DNA of 40,740 nt from Spirochaetes bacterium ADurb.Bin133 (GTDB lineage Bacteria > Spirochaetota > GWE2-31-10 > MWDO01). The translations under genes were made by a program, and so were the position numbers. How positions within the stretch are numbered: the first letter of the stretch is position 1; each line of letters begins with the position of its first letter. The notes under the pieces are model-generated. The model ran no database searches. It had not been told where the DNA came from and saw nothing but the letters and a program-made list of their open reading frames with translations. The DNA lies in contig MWDO01000025.1 in NCBI GenBank assembly GCA_002070605.1, forward strand, positions 1 through 40,740, given 5' to 3'. This document shows positions 1-40,740 of this stretch, in pieces.

Positions 1-141
1 AACAATCTTTCATCGTACTTAACCAAACTTGGTTCAATTATAACCGCTTTAGCAGATTTAATCAATACTTTTACCTTAGCATCATATGGCGCATTTTTTA
101 TCAAGGCGCGGCGCATATGTGTCAAATTTTTAAAGCAGTAG
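1..141. other. Possible partial ORF running off the left edge, strand unresolved
   Basis: Both strands are open here, so this may be the end or the beginning of a gene cut by the window edge. On the plus strand frame 1 is open from base 1 to a TAG at 139-141 and would give a hydrophobic C-terminus that ends inside the repeat cluster. On the minus strand a frame is open from the repeat cluster leftwards, with a TTG codon about 8 nt after an AAGG at its start. Neither product is recognisable. I cannot decide between them, and either may be spurious. Confidence 0.25.
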
Positions 142-294
142 AGCGTACCCCGCTGTTTGTCGGTATCATATGCGTCGATTTTTCCATCGGGGAGCGGCGC
201 TACGTCCATATGCGTCAAATTAAAGCCCATATGTGTCATTTTTATTTTCAGTATCATATGCGTCGATTTTTCCCTCGCCCCAAAAAAATAACGG
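114..294 (-). repeat. TTGACRCATATG repeat cluster A (minus orientation)
   Basis: Five copies of the family motif, read here as CATATGYGTC, have their CATATG cores at 114, 167, 207, 228 and 255. The spacers are GC-rich, and one reads GGGGAGCGGCGC on this strand. A degenerate terminus, CCCCAAAAAAATAACGG, lies at about 279-294, and the opposite terminus is not recognisable. The cluster sits upstream of the phosphorylase gene. The segment 114-172 is closely matched, inverted, by 40482-40543 at the other end of the window. Confidence 0.85.
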
Positions 295-367
295 ATAGAG
301 AATCTTTGCTATTTAATTCTTGATTTTTTAATAAAATTCCTCTACTATTTGGAGAATAGGGAGAGCA

Positions 368-1675
368 ATGAGAGCGGTCGACGTTATTATTAAGAAGAGA
401 GACGGAAACGAGTTGTCCGTTAGCGATATAGAATGGTTTATCAAAGAATATTTGTCCGGAGGGATTTCTGATTATCAAGTTTCCGCTTTATTGATGGCGG
501 TTTTCTTGAACGGCTTTTCGAGCGGAGAGACCGCGGCTTTGACTAAAAGCATGATAGCGTCCGGGAGAAGTTTGGATTTATCATACATTTCGGCAAAAAA
601 GGTTGATAAACATTCTACCGGCGGCGTAGGCGATAAGATTAGTTTGATTTTAGCTCCTTTGGTCGCTTCATGCGGCGTAACGGTCCCTATGATTAGCGGC
701 AGAGGGCTTGGTCACACGGGCGGGACGCTCGACAAACTTCAATCTATTGAGGGATACAAGATATATCTGAATGATGATGAGATAAGATCTAACCTTAAAA
801 ACTGCGGTTTTGTTATGCTTGGACAGAGCGACGATATAGTTCCCGCCGATAAAAAGATTTACGCTCTTCGAGACGTAACCGGAACCGTCGAGTCTATACC
901 TTTGATAACGGCGTCTATACTTTCCAAAAAAATAGCGGAGGGCGCGGATTCTCTCGTAATGGATATAAAATGCGGATCGGGCGCTTTTATGAAGGATTTG
1001 GAATCGGCTAAAAATCTTGCTTTATCGATAAGGGATACCGGAAGAAAATTGGGAATAGAGGTTGCGTCGGTTATTACAAAAATGGACGAACCGCTCGGCA
1101 GGTCTGTAGGAAATTTTATTGAGGTTAAGGAAGTCGCCGATATTCTCAAAAACGGTTACGCCGACTATTTATTAAGCGACGAGATGGAAATTGTTTTTAA
1201 GTTGTCGGAGAAGATGTTGTTATTGGGCGGAGTAGCAAATAACGAAGACGAAGCGAGAAAAATGGCGTTATCGAGTCTAAACGACGGAAAAGCGTATGAA
1301 TATTTTTTGAAGAATATAGAATCTCAAGGGGGAAATATTAAATCTATTGAATATCCTTTAAAATATAGATATACCGGAGATATAAAAGCTTCCAAAGAGG
1401 GATATATTAAAACTCTCGACGCATACAAAATCGGAGTCGCTTCGGTAGTTATTGGATGCGGAAGAAACAGAGTTGAGGACTCGATCGATAATCAAGCGGG
1501 AATTGGGATATTTCGCAAAGTGGGAGATAGAACGAATAAAGGCGATACAATTTTAGAAATTTACTGCAACGACGCCGAATCGATAGAAGAAGCCGTTAAA
1601 TATTGCGAAAACGCGATCGAGATTTGCGATAAACCGGTTGTAAAATCTAAAAGCGTTTTGATGGAAATATTGTAA
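368..1675 (+). CDS. pdp: Pyrimidine-nucleoside (thymidine) phosphorylase
   Basis: This enzyme cleaves thymidine and/or uridine with phosphate to give the free base and (deoxy)ribose-1-phosphate in nucleoside salvage. The 435-residue length matches the Pdp/DeoA family. The phosphate-binding motif KHSTGGVGDK is at residues 81-90. The family signature SGRGLGHTGGTLDK starts at residue 110. Residues matching the E. coli base-binding Arg, Ser and Lys are R168, S183 and K187. The ATG at 368 follows a GGAG/GGGAGAG stretch. It is the first gene of a likely plus-strand run with recJ and a metallo-hydrolase. The length and the broad family favour Pdp over the strictly thymidine-specific DeoA, but specificity cannot be read from sequence. 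Confidence 0.93.
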   Translation: MRAVDVIIKKRDGNELSVSDIEWFIKEYLSGGISDYQVSALLMAVFLNGFSSGETAALTKSMIASGRSLDLSYISAKKVDKHSTGGVGDKISLILAPLVASCGVTVPMISGRGLGHTGGTLDKLQSIEGYKIYLNDDEIRSNLKNCGFVMLGQSDDIVPADKKIYALRDVTGTVESIPLITASILSKKIAEGADSLVMDIKCGSGAFMKDLESAKNLALSIRDTGRKLGIEVASVITKMDEPLGRSVGNFIEVKEVADILKNGYADYLLSDEMEIVFKLSEKMLLLGGVANNEDEARKMALSSLNDGKAYEYFLKNIESQGGNIKSIEYPLKYRYTGDIKASKEGYIKTLDAYKIGVASVVIGCGRNRVEDSIDNQAGIGIFRKVGDRTNKGDTILEIYCNDAESIEEAVKYCENAIEICDKPVVKSKSVLMEIL

Positions 1676-1736
1676 AGCTGAAGAGCCAATACGTAGTCGA
1701 TTATTAACTAATAACGGCGCAACAAAAGAAGTTTAT

Positions 1737-3737
1737 ATGAAAAAAAATAAGAAAGAGATAGACGTTGGTTTTATAAAAAAATGGATGAAAAAAGGTTTTG
1801 ATCCGATATTACTATCAATTTTATATCGAAGAGGCGTAGTAGAAGAGGAAGACCTGTTTAATATATTTTTTCCGTTGTTTGAAAATATCGATTCTCCTTT
1901 TAAATTTTGTCAAATAATTTCCGCTTACGAGAGATTATCGAGAGCCGTAGAGCGCGGCGAAAAAATTATTGTTTACGGGGACAAAGACGTCGACGGAACG
2001 ACGTCGGTGGCAATTTTTTTTGATTTTTTTAAAAAACTCGGCGCAAATATCGATTGGGACGTTCCTACTGGATCGGATGGTTACGGATTATCGTTGGATA
2101 AAATTGAAAAATGGAAGGATAAACAATATTCCCTATGCATAACTCTCGATTGCGGTATAACGAACATCGCCGAAGTCGCCGCGCTGAAAACAAACGGCGT
2201 CGATTGTATAATAATCGATCATCACGAACCTTTGCAAGTCGTTCCGGATTGCGTAGCTATAATCGATCCAAAATGTGAAAAAGGGTTTAAAAACGATAGA
2301 ATAGCCGCGTGCGGAGTTACTTTTTTATTCGTTTTAGGTTATTTGATTTATAATTCAGAGATATTCAACAAAAAAGAGGCGGTATTATATTTTAAAGAAA
2401 ACAAGATTAATGTAGATATTTTTAAGAATTTGTTATTAATTGAGACAATTACGATTGATAAAATATCCGACGTAGATAAGCTCGGTTGCGATAAATTTTA
2501 TTACTATACCGAAAAAGATAAAATATCTTCATATGTTTCAAACGCTTTTAAGGAGTTTGAAATTTCAGAATTTGATAACTCTTCTTATGACAATTCATTT
2601 TTCGACGTTCTTGATTCCGTTCAATTAAAGCTGAGATTGATATATTTTAAGAACGTTTACGCTAATATTTCTAAACGAAAAGAGATTGAATACATAAAGA
2701 AAAATTACTTGCCTTTGGCGTCCATCGGAACTGTCGCCGATATTATGCCGCTAACCGGCGTTAATAGAATCATCGTCGCTTTGGGATTGAATTATATTAG
2801 GAACGGAGCTCTAAATAACATATCCGGTTTGATAGAGAGGCTTGAACTTGATAGATCGAGTTTTACGTCGAAAGAAATTTCATGGAATATTTCGCCTCTC
2901 TTAAACGCCCCCGGTAGAATGGGAGACGCCACAGTTTCGGTCTATTTTCTATTAGATAAAGAAAATTCCGGATTTTATCTCGACGCTATTTGCGAGTTCA
3001 ATAAAGAGCGTAAATTAAAGGAAGACGACGCCGTGTTGATTTTTAAGAAGGATTATGAAGAAAATAAAGCTAAATACGACGATATCGGCTTTTTTTATAA
3101 CGATACAATCCATAAAGGGATAACCGGAGTCGCCGCCGCAAAATTATCCGGTTTGATAGGCAGTCCCGCAATAGTAGCGGCGAAAGATGGGGAGTTTTAC
3201 GTCGGTTCTATAAGAGGTAAGGCTAATTTTAATTTCGTAGAATTTTTGGATAAAGGCAAAACTATATTTATAGAATACGGCGGACATCAAGCGGCGGCGG
3301 GTTTTAGGTTTCACCAAACTAAACTTAACGATTTTATAGATTTTCTCAAAAAATCAAAGACGGAAATATCCAAATATATAGAAAAAGATTGCATAGATAT
3401 CGACGCCGAGATACCTCTTGAATTCTTAAATTACGAGCTGTTCGCCAAAATTAACAGTTTAGAACCTTTTGGGCATGAGTTTTTACAGCCGATTTTATGG
3501 AGTAGGGGAATAGAGGTTTACGATTACAACATTATTGGAAAAGATAAAACTCACCTGAAACTCTTTTTTAAAACCGAGCCCAATCCGATAATAGGGCTAT
3601 TTTGGGGACAAGCGGAATGGTTTGCCAAAATACATAATAGGGACAATAAATACGACATTCTATACCAACTTGAATTTAACAAATATAACGGTCAAATAAT
3701 TCCTCAAATTATGATAATGGATATGGAAACATCTTAA
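1737..3737 (+). CDS. recJ: Single-stranded-DNA-specific 5'-3' exonuclease RecJ
   Basis: RecJ degrades single-stranded DNA 5' to 3' in recombination and mismatch or base-excision repair in the cytoplasm. The protein has 666 residues. DHH motif I is GDKDVDGTTS at 81-90 (D82, D84, D86; most homologues read D-x-D-A-D-G). Motif II is LDCG at 137-140, and the DHH triad is D161-H162-H163. The DHHA1 motif GGHQAAAGF lies near residue 515, followed by a C-terminal OB-like region. Between the DHH domain and the ASIGTVADIMPL motif there is an extra segment of about 100 residues (roughly 200-315) that is lysine- and aromatic-rich and not recognisable. The start is preceded only by a weak AGAAG. There is a 61-nt gap from the upstream gene. 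Confidence 0.93.
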   Translation: MKKNKKEIDVGFIKKWMKKGFDPILLSILYRRGVVEEEDLFNIFFPLFENIDSPFKFCQIISAYERLSRAVERGEKIIVYGDKDVDGTTSVAIFFDFFKKLGANIDWDVPTGSDGYGLSLDKIEKWKDKQYSLCITLDCGITNIAEVAALKTNGVDCIIIDHHEPLQVVPDCVAIIDPKCEKGFKNDRIAACGVTFLFVLGYLIYNSEIFNKKEAVLYFKENKINVDIFKNLLLIETITIDKISDVDKLGCDKFYYYTEKDKISSYVSNAFKEFEISEFDNSSYDNSFFDVLDSVQLKLRLIYFKNVYANISKRKEIEYIKKNYLPLASIGTVADIMPLTGVNRIIVALGLNYIRNGALNNISGLIERLELDRSSFTSKEISWNISPLLNAPGRMGDATVSVYFLLDKENSGFYLDAICEFNKERKLKEDDAVLIFKKDYEENKAKYDDIGFFYNDTIHKGITGVAAAKLSGLIGSPAIVAAKDGEFYVGSIRGKANFNFVEFLDKGKTIFIEYGGHQAAAGFRFHQTKLNDFIDFLKKSKTEISKYIEKDCIDIDAEIPLEFLNYELFAKINSLEPFGHEFLQPILWSRGIEVYDYNIIGKDKTHLKLFFKTEPNPIIGLFWGQAEWFAKIHNRDNKYDILYQLEFNKYNGQIIPQIMIMDMETS

Positions 3738-3750
3738 AAGGAGTTTACAT

Positions 3751-4539
3751 TTGAGATTGGGGTACATTTTTACAGATTTTCCTTCGGAAATGAAAAACGG
3801 ATCCACATATGTGTTAAAATGTTTATCTTTTGTTTTGATCGATCAGAAATTCGGAGCGATGATATTTGATACCGGCTCGCCGTCGGATAACGCCAATCTG
3901 GTTTTTCAATTAAAAAAATATTTTGATCTGAATTGCGAAGATATAAAATTTGTTTTTAATACGCACGTTCATCCCGATCATATCGGCGGCAACCGGCTGT
4001 TTACTAACGCCCGTATTATATTTTCTCGAAATGATTTTAACTTTTCAGAAGAGATGGCGAACGTCGCTTTTAGCGGCGGAAATATGCTTGAATTTTTACA
4101 CAGAAGGTGCCCCGGTTACAAGAATTCTTTTGACGAATTTGAAGCGCGCTCGACGGTCAATTATATAAAAAATTATTGGAGTAGAGAGGCGATCGGATTT
4201 AACCAAACTGTATCGTTTATAGAAGATTCGCCAGATATTCCGGAATTTATATCAATAATTCCAACTTTTGGACATACTTTTTATCATTACGCTTTCGAAA
4301 TAAGTTGTAAAGACAAAAAACTTTATATTTCAGGCGACGCGGTGAGCAACAGGTTTATATTGAAAGAGGAAAATAACGATAGAATGTTTGAGCCGCACAT
4401 GGACTTTGAACAATATTTTAAAAGCTTGGATTACTTTAGAAAAATAAATAACCTGATAATCCCGGGACACGACAGACCGTTTTACCCGCAAACGTCGGTA
4501 AGCATAAGGAAAAATCGGTTTAATCTTGACGATTTATAG
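3751..4539 (+). CDS. Metallo-beta-lactamase-fold hydrolase
   Basis: This is a 262-residue MBL-superfamily hydrolase with a probable dinuclear metal site. The HxHxDH motif is in NTHVHPDHIGG (about residues 70-80). A third His follows in GHTFYH, a bridging Asp in ISGDA, and a final His in IPGHDRPF. The compact size resembles lactonase, glyoxalase II-like and MBLAC1-like members, but no substrate can be assigned. The start is TTG, chosen because AAAGGAG lies 8 nt upstream and the recJ stop is only 13 nt away. The TAG stop falls within the left target-site duplication of the mobile repeat inserted just downstream. Confidence 0.85.
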   Translation: MRLGYIFTDFPSEMKNGSTYVLKCLSFVLIDQKFGAMIFDTGSPSDNANLVFQLKKYFDLNCEDIKFVFNTHVHPDHIGGNRLFTNARIIFSRNDFNFSEEMANVAFSGGNMLEFLHRRCPGYKNSFDEFEARSTVNYIKNYWSREAIGFNQTVSFIEDSPDIPEFISIIPTFGHTFYHYAFEISCKDKKLYISGDAVSNRFILKEENNDRMFEPHMDFEQYFKSLDYFRKINNLIIPGHDRPFYPQTSVSIRKNRFNLDDL

Positions 4540-4544
4540 CGTTA

Positions 4545-4718
4545 GTATCCCGTCGGTTTTTTGGGGAGTAACTTTTGAGACGGTTCTTTTAAATTGACAC
4601 ATATGGAGCTGCATACGCCGCGCTGCTCCCCGACGAATAAATTGACACATATGCGTCGATTTATTTTCTGCATCATATGTGTCAATTTTCCTTTCCCCTC
4701 TAAAAAACCGACGGAGCG
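4545..4718 (+). mobile_element. Intact MITE-like element B with inverted termini and a 10-bp duplication
   Basis: The left terminus GTATCCCGTCGGTTTTTTGG starts at 4545. The right terminus TAAAAAACCGACGG ends at 4714 and is followed by AGCG. The direct repeat TATAGCGTTA occurs immediately outside both ends (4535-4544 and 4719-4728), as expected for a target-site duplication. Inside are two forward motif copies (4594-4605, 4642-4653) and one inverted copy (4674-4685). GGAGC and GCTCC at 4605-4628 can form a hairpin. No ORF resembles a transposase, so any movement would need enzymes supplied in trans. Confidence 0.85.
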
Positions 4719-4725
4719 TATAGCG

Positions 4726-4935
4726 TTAATTATTGAAAAAATCTGAAATTTTATTTTTTAGTTCGACGATTCCAAATTTATTTTTAACGGATATGCAGAC
4801 GCCGTCCGAATATGATTTAAAAGCGTTATTGAAGTTTTCCAGCAAGTCGATTTTATTATAGACTTTTAAAGCGGGAATATGATGAGCCGATATTTCTTCG
4901 AGGACTTTCTCGACAGACTCTATATTACTTTTATT
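4726..4935 (-). pseudogene. hflX: 3' remnant of hflX (GTPase C-terminal end)
   Basis: About 68 residues are read on the minus strand from near 4935 to the TAA at 4728-4726. They resemble the end of the HflX ribosome-associated GTPase. NIESVEKVLEEI precedes the G4 motif in IPALKVYNKIDLL, which is followed by a G5-like CISVKN and a final amphipathic helix. HflX is normally around 400 residues; the N-terminal region and the G1-G3 motifs are absent. Homology stops where the upstream block of the neighbouring RHH gene begins. The open frame continues to 5022 only through antisense of that block. Another translational GTPase cannot be excluded, but the spacing fits HflX best. Confidence 0.7.
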
Positions 4936-4949
4936 AAAAATTATCCAAA

Positions 4950-4990
4950 TTTTTGTACAACGTTTTCTACTTTTAGTTGTTATATATATA
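4950..4990 (+). promoter_or_regulatory. Conserved upstream motif (shared with ssb), copy 1
   Basis: The pattern TTTTTGTA, 8 nt, TCTACTTTTAGTTGTTA and an AT-alternating tract ends about 20 nt before the ATG. The same arrangement is found at 8754-8797, 11344-11385 and 36990-37034 (reverse). It is probably a promoter plus regulator site, but no standard -35/-10 pair with 16-18 nt spacing is evident. Confidence 0.6.
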
Positions 4991-5011
4991 AAAGAAAAAG
5001 GAGAAAACTTT

Positions 5012-5527
5012 ATGAGAAACAAAAAACATTTATTTCACTTTATAGTATCCGAATCTATGAATAAGAACGTCATAGATTTTCTACTAAAAGAATTCAAAAT
5101 TAATACGTTCAGTAAACTGTTTGAAACTATGTTTCGCCTTATTGACAAAAAAATCCCAAAAATGAAGAGAATAATAGGGGATCATCGCTCAGAATACGCC
5201 GTTATAGATAATACCGACGATAAAAGGCTGAATAAATATCTCCGGATTAACGAATCTGATTATCTTCAAATAAAAAGATGGCATTCGTTGTATAACGAAT
5301 TCGGTATAGCCTCAACGGTTCGAGATATTATACTGTTTTTCTATAACGGCGTCGCGCAATATGGGTTAGAAGGATTTCTTGATCTTGTTGGTAAGAAATT
5401 GAAAATCGATAGATTGAAAAACGACTTTTTGAATAAAATGACACAACTGTTAAATATCGCCGCTCAAAAACAGCTATTATACGCGCTCGTAATCGAAAAT
5501 TATCCCAAATACGTCTACCGTACGTAA
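5012..5527 (+). CDS. Putative tandem ribbon-helix-helix protein, copy 1
   Basis: This 171-residue basic protein has no family I can name. Two segments have a strand-helix-helix pattern like RHH DNA-binding folds. The first has a strand at about 7-13 (LFHFIVS) and helices at about 15-27 and 32-46. The second has a strand at 75-80 (KYLRIN) and helices at 82-96 (containing DYLQIKRWHSLYNEF) and 99-113. The rest is helical and charged. It differs from the copy at 11406 at about 26 of 171 positions. The start is supported by AAAGGAG and by agreement with the second copy. It lies about 290 nt downstream of repeat element B, and its upstream block truncates hflX. The DNA-binding role is inferred from pattern only. 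Confidence 0.75.
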   Translation: MRNKKHLFHFIVSESMNKNVIDFLLKEFKINTFSKLFETMFRLIDKKIPKMKRIIGDHRSEYAVIDNTDDKRLNKYLRINESDYLQIKRWHSLYNEFGIASTVRDIILFFYNGVAQYGLEGFLDLVGKKLKIDRLKNDFLNKMTQLLNIAAQKQLLYALVIENYPKYVYRT

Positions 5528-5617
5528 AATTATTTACTATTCCCCAAAATTAAAATTTATAAACCGCTATTTTTCGCGCGAATACGTAATCTTGAACAAG
5601 GTAAGCGCCGCGCTTGA

Positions 5618-6745
5618 TTAAAGGTTAGGATAATTAAACATTTTTCCTTCGTAATTTTTAAATATTAGATTGTTAGAGGTTGCTTTTATGAGATATTCGG
5701 GCAGGAGCGGGACTTTGCCTCCGTCGGGGAGATCGACGACGTAGGTAGGGATACATAATCCTCCTATATTTCCTCTAACGTCTTTCATTATATCAAGACC
5801 TTTTTCTATAGAAGTCCTGAAATGCTTTGTTCCTTCGACTAAATCGCACTGAAAAAGATAATAAGGTTTTATTTGGCAATATTCCAGAGTTTGCAATAGA
5901 TTCTTCATAGTATCCGAATTGTCGTTGACGTTTTTCAACAAAACAGATTGGTTGGCAAGCGATACTTTTGCTTCAAGAAGCAAATCTATGGCTTTTTCCG
6001 TATCGGAAGTAAATTCGTTAGGATGGTTAAAATGAGTAATTATCCATAAAGGCTTATATTTTTTTAGCGTTTCGATTAGAGGGCGATCGATCTTTTGGGG
6101 TAAAAACGAGAGCGTCCGGGTTCCTATTCTGACGACTTCTATCGAATCGACCGAATAGAGCGCCGATAAAATTCGATCCAGTTTTTCAGGCAATAAAATG
6201 AGGGCGTCTCCGCCGGATAAGACGATCTCTCTGATATTTTTATTATTACGAAGATACTGTACTATATTGCTCAAATCTTCGTCGGATAACGTAAAATTGT
6301 TTTTCCAATTCCGCTTTCTGGTACAGTATCGGCAGTAAGAGGCGCATTTTTCGGTCGCGAGAACGACGGCTCTATCCGGGTACCTTTTGATTAGATTTTT
6401 TACTGGAGACCTCTTCTCTTCAGAAAAAGGATCTATCGTTAGCGACGGTTCTTTTGATAATTCTTTTTCGTCGGGAAAAATTTGTAAAAGAAGAGGATCG
6501 TTTTTGTTTTCAAAGTTTATAAGAGATAAAAAATAGGGCGTAACGGCAAATCTAAATATACGGGAGGTTTTTTTGAAATCTCCAAAATCGGCGTCGTCGA
6601 ATTTAAAAAAATGCGCCAATTTTTCAGGAAGAGTTATTTGATTTTTCAATTGCCAGTTATAATCGTTCCAATTAGCGTCTGAAATATTATTGAATAAGGC
6701 GTTTTTATTATTAGTATAAAATTTGTTATTAATCGATCTTGCCAT
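5618..6745 (-). CDS. kamA: KamA-family radical SAM aminomutase (lysine 2,3-aminomutase-like)
   Basis: This is a radical SAM/PLP enzyme of 375 residues that probably moves an amino group on lysine or a related amino acid. The cluster-binding motif C134-x3-C138-x2-C141 sits in CASYCRYC. The PLP lysine is probably K344 in DLPDGGKVP. Two acidic residues that hold the lysine side chain in clostridial KAM appear to be kept, in QCDLVEGTKHFRT and in VVDLP, though the glycine run before K344 is one residue shorter. These favour KamA over EpmB, the elongation factor P enzyme, but this is not certain. It is the last gene of an HAD-cheD-J-domain-kamA run. The ATG follows AAAGGAA. Confidence 0.82.
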   Translation of the reverse strand: MARSINNKFYTNNKNALFNNISDANWNDYNWQLKNQITLPEKLAHFFKFDDADFGDFKKTSRIFRFAVTPYFLSLINFENKNDPLLLQIFPDEKELSKEPSLTIDPFSEEKRSPVKNLIKRYPDRAVVLATEKCASYCRYCTRKRNWKNNFTLSDEDLSNIVQYLRNNKNIREIVLSGGDALILLPEKLDRILSALYSVDSIEVVRIGTRTLSFLPQKIDRPLIETLKKYKPLWIITHFNHPNEFTSDTEKAIDLLLEAKVSLANQSVLLKNVNDNSDTMKNLLQTLEYCQIKPYYLFQCDLVEGTKHFRTSIEKGLDIMKDVRGNIGGLCIPTYVVDLPDGGKVPLLPEYLIKATSNNLIFKNYEGKMFNYPNL

Positions 6746-6759
6746 TACGTTTCCTTTTT

Positions 6760-7410
6760 TTACAAATTGCGGTTTTGACCGGAATTCGTATATAACTTAA
6801 GCAATACGTCGTCGTCTTGCAGAATCGATATTAATACAAGCGCCGAGTTCAATTTAAGTTTTATAGTTTCGTCTTTAAATAAGTTTAATTTATGTAAAAT
6901 TTCGTTTATAAGAATATCAAATCCGGGGTTTTTATTTGACAACAAGGTTATAAAATCTGAAGATAATAAAAGGTTTTTAATATAATTTAAAATATTTCTT
7001 TCAATTATCTCATATTCGGTATTGTAAACTGAAAATTCTGAAATATTTAATAATGAAGGCAAAATACATAAAATATTCTCGTCGATAATGCCGGAATTCG
7101 AGTAAGAGCGGATATACTCTTTTAAATCGTCGAGTTTATCGTTATGGAATGCCGAGCATTTTATAGAATATATGAAAAATTCTGATAAAAATGCGTAATA
7201 TTTTTTAATATCAGGTTTATGTGGTATATATATTGGAGAATTAGGCTTATTAGTAATAATCGACGTATTTTCAGAAGATAATTTTTGATAAGCTTCGATA
7301 ATTTGTTTGATTTTACTATCGTCGTAGTTTTCAGTCGCAGTATCGGGATGATATTTGATAAGTAATTTTTTATAGATTTTTTTTAAATCGGAGAATGTAG
7401 ATTCATTCAT
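6760..7410 (-). CDS. J-domain (DnaJ-like) protein
   Basis: The N-terminal 50 residues form a J-domain: helix II (DLKKIYKKLLIKYHPD) with the HPD motif that stimulates DnaK ATPase, then a helix III-like IIEAYQKL. The remaining 165 residues are helical and unrecognised, with no G/F region, zinc fingers or DnaJ C-terminal domain, so this is a class C type co-chaperone. I chose the ATG at 7410 rather than the longer upstream frame because it starts the J-domain properly and overlaps the cheD stop by 8 nt, suggesting coupled translation. The neighbouring cheD hints at a role tied to chemotaxis or flagella, but this is speculation. Confidence 0.78.
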   Translation of the reverse strand: MNESTFSDLKKIYKKLLIKYHPDTATENYDDSKIKQIIEAYQKLSSENTSIITNKPNSPIYIPHKPDIKKYYAFLSEFFIYSIKCSAFHNDKLDDLKEYIRSYSNSGIIDENILCILPSLLNISEFSVYNTEYEIIERNILNYIKNLLLSSDFITLLSNKNPGFDILINEILHKLNLFKDETIKLKLNSALVLISILQDDDVLLKLYTNSGQNRNL

Positions 7411-7906
7411 TTTTGTTAATATTTGGCAACCTCGATATTTCAACTTTTCCGTTTGAGGTCCATAAAAGAATTTTTAGAGCCTCGTTTTGCATCGTTATCT
7501 CTTCGACAATTTTAATTTTAGACATTTTTAGAAATTCTTTAACAAATTCAACGTTGTTTTTTTGTATTTCGAGAAATTGATTAAAATTATTTACAAAAGA
7601 ACCGCCGTATATTCTGGCTTCCAAACTCTCCTTACGCGCTCCTAAATTTAGGATGCCTGATATTAATTTTTCCATGGAGAATATCCCGTATTTTAGATCT
7701 TTTTCGTCAAGCATTTTATCGACGTTTTTATTATGGAACGTTCCCGGAAGTAAAATATGGTTCATACCGGCTATTTTTCGTTCGACGTCGAAAAGCGTTG
7801 TAGCGACGCAAGAACCCAGAACCGTCTGGATTATCATATCTTTATCGGTAACAAAAAGTCCGCCGATCGGAACAATTTGTATATGAGGAGCGGATGGTTT
7901 ATTCAT
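7403..7906 (-). CDS. cheD: Chemoreceptor glutamine deamidase CheD
   Basis: CheD deamidates glutamines in methyl-accepting chemotaxis receptors and can interact with CheC. The protein has 167 residues, a normal length for the family. The nucleophile C33 lies in VLGSCVATTLFD and the catalytic H50 in AGMNHILLPG. The downstream ARIYGGSFVN segment corresponds to the conserved K/R-x-F-GG region. It overlaps the upstream HAD gene by 8 nt and the downstream J-domain gene by 8 nt, so the four genes are probably one transcript. Its presence implies methyl-accepting receptors and a motile or chemotactic cell. Confidence 0.92.
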   Translation of the reverse strand: MNKPSAPHIQIVPIGGLFVTDKDMIIQTVLGSCVATTLFDVERKIAGMNHILLPGTFHNKNVDKMLDEKDLKYGIFSMEKLISGILNLGARKESLEARIYGGSFVNNFNQFLEIQKNNVEFVKEFLKMSKIKIVEEITMQNEALKILLWTSNGKVEISRLPNINKNE

Positions 7907-8720
7907 AACGCGCCTCGTTACCTCTCTCGGATAAAATGGATTCGATTAAATTTACCGCTCCGTCGTTATTGTTATCCTCTTTTGTTATTCTATGCGCAAT
8001 GGATTTTAATCGTTCTTCCCCATTAATCATAGCTAAAGCGATTCCGGAGGTTTCGAGAAGGGGGTAATCGTTGGCGCTGTCCCCGATTGAGAGGGTATTA
8101 TTAAGCGGAATAGACAGTTTTTCGGCGATATAGGAAAGAGCGGTTCCTTTTGTTATATTATTCTTATTAATTTGAAAGAAATTGGATCCGGAATGAGTTA
8201 TGGCAACGTATTTTCCGAAATATTTTTCTATATCCGAAACGACGGTATCGATTAAATTAATATCGCTAATCTCAACGTCGATAGAAAAAGCCTCTTCCGT
8301 TCCCGTTAATTTTGGCTCTATTACCGGATTTAACATTTTCTGATAAAGTTTTCCGTAATAGAATTCTGAGTATTTATTAATTACGACTCTGTTTTCAAAA
8401 AAGATATTTACAGTCAGGTCTTTTTCAAGAACGTAATCTACGATATTAACTTTATGTTCGTTTTCAATAAAGTGAATTACTTCGACTCTGTCTTCAAGAT
8501 TGTTATAAACAAGAGCCCCGTTATTTGCCGCCGAATATGTAACGGGTAATTGGTCTAAATATTTACGCATACCCATAAGCCCTCTTCCGGTATTTATGGA
8601 CGTAATAATTCCTCGATCCGCGAAAGAAAATATCTTCTTTTTAGAAAAATCGGATATATCGCCGTAATCGTTTAAAAGGGTGCCGTCTAGATCAAAAGAT
8701 ATTAATTTTACAATTTCCAT
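7899..8720 (-). CDS. Cof-type HAD hydrolase
   Basis: This is a 273-residue HAD-superfamily phosphatase of the Cof/YidA class (C2B cap). Motif I is FDLDGTLL (nucleophile D10, acid D12). Motif IV is IGDSANDYPLLE followed by SGIALAMING. The family typically removes phosphate from sugar phosphates, flavin phosphates or pyridoxal phosphate; substrate choice cannot be read here. No clear ribosome-binding site precedes the ATG. It is the first gene of the minus-strand operon with cheD and is divergent from ssb across a 99-nt gap. Confidence 0.88.
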   Translation of the reverse strand: MEIVKLISFDLDGTLLNDYGDISDFSKKKIFSFADRGIITSINTGRGLMGMRKYLDQLPVTYSAANNGALVYNNLEDRVEVIHFIENEHKVNIVDYVLEKDLTVNIFFENRVVINKYSEFYYGKLYQKMLNPVIEPKLTGTEEAFSIDVEISDINLIDTVVSDIEKYFGKYVAITHSGSNFFQINKNNITKGTALSYIAEKLSIPLNNTLSIGDSANDYPLLETSGIALAMINGEERLKSIAHRITKEDNNNDGAVNLIESILSERGNEARYE

Positions 8721-8753
8721 ATTAATTAAACAAATTAATAAAATATTTTTAGA

Positions 8754-8797
8754 ATTTTGTAAAGAATAATCAACTTTTAGTTGTTAATTAATATATA
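8754..8797 (+). promoter_or_regulatory. Conserved upstream motif of ssb
   Basis: TTTTGTA, 9 nt, then CAACTTTTAGTTGTTA and an AT tract lie about 25 nt before the strong AGGAGG of ssb. CAAC-TTTTA-GTTG is a short inverted repeat. The match to sites upstream of both RHH-like genes and of the gene at 36949 suggests a common regulator or an unusual promoter class. It also lies within the divergent upstream region of the HAD-cheD operon. Confidence 0.6.
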
Positions 8798-8819
8798 AAT
8801 AATTTTTTAGGAGGATTTT

Positions 8820-9203
8820 ATGTACAACGCTTTGAATCTTAGCATCATCGAAGGAAACTTAGTAAGGGACCCGGAGTTATTTTACACAAAGAACGGTTCG
8901 GCTTTATGTAAAATTGACGTGGCGGTATCGGCTAGCAGGAAAGTCGACGACAAATATGTAAAAGAAGTAAGTTACATATCGGTAAACACATGGAACAAAG
9001 TTGCCGAAGCCAGCGCAAAATATTTAAAAAAGGGATCCGCTATAAGAGCGCGGGGGAGATTAAAGCAATCAACGTGGCTAGACAAAAACGGTAAAAAAAA
9101 TTACAAGATATTTGTAGACGCCTCGAATATCGACTTCCTGAGCTCCGGCGGTAAAAACAGAGAGAAATCTGCGGAAACAGAAACTGAAAAAGTTCCCTTT
9201 TAA
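8820..9203 (+). CDS. ssb: Single-stranded DNA-binding protein
   Basis: SSB coats single-stranded DNA during replication and repair. The 127-residue protein has an OB fold: N-terminal LNLSIIEGNLVRDPEL, the core ISVNTWNKVAE, then ARGRLKQSTW. It ends in KVPF, a short version of the acidic DDDIPF tip that recruits partner proteins. The linker between OB fold and tip is very short (about 20 residues), near the minimum for the family. TAGGAGG precedes the ATG. It stands alone, with a terminator-like hairpin downstream. A second ssb elsewhere in the genome cannot be ruled out. Confidence 0.92.
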   Translation: MYNALNLSIIEGNLVRDPELFYTKNGSALCKIDVAVSASRKVDDKYVKEVSYISVNTWNKVAEASAKYLKKGSAIRARGRLKQSTWLDKNGKKNYKIFVDASNIDFLSSGGKNREKSAETETEKVPF

Positions 9204-9221
9204 CGCGGTCTCTATCTAAAC

Positions 9222-9249
9222 GGAAGGGGGAGGTCGCCCGACCCCTTCC
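9222..9249. terminator. Hairpin between convergent ssb and dehydroquinate synthase genes
   Basis: GGAAGGGG (9222-9229) pairs perfectly with CCCCTTCC (9242-9249) around a 12-nt loop that can itself form GGTC/GACC. It sits between two convergent genes. T-runs are short on both sides, so it is probably a bidirectional terminator of modest strength. Confidence 0.65.
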
Positions 9250-9260
9250 CTTATAAAAAT

Positions 9261-10247
9261 CTATTTTTCAAATATAGTCTCTTCTATCTTATGTCCGAAA
9301 TGCCTTCCCCCTTTTTCTTCCAATATCGCTATCTTATCGCCTTTTTTTAGTTGCACGACAGATTTTGATTTTCCATCGGGGGTTACGATTCGTATCGTTT
9401 CGGCGTTTTGAAGAACTACGCTAAAGTTTTTGATATTTCCTTTTACTTCTATTCTGAGCATAGGGCGCTTTTCAAGTTTTATTCTGCCGACGACGGACGT
9501 TTGAGTTTCTCCTTTGTAATTAACTATCAAAACGTCGTCGCCGCTTTTTAGGTCCGCAAGATACTTAGTTCTACCTTCCGGCGTCATGACGTAGCAGTGA
9601 ACCGCTCCGGCGTTGACTCTGAACGGTCTTGAAGCGACGTATTCGTTATCGTTGGATTCGGAATTAACTAAAACCATTCCGTTTGAATAGTCGCCGACCA
9701 GCATTCCTTCGCCGTCGACCATATTCGAAATTGTGTCGATGCAAACGCGGTCTCCTATAGATAGCTTTGTTACCGATAAAACTTCTCCGGTAGTAATTTC
9801 AAGTTTACCCTTTTCGGATTTTAATTTTTTTAATATAGTTACTTTATCGTTATTAGAGCAATTTTTGATATAAATTCCGTCGACGCCTTTTTCAAGAATG
9901 CCTACCGCTTCTAAAGCGTCTTCCAGATTATTTACCGAAGCGAAAAGGTTGTTTCTTACGGCTATGAGATTTTCAAAAGGGATGATTTTCCAGTCGCCGG
10001 TTTCAAGCACCAACGATATTGATCTGTCTATCTTGCCGGCGGCAGTCTCGTCTTCTTTAGACTTGATATTTAAAAATTTGATATTATCCGGTAGTTCTGA
10101 CAGTAAAAAAACGTCGATTTTAGCAAGTTTTTCGATATTTTCTTTATCATTTTTATTGGAAACAAAAAAAGCGTCTATACCGTTCTCAATACAGTCGGTA
10201 ATAAACGATTTTTCCCAATTCTCTACTTCAATCCAGACTTTTTTCAT
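9261..10247 (-). CDS. 3-dehydroquinate synthase II (archaeal-type AroB')
   Basis: This NAD-dependent enzyme oxidatively deaminates and cyclises 2-amino-3,7-dideoxy-D-threo-hept-6-ulosonate to 3-dehydroquinate, replacing AroB in the alternative route to aromatic amino acids. The 328 residues carry the family blocks LEKGVDGIYIK, IGDRVCIDT, RPFRVNAGAVHCYV, TKYLADLKSGDDVLIV and VGRIKLEKRPMLRIE. The start ATG overlaps the stop of the upstream ADTH synthase gene by 4 nt (ATGA), so the two steps of the pathway are translationally coupled. This family is not homologous to bacterial AroB. Confidence 0.9.
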   Translation of the reverse strand: MKKVWIEVENWEKSFITDCIENGIDAFFVSNKNDKENIEKLAKIDVFLLSELPDNIKFLNIKSKEDETAAGKIDRSISLVLETGDWKIIPFENLIAVRNNLFASVNNLEDALEAVGILEKGVDGIYIKNCSNNDKVTILKKLKSEKGKLEITTGEVLSVTKLSIGDRVCIDTISNMVDGEGMLVGDYSNGMVLVNSESNDNEYVASRPFRVNAGAVHCYVMTPEGRTKYLADLKSGDDVLIVNYKGETQTSVVGRIKLEKRPMLRIEVKGNIKNFSVVLQNAETIRIVTPDGKSKSVVQLKKGDKIAILEEKGGRHFGHKIEETIFEK

Positions 10248-11044
10248 ACGACCTCGCCAATAATTTGCAAAGCTTGTTCTATAGAATACTTATTATGAAC
10301 AAGAGCCGACACTCCTTTACAGAAATTAGTAGGATTGACGTGTTGAAAAACGTTTCTACCGATTGATACCCCCCTTGCTCCCGCATCCATCGCCATTTTT
10401 ATGTTGTTAAGTATGTCTCTTGTACTTTTAGCTTTTTCGCCGCCGGCTATTAATATTGGTATAGAGCACCCTTCCGTAACTTTCCTAAAAGATTCAACGT
10501 CGCCGGTGAAATTTACTTTTACCATATCGGCTCCGAGTTCGCTTGCGACCCTTGCGGCGAGTTTTACCGCCTCGACGTCGTATTCGTTTTCAATTTTTTC
10601 CCCTCTGGTGTACATCATTGCAAGAAGAGGCATACCCCATTCGGAACAATCCTTACCGATTTTACCAAAATCTTTCAACATTTGACCGTCGTTCTCCGCG
10701 CCGATATTGATGTGTATCGAGATACCGTCGGCTCCAAGTTTGATCGCCTCTTCTACAGAACAGACAAGCACTTTTTGGTTTGGATCAGGCGACAGCATAG
10801 TAGACGCGCTAAGATGAAGAAACAAGCCAACGTCCTTGCCGCTTCTTCTATGTCCGGCGTCGACGCTTCCTTTGTGTAAAAGAACCGCGTTAACTCCGCC
10901 GTCGACGACTTTTTGGATAGAATTCTTTATGTTTACAAGTCCGTTTATAGGACCCATTGTTACTCCGTGATCCATCGGCACTATAACGGTCGTTCCGGTA
11001 TCTCTATTAATCAATCTTTCAAGTCTTATTTGTTTGCCAATCAT
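10244..11044 (-). CDS. 2-amino-3,7-dideoxy-D-threo-hept-6-ulosonate synthase (class I aldolase type)
   Basis: This transaldolase-like enzyme joins aspartate semialdehyde to a 6-deoxy-ketohexose phosphate-derived fragment, the first step of the archaeal-type shikimate route. The 266 residues include MDHGVTMGP at 24-32 typical of the DhnA/FBA class I family, a probable Schiff-base lysine in GADMVKVNFTG, and the phosphate-binding end GARGVSIGRNVFQH. The true start is the ATG at 11044, preceded by TGGAG; the longer open frame upstream is translated repeat sequence. The partner is the adjacent dehydroquinate synthase II. A plain fructose-bisphosphate aldolase is the alternative, but the pairing argues against it. 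Confidence 0.88.
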   Translation of the reverse strand: MIGKQIRLERLINRDTGTTVIVPMDHGVTMGPINGLVNIKNSIQKVVDGGVNAVLLHKGSVDAGHRRSGKDVGLFLHLSASTMLSPDPNQKVLVCSVEEAIKLGADGISIHINIGAENDGQMLKDFGKIGKDCSEWGMPLLAMMYTRGEKIENEYDVEAVKLAARVASELGADMVKVNFTGDVESFRKVTEGCSIPILIAGGEKAKSTRDILNNIKMAMDAGARGVSIGRNVFQHVNPTNFCKGVSALVHNKYSIEQALQIIGEVV

Positions 11045-11078
11045 AAAAAATCTCCATAATAATAATTCTCTGTTATCG

Positions 11079-11106
11079 ATTATATATAAAATTTGAAGTA
11101 ATTCAA
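11079..11106 (-). promoter_or_regulatory. Sigma-70-type promoter of the ADTH synthase operon
   Basis: Read on the minus strand, TTGAAT (11106-11101) is 16 nt from TATAAT (11084-11079). The expected start of transcription lies about 25-30 nt before the ATG at 11044. It sits between the gene and repeat cluster C. Confidence 0.6.
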
Positions 11107-11129
11107 TATAAATTTTACTAATTCTGGAG

Positions 11130-11288
11130 CCCCGTCGGTTTTTTGGGCAAAGATAAAATTGACGCATATGAAACGCGCCGATAACGCGCGACAATTGTCG
11201 CATGAGAAATTGACACATATGGCGCTAAGGATAAAAATCGACGCATATGAAACGTGTCCAGTCGGTTTTTTGGGAATTGACACATATG
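11130..11288 (+). repeat. TTGACRCATATG repeat cluster C
   Basis: Four motif copies are at 11159-11170, 11210-11221, 11238-11249 (TCGAC variant) and 11277-11288. A left terminus CCCGTCGGTTTTTTGGG is at 11131-11147. A second left-type terminus, CAGTCGGTTTTTTGGG, is at 11259-11274 in the same orientation, so this is a composite of two elements. The first spacer contains the palindrome CGACAATTGTCG and nearly matches a spacer in cluster D. No right terminus is visible before the RHH gene block begins near 11327. Confidence 0.85.
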
Positions 11289-11343
11289 AAACAAATATTT
11301 TTAATCAGTAAATTATTTGTCATTTTCTAAAAATTTATGAAAA

Positions 11344-11385
11344 TTTTTGTAAAGAGTTTTCTACTTTTAGTTGTTATATATATTA
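11344..11385 (+). promoter_or_regulatory. Conserved upstream motif (shared with ssb), copy 2
   Basis: TTTTTGTA, 8 nt, TCTACTTTTAGTTGTTA and an AT-alternating tract lie about 20 nt before the ATG at 11406. The segment is almost the same as that before the first paralogue, so the duplicated block includes the control region. Similarity between the two blocks starts near 11327. Confidence 0.6.
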
Positions 11386-11405
11386 AAGAAAAAGGAGAAA
11401 ATTTT

Positions 11406-11921
11406 ATGAAAAACAAAAAACATCTATTCCATTTTATAGTTTCAGAATCTATGAATAATAACGTCATAGATTTTCTACTAAAGGAGTTCAAAATTAATAC
11501 GTTCAGTAAACTGTTTGAAACTATGTTTCGCCTCGTTAACAAAAAAATACCAAAGATGAAGAGAATAATCGGGAATTGCCGCTCCGAATACGCCGTTATA
11601 GATAGCGTCGATGGTAAAAGATTGGATAAATATCTCAGGATTAGCGAAGCGGACTATCTACAAATAAAAAGATGGCATTCTTTGTATAACGAATTCGGTA
11701 TGGCTTCAACGGTTCGAGATATTATACTGTTCTTCTATAACGGCGTTATGAAATACGGGTTGGAAGGATTTCTTGAGATTGTTGGTAAGAAATTAAGGAT
11801 CGATAAATTGAAAAACGACTTTTTGGGTAGAATGACACAACTGTTAGATATCGCCGCTCGAAAACGGCTACTATACGCGCTCGTAATCGAAAATTATCCC
11901 CAATATGTCTACTATACGTAA
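11406..11921 (+). CDS. Putative tandem ribbon-helix-helix protein, copy 2
   Basis: This is a 171-residue paralogue of the protein at 5012, about 85% identical by eye, with the same two strand-helix-helix segments and conserved centre. Most changes are conservative, which suggests that both copies are maintained as proteins. I start it at 11406 (after AAGGAG) although the frame is open from 11337, because the upstream part is the shared non-coding control region. It lies about 115 nt downstream of repeat cluster C in the same orientation as the repeats. Nucleotide similarity with copy 1 ends within about 6 nt after the stop codon. It resembles no transposase. Confidence 0.77.
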   Translation: MKNKKHLFHFIVSESMNNNVIDFLLKEFKINTFSKLFETMFRLVNKKIPKMKRIIGNCRSEYAVIDSVDGKRLDKYLRISEADYLQIKRWHSLYNEFGMASTVRDIILFFYNGVMKYGLEGFLEIVGKKLRIDKLKNDFLGRMTQLLDIAARKRLLYALVIENYPQYVYYT

Positions 11922-11942
11922 AATTGCGTCTAATTATTAGGG

Positions 11943-12743
11943 CTAATCTTCCACAACGCCGTTTGAATATTTTTGTAATATTGATTTTAAATCGTCGGGG
12001 TTTATCGTTAAGATGTCGTATCCGTTTTCCGTAACCGCGACTGTGTTCTCAAAATGAGCGGAATATTCTCCGTCGACCGTAACTACCGTCCATCCGTCGT
12101 CTAAAACGAATTGGCCGTCTTCGCCCATATTTATCATCGGTTCGATAGCGATCACCGTTCCGGGTTTTAATTTACGTTTTCCCCCCGGGAATCTATAATT
12201 TGGTATTTCCGGTTCTTCGTGGTTTTTATATCCGACGCCGTGACCGCAATAGTCGTAGACCACGCCGTATTTATATTTTCGAGTTAGGTCTTCGATAGTT
12301 CCGCTTATATCATTAATCTCAACCATAGCTTTTATTTTCATTATTGCCAAATATAAAAAACTTTCAGTTCTTTTTAGTAGTTTTTTATGGTTAGGAGAAA
12401 TATTGCCGATAGCGTAAGTTCGAGCGCTGTCGCTGATGTATCCTTTTTTTTGAATTCCAACGTCTATCCCCACTATATCGCCGCTTTTCAATTTTCTTGA
12501 GCAGGGCAATCCGTGAATTATCTCTTCATTTACCGACGCGCAAATCGACGAAGGATACCCCATGTAACCTTTAAAGGAAGGTTTGAAACCTTTTTTAATA
12601 ATAAAATCTTCAGAAATTCTATCTAACTCTTTTGTCGTTATGCCTTCTTTCATATAATTTTCAAGATATTTAAAAAGTTCGGCGCTGCAAATCCCGCACT
12701 CTCTTATTCTTTCTATCTCGTCTTTAGATTTTAAATGTATCAT
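11943..12743 (-). CDS. map: Methionine aminopeptidase, type I
   Basis: This enzyme removes the initiator methionine from nascent proteins. The 266-residue protein keeps all five metal ligands, D94 (VGIDVG), D105 (YISDSAR), H168 (YCGHGVG), E201 (EPMIN) and E232 (HFENTVAV), together with H77 and H175. It lacks the N-terminal zinc finger seen in some type Ia forms. The ATG lies inside the end of the upstream radical SAM gene (20-nt overlap), so it is probably the last gene of the surA-nusB-TPR-radical SAM-map transcript. The neighbouring RHH gene lies just beyond its stop, in convergent orientation. Confidence 0.94.
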   Translation of the reverse strand: MIHLKSKDEIERIRECGICSAELFKYLENYMKEGITTKELDRISEDFIIKKGFKPSFKGYMGYPSSICASVNEEIIHGLPCSRKLKSGDIVGIDVGIQKKGYISDSARTYAIGNISPNHKKLLKRTESFLYLAIMKIKAMVEINDISGTIEDLTRKYKYGVVYDYCGHGVGYKNHEEPEIPNYRFPGGKRKLKPGTVIAIEPMINMGEDGQFVLDDGWTVVTVDGEYSAHFENTVAVTENGYDILTINPDDLKSILQKYSNGVVED

Positions 12744-13446
12744 TTTTCTCCCCGTTAAAAAAAAGATTTAGTTTTTCCAATAATTTATTTGAAATCGGCT
12801 TAATTTCAGGATATGCGGGATTGCGATAAACCGTATTTACCCATACTTTATCCGGTTTGATTTTAGAGCAAACGTTTTTAAGCAAATTTATCTCAGATTC
12901 GGAGGAGTTTATTCCGTCGCAAAACAGTATTTCCAGTTCAAGAGAACCGCTAAAATTAGCGCGTAAAAGAGTTATATTTTCAATTATCTTTCGGGCGGTT
13001 ATCTCTTTTATGGGTCTATTAATTTTTTGATAAACTTCCTCGCTTACCGCGTCTAAACTTGGTATTATTCGATCAAAATATTTAAAGGAAGATATTACTT
13101 CTTTTTTGTCAAGATGAGTCGAATTTGTCAGTAAAAGAGTAGGGTATCGAGGGTAGTTCTCTTTTATTTTTCGGGCTATTTCGGCAATATTTCTGTTTAG
13201 AGTCGGTTCCCCATATCCGGTTACCGTTAGAACGTCGATATTAACTTTAAGATTTTTAACGTATAGATTTAGCGCGTCGATAACTTTATCGGGCGTTTCA
13301 TAATCTCCGTATTTGTACTCGACGCGGGGAGATCTGCCGAGTTCGCAGTAGACGCAGTCGAAGTTACATGTTTTATTCTCTACAATACTTATTCCTAAAG
13401 AGGAGCCAAATCTTCTCGAAGATACGGGACCGTAAATAATATTCAA
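12724..13446 (-). CDS. Radical SAM protein (COG0731-like)
   Basis: This is a 240-residue radical SAM enzyme with the cluster motif C27-x3-C31-x2-C34 in CNFDCVYC. It begins with YGPVSSRRFGSSLGI, typical of the group annotated as wyosine-synthetase-like or Fe-S oxidoreductases. GYGEPTLN is the glycine-rich SAM-binding strand. True TYW1 activity on tRNA-Phe is unlikely in a bacterium, so the substrate is unknown. It is tightly coupled to map downstream (20-nt overlap) and to the TPR gene upstream (9-nt gap). Confidence 0.82.
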   Translation of the reverse strand: MNIIYGPVSSRRFGSSLGISIVENKTCNFDCVYCELGRSPRVEYKYGDYETPDKVIDALNLYVKNLKVNIDVLTVTGYGEPTLNRNIAEIARKIKENYPRYPTLLLTNSTHLDKKEVISSFKYFDRIIPSLDAVSEEVYQKINRPIKEITARKIIENITLLRANFSGSLELEILFCDGINSSESEINLLKNVCSKIKPDKVWVNTVYRNPAYPEIKPISNKLLEKLNLFFNGEKNDTFKI

Positions 13447-13455
13447 TTTTGAAAC

Positions 13456-15375
13456 CTAATACCTTTCAATAACGCTTTGCAGATAGCGCGCCTTATTATT
13501 TGTCGGATCTATGGATAATGCGGCGTCTACAAATTTATAAGAGGTAGAATAATCTTTTTTTAAAAAATATACAATTGATTTTAAATATAAATTTTTAAAA
13601 CGAAGATTGTTGGGTAATTCGGCAATATCCATCGAAGTTAAGACGCTTAAAGCTTTATCTGTTTCGTTGTCGATTATATATAATATAGCCATATTGAACT
13701 TACCGATTAAATTTTTTGATTGAGATTTGAGCAACTCTTTTTTTATTTTTTCATATTCGGTTTTGTTGCCGCTGTTCATTTCGACGAATAGTCTATAGAT
13801 ATTTAAAGAATCTTTCTGTTCGTCATTTAACGGCAATACTTTAACCGTGTCAATCTCTCTTTGAGCGTCTAAAAATTTGTTGTTTTTTATATAATACTCT
13901 ATCAATTTAAAATAATAATCGACGTTAGCTATGCTTTTTTCTCTTAAATTGAGCAGTTCTTTTTCTCCCATATTTGAGTCGGTTAACTGTAGCGCGGCAA
14001 TCTTCAGCGCGTCGAGTCTGTTGTCGTAAGAATTTTTAAGAATAGCCATACCGTCGTTAATATAATTAAGAGCCGCGCCGGCGTCTTTTCGCTTTAGATA
14101 AAAATTTGCCAGACGAACGTAAAAATCGACGTCGCCGGGATATTGGACTAATCCTTCTTTTAAATGAAACGCCTCCTCTTGAAAGTCTTTAAGAGCCGAA
14201 TAGGAAGCTCCGATATTTTTATAAATAGCGGGAATTCTAACGTTATATTCGTTGAATAGTTTTTCAAGAGTATCTATACACGATTGATAAGCGCCTGTTT
14301 TATAATACAAGTCGGCTAGAGTAGACATTTCGTTAGTATCGAATAACTTTATTTTGCCAAGATTAAGATATATTTCCAAAGCTTTATCGTATCTCTTTTT
14401 GTAGTAGAAATAATCTCCGATAGTTTTTAAAAATATTTCGTCGACTTCGATTACGTTCTGATCATCTAAAGCCAGCTTCGCAACTTCATCCGTATCGTCC
14501 AATAAAATGTTTGCGTAGAGAGTTAATTTTTTTGATAAATTTTTATATCTTACCGAATTTGCGCCGTATGCCAATTCCGAAAGAGCCGAGTTAATTTCCC
14601 CTTTTATAAGCAAAGCCGCCCCTTTCATGATGGCAAAATCGGCGATATACTCTTTAATATCGAGGGTTCTGATTTTTGATTCGATTTTTCCTAAATAAGC
14701 AAGGCAGTTTGTTATTTGATCCGAACTTATATAACAAAGAACTATTTTTTTATGAACGTCAAATTCTCTTTTAGAGAACGGTATTTTTAGCAACTCTTCG
14801 AGAGCTTTTTCAAACTTGCCGATATTAATGTAGTATATTCCGACAAGTTCGCGGTACTCCGTCGATTTCTTCATATCGTCGTAATGCGCATTAATCTCGT
14901 TTTTCGCCGAGTTTAAATTTTTCATCCTAAGCGCTATCTTTAATCTATCAAGATATATTGAGTCTATCGAGTCGTCGATCTCCTCTATTTTTTTTAGATA
15001 ATCGAGAGACTCGTAATATTTTTTTTGTACGACGGATATTTGAAAAAGTTTACGGTACGCCTCGATTTTAGCTTGCTTGTTAGGATTGGTATTTATATAA
15101 CTAAGATAATAGATAGCCGAGTTTTCGAGATAGCCCTTTTCAAATTCGCTCTCCGCTTTTTCAAGAAAACTGTTTTTTATTTTTTCTTTTTTATCCGTCA
15201 AGCCTAATTTGAAAGGGAGATCGGTAATGAAAAAAATAAAAAACAGAGTCGATACGATAAATATAACAATAATTGAAATTAAAAGTAATTTGGCTAAATT
15301 TCCTTTTTTTAAAAGGAAATTATAGACGTTTTTAAGCGATTCAGCCGTTTTTTTCTTTATTTCTTTTAATTGCAT
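13456..15375 (-). CDS. Membrane-anchored TPR-repeat protein
   Basis: A single membrane segment (AKLLLISIIVIFIVSTLFF) lies at about residues 29-50. It is followed by roughly 580 residues of degenerate tetratricopeptide repeats, such as AIYYLSYINTNPNKQAKIEAY, ALEIYLNLGKIKLFDTNEM and SYKFVDAALSIDPTNNKARY at the C-terminus. It probably exposes a protein-protein scaffold outside the cytoplasmic membrane. The frame is open from a TTG at 15417. I prefer the ATG at 15375, which still overlaps nusB by 35 nt; ATG 15387 is also possible. No specific function can be given. Confidence 0.75.
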   Translation of the reverse strand: MQLKEIKKKTAESLKNVYNFLLKKGNLAKLLLISIIVIFIVSTLFFIFFITDLPFKLGLTDKKEKIKNSFLEKAESEFEKGYLENSAIYYLSYINTNPNKQAKIEAYRKLFQISVVQKKYYESLDYLKKIEEIDDSIDSIYLDRLKIALRMKNLNSAKNEINAHYDDMKKSTEYRELVGIYYINIGKFEKALEELLKIPFSKREFDVHKKIVLCYISSDQITNCLAYLGKIESKIRTLDIKEYIADFAIMKGAALLIKGEINSALSELAYGANSVRYKNLSKKLTLYANILLDDTDEVAKLALDDQNVIEVDEIFLKTIGDYFYYKKRYDKALEIYLNLGKIKLFDTNEMSTLADLYYKTGAYQSCIDTLEKLFNEYNVRIPAIYKNIGASYSALKDFQEEAFHLKEGLVQYPGDVDFYVRLANFYLKRKDAGAALNYINDGMAILKNSYDNRLDALKIAALQLTDSNMGEKELLNLREKSIANVDYYFKLIEYYIKNNKFLDAQREIDTVKVLPLNDEQKDSLNIYRLFVEMNSGNKTEYEKIKKELLKSQSKNLIGKFNMAILYIIDNETDKALSVLTSMDIAELPNNLRFKNLYLKSIVYFLKKDYSTSYKFVDAALSIDPTNNKARYLQSVIERY

Positions 15376-15781
15376 CAAGAATTCCATTGACAAATTTATA
15401 AGACTCTTCGGTTCCAAACTTTTTAACTATCTCAATCGCCTCATTAATTACGACCTTCTCCGGCATCCCTTGCTCAAAGAGAAGCGAGAAGGTCGCAAAC
15501 CTTAAAATCGCTTTGTCTACGTTTGATATTCTTTCATAGTCCCAGTTTTTGAGTTTAGATTTTATAATCTTGTCTATTTCATCGATATTGCTTAACGTCC
15601 CATTGATTAATAATTTTGCATACTCCAAAGATTCGTTTGAATAATCTTCCTCCGTCCAGTCAAATTTCAATAACGACTCCGGATCTTTGCAATCAAAACC
15701 GTAAGAAAATAACGATTGAAACGCTAGGACTCTGCCTTCCCTTCTGCTTTTAATAGAATACTTTCCGGTCTTATCGCTCAT
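15341..15781 (-). CDS. nusB: Transcription antitermination factor NusB
   Basis: NusB, with NusE, binds boxA RNA in the rRNA antitermination complex. The 146-residue all-helical protein begins SIKSRREGRVLAFQSLFSYG and ends with the family blocks ISNVDKAILRFATFSLL, VVINEAIEIVKKFG and SYKFVNGILDAI. It starts 2 nt after the surA-like stop and its 3' end overlaps the following TPR gene, so it is embedded in the operon. Confidence 0.93.
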   Translation of the reverse strand: MSDKTGKYSIKSRREGRVLAFQSLFSYGFDCKDPESLLKFDWTEEDYSNESLEYAKLLINGTLSNIDEIDKIIKSKLKNWDYERISNVDKAILRFATFSLLFEQGMPEKVVINEAIEIVKKFGTEESYKFVNGILDAIKRNKEKNG

Positions 15782-15783
15782 TA

Positions 15784-16902
15784 CTAGCTTTTTAATTCCT
15801 CTTTATAATAGACGATTTCGGCTTTCTCTCTCAATTCTTTTATGAGATTTTTGTATTCTTCCATGAAAAGGTTCTCTTTATCTCTCATTTTCATGTAATT
15901 TATTATCTGATCTTTAGCCTCTTCGTATGGCACAATCCTTTCGGGAACTTTATCGACGACGTAAAATATGTGATAACCTACTCTCGATTCGATAACTTCA
16001 GAAAATTTGTTTTTGCCAAGCGCGTATATCTTGTCGAGAACGTCCTGTCCAAAACCGAACTGTTCCTTAACCATATCCGCCGCTTCGCCCGAAACCGGCA
16101 TTAATCCAAGATAACCTCTATCGATCTTTTTTGTTTTTGGATTAACTCTGTCTCTTGATTCAATGTCTTCCGAATTTAACTCGCAGAGTTCGTCAAAACT
16201 CTCTCCGTTTTTTAATCTTTTGGATATATCGTCTATTCTCTTCCTTACTATCTGTTTTTCGTTATCCGGCAGAGTAGTTTTGCCGTCTCCCAAAACTGTT
16301 CGTAGAAAAATATGTTTGATCTCTACCGAGTCCGGCTGAACAAATTGGCTCAAATTGTCGTTTCTAAACTTTCTAAGTTCCGAGTCGGGGTACTGTTTCT
16401 GATCGATAGTCATTAATTTTTTTTCGATCTTCTTCATAATATATTGCTTAACCATAACTTTTTCTTTGATTTTATCTTCGAATTTAGCGTAAGTCATGTT
16501 GCCCTCTTTTTCTATATACGCTTTGAATTCGTTTTCGTTATAAACAAAGTTACTGTTTTGCGCATACATCATTTGGGAGTATTGATACTTTACTGCGTCA
16601 ATCTCCTGTTTAACCTGATTTTCGTCAAGGACTATGCTTTTGCTTTTAACTTCGGATCTTAAAAGTTCTTCGTCGATCATTGTTTGAAGAACCTCTTTTT
16701 TGGTGAAGTTTTTCCCGTAAACAGGCGCAAGCTTGCTCACTTCAGAATATGTTTTTTCAAGTTCGTTTGTCGTAATAACGGTTTTATTTACTTTCACAAC
16801 CTTATCGTTCCCTTTTATAAGAGTTTGCGCGGATGTAAATAAGGACGCAGAGAGCAAAAACGATACTGTAGCGATAACGATTGTTTTCAATTTAAAATTC
16901 AT
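15784..16902 (-). CDS. SurA-like periplasmic peptidyl-prolyl isomerase
   Basis: A signal peptide (residues 1 to about 26, MNFKLKTIVIATVSFLLS) exports this 372-residue protein. An N-terminal SurA-N-like chaperone region (VNKTVITTNELEKTY, then IDEELLRSEV) is followed by one parvulin domain at about 200-320. The parvulin blocks are IKHIFLR, GESFDELC, RGYLGLMPV and VESRVGYHIFYV-like. The family escorts outer-membrane proteins through the periplasm, which supports a diderm cell. E. coli SurA has two parvulin domains; only one is seen here, as in PrsA-like or shorter SurA forms. The start is supported by GAGGGG and an upstream promoter. First gene of a five-gene transcript. Confidence 0.88.
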   Translation of the reverse strand: MNFKLKTIVIATVSFLLSASLFTSAQTLIKGNDKVVKVNKTVITTNELEKTYSEVSKLAPVYGKNFTKKEVLQTMIDEELLRSEVKSKSIVLDENQVKQEIDAVKYQYSQMMYAQNSNFVYNENEFKAYIEKEGNMTYAKFEDKIKEKVMVKQYIMKKIEKKLMTIDQKQYPDSELRKFRNDNLSQFVQPDSVEIKHIFLRTVLGDGKTTLPDNEKQIVRKRIDDISKRLKNGESFDELCELNSEDIESRDRVNPKTKKIDRGYLGLMPVSGEAADMVKEQFGFGQDVLDKIYALGKNKFSEVIESRVGYHIFYVVDKVPERIVPYEEAKDQIINYMKMRDKENLFMEEYKNLIKELREKAEIVYYKEELKS

Positions 16903-16940
16903 ATAACCCCTCTAACTGAAATATTTTTAAGTTATAAAAA

Positions 16941-16969
16941 ACTATATCATTATTATATCCTTAAATCAA
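16941..16969 (-). promoter_or_regulatory. Promoter of the surA-nusB-TPR-radical SAM-map operon
   Basis: On the minus strand TTGATT (16969-16964) is 17 nt from TATAGT (16946-16941), about 40 nt before the ATG. It is back-to-back with the promoter of the PEGA gene. Confidence 0.55.
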
Positions 16970-16996
16970 TTTTATTTTAGATTTTTTACTAATTTG

Positions 16997-17026
16997 TTGA
17001 TATTATTTACAAGTTGTGTATATAAT
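16997..17026 (+). promoter_or_regulatory. Promoter of the PEGA/TPR gene
   Basis: TTGATA (16997-17002) is separated by 18 nt from TATAAT (17021-17026), about 36 nt before the ATG at 17062. Confidence 0.6.
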
Positions 17027-17061
17027 AGTAGCGCGTAGTTTATTATTATTTGGTATTTATT

Positions 17062-18372
17062 ATGGGAAAAAAAATGCGTTTATTCTTAAAGCTTAGTTTA
17101 ATTTTACTCAACTTGCCGATTAATTCTCAGGAAGCGCGGTATCTGTTTATAAATAGTTCTCCTATTGGGGCTGCCGTAAAAATTGTCGACAGATCGGGAG
17201 ATTTGACTACTCCGAGTATACTAAAGGGGGAGGATCTCTCGTCGGGAAGAATAGTTATAGATAAGGAGGGGTATAAGCCTTATATTATATCCGAGAGAGA
17301 GCTGAGGGCTCTTGTTAAAGGGGATAAAAAGATTGACGTAGCTCTCGTTCCTATATCTTTCGACCTCTATTTTGCCAAAAAAACCCGTTATAAAATCGGT
17401 CAAACGGCGCTCGAAGGTCCCGTTTACGTTTCAAAATTAAAGAGCGGCAGATACGATATTTTTGTCGAGAACGATCGGATAAGATTTGCAAAATCGTCGG
17501 CGCTTCTCCCATACGAAACGGCTTTTGGAACGGCTTTCGGACTTTCGCTCTCTTCTACTATCGTTACTTTTGTCTTAGCGGAATATTTTAATTTTATGAG
17601 TTACGACTCCGCGTCTTCGGAAGATAAATCGTTTTATGCCAGAAACGCCGCAAATATGAACGTCGCTAAATTTGCGACGTTGGGATCGACGATAACGTTG
17701 GGGGCGGTCTTGATCGGGCTCGTTATAGCGGATACCGCGGGAACGTATCTAAATCAGAAAAAAACTTATGAAATATCCGACAAGACGCCCTCCGCGGATG
17801 ATAGTGCCTTTTATCAATCGGCTATTAATTATTTGTCCAATGGCGAATTGGACCGCTCTATACAGACGCTTGAGTCTATAACGGATTTGTATAAAGAGAG
17901 CGATCTATTGCCGCTGGTCTATTATCAATTGGGGCATAACTACTTTATCAAAGGAAATATTGACGAGGCTATAAAAAATTGGGAGATCTTTGTTCGCAAA
18001 TATCCGATCTATGAATACTACGATATGGCGCTTAAAAATTTGGCGGAAATATACTATAATAAAAAAGAGTACGATATGTCTATAAGCGCGATGGAGAAGT
18101 TTTTATTTACGAACAACCAAAGTTTCAGTAAAGAGACTCTGTTCTCTACAAAATCTACGTTGTACGGTCGGATATACGATTCTACGAAAAATGAAGAATA
18201 TTACGAAAAAGCCGTCGAAAACTATGAATTTCTTATAGATAACTTTGATTCTTCGGAAAGAGCGCTAAATTACTTTTCGGAGCTGTTAAAACTTTATTAT
18301 ATGAAGGGCGATGACGATAAAGTAGTGAAGTTAAAATTGAAAGCCGCAAATAAGAATATAGATATAAAATAG
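17062..18372 (+). CDS. PEGA-domain and TPR-repeat envelope protein
   Basis: An N-terminal hydrophobic signal (MRLFLKLSLILLNLPINSQ) is followed by a PEGA domain at about 25-80 (LFINSSPIGAAVKIVDRSG, then VIDKEGYKPYII). PEGA domains are beta-rich surface modules. Two hydrophobic helices (about 150-175 and 200-225) come next. The C-terminal half has TPR units (LPLVYYQLGHNYFIKGNIDE, YEYYDMALKNLAEIYYNKKE) like BamD or YbgF scaffolds. The protein is about 436 residues. The start could be ATG 17062 or 17074; no good ribosome-binding site precedes either. It is followed 41 nt later by the giant coiled-coil gene, probably on the same transcript. Confidence 0.75.
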   Translation: MGKKMRLFLKLSLILLNLPINSQEARYLFINSSPIGAAVKIVDRSGDLTTPSILKGEDLSSGRIVIDKEGYKPYIISERELRALVKGDKKIDVALVPISFDLYFAKKTRYKIGQTALEGPVYVSKLKSGRYDIFVENDRIRFAKSSALLPYETAFGTAFGLSLSSTIVTFVLAEYFNFMSYDSASSEDKSFYARNAANMNVAKFATLGSTITLGAVLIGLVIADTAGTYLNQKKTYEISDKTPSADDSAFYQSAINYLSNGELDRSIQTLESITDLYKESDLLPLVYYQLGHNYFIKGNIDEAIKNWEIFVRKYPIYEYYDMALKNLAEIYYNKKEYDMSISAMEKFLFTNNQSFSKETLFSTKSTLYGRIYDSTKNEEYYEKAVENYEFLIDNFDSSERALNYFSELLKLYYMKGDDDKVVKLKLKAANKNIDIK

Positions 18373-18413
18373 ATTTATTTCTATACGGATTTGAGGAGTT
18401 TCTAGGGCGTTAT

Positions 18414-21400
18414 ATGGAAAACAATTTGGATGATTATTTGGTTTCGGAAGGGGAGGAGATAGCTTCGATTTCTGAGATGCAAAAATTATTTGTTCAAAAT
18501 AATCGGGAGAATATTTTACGCGGAGATACCAAATCGAATATAAGCGGACAAAACGGGGATGACGACGGCGATTTTACCGACCTTTTTGAAACAGATACGC
18601 CGGAAAATATTTTTATAAACGACAATAAGAGCATAATTGATTCGATAGAGTTCTTAAATTATAAAGATTATTTCCCCGAACTTAGCGTTACGATCGACGA
18701 AGAGATTAGGATGCGAAAAGCTATGACGGCGGATAGCGGCTCGATCGATAGCGCGGAGACTGCCGTTCTCGAAGAAGATCTGTCGGACAAAGCTACTCTT
18801 GAGGAAGTTCCTTTAAAAACCCCAAAACTTAAAAAGAGATATAAAATATCAAATTTTAAAAAATCCGACAATAATAGAGCCGGGCTAACCGAGATTACGG
18901 ATACCGGCGAAATGAAAATAGACGGGCAGGAAATATTATCCGATGAAAAACAGGAGGAGCCTTTTCAGGAAAATATACAAGAAGATATTTTAATTAAAAA
19001 GGAAAATTTCGACGGTCAAATCGACGCGCTCCTAAAAAAAATTAATGACAAAAACAATTCCGTCGCCTATCCGGGTAAAATTGATCTTACAGCTATAGAT
19101 TCGTCTTTGTCTCAAAAAAGTATTAGTTTCGAAAAGGATTCCGAAGATATCGAGTCAGTTAAAGACGACGAGATGTTCGGCGTAAAAAAATCCGAAATAC
19201 TGGACAATATCGATAAGAGTATCAGCGCGTCCAGATCGTCTTCCTCTTTTGATATTTCTAAAATAAAGAATCTTCGCGCCGGTTTTTTTCTGCCTTTAAT
19301 GGTATTTGTAATATCGTTTGCCTTCATATTTTTGGCGATTCCGGCTCTGTCGTTGTATTTTCAAAAAACTTCTACTTCTACGCTCGAGGATAACGTCATA
19401 AACGATAGTTCGATACTTGAGAAAATCGCAAAGCAAAAAGAGGAAGAGGCGAGAAACGCGCGTTTGAGACTCGAAGAGGAGCGTAGGAAACTGGAGAGCG
19501 ATAGAAATAAGATGGAAAGTCTCATTAATGAAGAATCATTCAGAAGGCAGTTAGAGATAGAGAACTTATATAAGGAAAAATATACCGCTTTAGAAAAGAG
19601 AGGATTGTCCGAAGCGGATATAACAAAGATACGTAAACAATTGGAAGACGAGAAGAGAAAAGAGTTGGATAGTGTGGAAAAAGAAAAAGAGCGTCAGATT
19701 AACGAACAAAAAAAGGCGCTTGTCGATAAAAACAGAGAATTGGAAAGTATAGAGAAGAGATTAAAGGACGCTATAGCAAATAAAGAATTTGAGATATCCA
19801 ACATAACCAAAACTCTCGAGACGCAGTTGAAAGAGAAGGACGCGGAAAGAGAGTCGATTTCGAAAAAATTGAAAGAGTTAAGCGAGACTAACGTAAAGAT
19901 AAAAGAATTTAACGACATAATATATCAATTAATATCCGGTTCTATTGACGAATTTAAGAAAAATAACGCCGAATCGGGACTGCTCAAACTAGATACCGTC
20001 TTAAGATATTACGAATCAAGAATAGATTTTGTCAACGCTAATCCCGATCTAAAAAATAAGATGGTTACGGACGTGTTTTTTGTTCAGTCGTTGAATAAAT
20101 ACGTAAGCGATCTCAGATCCTCTTCGACTTTTAATAAAGAATACGTTGAGTTAATCAATAAGTTTAAACAGATCAACGAATATTACAAAAACGCCGAGAC
20201 GTTTTATTCTCAGAGAAACTGGAGTAGGTCAAGCGAGGAGTACGACAAGGTCATCGCTCAAATTAACGAAGTCAACTCTTCATATAAAAGGATCAAAGAG
20301 ATCGATAAGCATATTCAGAATATAAAAGCGGCTAATTACTACAACTCCGCCGTCGAGTATATGAAGTCCGGTAATTACGATTTAGCGTTAAATAATTTTG
20401 GCAACGTAATAAAAGAGACTCCAATGAGCGATTATACGAGCCAATCTGTCGATAGTATATTTGCGCTTTCAAATACATTGTTGGCAAACAAAGATAAAAG
20501 CGAAATTGAGAAGATAAATTCGGCTAACGTCGGGGCGAAAGTATTATTCGACGGCGGCGTAAGGCATCTTCAGAATAAAAGATTTGATCAAGCGGCGGAC
20601 TCTTTTAGCGAAGTAATATTAAAATATCCCATTTCCGATTACGCCAAGCAGTCTCATACAAACCTCGTATTATCTCTGCAAAATAAATATAAAGAAGAAG
20701 AAAACAAGATTTACGCAAACTTAAAGTCAAAATTCAGCGATAATTATGAGAAATACAAAAAATTAAACGACGAAGGCAAATTTCGGGAAGCCAGGGGATA
20801 CTATTTTGCCGCTCTCAATTCGGCTTTTGGGATTTATACCAATGAAACGGTAGAGGAATTTAAGCGGTTTGAAGATCGGTATATATTCGATGAAATTAAC
20901 AAAAATAAAGGCGTAGACGAAAAACAATTAAAAATTCAGCTTGAAACTGCAAAAAAAGAGATAGAAGACGAGTATAACAAACTGTTAAGCGCTCAAAAAG
21001 AGAAATATGAACGGGAAATTGCGGCGGTAAATCTCAAATATAGTCAAGAGATAGCTTCGCTTACCGCCGAAAGAGATAATCTAAAAATAGCTTACGATAA
21101 TTTGTTAAAATCTGCGTCTGAGAACGAAAGCGTAGCGGCTAAATTGAAGGAGTACGACGAAAAATTAAAGCGGAAAGATATCGAATTGGCCGAACTAAAT
21201 GAGAAGTATAAAACCTCCGTCGAAAACGTCGAAGCGGTAAAACTTGAGCTGGAGGAAAAAATAGCAGCGTTGACTAAAGAGAAGGAAACTTTGGAAGCCG
21301 AACTTTATAAAATGAGGGCCGATATGACAAAAGGGGAGGTCGCCGAAGTCGCTCTAAAAACTTTGATTACGGAGAAGGATAAGGAAATTGTTAATTTAAA

Positions 21401-22748
21401 AAAAGAGAAGTCTGAAGCTATTAAAACGGCTGAGTTTGTAAAAAAAATGCATGAGGACGAATTAGCTAAGATTAGAGTAGAAAAAGATATGTTAACCGCC
21501 GGTTTGGAAGATATTCGTAAAGAAAATGCCGGATATAAAACGAGTATCGAAAATTATACAAAACAGTTAAGGGATAAAGACGCGACGATCGCCGCTTTAA
21601 ATAAAAAATATAGCGAATTGGAGAAGAGTTTGTCGGCGACAAAGTCGAACGTCGAAGAGTTGAAGAGACTGGAAGAGCTTGCCGCTAAATACAAAACCGA
21701 GAGAGATAAAATTCAGTCGGATTACGATAATCTTTTGAAAAACAGAGAAGGCGAGGAGATGTATAAGAAGCTGATCGCTCAGAAAGAGAGTGAAATCTCA
21801 AATTTAAACTCTCTAATTGAAGCGGAGAAATCAAAGAATATCGAATCGGCAAAAAAATATGAAAGAACGATAGCAAATTTGCAGAGAGATAAAGAGACGT
21901 TAGAAAAAGAGTATAAAATATTGCATGAAAAAAGGGCTTCCAACGAAGACGTTAGTTTGGAAGTGGCAAAGGTTAAGAAAAGATACGACGAGATTATTGT
22001 ATTAAAAGACAGAGAGATAGAAAAATTGAAAAACGCTCCTCCCGTAACTTATACCGATGAAAAAATTAAAAACGAACTGGCCAGGATAGAGAAAGAGTTG
22101 CAGAACGAAAAAATTAATTCTCAAAAATTAAAAGAGCAGCTGGTTGAGACGTATAAAAAGTATAGCGAACTTGAAACTAAAAATAAGTTGTCTTCCGGAG
22201 AACTTGCCGATAAATACAAAAATATGTACGATAAATTGCAGGAAGATTATAAAAAACTTGATAGCGAACTGAAAAAGGCGCGCAGCGATAAAGAAAACTA
22301 TGAAAATACGCTGACTAATAAGATAAAAGCGGAATATGAAGAGAAATTCAAACAAGACAAACAGGAACTTATAAAAAATTTTAATATCGAACTTGATAGG
22401 TTAAATAAAATAATTCTTCTGCAAAATAAAATAGATAACGCGAAAAAATATTCAGATAAGGATACGGAGAGCGGAGATAGTTTAAATACAAAGTTATTGG
22501 CTCGAATAGTTGATAAAATAGGAGATTCTGTCTCTTTTCAATTCTTTTCGTTGGATTCCGTATCTAAAGTAAAACGGGGAGATATACTGACCGTAGTAAG
22601 GATCGCAAAAATCGGCGGCGATAACAAGGAGTTGATCGTAGGAAAAATCGAGGTAACGCATACCGACGTCAAATCTATTTATGGAAGAGGAGTTGCGAAA
22701 AGCGCCAATTCCGGCTTCAATATAGAAATAAACGATTTAATAAGATAA
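18414..22748 (+). CDS. Giant membrane-anchored coiled-coil protein with TPR-like insert
   Basis: This 1444-residue protein is not recognised as a named family. A hydrophilic, probably cytoplasmic N-terminal region (1-290) precedes one membrane segment at about 293-315 (LPLMVFVISFAFIFLAIPAL). A long coiled coil rich in E, K and R follows (345-510). A TPR-like section (about 560-800) contains YYNSAVEYMKSGNYDLALNN and LFDGGVRHLQNKRFDQAADS. A second coiled coil spans about 830-1330. A globular C-terminal domain of about 95 residues (LARIVDKIGDSVSFQFF, GDILTVVRI) ends the protein. It could span the periplasm. It is preceded by the PEGA/TPR gene and followed 5 nt later by the RseC-like gene. Confidence 0.8.
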   Translation: MENNLDDYLVSEGEEIASISEMQKLFVQNNRENILRGDTKSNISGQNGDDDGDFTDLFETDTPENIFINDNKSIIDSIEFLNYKDYFPELSVTIDEEIRMRKAMTADSGSIDSAETAVLEEDLSDKATLEEVPLKTPKLKKRYKISNFKKSDNNRAGLTEITDTGEMKIDGQEILSDEKQEEPFQENIQEDILIKKENFDGQIDALLKKINDKNNSVAYPGKIDLTAIDSSLSQKSISFEKDSEDIESVKDDEMFGVKKSEILDNIDKSISASRSSSSFDISKIKNLRAGFFLPLMVFVISFAFIFLAIPALSLYFQKTSTSTLEDNVINDSSILEKIAKQKEEEARNARLRLEEERRKLESDRNKMESLINEESFRRQLEIENLYKEKYTALEKRGLSEADITKIRKQLEDEKRKELDSVEKEKERQINEQKKALVDKNRELESIEKRLKDAIANKEFEISNITKTLETQLKEKDAERESISKKLKELSETNVKIKEFNDIIYQLISGSIDEFKKNNAESGLLKLDTVLRYYESRIDFVNANPDLKNKMVTDVFFVQSLNKYVSDLRSSSTFNKEYVELINKFKQINEYYKNAETFYSQRNWSRSSEEYDKVIAQINEVNSSYKRIKEIDKHIQNIKAANYYNSAVEYMKSGNYDLALNNFGNVIKETPMSDYTSQSVDSIFALSNTLLANKDKSEIEKINSANVGAKVLFDGGVRHLQNKRFDQAADSFSEVILKYPISDYAKQSHTNLVLSLQNKYKEEENKIYANLKSKFSDNYEKYKKLNDEGKFREARGYYFAALNSAFGIYTNETVEEFKRFEDRYIFDEINKNKGVDEKQLKIQLETAKKEIEDEYNKLLSAQKEKYEREIAAVNLKYSQEIASLTAERDNLKIAYDNLLKSASENESVAAKLKEYDEKLKRKDIELAELNEKYKTSVENVEAVKLELEEKIAALTKEKETLEAELYKMRADMTKGEVAEVALKTLITEKDKEIVNLKKEKSEAIKTAEFVKKMHEDELAKIRVEKDMLTAGLEDIRKENAGYKTSIENYTKQLRDKDATIAALNKKYSELEKSLSATKSNVEELKRLEELAAKYKTERDKIQSDYDNLLKNREGEEMYKKLIAQKESEISNLNSLIEAEKSKNIESAKKYERTIANLQRDKETLEKEYKILHEKRASNEDVSLEVAKVKKRYDEIIVLKDREIEKLKNAPPVTYTDEKIKNELARIEKELQNEKINSQKLKEQLVETYKKYSELETKNKLSSGELADKYKNMYDKLQEDYKKLDSELKKARSDKENYENTLTNKIKAEYEEKFKQDKQELIKNFNIELDRLNKIILLQNKIDNAKKYSDKDTESGDSLNTKLLARIVDKIGDSVSFQFFSLDSVSKVKRGDILTVVRIAKIGGDNKELIVGKIEVTHTDVKSIYGRGVAKSANSGFNIEINDLIR

Positions 22749-22753
22749 AATAA

Positions 22754-23176
22754 ATGGAATACGGCATAGTAAAAGAAATTATAAGTTCCAATAGATTAAT
22801 TGTAGACGTTGTAAGTAAAAACGAATGCTCTAGTTGTTCGGCTAAAGAGGGTTGCCGTATTTTTGATAAAAAATGCGAATCTTTGCTGGAAGCCGGATAT
22901 TCCGGCGAGATAAAAGAGGGCGATATGGTTTTAGTAAATATTAAACCGGCTCAAAAAATATTTTCCTCCGTCGTAATTTTTCTGCTCCCCCTTGTTTTTA
23001 TGTTTTTATTTTATTTTTTAGCCGGAATATTTGCAAAAATTGAGATAATAGAAGTTTTATCGGCCATAACGGGCTTAATCGCGTCCTTTATTATGATTAC
23101 CCTTATTTTTAAAAGCAAACGTATAAAAAATTTACTAACCCCCATAGTTGAAATAATTGAAAATCCGACGGAATAA
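22754..23176 (+). CDS. RseC/MucC-like membrane protein
   Basis: The N-terminal domain carries the cysteine cluster of the SoxR-reducing-system RseC family, CSSCSAKEGC, with a further Cys in KKCES. Two membrane helices follow (about 73-93 and 101-122). RseC members modulate sigma-E signalling or act with the Rnf-type SoxR-reducing complex; neither partner is seen here. The protein has 140 residues, close to the family length. It starts 5 nt after the coiled-coil gene and lacks a clear ribosome-binding site of its own, so it may depend on translation of the gene before it. Confidence 0.8.
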   Translation: MEYGIVKEIISSNRLIVDVVSKNECSSCSAKEGCRIFDKKCESLLEAGYSGEIKEGDMVLVNIKPAQKIFSSVVIFLLPLVFMFLFYFLAGIFAKIEIIEVLSAITGLIASFIMITLIFKSKRIKNLLTPIVEIIENPTE

Positions 23177-23191
23177 AAATATTATAAAATA

Positions 23192-23386
23192 CGTATCCCG
23201 TCGGTTTTTTTGGCGGAAGTAAATTGACGCATATGAGACGCGTCGATAACGCGCGACAATTGTCGTATAAAATTGACACATATGCGCCCCGCGTCGCGCT
23301 TCCTGATAGAAAATGACACATATGGGACGCGCCGCTCCTCTATAAAATTTGACACATATGGAGCTAAAAATAATTCGACGCATATG
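23192..23386 (+). repeat. TTGACRCATATG repeat cluster D
   Basis: The left terminus CGTATCCCGTCGGTTTTTTT starts at 23192. Five motif copies follow at 23224-23235, 23273-23284, 23313-23324 (ATGAC variant), 23349-23360 and 23375-23386 (TCGAC variant). Spacing falls from 49 to 26 nt along the cluster. The first spacer contains CGACAATTGTCG as in cluster C. No right terminus is present; a decayed RHH gene end follows directly. Confidence 0.87.
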
Positions 23387-23400
23387 GGACAGGTATTTCG

Positions 23401-23469
23401 GATAAAACGACGCAATTGCTAAATATCGCCGCTCGAGAACGGAAATTATATATATTTTGTAAAAAATAA
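23401..23469 (+). pseudogene. 3' remnant of a third RHH-like gene
   Basis: Translation from 23401 gives DKTTQLLNIAARERKLY and then a stop at 23467. The intact copies read NKMTQLLNIAAQKQLLY and GRMTQLLDIAARKRLLY near residues 140-157. The DNA also matches (ATCGCCGCTCGAGAACGG against ATCGCCGCTCGAAAACGG). The first 140 codons and the last part of the gene are missing. It lies 14 nt after cluster D in the same orientation as at the other two loci. Confidence 0.75.
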
Positions 23470-23473
23470 TATT

Positions 23474-23502
23474 TTGTTATTAATTTTTAAGGATTGTATA
23501 GT
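23474..23502 (+). promoter_or_regulatory. Candidate promoter of the efflux operon
   Basis: TTGTTA (23474-23479) is 17 nt from TATAGT (23497-23502), about 70 nt before the tolC-like start. Moderate matches only. Confidence 0.4.
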
Positions 23503-23570
23503 ATAAAAACAATAGAAATAGTTAAGAATTTTTTTTATAAAAAATTTTTAATGGAACTATTACGGAATTT

Positions 23571-24878
23571 ATGTTAAGAGCGGTTGTAGTTTTTGTTAAT
23601 ATTTTTTTTATCGCGTCAAACTTTTTTTCTAAAGACGGTAATATCTTATATTTATCTTTAGAAGAGGCGATTAATCTTTCCGTCAAAAATAATCTTGATA
23701 TAAAAAAAGAGGATATTAATCTAAAGGATAAAAAGATTGCTTTGTATTCTTCATTTAACAAATTTTATCCCGATCTTTCGCTATCTTCTTCTATAAATTC
23801 GGGCTACGATTTTAATAAAGAGACTGCGGATAACTCTATAAGGGCCGGTTTTAGTTTATCTCTTTCGTTAAGCGCAAAAATAATTTACGATATCAGAGAT
23901 TTGTATCTCGATTATTATATAGGCAAAGTCGCTTATGATAAAACCAGAGCTTCGGCGCTCAAAAATCTTAAGCTTGCTTATTTTAATATAGTTTTGATTG
24001 ACGAGGAGATAAATATAAAGGAGAAGGCGTTAAAAAACGCCGAAGCCCGGTATAATAAGTCGTTGATTCAGTATAAAGAGGGGGAGATATCCGAACTTGA
24101 TATTTTAAACGAGGAATATTCTTACAAATCTATTTTGCCCGATTTGGTCGCCATGAAAAATAATAGGGAGAATGTTGTAAATTTATTTAAAATTATACTG
24201 GGAATTCCGCTTGAGAGTAGTATTGCGCTAACTGACGTTATACCGACCGATATATCTCTTGAAATACCGGATTTAGATAATAATTTGATAGAAAACAATT
24301 TGATAGAAAACAATTTTGATATTCAAAATCTTAATCTTAAGATTGAGAAGGATAAAAATTCTCAATATATAAATATCGCGTCCTTAACTCCAAGCGTCAG
24401 ATTGTCGTATTCGGTTAATGCCGGCTCGATTAAAGATCCGTTTATCGAACGGTGGAATAACGAAAATTGGAACGGTTCGACCTCTTTAGGATTTACCGTT
24501 TCAATACCGATAAAACCGGCTCTTCCGTTTTCTTCCGAACAGGTATCGTTGATCAAATCCGATTCGGTTATAAAAAAAACGATCATAGACCTTGAGATCG
24601 AAAAGAATAATAAACGGGTCGAATTAACGACTATTTTGCTAAAACTAAAGCAAGTCGGCGAAACTCTTGAAGCGTTAAGATTAAATATTGATATTGCCGA
24701 AAAAATATCAAAATTGACTGAAAATTCATATTACGAGGGGACAAAAAGTTTTCTTGAGGTCGCCGAATCTCAAAAAAACGCCGAAGAGGCGAAATTAAAA
24801 TATAATAAGTCTCTATACGATTATTATAAAGGGGTTGTAGAGATTGAATTTTTGTTGAATGAAAGCATAGTTAAATAG
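23571..24878 (+). CDS. TolC-family outer-membrane efflux protein
   Basis: This is the outer-membrane channel of a tripartite exporter. The 435 residues begin with a signal-like segment (LRAVVVFVNIFFIASNFF), then LSLEEAINLSVKNNLDIKKE, the classic first helix of OEP proteins. The two OEP repeats follow, each with long helices (AEARYNKSLIQYKEGEISEL and SKLTENSYYEGTKSFLEVAE). A 15-nt duplication at about 24283-24313 makes the peptide NNLIENNLIEN in a loop. It is first of three genes with the MFP adaptor and the RND pump. Confidence 0.88.
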   Translation: MLRAVVVFVNIFFIASNFFSKDGNILYLSLEEAINLSVKNNLDIKKEDINLKDKKIALYSSFNKFYPDLSLSSSINSGYDFNKETADNSIRAGFSLSLSLSAKIIYDIRDLYLDYYIGKVAYDKTRASALKNLKLAYFNIVLIDEEINIKEKALKNAEARYNKSLIQYKEGEISELDILNEEYSYKSILPDLVAMKNNRENVVNLFKIILGIPLESSIALTDVIPTDISLEIPDLDNNLIENNLIENNFDIQNLNLKIEKDKNSQYINIASLTPSVRLSYSVNAGSIKDPFIERWNNENWNGSTSLGFTVSIPIKPALPFSSEQVSLIKSDSVIKKTIIDLEIEKNNKRVELTTILLKLKQVGETLEALRLNIDIAEKISKLTENSYYEGTKSFLEVAESQKNAEEAKLKYNKSLYDYYKGVVEIEFLLNESIVK

Positions 24879-24895
24879 GATTATTGAGGAGGGGT

Positions 24896-25753
24896 ATGAA
24901 AAAATATTTATTAGCGATATTATTATCTATCGGTTTTTTTACTTATTCCCAAGATTTACCGAAAGTAACCGTTCAAAAATTGAAGAAAACGGATAGTTTT
25001 GATAGATTATTTTACGGAGCGAGAGTCGAACCGAATCTTGTCTACAAGCAATACGCGCCTATAACCGGAACTATTACCGAAATTTTTAAAAAGGTGGGAA
25101 GTTACGTAAAAAAGGATACGGAAATCCTTACTATAACGCGAAAGTCTTCGGGAGGCGTTGCGTATAATCCGACTTACGTTAGAGCGCTTTCAGACGGCGT
25201 TATTACGAGTATGAATCTTTTTGAAGGGCTTGAAGTAATAGAGAAGCAGGAGTTGTTTTCGCTGGCGCGTATAACGAGTTATAAAGTTATTCTTTTAGTT
25301 AGCGATAGAGATATTCCTTATATGAAGGTCGGCGCCGTTTGCGCGATAAAAGGGGAGGATAAATTGACCGGTAAAATATCGCAGGTCGCAATAATTCCTA
25401 ATCCGCAAACGGGATTGTTTGAGGTCGAAATAACGTTTCCTAATTATAAGGAGTTGTTTATCGGAAAGTATATCGAAGTTGAGACGAGGGTTAATCAAAT
25501 AAAAGGGATACTTATCGCTCAAAATCAGGTAACCAGAAAATATGGTAAAACTTTTTTGTTGGTTGTTAAAAACGACGTTGTCGATATGAGAGAAATAACT
25601 CTCGGTAAGGTTGTCGGAAGCGACGTTATTATCGCAAGCGGCGTTGAAGAGGGGGAAGAGTTTGTCGCGACTACCAACAGGACGCTAAATCCGGGAGACA
25701 AGGTAGTCGTCGTCCGAGAAGAGAGTAGGGCGAATAAAGAGACAAAAAGGTAA
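24896..25753 (+). CDS. RND efflux periplasmic adaptor (membrane fusion protein)
   Basis: The adaptor links the inner-membrane RND pump to the TolC-like channel. The signal peptide is MKKYLLAILLSIGFFTYS. A biotinyl-lipoyl-like domain (YAPITGTITEIFKKVGSYV and LSDGVITSMNLFEGLEV) lacks a long helical hairpin, and a beta-barrel domain follows (GKISQVAIIPNPQTGLFEVE). About 285 residues, on the short side for MFPs. The ATG at 24896 follows GAGGAGGGG, and it begins 17 nt after the tolC-like stop. Confidence 0.88.
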   Translation: MKKYLLAILLSIGFFTYSQDLPKVTVQKLKKTDSFDRLFYGARVEPNLVYKQYAPITGTITEIFKKVGSYVKKDTEILTITRKSSGGVAYNPTYVRALSDGVITSMNLFEGLEVIEKQELFSLARITSYKVILLVSDRDIPYMKVGAVCAIKGEDKLTGKISQVAIIPNPQTGLFEVEITFPNYKELFIGKYIEVETRVNQIKGILIAQNQVTRKYGKTFLLVVKNDVVDMREITLGKVVGSDVIIASGVEEGEEFVATTNRTLNPGDKVVVVREESRANKETKR

Positions 25754-25812
25754 TTGCAAAAAGGTAATTAATAGAGATAATTAATAATAGAGATAATTAA
25801 TAGAGGTAATTG
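25748..25812 (+). repeat. Short imperfect tandem repeat between MFP and RND genes
   Basis: About four units built on GGTAATTAATAGA (13-16 nt each) fill the whole gap between the two genes. The last unit provides AGAGG as the ribosome-binding site for the RND pump. Copy-number slippage could change the spacing here. Confidence 0.7.
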
Positions 25813-28800
25813 ATGCTACAAAACGTTTTTAATAGAAGAAGAGGCATACTATTAATTGTATTATTAGGAGCGCTTATCGGTTTGATATCGCTCAATCTTC
25901 TACCGATAAAATTGTATCCGGAAATGAGAAAACCGTGGGTAAACGTTTCGGTTCCGGCGGCGGGATATACCGCGGCGGATTATAGAGACGCATACGGAGA
26001 TACGATAGAGACGGCGCTAAACTCTATCGAAGGCGTAGATCTCGTCGAATCAACTTATTCAAGCGGAAGGGCGAACTTTAGATTGGAATTTGAGTGGAAT
26101 CTTGACGTAGACGAGGCGATAAGCCGTACGCAAACGGCTATGGATAGGATCAAGTCCGGACTTCCGGAAGAATCGGAAAATTTTTCCGTCGGCGTTTGGA
26201 GATCGGATACGTCGTATATGTCGATAGCGATTTATTCAACCGAACAGATAGATCAAAAACAGCTTTATTCGGAAGTAGAACCGATATTGAAAAATAAATT
26301 TACCGCGGTTGACGAAGCCGAGAGCGTAGAAATTCTTAACGTCGAAGAGCTTAACGCGTCGATAACTTTAAAACCGGAAGTATTACTCGCTTACGGATTA
26401 TCCGTCGATAACGTACAAACCGCAATAAGAAACGGTTATAAAAACGTATCTATCGGAACGTTTTACGATAAAAGAAACCAGTATAATCTGAGAATATTAA
26501 GAGGAATCGACTCTTTATTTGATATCGAAAAGATAATTATCGGGACGTATGGAAGTAAAACGTTATATTTATCCGATATAGCCGAAGTGAAGGTAGATTA
26601 CGGACTTCCGTCGACGGCGTTTAGGTTTAATTCGGCAAAGTCGGTTTTGATATTTGTTACGCCGAAAGCCGAAGGAAATCTAAAGAAAATGTCGGAGCAG
26701 ATTAGAGATGTATTAAAAAAAGCCGCTCCGGAACTTCCGTCCTACGTAAAATTTGATTATGTATTAGATCCCGCCGAATTTATCGATAAATCTATAAATA
26801 ACGTAATAAATTCCGCATTATTGGGGAGTTTGCTCGCTTTTCTAGTTATTATGTTAATGATCGGCGAGATGAGGAACTCTATAATAATTTTTATATCTAT
26901 TCCTTTGTCGGTAGTTTTATCGTTTATTACCATGAAATTGTTTAACGTTACGATCAACTTGATATCTTTAAGCGGGATGGCTCTCGCCGTCGGAATGATA
27001 GTCGACGCTTCGATAGTGGTAATGGAAAATATTTTTCGACATAGGCAAGAGGCTTTGGAGCGGGCTGAAAAAAAGGGATTTATAGAAATTATTACTTATT
27101 CGGTAAAGGAGGTGCGTTATTCGGTAATATCTTCGACTTTGACGACGGTTTGCGTATTTTTACCCTTGTCGTTTACTTCGCCTTTGACCAGCGGTATTTT
27201 GGGAGATTTGGCAAAAACTGTGGTATTTACTTTGACTTGGTCGATGATAGTAGCGCTATTTATAGTTCCATTGATCGCATATTATCTTTTTAGAACGAAA
27301 AAAAAGAGCGTAGATGAAAAAAAATCTTTGGTTAAACCAAAAAAACATATTTTTCAGAAATTTTCTGAGTTTATTGTGAATATTCTCAATAAGGGATATG
27401 TCTCAAGTTTGAAATACGTTATTTCGTCAAAAACCAGATCGGTTATTTTTATTTGCGCTTCGTTTGCGCTATTAACGTATCTTATTATAGCGGTTTTTCC
27501 TAAGATTCCAAAAGAGATAATAGCAAATCCTAAAAGCGACAGAATTTCTATAAGGTTTAACAATTCTAATATCACGGAACAGGTTCAGGTTTCCGAAGCG
27601 TTAGAACCGTATGAAAAAGATATAATGGAGCGGTATAAATCCGACGTTAAAAATATTTTTACGAGGATAAATAGAAACGGCAGAGGAAGCGTTATAATAA
27701 CTCTCAAATCTACTAAGAATTCGGATAATATTCTTGACTCTATGAAAGAGAGGTATCAATCGATTGAGGACTGGAATTTTGATATTAATTATTGGGATCC
27801 GGCGAGTATGCCCTTGCCCCGGGTTTTTTCGTTGCATATTAAGGTCGACGGACCGGATAGGAATCAAATAATGAATATTCAGGAAAAAATATACGACGAA
27901 ATTCAAAAAGAAAAAATGTACCAATTTCAATTTACAAGTCCGAATACAAGATTTTCAGAAGAGATTATACTAAAGCCTAGATACGAAATATTAAATAATT
28001 TTCCGCAATATTCTTTATCAAGAATTTCTTCAATAATTCGACTGTTTTTAAACGGCGGAAGCGTCGTAAATATGAGCGTCGATAATAAAAAAATGACCGT
28101 CGATATGAAATTCCCCGAAGACTCCGTTAAGTCGCTTAGCGATATTGAGAACTACCTGGTTCCTTACGATAACAAATCCATACCGATAAAACATTTTTTT
28201 ACTTTTGAAAAAACTAAGGGAATTAATCAGATAAGATTGGATAACGGCGTCGAGACTTTTAATATATTCGCCGCGATGAAAAAAGACGAACCGGCGTATA
28301 AGAGGGATAAACTGGAGGAGAGGGTAAAGGAGATCGTTAAAGAAAGAGTCGAGATTCCCGAAGGTTATTACGTTACTTTTCAAGATACGCAGAAAGTAAT
28401 AAACGAGTCCGTTAATTCTTTGATGATAGCGATACTGTTAAGCGTTGGCTTAATATTTATAATACTCGGATTTCAGTTTAACTCGCTAAGAATACCGTTA
28501 ATTATATTAGTTACTATTCCGCTTGGTTTTATTGGAGTAATCGCAAGTCTCTATCTGTTTCGCTCTACTATATCGTTAAATTCAATGCTGGGCGCGATAC
28601 TGCTGGGCGGAATTGTCGTAAACAACGCTATCATAATTATAGATTTTTATCTTAATTATTCAAAAGAAATAAGTTCAAATATCGAAGCTATAATTTACGT
28701 CGCCAAACTTCGATTTAGACCGATAGTTATAACTACGGCGACGACCGTTTTAGGTATGTTGCCCTTGGCTTTGGCGCTTGGCGACGGATCGAATATCATA

Positions 28801-28923
28801 CAGCCGCTTGGAATAGCCGTCTCCGGCGGATTGGTCGTATCTACATTCTTTACTCTCTATATGATCCCTTGCATACTGAGTCTGACAAATATAAGGGGAA
28901 AAAGTCCGAAAATATACGAATAA
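25813..28923 (+). CDS. RND-family efflux transporter, inner-membrane pump
   Basis: This is a proton-driven multidrug-type pump of 1036 residues with the normal 12-helix layout: a first helix at about 11-30, two large periplasmic loops, and a helix bundle in each half. Helix 4 reads GMIVDASIVVMENI, keeping the first of the two aspartates of the AcrB proton relay and replacing the second with Ala, as in many non-AcrB RND groups. Helix 10 reads LLGGIVVNNAIIIIDF, without the AcrB lysine. Substrate cannot be inferred. The start is the ATG at 25813; the TTG one codon earlier is less likely. Confidence 0.92.
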   Translation: MLQNVFNRRRGILLIVLLGALIGLISLNLLPIKLYPEMRKPWVNVSVPAAGYTAADYRDAYGDTIETALNSIEGVDLVESTYSSGRANFRLEFEWNLDVDEAISRTQTAMDRIKSGLPEESENFSVGVWRSDTSYMSIAIYSTEQIDQKQLYSEVEPILKNKFTAVDEAESVEILNVEELNASITLKPEVLLAYGLSVDNVQTAIRNGYKNVSIGTFYDKRNQYNLRILRGIDSLFDIEKIIIGTYGSKTLYLSDIAEVKVDYGLPSTAFRFNSAKSVLIFVTPKAEGNLKKMSEQIRDVLKKAAPELPSYVKFDYVLDPAEFIDKSINNVINSALLGSLLAFLVIMLMIGEMRNSIIIFISIPLSVVLSFITMKLFNVTINLISLSGMALAVGMIVDASIVVMENIFRHRQEALERAEKKGFIEIITYSVKEVRYSVISSTLTTVCVFLPLSFTSPLTSGILGDLAKTVVFTLTWSMIVALFIVPLIAYYLFRTKKKSVDEKKSLVKPKKHIFQKFSEFIVNILNKGYVSSLKYVISSKTRSVIFICASFALLTYLIIAVFPKIPKEIIANPKSDRISIRFNNSNITEQVQVSEALEPYEKDIMERYKSDVKNIFTRINRNGRGSVIITLKSTKNSDNILDSMKERYQSIEDWNFDINYWDPASMPLPRVFSLHIKVDGPDRNQIMNIQEKIYDEIQKEKMYQFQFTSPNTRFSEEIILKPRYEILNNFPQYSLSRISSIIRLFLNGGSVVNMSVDNKKMTVDMKFPEDSVKSLSDIENYLVPYDNKSIPIKHFFTFEKTKGINQIRLDNGVETFNIFAAMKKDEPAYKRDKLEERVKEIVKERVEIPEGYYVTFQDTQKVINESVNSLMIAILLSVGLIFIILGFQFNSLRIPLIILVTIPLGFIGVIASLYLFRSTISLNSMLGAILLGGIVVNNAIIIIDFYLNYSKEISSNIEAIIYVAKLRFRPIVITTATTVLGMLPLALALGDGSNIIQPLGIAVSGGLVVSTFFTLYMIPCILSLTNIRGKSPKIYE

Positions 28924-28943
28924 TCCGAATATTTAGTCAATAG

Positions 28944-29099
28944 CCGCTCCGTCGGTTTTTTGGGGAATAACAAATATACACATATGGAGCTAAAAATAAA
29001 AATGACACATATGGAGCTATACGCGGCGCTCCTCGATGAGAGAATTGACGCATATGGAGCTCCATACGCCGCGCCGCTCCAAAAAACCGACGGGATACG
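28944..29099 (+). mobile_element. Intact MITE-like element E with perfect 15-bp inverted termini
   Basis: The left end CCGCTCCGTCGGTTTTTTGG (28944 on) and the right end CCAAAAAACCGACGGGATACG (to 29099) share a perfect 15-bp inverted repeat. GTCAATAG occurs directly outside both ends (28936-28943 and 29100-29107). Three motif copies are at 28975-28986 (TATAC variant), 29002-29013 (ATGAC variant) and 29045-29056. GGAGC/GCTCC hairpins occupy 29013-29032 and 29056-29080. It lies between the convergent ends of the RND and OPRT-like genes and encodes nothing recognisable. Confidence 0.85.
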
Positions 29100-29119
29100 G
29101 TCAATAGAGCGTAATGGGA

Positions 29120-29986
29120 TTATATTTTTATTCCGAAAGAGTCGAAATTAATACTATACGGGTTTTCTGAGACGCATCTTGTCGCTTTATCTTTTGTCGA
29201 TTTATTTGTAGAATTTAGCGACTCTTTTAGAAAATCAATATTTTTAGTTAAAAAGGATTTTCCGTATTCGATTGAATTTTGGGTAAAATCCTTGATAGAT
29301 TGATACTGCTTTTCAGTTATAAGGGCGGCGTTTTTGGCGCTGTTAAAAAAAGAGTCGTTGATAAATACGGAGGAGTAAGATTCAATCCCGGATTTTTTAA
29401 GGAATTCCGCGCCGCCTTGCATTCTGTCGACTATAGAGCCGGAAAAAATAATTTCGCCATTAATTTTTTTTATAGCCGGTATCCAGGCTCTTTCGTAACT
29501 CGACGCTTGAGTTATAAGATCCGCTATGTGCGCTACTTTGGAATTCCGAACGTCTTCAATCTTTTTCTCTGTAGAATAGACCGATAAATCTTTGAAAATA
29601 AAAAGATGAGGCTTACCTGATAAATATGAAATAGGAATTGAAAAAATCCAGTCTCTCCGCTCGCCGCCGGATATATAGGAGGCGTTTTGAAAAGAGGGAT
29701 TTATTTTTATTTCGTCGTAAAAAAGATTAATAGCTTTATTGAATAATTCGTTATTGGTATAAAAATCTGTAACCGTCTTAGTTAGGCGCGCGGGAAAATC
29801 AGATTTATCCGATATATTTTTATCAATAAAATCAAGCAATAAGTTAGATTCATCTTCGCCGCCGTATAAAAAATGAGTATTTATAAAAAAAGGTCCTATA
29901 GTTCCCGACGTATACCAAAACGGCGCGCCTTCGTTCGAACATCTAATAGCGCCCGTTTTAAATAACGACTCTTCAATAACGTTCAT
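29120..29986 (-). CDS. Orotate-phosphoribosyltransferase-like protein
   Basis: The 288-residue protein has PRTase-like blocks: YISGGERRDWIFSIPISYLS followed by PHLFIFKD, then VAHIADLITQASSY where OPRTs carry the PRPP-binding V-x-x-x-D-D/E-V-x-T-x-G loop. Only part of that loop motif is kept, so catalytic activity is doubtful. It overlaps the ParB-like gene by 14 nt, which suggests that the two products work together. True PyrE is shorter (about 210 residues); this may be a regulatory or specialised member. Confidence 0.62.
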   Translation of the reverse strand: MNVIEESLFKTGAIRCSNEGAPFWYTSGTIGPFFINTHFLYGGEDESNLLLDFIDKNISDKSDFPARLTKTVTDFYTNNELFNKAINLFYDEIKINPSFQNASYISGGERRDWIFSIPISYLSGKPHLFIFKDLSVYSTEKKIEDVRNSKVAHIADLITQASSYERAWIPAIKKINGEIIFSGSIVDRMQGGAEFLKKSGIESYSSVFINDSFFNSAKNAALITEKQYQSIKDFTQNSIEYGKSFLTKNIDFLKESLNSTNKSTKDKATRCVSENPYSINFDSFGIKI

Positions 29987-30899
29987 ATTTTCTCCTCGAA
30001 AATAATCTTTTTATAAGGCGAATTAAAAACATAATAGGACCTTCGCCGAATTTGGCGCTGTAAGAACGAACCGCTTCAGATATTGAAACGTCTTTACCGT
30101 ATTTTGATTTGATTTCATCCCAATGCCGTATAATCCAGATATATAAATCGCCGGAAGTCCTGCCGATGAATCTATTTATAATTTTCTCCTCTTCTATTTC
30201 GCTAACGATCGGTAGAAAGAGATTGTCGAACCAACTTAAAAGAGCTTCTTCAAACGAAACCGGACCTTTTTTATCTATTCCAAGAAAATATTGATGACCC
30301 GATATATGCGACATTATATCGTCGAATCTTCCGGGGGAGCTGAATTCCAGTTTTGATATATCTCGAAAAGTATCTAGTTTGGTCGTCTCTAGAAATATTT
30401 CTTTTTCATGCTGAATAATAATTTTTTGAAGCTCCTCTTTAGTCGTCGAAGCGTCAAGTTTGATATCTGTTTGAATTTCAACCACCTCGGCGTCGATGAA
30501 CTCTTTTCCCTGTCTTTTAGATACCGAAACTCTATGATTACCGTCGCGCACAAAATAAACTCCGCCGAGTTGGTACACTTTAATGGGCGGTAAGATAATA
30601 TCTTTATAGTGAGCTTCGTCGATTTTTTCCCATCTGTTTCGCAAATTTTTACGTTCGGGAAGAAACTCTCTTGTAAAATCGTTATATCTCCCTTCGCTTC
30701 CGACAATATCTTCTATCGGAACATACCGCATCCCTTTGTAAGTTTCATTTTTTATCTTCACCATTTTTATTACTTCGCTGAAAGATAACAAAGAGTTGCT
30801 CTTCCCTTTTATCTTAGATACGATATTTCTAAATATACCTTCAAAATAAGCTTTATCAAAATCTTCTTTGGTCTTTTCTTTAATTATTAAATCTGCCAT
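29973..30899 (-). CDS. ParB/Srx-fold-like protein
   Basis: This is a 308-residue protein with a central ParB-N-like block at about 90-145: ILPPIKVYQLGGVYFVRDGN, HRVSVSKRQGKE and IDAEVVEI. The RDGNHR motif is the nucleotide-binding signature of this fold. The flanking regions are helical and charged, and the C-terminus ends in a basic RLIKRLFSRRKYERY tail. No helix-turn-helix as in true chromosomal ParB is obvious. It is co-transcribed with the metallophosphoesterase upstream and the OPRT-like gene downstream. Confidence 0.6.
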   Translation of the reverse strand: MADLIIKEKTKEDFDKAYFEGIFRNIVSKIKGKSNSLLSFSEVIKMVKIKNETYKGMRYVPIEDIVGSEGRYNDFTREFLPERKNLRNRWEKIDEAHYKDIILPPIKVYQLGGVYFVRDGNHRVSVSKRQGKEFIDAEVVEIQTDIKLDASTTKEELQKIIIQHEKEIFLETTKLDTFRDISKLEFSSPGRFDDIMSHISGHQYFLGIDKKGPVSFEEALLSWFDNLFLPIVSEIEEEKIINRFIGRTSGDLYIWIIRHWDEIKSKYGKDVSISEAVRSYSAKFGEGPIMFLIRLIKRLFSRRKYERY

Positions 30900-30921
30900 A
30901 AATTCTCTCTAATAAAATATT

Positions 30922-31554
30922 CTAAATCTTCGATCTATAATAACCGGAGCAATTAATAACTTTAGTTTTATAATATTTAATAATTTTTGGATCGTTTCTA
31001 TTTGTTAAATGCACGTGTCCGTGTAAAAAATATTTGGGTTTAAATAATTTGATAAACAGGTTGAACGCTTTTAAACCGTTATGACAAGGATCCGGTTTAT
31101 CTCCAACGCCAAAAGGCGGAGAGTGGGCTACGAATATATCTAAATATCTTCCTTTAAATAACTTATTAAATAATAATCCGGGAAGCAGTTTAAGCAGATG
31201 AAAATATACTTCCCGCTGTCTATATTGAAACGGTCCGCCGTTATACCATACCGTCCCCTGAAAACCGCAAATCAACGTTCCTTTGAAATTATGAAATTTT
31301 AAGTGTAGATTGTGAAAACATTTTGGCGCGTCGAGTCTCTTTTTACCGTATATATTTTTTTTTAATCTGTTCGCGTTAACGTGATTGCCCACGACAAAGA
31401 AAACCGGAACGTTCAATTCGCTCATAATAAAATCTAAATAACTGAAAGAGATATCTCCGCAACTTATTACAAAATCGACTCCCTCCATTCTGTCCCTTAG
31501 TTGCTCTGAATAAATAATAGGATCAATCCAATCCGATACGCATAAAATATCCAT
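30922..31554 (-). CDS. Calcineurin-like metallophosphoesterase
   Basis: A 210-residue phosphoesterase. Metal-site motifs are SDWIDP (where classic members have D-x-H), CGDIS, GNHVN, AHSPP and LHGHVH, in the normal order. The missing His in motif I is replaced by the D-x-x-D pattern. It is likely a cytoplasmic phosphodiesterase or phosphatase with unknown substrate. It starts 44 nt after the zinc-ribbon gene and ends 22 nt before the ParB-like gene. Confidence 0.8.
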   Translation of the reverse strand: MDILCVSDWIDPIIYSEQLRDRMEGVDFVISCGDISFSYLDFIMSELNVPVFFVVGNHVNANRLKKNIYGKKRLDAPKCFHNLHLKFHNFKGTLICGFQGTVWYNGGPFQYRQREVYFHLLKLLPGLLFNKLFKGRYLDIFVAHSPPFGVGDKPDPCHNGLKAFNLFIKLFKPKYFLHGHVHLTNRNDPKIIKYYKTKVINCSGYYRSKI

Positions 31555-31597
31555 AAATCCCCGGTATTATCTAAGCCAAAATTTATAAAAAAAGAAA

Positions 31598-31816
31598 CTA
31601 TTTTCGCCTTTGCCTAATATTTATTGCATCTTTACACTCTTTGCTGCATGTCGGATGAGATGAAGACTCCTCGTTAGAAACAAAATAATTTCCGCAAACT
31701 TGGCATCTTTCGTAATTAATTACGCAACTCTCGTTACAGAATTCTCTATCCATTTCATCTTTTGCTAACTCAAAATAATTACCGCAATAAATACATCGTT
31801 TATAAATAGTTATCAT
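31598..31816 (-). CDS. Small double zinc-ribbon protein
   Basis: The 72-residue protein contains two similar cysteine modules: CIYCGNYFEL, later FCNESC, and CQVCGNYFV, later TCSKEC. Each gives a four-cysteine zinc site of the treble-clef or FCS type. It probably binds nucleic acid or protein, but no function is known to me. It is first in the run with the phosphoesterase, ParB-like and OPRT-like genes and divergent from the MBL-cNMP gene. Confidence 0.72.
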   Translation of the reverse strand: MITIYKRCIYCGNYFELAKDEMDREFCNESCVINYERCQVCGNYFVSNEESSSHPTCSKECKDAINIRQRRK

Positions 31817-31874
31817 CCATTATGAATAATATCATTTTTTTTATTTTTTTCAAAGTAAAAGTAGAAAATCTATG

Positions 31875-31951
31875 CGCCCGTCAGGTTTTTTTGGGGCGAA
31901 AGAAAAATGACACATATGCGCCGCTCCCCGATGAAAAATTTGACACATATG
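31875..31951 (+). repeat. TTGACRCATATG repeat cluster F
   Basis: The left terminus CCCGTCAGGTTTTTTTGGGG is at 31877-31896, with one extra base. There are two motif copies (31907-31918, an ATGAC variant, and 31940-31951), separated by GCGCCGCTCCCCGATGAAAA, the commonest spacer type. The right terminus is missing, so this is a truncated member in the divergent gap upstream of two operons. Confidence 0.8.
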
Positions 31952-32011
31952 GCGATTTGTTTTATAAATTGCTTTCAATTTTTCTAAGAAAATATTATTG
32001 CGCGAAATAGG

Positions 32012-32041
32012 TTGAAATTTATGGGGAGATTATTGTATAAT
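32012..32041 (+). promoter_or_regulatory. Promoter of the MBL-cNMP gene
   Basis: TTGAAA (32012-32017), 18 nt, TATAAT (32036-32041), about 33 nt before the ATG. Confidence 0.6.
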
Positions 32042-32073
32042 CGTTTATTATTATAAATACGCGGGAAACTATT

Positions 32074-34233
32074 ATGAGCGGCGATAAGTATATATATTTA
32101 CCGAAAGGCGGTATAATAATTGATACGTCGATAGGAGCGATTCAGCTTGGAGCGCCTCCCGAGACTATTAAAGATTCGATGAGTTTAAATAGGGCGGTGC
32201 CGACATATTACATAGCTCCGAAGAATTTATTTTCGCATAAAAAGATGTCAAGTTTAATTGATATCGAATTTCCGTGTTATTTTAATTATTACGTATTGCA
32301 TAAGAGTATAACGATATTTTGTACAAAACGGCAGAGCGAGGCGATCGGAGGTTTTTTCAGCGAGTCTTATTTTGGACCTAAAGAGTTAAATCTTGAAATA
32401 GAGTATATTGACGGTAAGAACAATCCTTATTTTCCAGATATGAAAAAGGAGTTGGAATATTTTTCCACGCATCCCAAAGAGAACAGGCCTATGGTTCTTA
32501 AGGATTTCATAGAATTTGTAATATTGCAAGAAAATAAGACTATTTCATACAAAGGTATTACTTTTTATCTTGACGTAAATAGTAATAAAATTTTGATAAA
32601 CGACAAGGGAGTCGAATACGAGTTAGACTGGAATTTGGATTATGATAATTCTGAGGTTAAAAAAAACGAGAGCGATTCTATATTTCTACCTCCGTCTTTT
32701 GGGATAACGACGTTAGGGTCGTCGCATGGGTTCGATCCAAAAGGAAAGACCAGCGGTTTTATATTTTGGATCAACGGTAGCGGAATAATGATTGATCCTC
32801 CGATTGATTCGGCTTTGTGGCTTATCGACGAGAACGTCGATCCCAGAATGGTTAACTCCGTAATATTGACGCACTGTCATTCCGACCACGACGCGGGAGT
32901 TATGCAGAAAATTTTACAGGAGGGGAGAGTTACGCTTTATACGACTTCGACAATATTTACGAGTTTTATAAAAAAGACCTCTTTATTAACCGGATTAAAC
33001 GAGATAGATATAGTGGAATTGATTGATTTTATACCGGTTATGATTGGCAAACCGATTAATATTAATGGAGCTATGGTTACGTTTAGTTATCGGCTTCATT
33101 CTATCCCTACTATCGGGTTTGAAGTTTTTTTTAAGGGTAAAACGGTCGTGTATACTTCGGATCATCTCAACGGGAAAAAATATTTTGATAATCTGAAGGA
33201 GTTGGGGGTTTTACCCGACGGTAGATATGAAGAGTTAAGCAATTTTAACTGGCGTAAAGATATTATTATCCATGAAGCGGGGATTCCGCCGTTGCATACG
33301 CCGATAGAAGTTTTATTAGAATTACCCGACGAGGTTAAGAAAAATATTTTTCTCGTTCATACCGATAAAAGCAAGATTCCCGAAGGTTCGAATCTCACGG
33401 TATCTCCGACGGGGTTGTCAAATACTATGAATATTCAAGTTCAAGCCTCGGTTCATTCGGAATCTGTTCAGATATTAAACCTTGTATCCGGTTTGGATAT
33501 GTTTATGGATATAAAATTTGAAAAAGCGGCCGAGTTTTTAAGCATTATAAAGTATAGAAGGTTTAAAAAAGGGGAGTGTCTGATTAAAGAGGGGGATTTT
33601 GGGAGAAGATTTTATATTATAGTCGCCGGAAGAGCTAAATTAATAGAGAAGGGACTTGAGAAGGCAATTTTGACTTCGGGGAGTTATTTTGGAGAGACCG
33701 CTCTGATTTTAAACAGCTTGACAACCGGCACGTTGATAGCGCTTACCGATATAGTCGCGATGGTAATAGAAAAAGAGGATTTTCTTATGTTTTTGGCGAA
33801 TACTCCCGTATATGAAAAGTTAAAAAAACTCGGCTCGGTAAGAAGTCAGGGGTCTTGGGAGGCGATAGAATTAAATCCTTTATTCAATAGTATGACAATT
33901 AATCAAAAGAATCAGTTAGAACTTCTTTTTAATTTTGAAAAGGTGAATAAAAACGATGTTATTGTTCATAGTAATAAAGCGCTGGATTTTGCCTTTATTT
34001 GGAATACCGGTTCCGGCGTAATAAAGGATAAAAACAACAAAATTGAGAAAATTTTAAAAAAGGGGGATTTTGTTGGAAATCCGATGTACTTAGTTGGAGA
34101 AAAGGCGCTGGATAAAACGGTAATTGCCGATAGCGATTCTACTATATTCAAGATAAATTGGGATAGCATGCTGAAATTTTATCAGAAGAATCCCAGGATA
34201 TTGCTTGAATTAAGAGATATGGATGAATATTAG
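32074..34233 (+). CDS. Metallo-beta-lactamase fold protein with two cyclic-nucleotide-binding-like domains
   Basis: The 719-residue protein has three parts. The N-terminal 200 residues (YLPKGGIIIDTSIGAIQLGA) are unassigned. An RNase Z-like MBL domain follows, with H267-C-H269-S-D271-H272 and later a conserved YTSDH. The third part is a cNMP-binding domain at about 485-590 (FKKGECLIKEGDFGRRFYII, then FGETALILN), followed by a second, degenerate one (about 610-700). The phosphate-binding cassette keeps FGE but has Thr where CAP-type domains have the Arg that holds the cyclic phosphate, so nucleotide binding is uncertain. The layout is reminiscent of spirochaete MBL-cNMP proteins. It stands alone with its own promoter. 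Confidence 0.8.
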   Translation: MSGDKYIYLPKGGIIIDTSIGAIQLGAPPETIKDSMSLNRAVPTYYIAPKNLFSHKKMSSLIDIEFPCYFNYYVLHKSITIFCTKRQSEAIGGFFSESYFGPKELNLEIEYIDGKNNPYFPDMKKELEYFSTHPKENRPMVLKDFIEFVILQENKTISYKGITFYLDVNSNKILINDKGVEYELDWNLDYDNSEVKKNESDSIFLPPSFGITTLGSSHGFDPKGKTSGFIFWINGSGIMIDPPIDSALWLIDENVDPRMVNSVILTHCHSDHDAGVMQKILQEGRVTLYTTSTIFTSFIKKTSLLTGLNEIDIVELIDFIPVMIGKPININGAMVTFSYRLHSIPTIGFEVFFKGKTVVYTSDHLNGKKYFDNLKELGVLPDGRYEELSNFNWRKDIIIHEAGIPPLHTPIEVLLELPDEVKKNIFLVHTDKSKIPEGSNLTVSPTGLSNTMNIQVQASVHSESVQILNLVSGLDMFMDIKFEKAAEFLSIIKYRRFKKGECLIKEGDFGRRFYIIVAGRAKLIEKGLEKAILTSGSYFGETALILNSLTTGTLIALTDIVAMVIEKEDFLMFLANTPVYEKLKKLGSVRSQGSWEAIELNPLFNSMTINQKNQLELLFNFEKVNKNDVIVHSNKALDFAFIWNTGSGVIKDKNNKIEKILKKGDFVGNPMYLVGEKALDKTVIADSDSTIFKINWDSMLKFYQKNPRILLELRDMDEY

Positions 34234-34267
34234 TTAATTGAAAGCAATAATTTTTTTTTGTAATTCT

Positions 34268-34455
34268 TCAGTTTTTTGGGGTAAGAAAAAATTGACACAT
34301 ATGGGACGCTGCGCTCCCCGAGATAATTTGACACATATGGACCGCATAGCCGCCGCGTCGCTTCTCGATATAAATTGACACATATGAGGCGCTGTGTTCC
34401 TCGATGAGAAATTGACACATATGCGACGCCGGCAAATCCCCAAAAAACCGACGAG
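34268..34455 (+). repeat. TTGACRCATATG repeat cluster G
   Basis: Four exact TTGACACATATG copies are at 34292-34303, 34328-34339, 34375-34386 and 34412-34423. A degraded left terminus (CAGTTTTTTGGGG) and a good right terminus (CCCCAAAAAACCGACG) are present. Spacer hairpins differ in sequence but keep pairing: GGGA/TCCC (34303-34318) and GAGG/CCTC (34386-34402). It lies between the MBL-cNMP stop and the aminotransferase promoter. Confidence 0.88.
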
Positions 34456-34480
34456 ACGCAAATTTTTTTGGTAAAAAAAA

Positions 34481-34508
34481 TTGACATTCTAAAGAAATAT
34501 AATATAAT
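34481..34508 (+). promoter_or_regulatory. Promoter of the branched-chain aminotransferase gene
   Basis: TTGACA (34481-34486), 16 nt, TATAAT (34503-34508). The start codon lies 25 nt downstream of the -10 box, leaving a very short leader. Confidence 0.65.
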
Positions 34509-34532
34509 GTCGGTATTTGACGAGGTGGAAAT

Positions 34533-35573
34533 ATGAGTTTTAAGAGAGCTGATTTAGATTTTGCTAATCTTGATTTTTCTTATAGAAAGGTTAACGCTAA
34601 TATTAGATATTATTACAGAAACGGAAAATGGGACGGAGGAACTTTAACTAACGAAGAGTATTTTCCGTTGCACATAGCCGCTACTTGCGTTCATTATGGA
34701 CAGGCGATATTTGAAGGATTGAAAGTTTACGAAACTAAAAATGGAGACGTTGTCGCTTTTAGACCGGTAGAGAACCAAAAAAGAATGGTAAAATCGGCTG
34801 AAAAACTCTTTATGGCTCGAGTTACCGAAGAGATATTTTTGGAGGCGTTGGATAGGGTAGTTAACGCTAACAAAGAGTTCGTTCCTCCGTACGGATCGGG
34901 CGCTTCTTTATATATACGACCGCTATTGATAGGTATATCTCCGCATATAGGGGTTAAGCCTTCCGAGGATTATCTGTTTATGATACTGGTTACTCCGGTT
35001 GGTCCGTATTTTAAAGGCGGATTCAAGCCCGTAAAGATGCTGGTTGTTGAAGACTTGGATAGAGCGGCTCCGTTTGGATTGGGAGACGTAAAAGCGGCGG
35101 GCAACTACGCGGCGGGATTGAGAGGATATTTTAGAGCAAAAGAGAATAACTTTACCGACGTTATATATCTCGACGCAAAAGAGCGCAAGTATATAGACGA
35201 GTCCGGTCCGGCAAATTTTATAGCAATAATGAAGGACGGTACTTATACTACGCCTCAATCCTCTTCCGTTTTGCCGTCGATCACTAATATGTCGTTGAGA
35301 ACTATAGCTAAGGACGACTTTGGGTGGAAAACCGAGCAGAGATCCGTCGCCATAGACGAGATAACTAATTTTTCAGAGGCGGGATGTTGCGGCACCGCGG
35401 CTGTTATAACGCCCGTCGGAGAAATTAGATACAGAGATAAAGACTATAAATTGTTTGATCAGGGAAGAACCGCCGGACCGAAGGTAACGCAACTTTACGA
35501 ACGCCTTGTTAAGATACAACTTGGCGAGGTCGAGGATACCAGAGGCTGGTTGAGAAAGATTGAAATAAAATAG
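34533..35573 (+). CDS. ilvE: Branched-chain amino acid aminotransferase
   Basis: A PLP enzyme that transfers the amino group between glutamate and the keto acids of Val, Leu and Ile. The 346 residues resemble the larger BCAT form (about 340-360) rather than E. coli IlvE (309). HYGQAIFEGLKVY is the family N-terminal signature. The PLP lysine is in LGDVKAAGNYAAGL. YIDESGPANFIAI holds the PLP-contacting Glu, and SVLPSITNMSLRTIA the phosphate-binding turn. The start follows GAGGTGG. It is convergent with rlmE, with only 1 nt between the two stop codons. Confidence 0.93.
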   Translation: MSFKRADLDFANLDFSYRKVNANIRYYYRNGKWDGGTLTNEEYFPLHIAATCVHYGQAIFEGLKVYETKNGDVVAFRPVENQKRMVKSAEKLFMARVTEEIFLEALDRVVNANKEFVPPYGSGASLYIRPLLIGISPHIGVKPSEDYLFMILVTPVGPYFKGGFKPVKMLVVEDLDRAAPFGLGDVKAAGNYAAGLRGYFRAKENNFTDVIYLDAKERKYIDESGPANFIAIMKDGTYTTPQSSSVLPSITNMSLRTIAKDDFGWKTEQRSVAIDEITNFSEAGCCGTAAVITPVGEIRYRDKDYKLFDQGRTAGPKVTQLYERLVKIQLGEVEDTRGWLRKIEIK

Positions 35574-35574
35574 T

Positions 35575-36237
35575 TTACCACGGCATATACCCGTCCGGGG
35601 GGGTATTTACCCCTTCTAAATCGTCGTCGAGCGCTTTGTTTTTGCTTGGAATTGAGGTAAAGTTTTCGCCGACGATAAATATTTCGTAGCTTATTTTTCT
35701 TGAGGAAGCCGGTTTGAACCATTTTGCCGTTTTGAAGGCGGATTTCAACTCTTTCATGATTTCTTTTTCGTCGCCGCCCTGGAATATCTTTGCTATAAAA
35801 TATCCCCCTTTTTTAAGATAGTCGTAGGCAAAGTTCAGCGAACTCCATACAAGGTCGGACGAACGAAAACAATCCGTTATTTTATCCCCTTCGGTATCCG
35901 GCGCCATATCGCTTATAATACCGTTGAAAGGGGCGTATTCGGCTAATCGAGCTTTTATATCGTCGGAGTAGAAATCGCCTTTAAAAAATATCGCGTTTGA
36001 CATTGAAACTCGCATATCTTTATAATCCACCCCGACAATTTTACCGTTATCGCCGACGATTGAAGAGGCGTATTGCGACCACGAACCGGGGGCAGATCCA
36101 AGGTCGAGTATGTTTTGACCGGGTTTAATTAGTTTGAATTTGTTATTGATCTCTTCCAGTTTGTATACGCTTCTGGCGACGTAACCGTCAAGTTTTGCCT
36201 TGTTTGCGTAGAAATCCGGCTTGCTGTAATCGTTCAT
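35575..36237 (-). CDS. rlmE: 23S rRNA 2'-O-ribose methyltransferase RlmE (FtsJ)
   Basis: Methylates the 2'-O of U2552 in the 23S rRNA A-loop. The 220-residue Rossmann protein has the SAM motif LDLGSAPGSWSQ and the catalytic K-D-K-E set: K in ARSVYKLEE, D in ISDMAPDTEG, K in FIAKIFQG and E in SRKISYEIFIVG. The short C-terminal tail after residue 195 is not part of the core fold. It lies 10 nt after the putative barrel gene on the same strand, probably on the same transcript. Confidence 0.92.
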   Translation of the reverse strand: MNDYSKPDFYANKAKLDGYVARSVYKLEEINNKFKLIKPGQNILDLGSAPGSWSQYASSIVGDNGKIVGVDYKDMRVSMSNAIFFKGDFYSDDIKARLAEYAPFNGIISDMAPDTEGDKITDCFRSSDLVWSSLNFAYDYLKKGGYFIAKIFQGGDEKEIMKELKSAFKTAKWFKPASSRKISYEIFIVGENFTSIPSKNKALDDDLEGVNTPPDGYMPW

Positions 36238-36247
36238 TCTTTATCCG

Positions 36248-36949
36248 CTAATCAATTTCGTATTGAAAATCGTCCAGTTCCTCGTCGTCCGACGAAAAAA
36301 CTCGCTCAAAAGGGATTTTATCAAAATCCAACGCTATTGCAATGTTTATTTTTACTTTTTTTAAAGGAGATAGATTAAAACTGCCGTCTACTTTGTGTTG
36401 TAAATAGACGTCCGTCGCGGTATTGAATTTTAGAAAGTTGTATTTTTTGAAATTCCAATTAAAATTGAAAGATATTTTGTGATTAAATATGTCGTAAAGC
36501 GTCGCTTTATAATTGTTATAATAGCTGATTTTTAGTTTAAAATTAGTTATCGAATAAGAGAATGATATAAGATTGAGATTTTGAAATACTAATTTATTAG
36601 CGTTAAGATTGAGATTGAATTTCGACGAGCAAAGGAGTTTATACCTCTTAATATTTAGCGTCATTCCGATGCCGTTATTAAAATTAAAAGTCGACAGTTT
36701 TCTCAAATCGTCCGTCAATTTGATATTATCCGAAAAGATAAAGTCAAAAGAGTAATTAAGCGATAAATATTTATTGAAAGATTCTTTAATTTTAAAAAAA
36801 AGAGCGTCGTTTGAACTGTTCGGATATAGAAGAGCGTTTGACATTTTGAAGGCGCTATAAGATTTTATTCCGGTTAGAATCAACGGTTTGCCGATAGAGT
36901 TAAGATAGAGGTTGATTAACATTAAAGTAAAGATAAATATTTTTTTCAT
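36248..36949 (-). CDS. Putative exported beta-barrel protein, unknown function
   Basis: The 233 residues start with a signal-like segment (MKKIFIFTLMLINLYLNS). The rest shows repeated alternating polar and aromatic stretches (LSLNYSFDFIF, KLKISYYNNYKATLYDIF, KISFNFNWNFKKYNFL), typical of outer-membrane strands. It ends in an acidic SDDEELDDFQYEID tail, not the usual terminal aromatic. I use the ATG at 36949 after GGAG rather than the TTG at 36961. No family is recognised. The upstream control motif is shared with ssb and the RHH-like genes. Confidence 0.62.
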   Translation of the reverse strand: MKKIFIFTLMLINLYLNSIGKPLILTGIKSYSAFKMSNALLYPNSSNDALFFKIKESFNKYLSLNYSFDFIFSDNIKLTDDLRKLSTFNFNNGIGMTLNIKRYKLLCSSKFNLNLNANKLVFQNLNLISFSYSITNFKLKISYYNNYKATLYDIFNHKISFNFNWNFKKYNFLKFNTATDVYLQHKVDGSFNLSPLKKVKINIAIALDFDKIPFERVFSSDDEELDDFQYEID

Positions 36950-36989
36950 AATTTTCTCCAAATTTTTAAGGTTAAAATTTTAATTCGAT

Positions 36990-37034
36990 TATATATATAA
37001 ATAACAACAAAAAGTTGATTTCGTTATACAAAAA
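36990..37034 (-). promoter_or_regulatory. Conserved upstream motif (shared with ssb), copy 4
   Basis: On the minus strand it reads TTTTTGTA, 8 nt, TCAACTTTTTGTTGTTA, then an AT-alternating tract ending TATAATCG. It is about 40 nt before the ATG at 36949. It keeps the CAAC/GTTG inverted repeat with a five-T loop. Confidence 0.6.
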
Positions 37035-37054
37035 AAAATATTATTCTTATGTTT

Positions 37055-37083
37055 TTGACAAAAAAATATTTTTTTGATATAAT
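37055..37083 (+). promoter_or_regulatory. Promoter of the PH-domain membrane protein gene
   Basis: TTGACA (37055-37060), 17 nt, TATAAT (37078-37083): both consensus boxes with ideal spacing. Start codon 71 nt downstream. Confidence 0.7.
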
Positions 37084-37153
37084 TTTAGTCAGAGGTTGGC
37101 GTAATAATTTAAAATATCAGGCTTTTTGGTATGTTCTTCGGAATTAGGACGTA

Positions 37154-39010
37154 ATGAAGAAAATAGCGCTTTTATTAATTAGTTTTATAAAAAATTTCTT
37201 TTACAAGGGGCTTTTCGATTCCTTAAAAAAAAGGAATTTATGGCTGTTTTCCTTGAAAATATCTTTTTTTATTTTCATACCGGACGTTGTTATACTTATC
37301 CCCTTTTTTTTCGGCAGATCGGTTATAGCGACGCTTTTGCTATTAATAACTCTGTTTGCCGTTAAGTATTTATTAGTCTTTTTTACTTCTATAAGATTAT
37401 CAAAAAGTCCGGAAAAGATAAACAACGGCATTATTAAAACGTCGCTACCCAAATCCGATTTGATTAGTTTGATTTCAAACGATATTTTTTCTAATATTAC
37501 CTTTAACTTATGCGTTATTTTTCTGTTTTTTATCTATCACATTATAATTTTGTCGTTTGCTTTTTTTGTTTTAAGCGTCGGTATTAAGACAATTATCATA
37601 AATCTCATTTTATATTTTATCGCCGCATTTTTATTTGTCAACCTTTTTAGCTTATCGTTTTCCATTATAAATCAAAAAAGAAAGCGGGTCGTTTTAAAAT
37701 TAAACGATTTCAAAGAGATAAGATCGAACGGCGTTATTTTTTATTTTATAATATTTGCCTTACTTTACTTAGCGTTTTTTTATATATTTGGGTTATTTAA
37801 GATAAATATATTTTTTAGGAGCGTAGCTCCGATTCCGTTCTCGGCGGTTTGCGCTTATTTTATCAATAAAGCGCTGATAAAATTAAAAATATTAAATTAT
37901 TTAGACTTTCACTTAGCGAAGTTATTAAAAAATATTCAAAGCGCGCTAAAAGATTTTTTTAGCGGAGACTATAAGAGATTAGTTTCGTTATTAAAATATG
38001 CCGCTCCGTTAGCTGTTTTTTTAACGGTTTACGCCATTTTTTCTATAGCCGGTTATTTTTTTAAAAGTTCGGTCAAATTAGTTTTTTTACAATCAATAAT
38101 TATCGCCTCTTTGTCGTTAAAAATATTTCTCGTAAAGGATTCTTACAATTTAGGGACGCAAAAAAAGGCGTTTAATTTTAACGTTTATATTTATTTAATT
38201 ATGTTTATTTTTACGATTTTTGGGATGATTCGTATTGAGCCCAAAATCGTCGACAAGCCGGATATTATCGGTTTTTTTGTTTTTCCTATTCGCGACGCGG
38301 TAATAGCGGTTTCCGATTTTATTAATAATTATATATTAAAAATAAATATTTTTATCTATTTGTTAATTCCGGTTTTTTTTGCGCTATTTTTTAAGTTAAA
38401 CTGTTTTTTAATTCGTTTATTGGAGATTATTGACTTTAAAGTCGATGAAGTTTTAAAAAGGAGATTGCAAAGATCGGATTCAAATATATTATTTGGCGAT
38501 TCTATGTCGTTTTTTTATTTTTTGTTTAATTTAACGCTATCTATCGCTATTATTTTTTTAATTAAAATCGAGTCCAAAGCTCTATCGGATTTTTTTATCT
38601 ATTTAGCTTCAACTTTTCAAATTAGCGAGATATTTAATTTTAAGTTTTTAACGGACGAAAACATAGCCTTATTTGTTAATACGGCGATTAACGTAGTTAT
38701 AGGTTTGATTCTTGTCAGATTATTAATGCAGTTTATCTCTACCTTGCTTAGTCATTTTATTTTATTTAGCGACGAATTGGTCTATCTTGAAAATAAGTTA
38801 TATAGCCGATCGCTTATTAGAATTCCGCTAACAAAAATTAATTATATTATTATTAAACAGAATTTTATAGAGAGATTATTCGATATTGGCGCGATTTATA
38901 TAGAAACGCAGGATAAAAACGGGTTAATAAAGATTAATGGCATACCGTCGATTAAAGAAAAAAATATTCTCATAATGGAAAAAATAAAAATTGGTCTACA
39001 AAAAACTTAA
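37154..39010 (+). CDS. Polytopic membrane protein with C-terminal bacterial PH domain
   Basis: 618 residues with about ten or more hydrophobic segments, followed by a cytoplasmic domain of about 85 residues resembling bPH2/YdbS-type domains: LLSHFILFSDELVYLENKLY, RSLIRIPLTKINYIIIKQ, LFDIGAIYIET. Such domains often form membrane-associated oligomers. Very rich in F, I and L. A strong promoter precedes it. The next gene starts inside its 3' end (20-nt overlap). No transport or enzyme motif is visible. Confidence 0.68.
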   Translation: MKKIALLLISFIKNFFYKGLFDSLKKRNLWLFSLKISFFIFIPDVVILIPFFFGRSVIATLLLLITLFAVKYLLVFFTSIRLSKSPEKINNGIIKTSLPKSDLISLISNDIFSNITFNLCVIFLFFIYHIIILSFAFFVLSVGIKTIIINLILYFIAAFLFVNLFSLSFSIINQKRKRVVLKLNDFKEIRSNGVIFYFIIFALLYLAFFYIFGLFKINIFFRSVAPIPFSAVCAYFINKALIKLKILNYLDFHLAKLLKNIQSALKDFFSGDYKRLVSLLKYAAPLAVFLTVYAIFSIAGYFFKSSVKLVFLQSIIIASLSLKIFLVKDSYNLGTQKKAFNFNVYIYLIMFIFTIFGMIRIEPKIVDKPDIIGFFVFPIRDAVIAVSDFINNYILKINIFIYLLIPVFFALFFKLNCFLIRLLEIIDFKVDEVLKRRLQRSDSNILFGDSMSFFYFLFNLTLSIAIIFLIKIESKALSDFFIYLASTFQISEIFNFKFLTDENIALFVNTAINVVIGLILVRLLMQFISTLLSHFILFSDELVYLENKLYSRSLIRIPLTKINYIIIKQNFIERLFDIGAIYIETQDKNGLIKINGIPSIKEKNILIMEKIKIGLQKT

Positions 39011-40397
39011 CCCCTTCGAATTTGCCGTCGCGATTTTAACGGCTTTAGCAATATCTATTTTTTATTTATTTTTTAATTTTAACTATCTCTCGAAATGGGT
39101 CGACGAAAAGGGCGACGTTTTAACATACGATTATTACGTTAGACTCGGTCTGCCCGAATATCTATACAATCCTCATCATATCGGTTTTGATTGGCTTGGC
39201 AAGTCGATGTACGATGCGTTAAAACAGAACGGTTATTCGGGAAAAGTTATGCCTGTTTTGCAACTGAGGAATTTAATAATCAGCTCTATAGCTTTGGGGG
39301 CGATTTTTTTCTTGTTATACAAAATTTCTAAAAAATATATTTTATCGTTACTAATTGTAGCTTCAATTTCTTTTACCGCGGCATATTGGATGTATTCGCA
39401 GATTAACGATACGCCGATAATTCATAGCGTTACTTTAGCTATACTTTTTTTAATATTAATTAATTATCCTTTTGTCAAAAAAAAAGCGCTGTTTTCAGTA
39501 TTTTTAGGTATATATCATTCGTTAAATATATTTTTTCATCAATCCAACGTTTTATTTATTATAGTAATTTTTTTTGTTTATTTTTTTTCCGAATATTTTT
39601 ATCGAAACTATTACGATGTTTGCGAGGAATTAAGTTTTATCTATAAAAAAAGCAGGTTTTCTTTTCAGAAATTTGATAAGCTCCGTTTTAATAATATAAA
39701 GTACTTTTTATTATATTTTAGCGTATTTTTAGTAATTGTAATAAGCGGATATTATTACGTTGGCATTGTGAAAATAGGGCTGACTTTTGATAAAAATAAA
39801 GCTACAAATTTTAACAACATTAAAGATTCTACCTATTTTTTTAATTGGCTTATACTTTATACAAAGATTGATCATTGGGGTAAAGGGCTCTCCGACGACT
39901 CAACGCTAAAAAAAGCGTCGGAAGGCATAACAAATTACTTTTTTCAACCTCAGAAATTTAAAAACCAAGATTTGAAAGCGGATTTTAAAAATCCGATTTC
40001 GCCTAATTCGATTTTACCTAATATGGTTGGATTTATTTTTATATTTGTTTTGTTATCGACAATTGTTTTTTTTCAGGCGTTGTTCAAAAAATACAACTAT
40101 CTGTTTTTAACTAATTTATTATTCTTGTCAATATATACGGCGTTTTCGTTATGGTGGGAACCGGATTATAGAGAATTTTGGGTAGTAACGATGTTCCCGT
40201 TTTGGTTTTTATTTTTTTTTATCTTAAATTTCTTAATCGACGCCGGTAAGAAGGCGGCCGCGCTAGTCAAAATTCCCGCATATATTTTTTTATTTGTTCT
40301 TTGCTTTTCGCTGTTCTATTTCAACTTTACGGGGTTTATTTATAAACACGCCGGATCGGATTATAGGAAATTTGATATAGTAAAGGAAAAACAATAG
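38991..40397 (+). CDS. GT-C-like polytopic membrane protein
   Basis: 468 residues with roughly ten membrane helices. After the first helix comes a loop with acidic residues and a YLYNPHHIGFDWLGKSMYDA block, an arrangement seen in GT-C glycosyltransferases and related uncharacterised proteins, where an acidic residue after helix 1 is catalytic (here D or E in KWVDEKGD). The final periplasmic-type segment has FSLWWEPDYREFW. The start is a TTG overlapping the PH-domain gene by 20 nt, suggesting coupled expression. The glycosyltransferase role is a tentative inference. Confidence 0.6.
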   Translation: MVYKKLNPFEFAVAILTALAISIFYLFFNFNYLSKWVDEKGDVLTYDYYVRLGLPEYLYNPHHIGFDWLGKSMYDALKQNGYSGKVMPVLQLRNLIISSIALGAIFFLLYKISKKYILSLLIVASISFTAAYWMYSQINDTPIIHSVTLAILFLILINYPFVKKKALFSVFLGIYHSLNIFFHQSNVLFIIVIFFVYFFSEYFYRNYYDVCEELSFIYKKSRFSFQKFDKLRFNNIKYFLLYFSVFLVIVISGYYYVGIVKIGLTFDKNKATNFNNIKDSTYFFNWLILYTKIDHWGKGLSDDSTLKKASEGITNYFFQPQKFKNQDLKADFKNPISPNSILPNMVGFIFIFVLLSTIVFFQALFKKYNYLFLTNLLFLSIYTAFSLWWEPDYREFWVVTMFPFWFLFFFILNFLIDAGKKAAALVKIPAYIFLFVLCFSLFYFNFTGFIYKHAGSDYRKFDIVKEKQ

Positions 40398-40403
40398 TCA
40401 GTA

Positions 40404-40543
40404 TAGCGCCCGTCGGATTGAAACGAATAATTTACTAATTAGAAATATTTATCCCATATGATGTTAGGAGTAAAATTGACACATATGATACCGACAAACG
40501 GCGGGGCGGCGCGCTCTACTGTTTTAAAAATTTGACACATATG
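40404..40543 (+). repeat. TTGACRCATATG repeat cluster H
   Basis: A left terminus remnant CCCGTCGGATTG is at about 40408. Motif copies are at 40476-40487 and 40532-40543. The 44-nt spacer between them (ATACCGACAAACGGCGGGG, then CGCTCTACTGTTTTAAAAAT) closely matches, inverted, cluster A at 114-172. No right terminus is visible. Confidence 0.8.
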
Positions 40544-40568
40544 GAGCTATATACGCGCGACTATTGAA

Positions 40569-40612
40569 CCCTCGATTTCGCGTCCCGCGCGTATGCGAGG
40601 GGAAATCGAGGG
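40569..40612. other. Perfect 11-bp inverted repeat with GC-rich loop
   Basis: CCCTCGATTTC (40569-40579) pairs with GAAATCGAGGG (40602-40612) around a 22-nt loop rich in GCG. It lies between repeat cluster H and a tandem repeat. It could be an RNA hairpin, a terminator-like stem or a recombination site. No T-run follows. Confidence 0.6.
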
Positions 40613-40624
40613 GTCAGCGCGACG

Positions 40625-40708
40625 CATCTATGGTAAAAGTCAACGATAATCTTTGTTTTTTTTTAACATCTATGGTAAAAGTCAACGATAATCTTTGTTT
40701 TTTTTTAA
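40625..40708 (+). repeat. Exact tandem duplication, 42-bp unit, two copies
   Basis: The unit begins CATCTATGGTAAAAGTCAAC and ends in a nine-T run followed by AA. Copies are at 40625-40666 and 40667-40708, identical including the T-run. There are no spacers between units, so it is not a CRISPR array. The array may have once continued, since CATTTTAATCTA follows. Confidence 0.85.
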
Positions 40709-40740
40709 CATTTTAATCTATCGTCTATAAATACAGCCTC

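Follow-up and report, generated by a model that had tools for sequence, protein, structure and literature searches.

The 174-base repeat at positions 4545 to 4718 of the window is a true mobile element of small size, and it came to lie between two genes by insertion. The window is the whole stretch of DNA analysed, 40,740 nt from Spirochaetes bacterium ADurb.Bin133 (GCA_002070605.1, contig MWDO01000025.1, forward strand, positions 1 to 40,740). The repeat, called element B below, belongs to a dispersed family whose interiors are mosaics of short cassettes and whose full-length members encode a protein of 171 aa. The features of the locus are as follows.

3751 to 4539, plus strand: metallo-beta-lactamase-superfamily hydrolase gene, the left flank (PF00753, E 5e-15; 89% protein identity in the sister species G001)
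4535 to 4544, unstranded: left target-duplication copy TATAGCGTTA, including the metallo-hydrolase TAG; single copy in G001
4545 to 4718, unstranded: element B, a gene-less, non-autonomous family copy
4545 to 4571, plus strand: left terminal inverted repeat GTATCCCGTCGGTTTTTTGGGGAGTAA
4591 to 4605, plus strand: half-site AAATTGACACATATG
4606 to 4637, plus strand: cassette of type C, a GGAGC...GCTCC hairpin, followed by the next half-site
4639 to 4653, plus strand: half-site AAATTGACACATATG
4674 to 4688, minus strand: inverted half-site (CATATGTGTCAATTT)
4693 to 4718, minus strand: right terminal inverted repeat
4719 to 4728, unstranded: right target-duplication copy TATAGCGTTA, overlapping the TAA of the hflX scrap
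4726 to 4931, minus strand: duplicated 3' scrap of hflX, the right flank; G001 hflX homology stops at 4931

Element B is 174 to 175 bp long, is without the 171-aa gene, and folds as RNA into a strong hairpin (z = -6.4). Its left inverted repeat reads GTATCCCGTCGGTTTTTTGGGG and the right side is the near-complement, the pair covering 22 nt at 82% complementarity (4550-4571/4693-4714) just within the duplication. An earlier note, made from the letters alone, had described inverted termini and a flanking direct repeat at this place, and both are borne out. The stop codons also lie where that note put them, with the metallo-hydrolase TAG (4537-4539) in the left copy of the repeat and the TAA of the hflX frame (complement, 4726-4728) overlapping the right copy. 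The duplication was given as 10 bp, and ten bases do match, but the best length across the family is 9 bp (8 in some copies), counted from 6 nt outside the CGTCGG of the end (GTAATC/CGTCGG), which means that at element B the tenth base of the match could be part of the element's end or a coincidence.

The single comparison genome with an empty site is that of Spirochaetes bacterium isolate Go_SlDig_bin_318 (G001; JAGOCL010000131.1), a sister species of the same genus. There the metallo-hydrolase runs into hflX with no gap over 1747 aligned bp when compared with the window minus element B and one repeat, and the single target copy at the junction reads TGTAACGTTA. Since G001 has the same gene pair with no element and one copy of the target, element B inserted as a discrete unit and duplicated its target. 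This is the empty site that had been proposed as a check, and with it the mobility of the repeat, until then a guess, is demonstrated. The two stops are 2 nt apart at the G001 junction, and excision of the element from the window gives the same count; they nearly abut, as expected, but not by the figure of about 3 nt given before. The idea that a unit of about 174 bp moves holds for the insertion with its target duplication, but not as a fixed size, which varies in what is a modular family. A chance direct repeat as the source of the TATAGCGTTA pair is ruled out by the empty site, by the duplications found across the family, and by the probability of a flush 10-mer, about 2e-6 at the composition of the window.

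Two further copies in the window are also absent from the matching places in G001.

28944 to 29098, unstranded: family copy with both ends, flanked by GTCAATAG at 28936-28943 and 29100-29107
34260 to 34459, unstranded: family copy with both ends

The DNA of G001 runs on at both places without any element. Because intergenic DNA has diverged, the alignments are looser there, and the place matching 34260 also holds an extra gene in between. Elsewhere in the window, an AT-rich intergenic stretch (36978-37056) has 81 to 87% identity to at least 8 other places in G001 and is a second dispersed repeat, common to both species. A 1444-aa ORF at 18414-22748 has no Pfam match at E 1e-8.

The ends of the family read GTAATCCGTCGGTTTTTTGGGG, and its members have about 22 nt of end in common. 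The end motif CGTCGGTTTTTTGGGG occurs, at up to 2 mismatches, 225 times per strand in the 2.99-Mb genome, compared with 1 and 0 for the reversed-pattern control. This amounts to about 450 ends in ADurb.Bin133 (G000, a 103-contig assembly), and 20 relatives have 0 to 8 per genome on both strands together. Pairing was sampled in stretches totalling 440 kb of the genome, in which 92 of 109 ends were paired within 700 bp. A duplication scoring at least 8 was present at 30% of 46 terminal-repeat pairs from these stretches, versus 0.8% when left and right flanks were taken from different elements. None of 44 elements lay inside an ORF, though 83% of the sample is coding. The family ranges in size from 83 bp to about 900 bp (83 to 358 bp for the sampled gene-less copies), and one copy is nested in the array of another with its own duplication, CGTCGAAT (L082). 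At least one element in G001 has family ends around an unrelated interior (L137:1229-1340), and the ends therefore predate the burst in ADurb.Bin133. Many contigs of the assembly (e.g., C9, C21, C23, C27, C57, C81, and C85) start or stop in cassette arrays or in copies of the 171-aa gene; the family thus interrupts the assembly, and the real number of copies is probably above that counted. Two end-like motifs at L085:12995-13236 enclose a tRNA-like sequence (anticodon CAT by eye) without any duplication, and they are possibly unrelated partial ends.

Between the ends, the interiors switch from one cassette type to another at a GACRCATATG site. The cassettes end in AAATTGAC(A/G)CATATG and begin directly past CATATG, in both orientations, and the full palindrome GACACATATGTGTC is made up of two opposite half-sites with one CATATG in common. 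Alignment ends proved a weak test of the joints because the joint itself aligns, and in-register identity was used instead. Within cassette types B, D, E, and U this identity is 0.82 to 0.89, and 40 to 60 bases past a joint it drops to 0.26 to 0.37, near the composition background of 0.27. There are at least 7 kinds of cassette, found in both orientations, and cassette C can be repeated in tandem with a unit of about 47 bp. Spacings between sites cluster at 26-27, 36-39, and 46-49 bp and match the cassette types, so a helical-phase reading of them is only suggestive. A CRISPR-like array is ruled out, as the units are recurring hairpin cassettes of 47 to 48 bp and not unique spacers. Related palindromes occur in other genomes. 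In G002, of the same taxonomic family, dispersed TTGCCACATATGTGGCAA palindromes have A/T runs on either side (L105 and L106); they have the core CACATATGTG in common with the window family and differ in their flanks. Sites like GACACATATGTGTC lie in low-complexity repetitive stretches of G001 (L090, L095, and L104), one of which holds a 22-bp tandem array (L104).

The 171-aa gene came to light through ends that lacked a partner. A full-length copy consists of a left end, cassettes, a conserved leader, the gene, and a right end tens of bases past the stop, and the window contains the following parts of such copies.

4929 to 5011, plus strand: leader or promoter segment common to the gene copies
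5012 to 5527, plus strand: 171-aa gene, copy 1; its element lacks the outer ends
11128 to 11921, plus strand: gene-bearing family copy with left ends at 11133 and 11260, cassettes, leader, and gene; right end not recognisable
11406 to 11921, plus strand: 171-aa gene, copy 2
23194 to 23454, plus strand: family copy comprising a left end, cassettes, and a gene relic of 55 bp (23396-23450)

Matches to the protein number 83 in the ADurb.Bin133 genome and 13 in G001, and a profile search found it in 6 of 198 spirochaete genomes, all of the same order; no viral homologues were found. Of 50 gene copies examined, 45 are intact, and with a dN/dS of about 0.12 the gene is under purifying selection. The gene tree is star-like, with a dS of 0.46 between copies versus 0.94 to 1.04 between species; at about half the between-species value, this places the burst after the species split. 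The survival of dispersed copies in intact form at a dS of 0.46 speaks for an importance of the protein, to element or host, beyond a single burst. Segments have been exchanged among the copies, for which summed squared run lengths reach 1.71 million versus 1.46 million when permuted (0 of 100 permutations as high). Linkage disequilibrium is almost absent beyond about 25 bp, but since a star-shaped tree yields the same pattern, the run-length test was used in place of this decay as evidence of gene conversion. One gene-bearing copy has both ends and an 8-bp duplication, GGAGTAAA (L214). Among 20 gene-bearing copies with both ends, a duplication scoring at least 8 survives in only 3, so this part of the family is older or has often been rearranged. 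In many gene-less elements the same leader end is joined directly to the right end; from these joints, and from the gene relic in the copy at 23194, the small elements are at least partly deletion derivatives.

The right flank of element B provides an example of rearrangement. What had been read as an hflX remnant is the true 3' end of hflX, about 206 bp, but it is a duplicate scrap fused to the leader of the repeated gene, with the intact hflX on another contig. The full-length gene is at G000:C18:17616-18710 (GTP-bdg_N, GTP-bdg_M, and MMR_HSR1 domains), and 201 of the 206 bases of the scrap are identical to it. Homology to hflX in the window ends at about 4931, where the leader starts, and directly at the 3' end of the C18 gene there is a gene-bearing family element where the metallo-hydrolase would stand. 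The simplest reading of this arrangement is that recombination between family copies after the insertion made the scrap.

The position of the GACRCATATG site suggests what the 171-aa protein may do. Upstream of the gene, 47 of 48 copies have a half-site no more than 170 bp away (0.10 expected from genome density), mostly at 120 to 135 bp and typically at about 123 bp. In G001, homologues that are 38 to 45% identical have the site 113 to 186 bp upstream with one mismatch allowed (one distance being measured from a truncated start), and G001 loci picked independently of the palindrome contain 3 sites in 66 kb. The site is absent upstream of more remote homologues in G005 and G008. We infer that the protein recognises GACRCATATG, for which the upstream site is the best evidence. 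The fold is perhaps ribbon-helix-helix-like, judging by matches below the cut-off in two remote members of the family (RHH_1, E 0.044; RHH_3, E 0.041). The window protein has no database match, matches no known family, and has no relative in the PDB, and an AlphaFold2 model built from just the two window sequences was unusable. Leptospira DUF1564, considered as a candidate, is not among the Pfam matches, and no papers on it were found. Residues H9, Y84, K88, H91, and R104 are invariant in the family alignment (A3).

Taken together, these results can be accommodated in one account, which we consider probable as a whole. In it, element B is a non-autonomous MITE-type element that arrived between the metallo-hydrolase and the convergent hflX gene once G001 had split off, and a staggered cut in the target was filled in to leave the duplication of 9 to 10 bp. 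Insertion by DDE transposases typically leaves a short duplication of fixed length at inverted ends, and a separate enzyme of this type would cut and join at the family ends. The 171-aa protein most likely binds GACRCATATG, would control its own gene, and would help the family to spread or persist. Recombination between copies would shuffle cassettes and rearrange flanks, and at this locus may have left the hflX scrap here and the whole gene elsewhere. Searches of the genome found no DDE_Tnp_1 (IS4/IS5-type) or IS66 transposase, and IS256 (Transposase_mut) appears only as two short fragments (L135 and L136), apparently its sole trace. There is no intact transposase of these three kinds with family ends in the genome, and a search of the 440 kb for long end pairs around a transposase turned up the 171-aa gene instead. 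The mobiliser may belong to a family outside DDE_Tnp_1, IS66, and IS256, may have been lost, or may be the 171-aa protein itself.

In the last case, the protein would be a novel type of small transposase or recombinase with the ends or GACACATATGTGTC as its substrate, and the gene-bearing copies would be autonomous. It is the sole gene within the element, lies beside its site, and is intact in 45 of 50 copies and under purifying selection, the five invariant residues could be catalytic, and no other transposase with family ends was found. However, 171 aa is short for a DDE enzyme, the protein matches no family or PDB entry, and its weak matches are to DNA-binding domains of the ribbon-helix-helix type, so we consider this reading unlikely. 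A single-gene mobile element of a new type, in which a protein so far found in one spirochaete order alone uses GACRCATATG both to move the element and to cut and join cassettes, is a long shot; if true, the genome would be a self-shuffling cassette library within hundreds of small transposons. Alternatively, an IS256-type transposase, now in fragments, mobilises or once mobilised the elements, and the 171-aa gene rides along as a passenger that has its own function, either for the host or selfish. The two IS256 fragments and the duplication length (8 to 9 bp is usual for IS256) speak for it, but neither fragment has family ends nearby, and we regard it as quite unlikely. It is scarcely credible that the element is ancestral and was lost precisely from G001 since, although recombination between repeats of 9 to 10 bp could in principle do this, the element is missing at all 3 comparable window sites, G001 is almost without family ends, and the dS values place the burst after the split.

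Under the preferred account, with a site-binding 171-aa protein and a separate transposase, a protein acting as a regulator would represent an unusual DNA-binding gene family spread along with its sites. Should it instead be the driver of mobility or of the exchange of cassettes, the protein would represent a novel class for mobile elements.

No published description of the family was found in a literature search, and nothing in the window matches Rfam. As a structure, element B is a MITE; it has terminal inverted repeats and a target duplication, and it is short and without a transposase gene. Its gene-bearing relatives with the same ends encode the 171-aa protein, and no DDE_Tnp_1, IS66, or IS256 transposase with these ends was found. 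Like REP sequences with their RAYT genes, the family ties dispersed intergenic palindromes to a small gene family. RAYT (Y1 transposase) insertions leave no target duplication and the RAYT gene is usually single-copy, whereas about 80 gene copies lie inside elements of the window family and duplications are present, the feature on which the two are set apart.

Among described repeats, the Correia elements of Neisseria are 100 to 155 bp long with 26-bp inverted repeats and a TA duplication (PMC3898611). The window family resembles them, and MITEs in general, in being short, gene-less, intergenic, and of high copy number, with inverted ends, a target duplication, and a strong hairpin fold. It differs in its ends, in a duplication of 8 to 10 bp in place of TA, in its variable cassette interior, and in having relatives with a conserved gene. 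The Neisserial intergenic mosaic elements (NIME) are built with RS repeats and the dRS3 separator ATTCCC(N8)GGGAAT (PMC3898611). Here too recurring cassettes are parted by a short inverted-repeat motif that numbers in the hundreds per genome, with the change of cassette at the separator, but the separator is GACACATATGTGTC, GACRCATATG(YGTC), with no dRS3, and the mosaic sits within transposon-like ends with target duplications. The BOX elements of streptococci have the structure boxA-boxB(n)-boxC (PMC3049150). Like the window family, they have a folded RNA and fixed ends that enclose tandem modules of about 45 to 50 bp in varying number, and the BOX of S. suis also has several kinds of module. 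The window family departs from the single module kind of boxA-boxB(n)-boxC in its seven or more cassette kinds in both orientations, its site-specific joint, its inverted-repeat ends, and its gene-bearing versions. The family therefore fits no one known kind, combining MITE-like ends and duplications with BOX- or NIME-like mosaics and dozens of intact copies of an uncharacterised gene.
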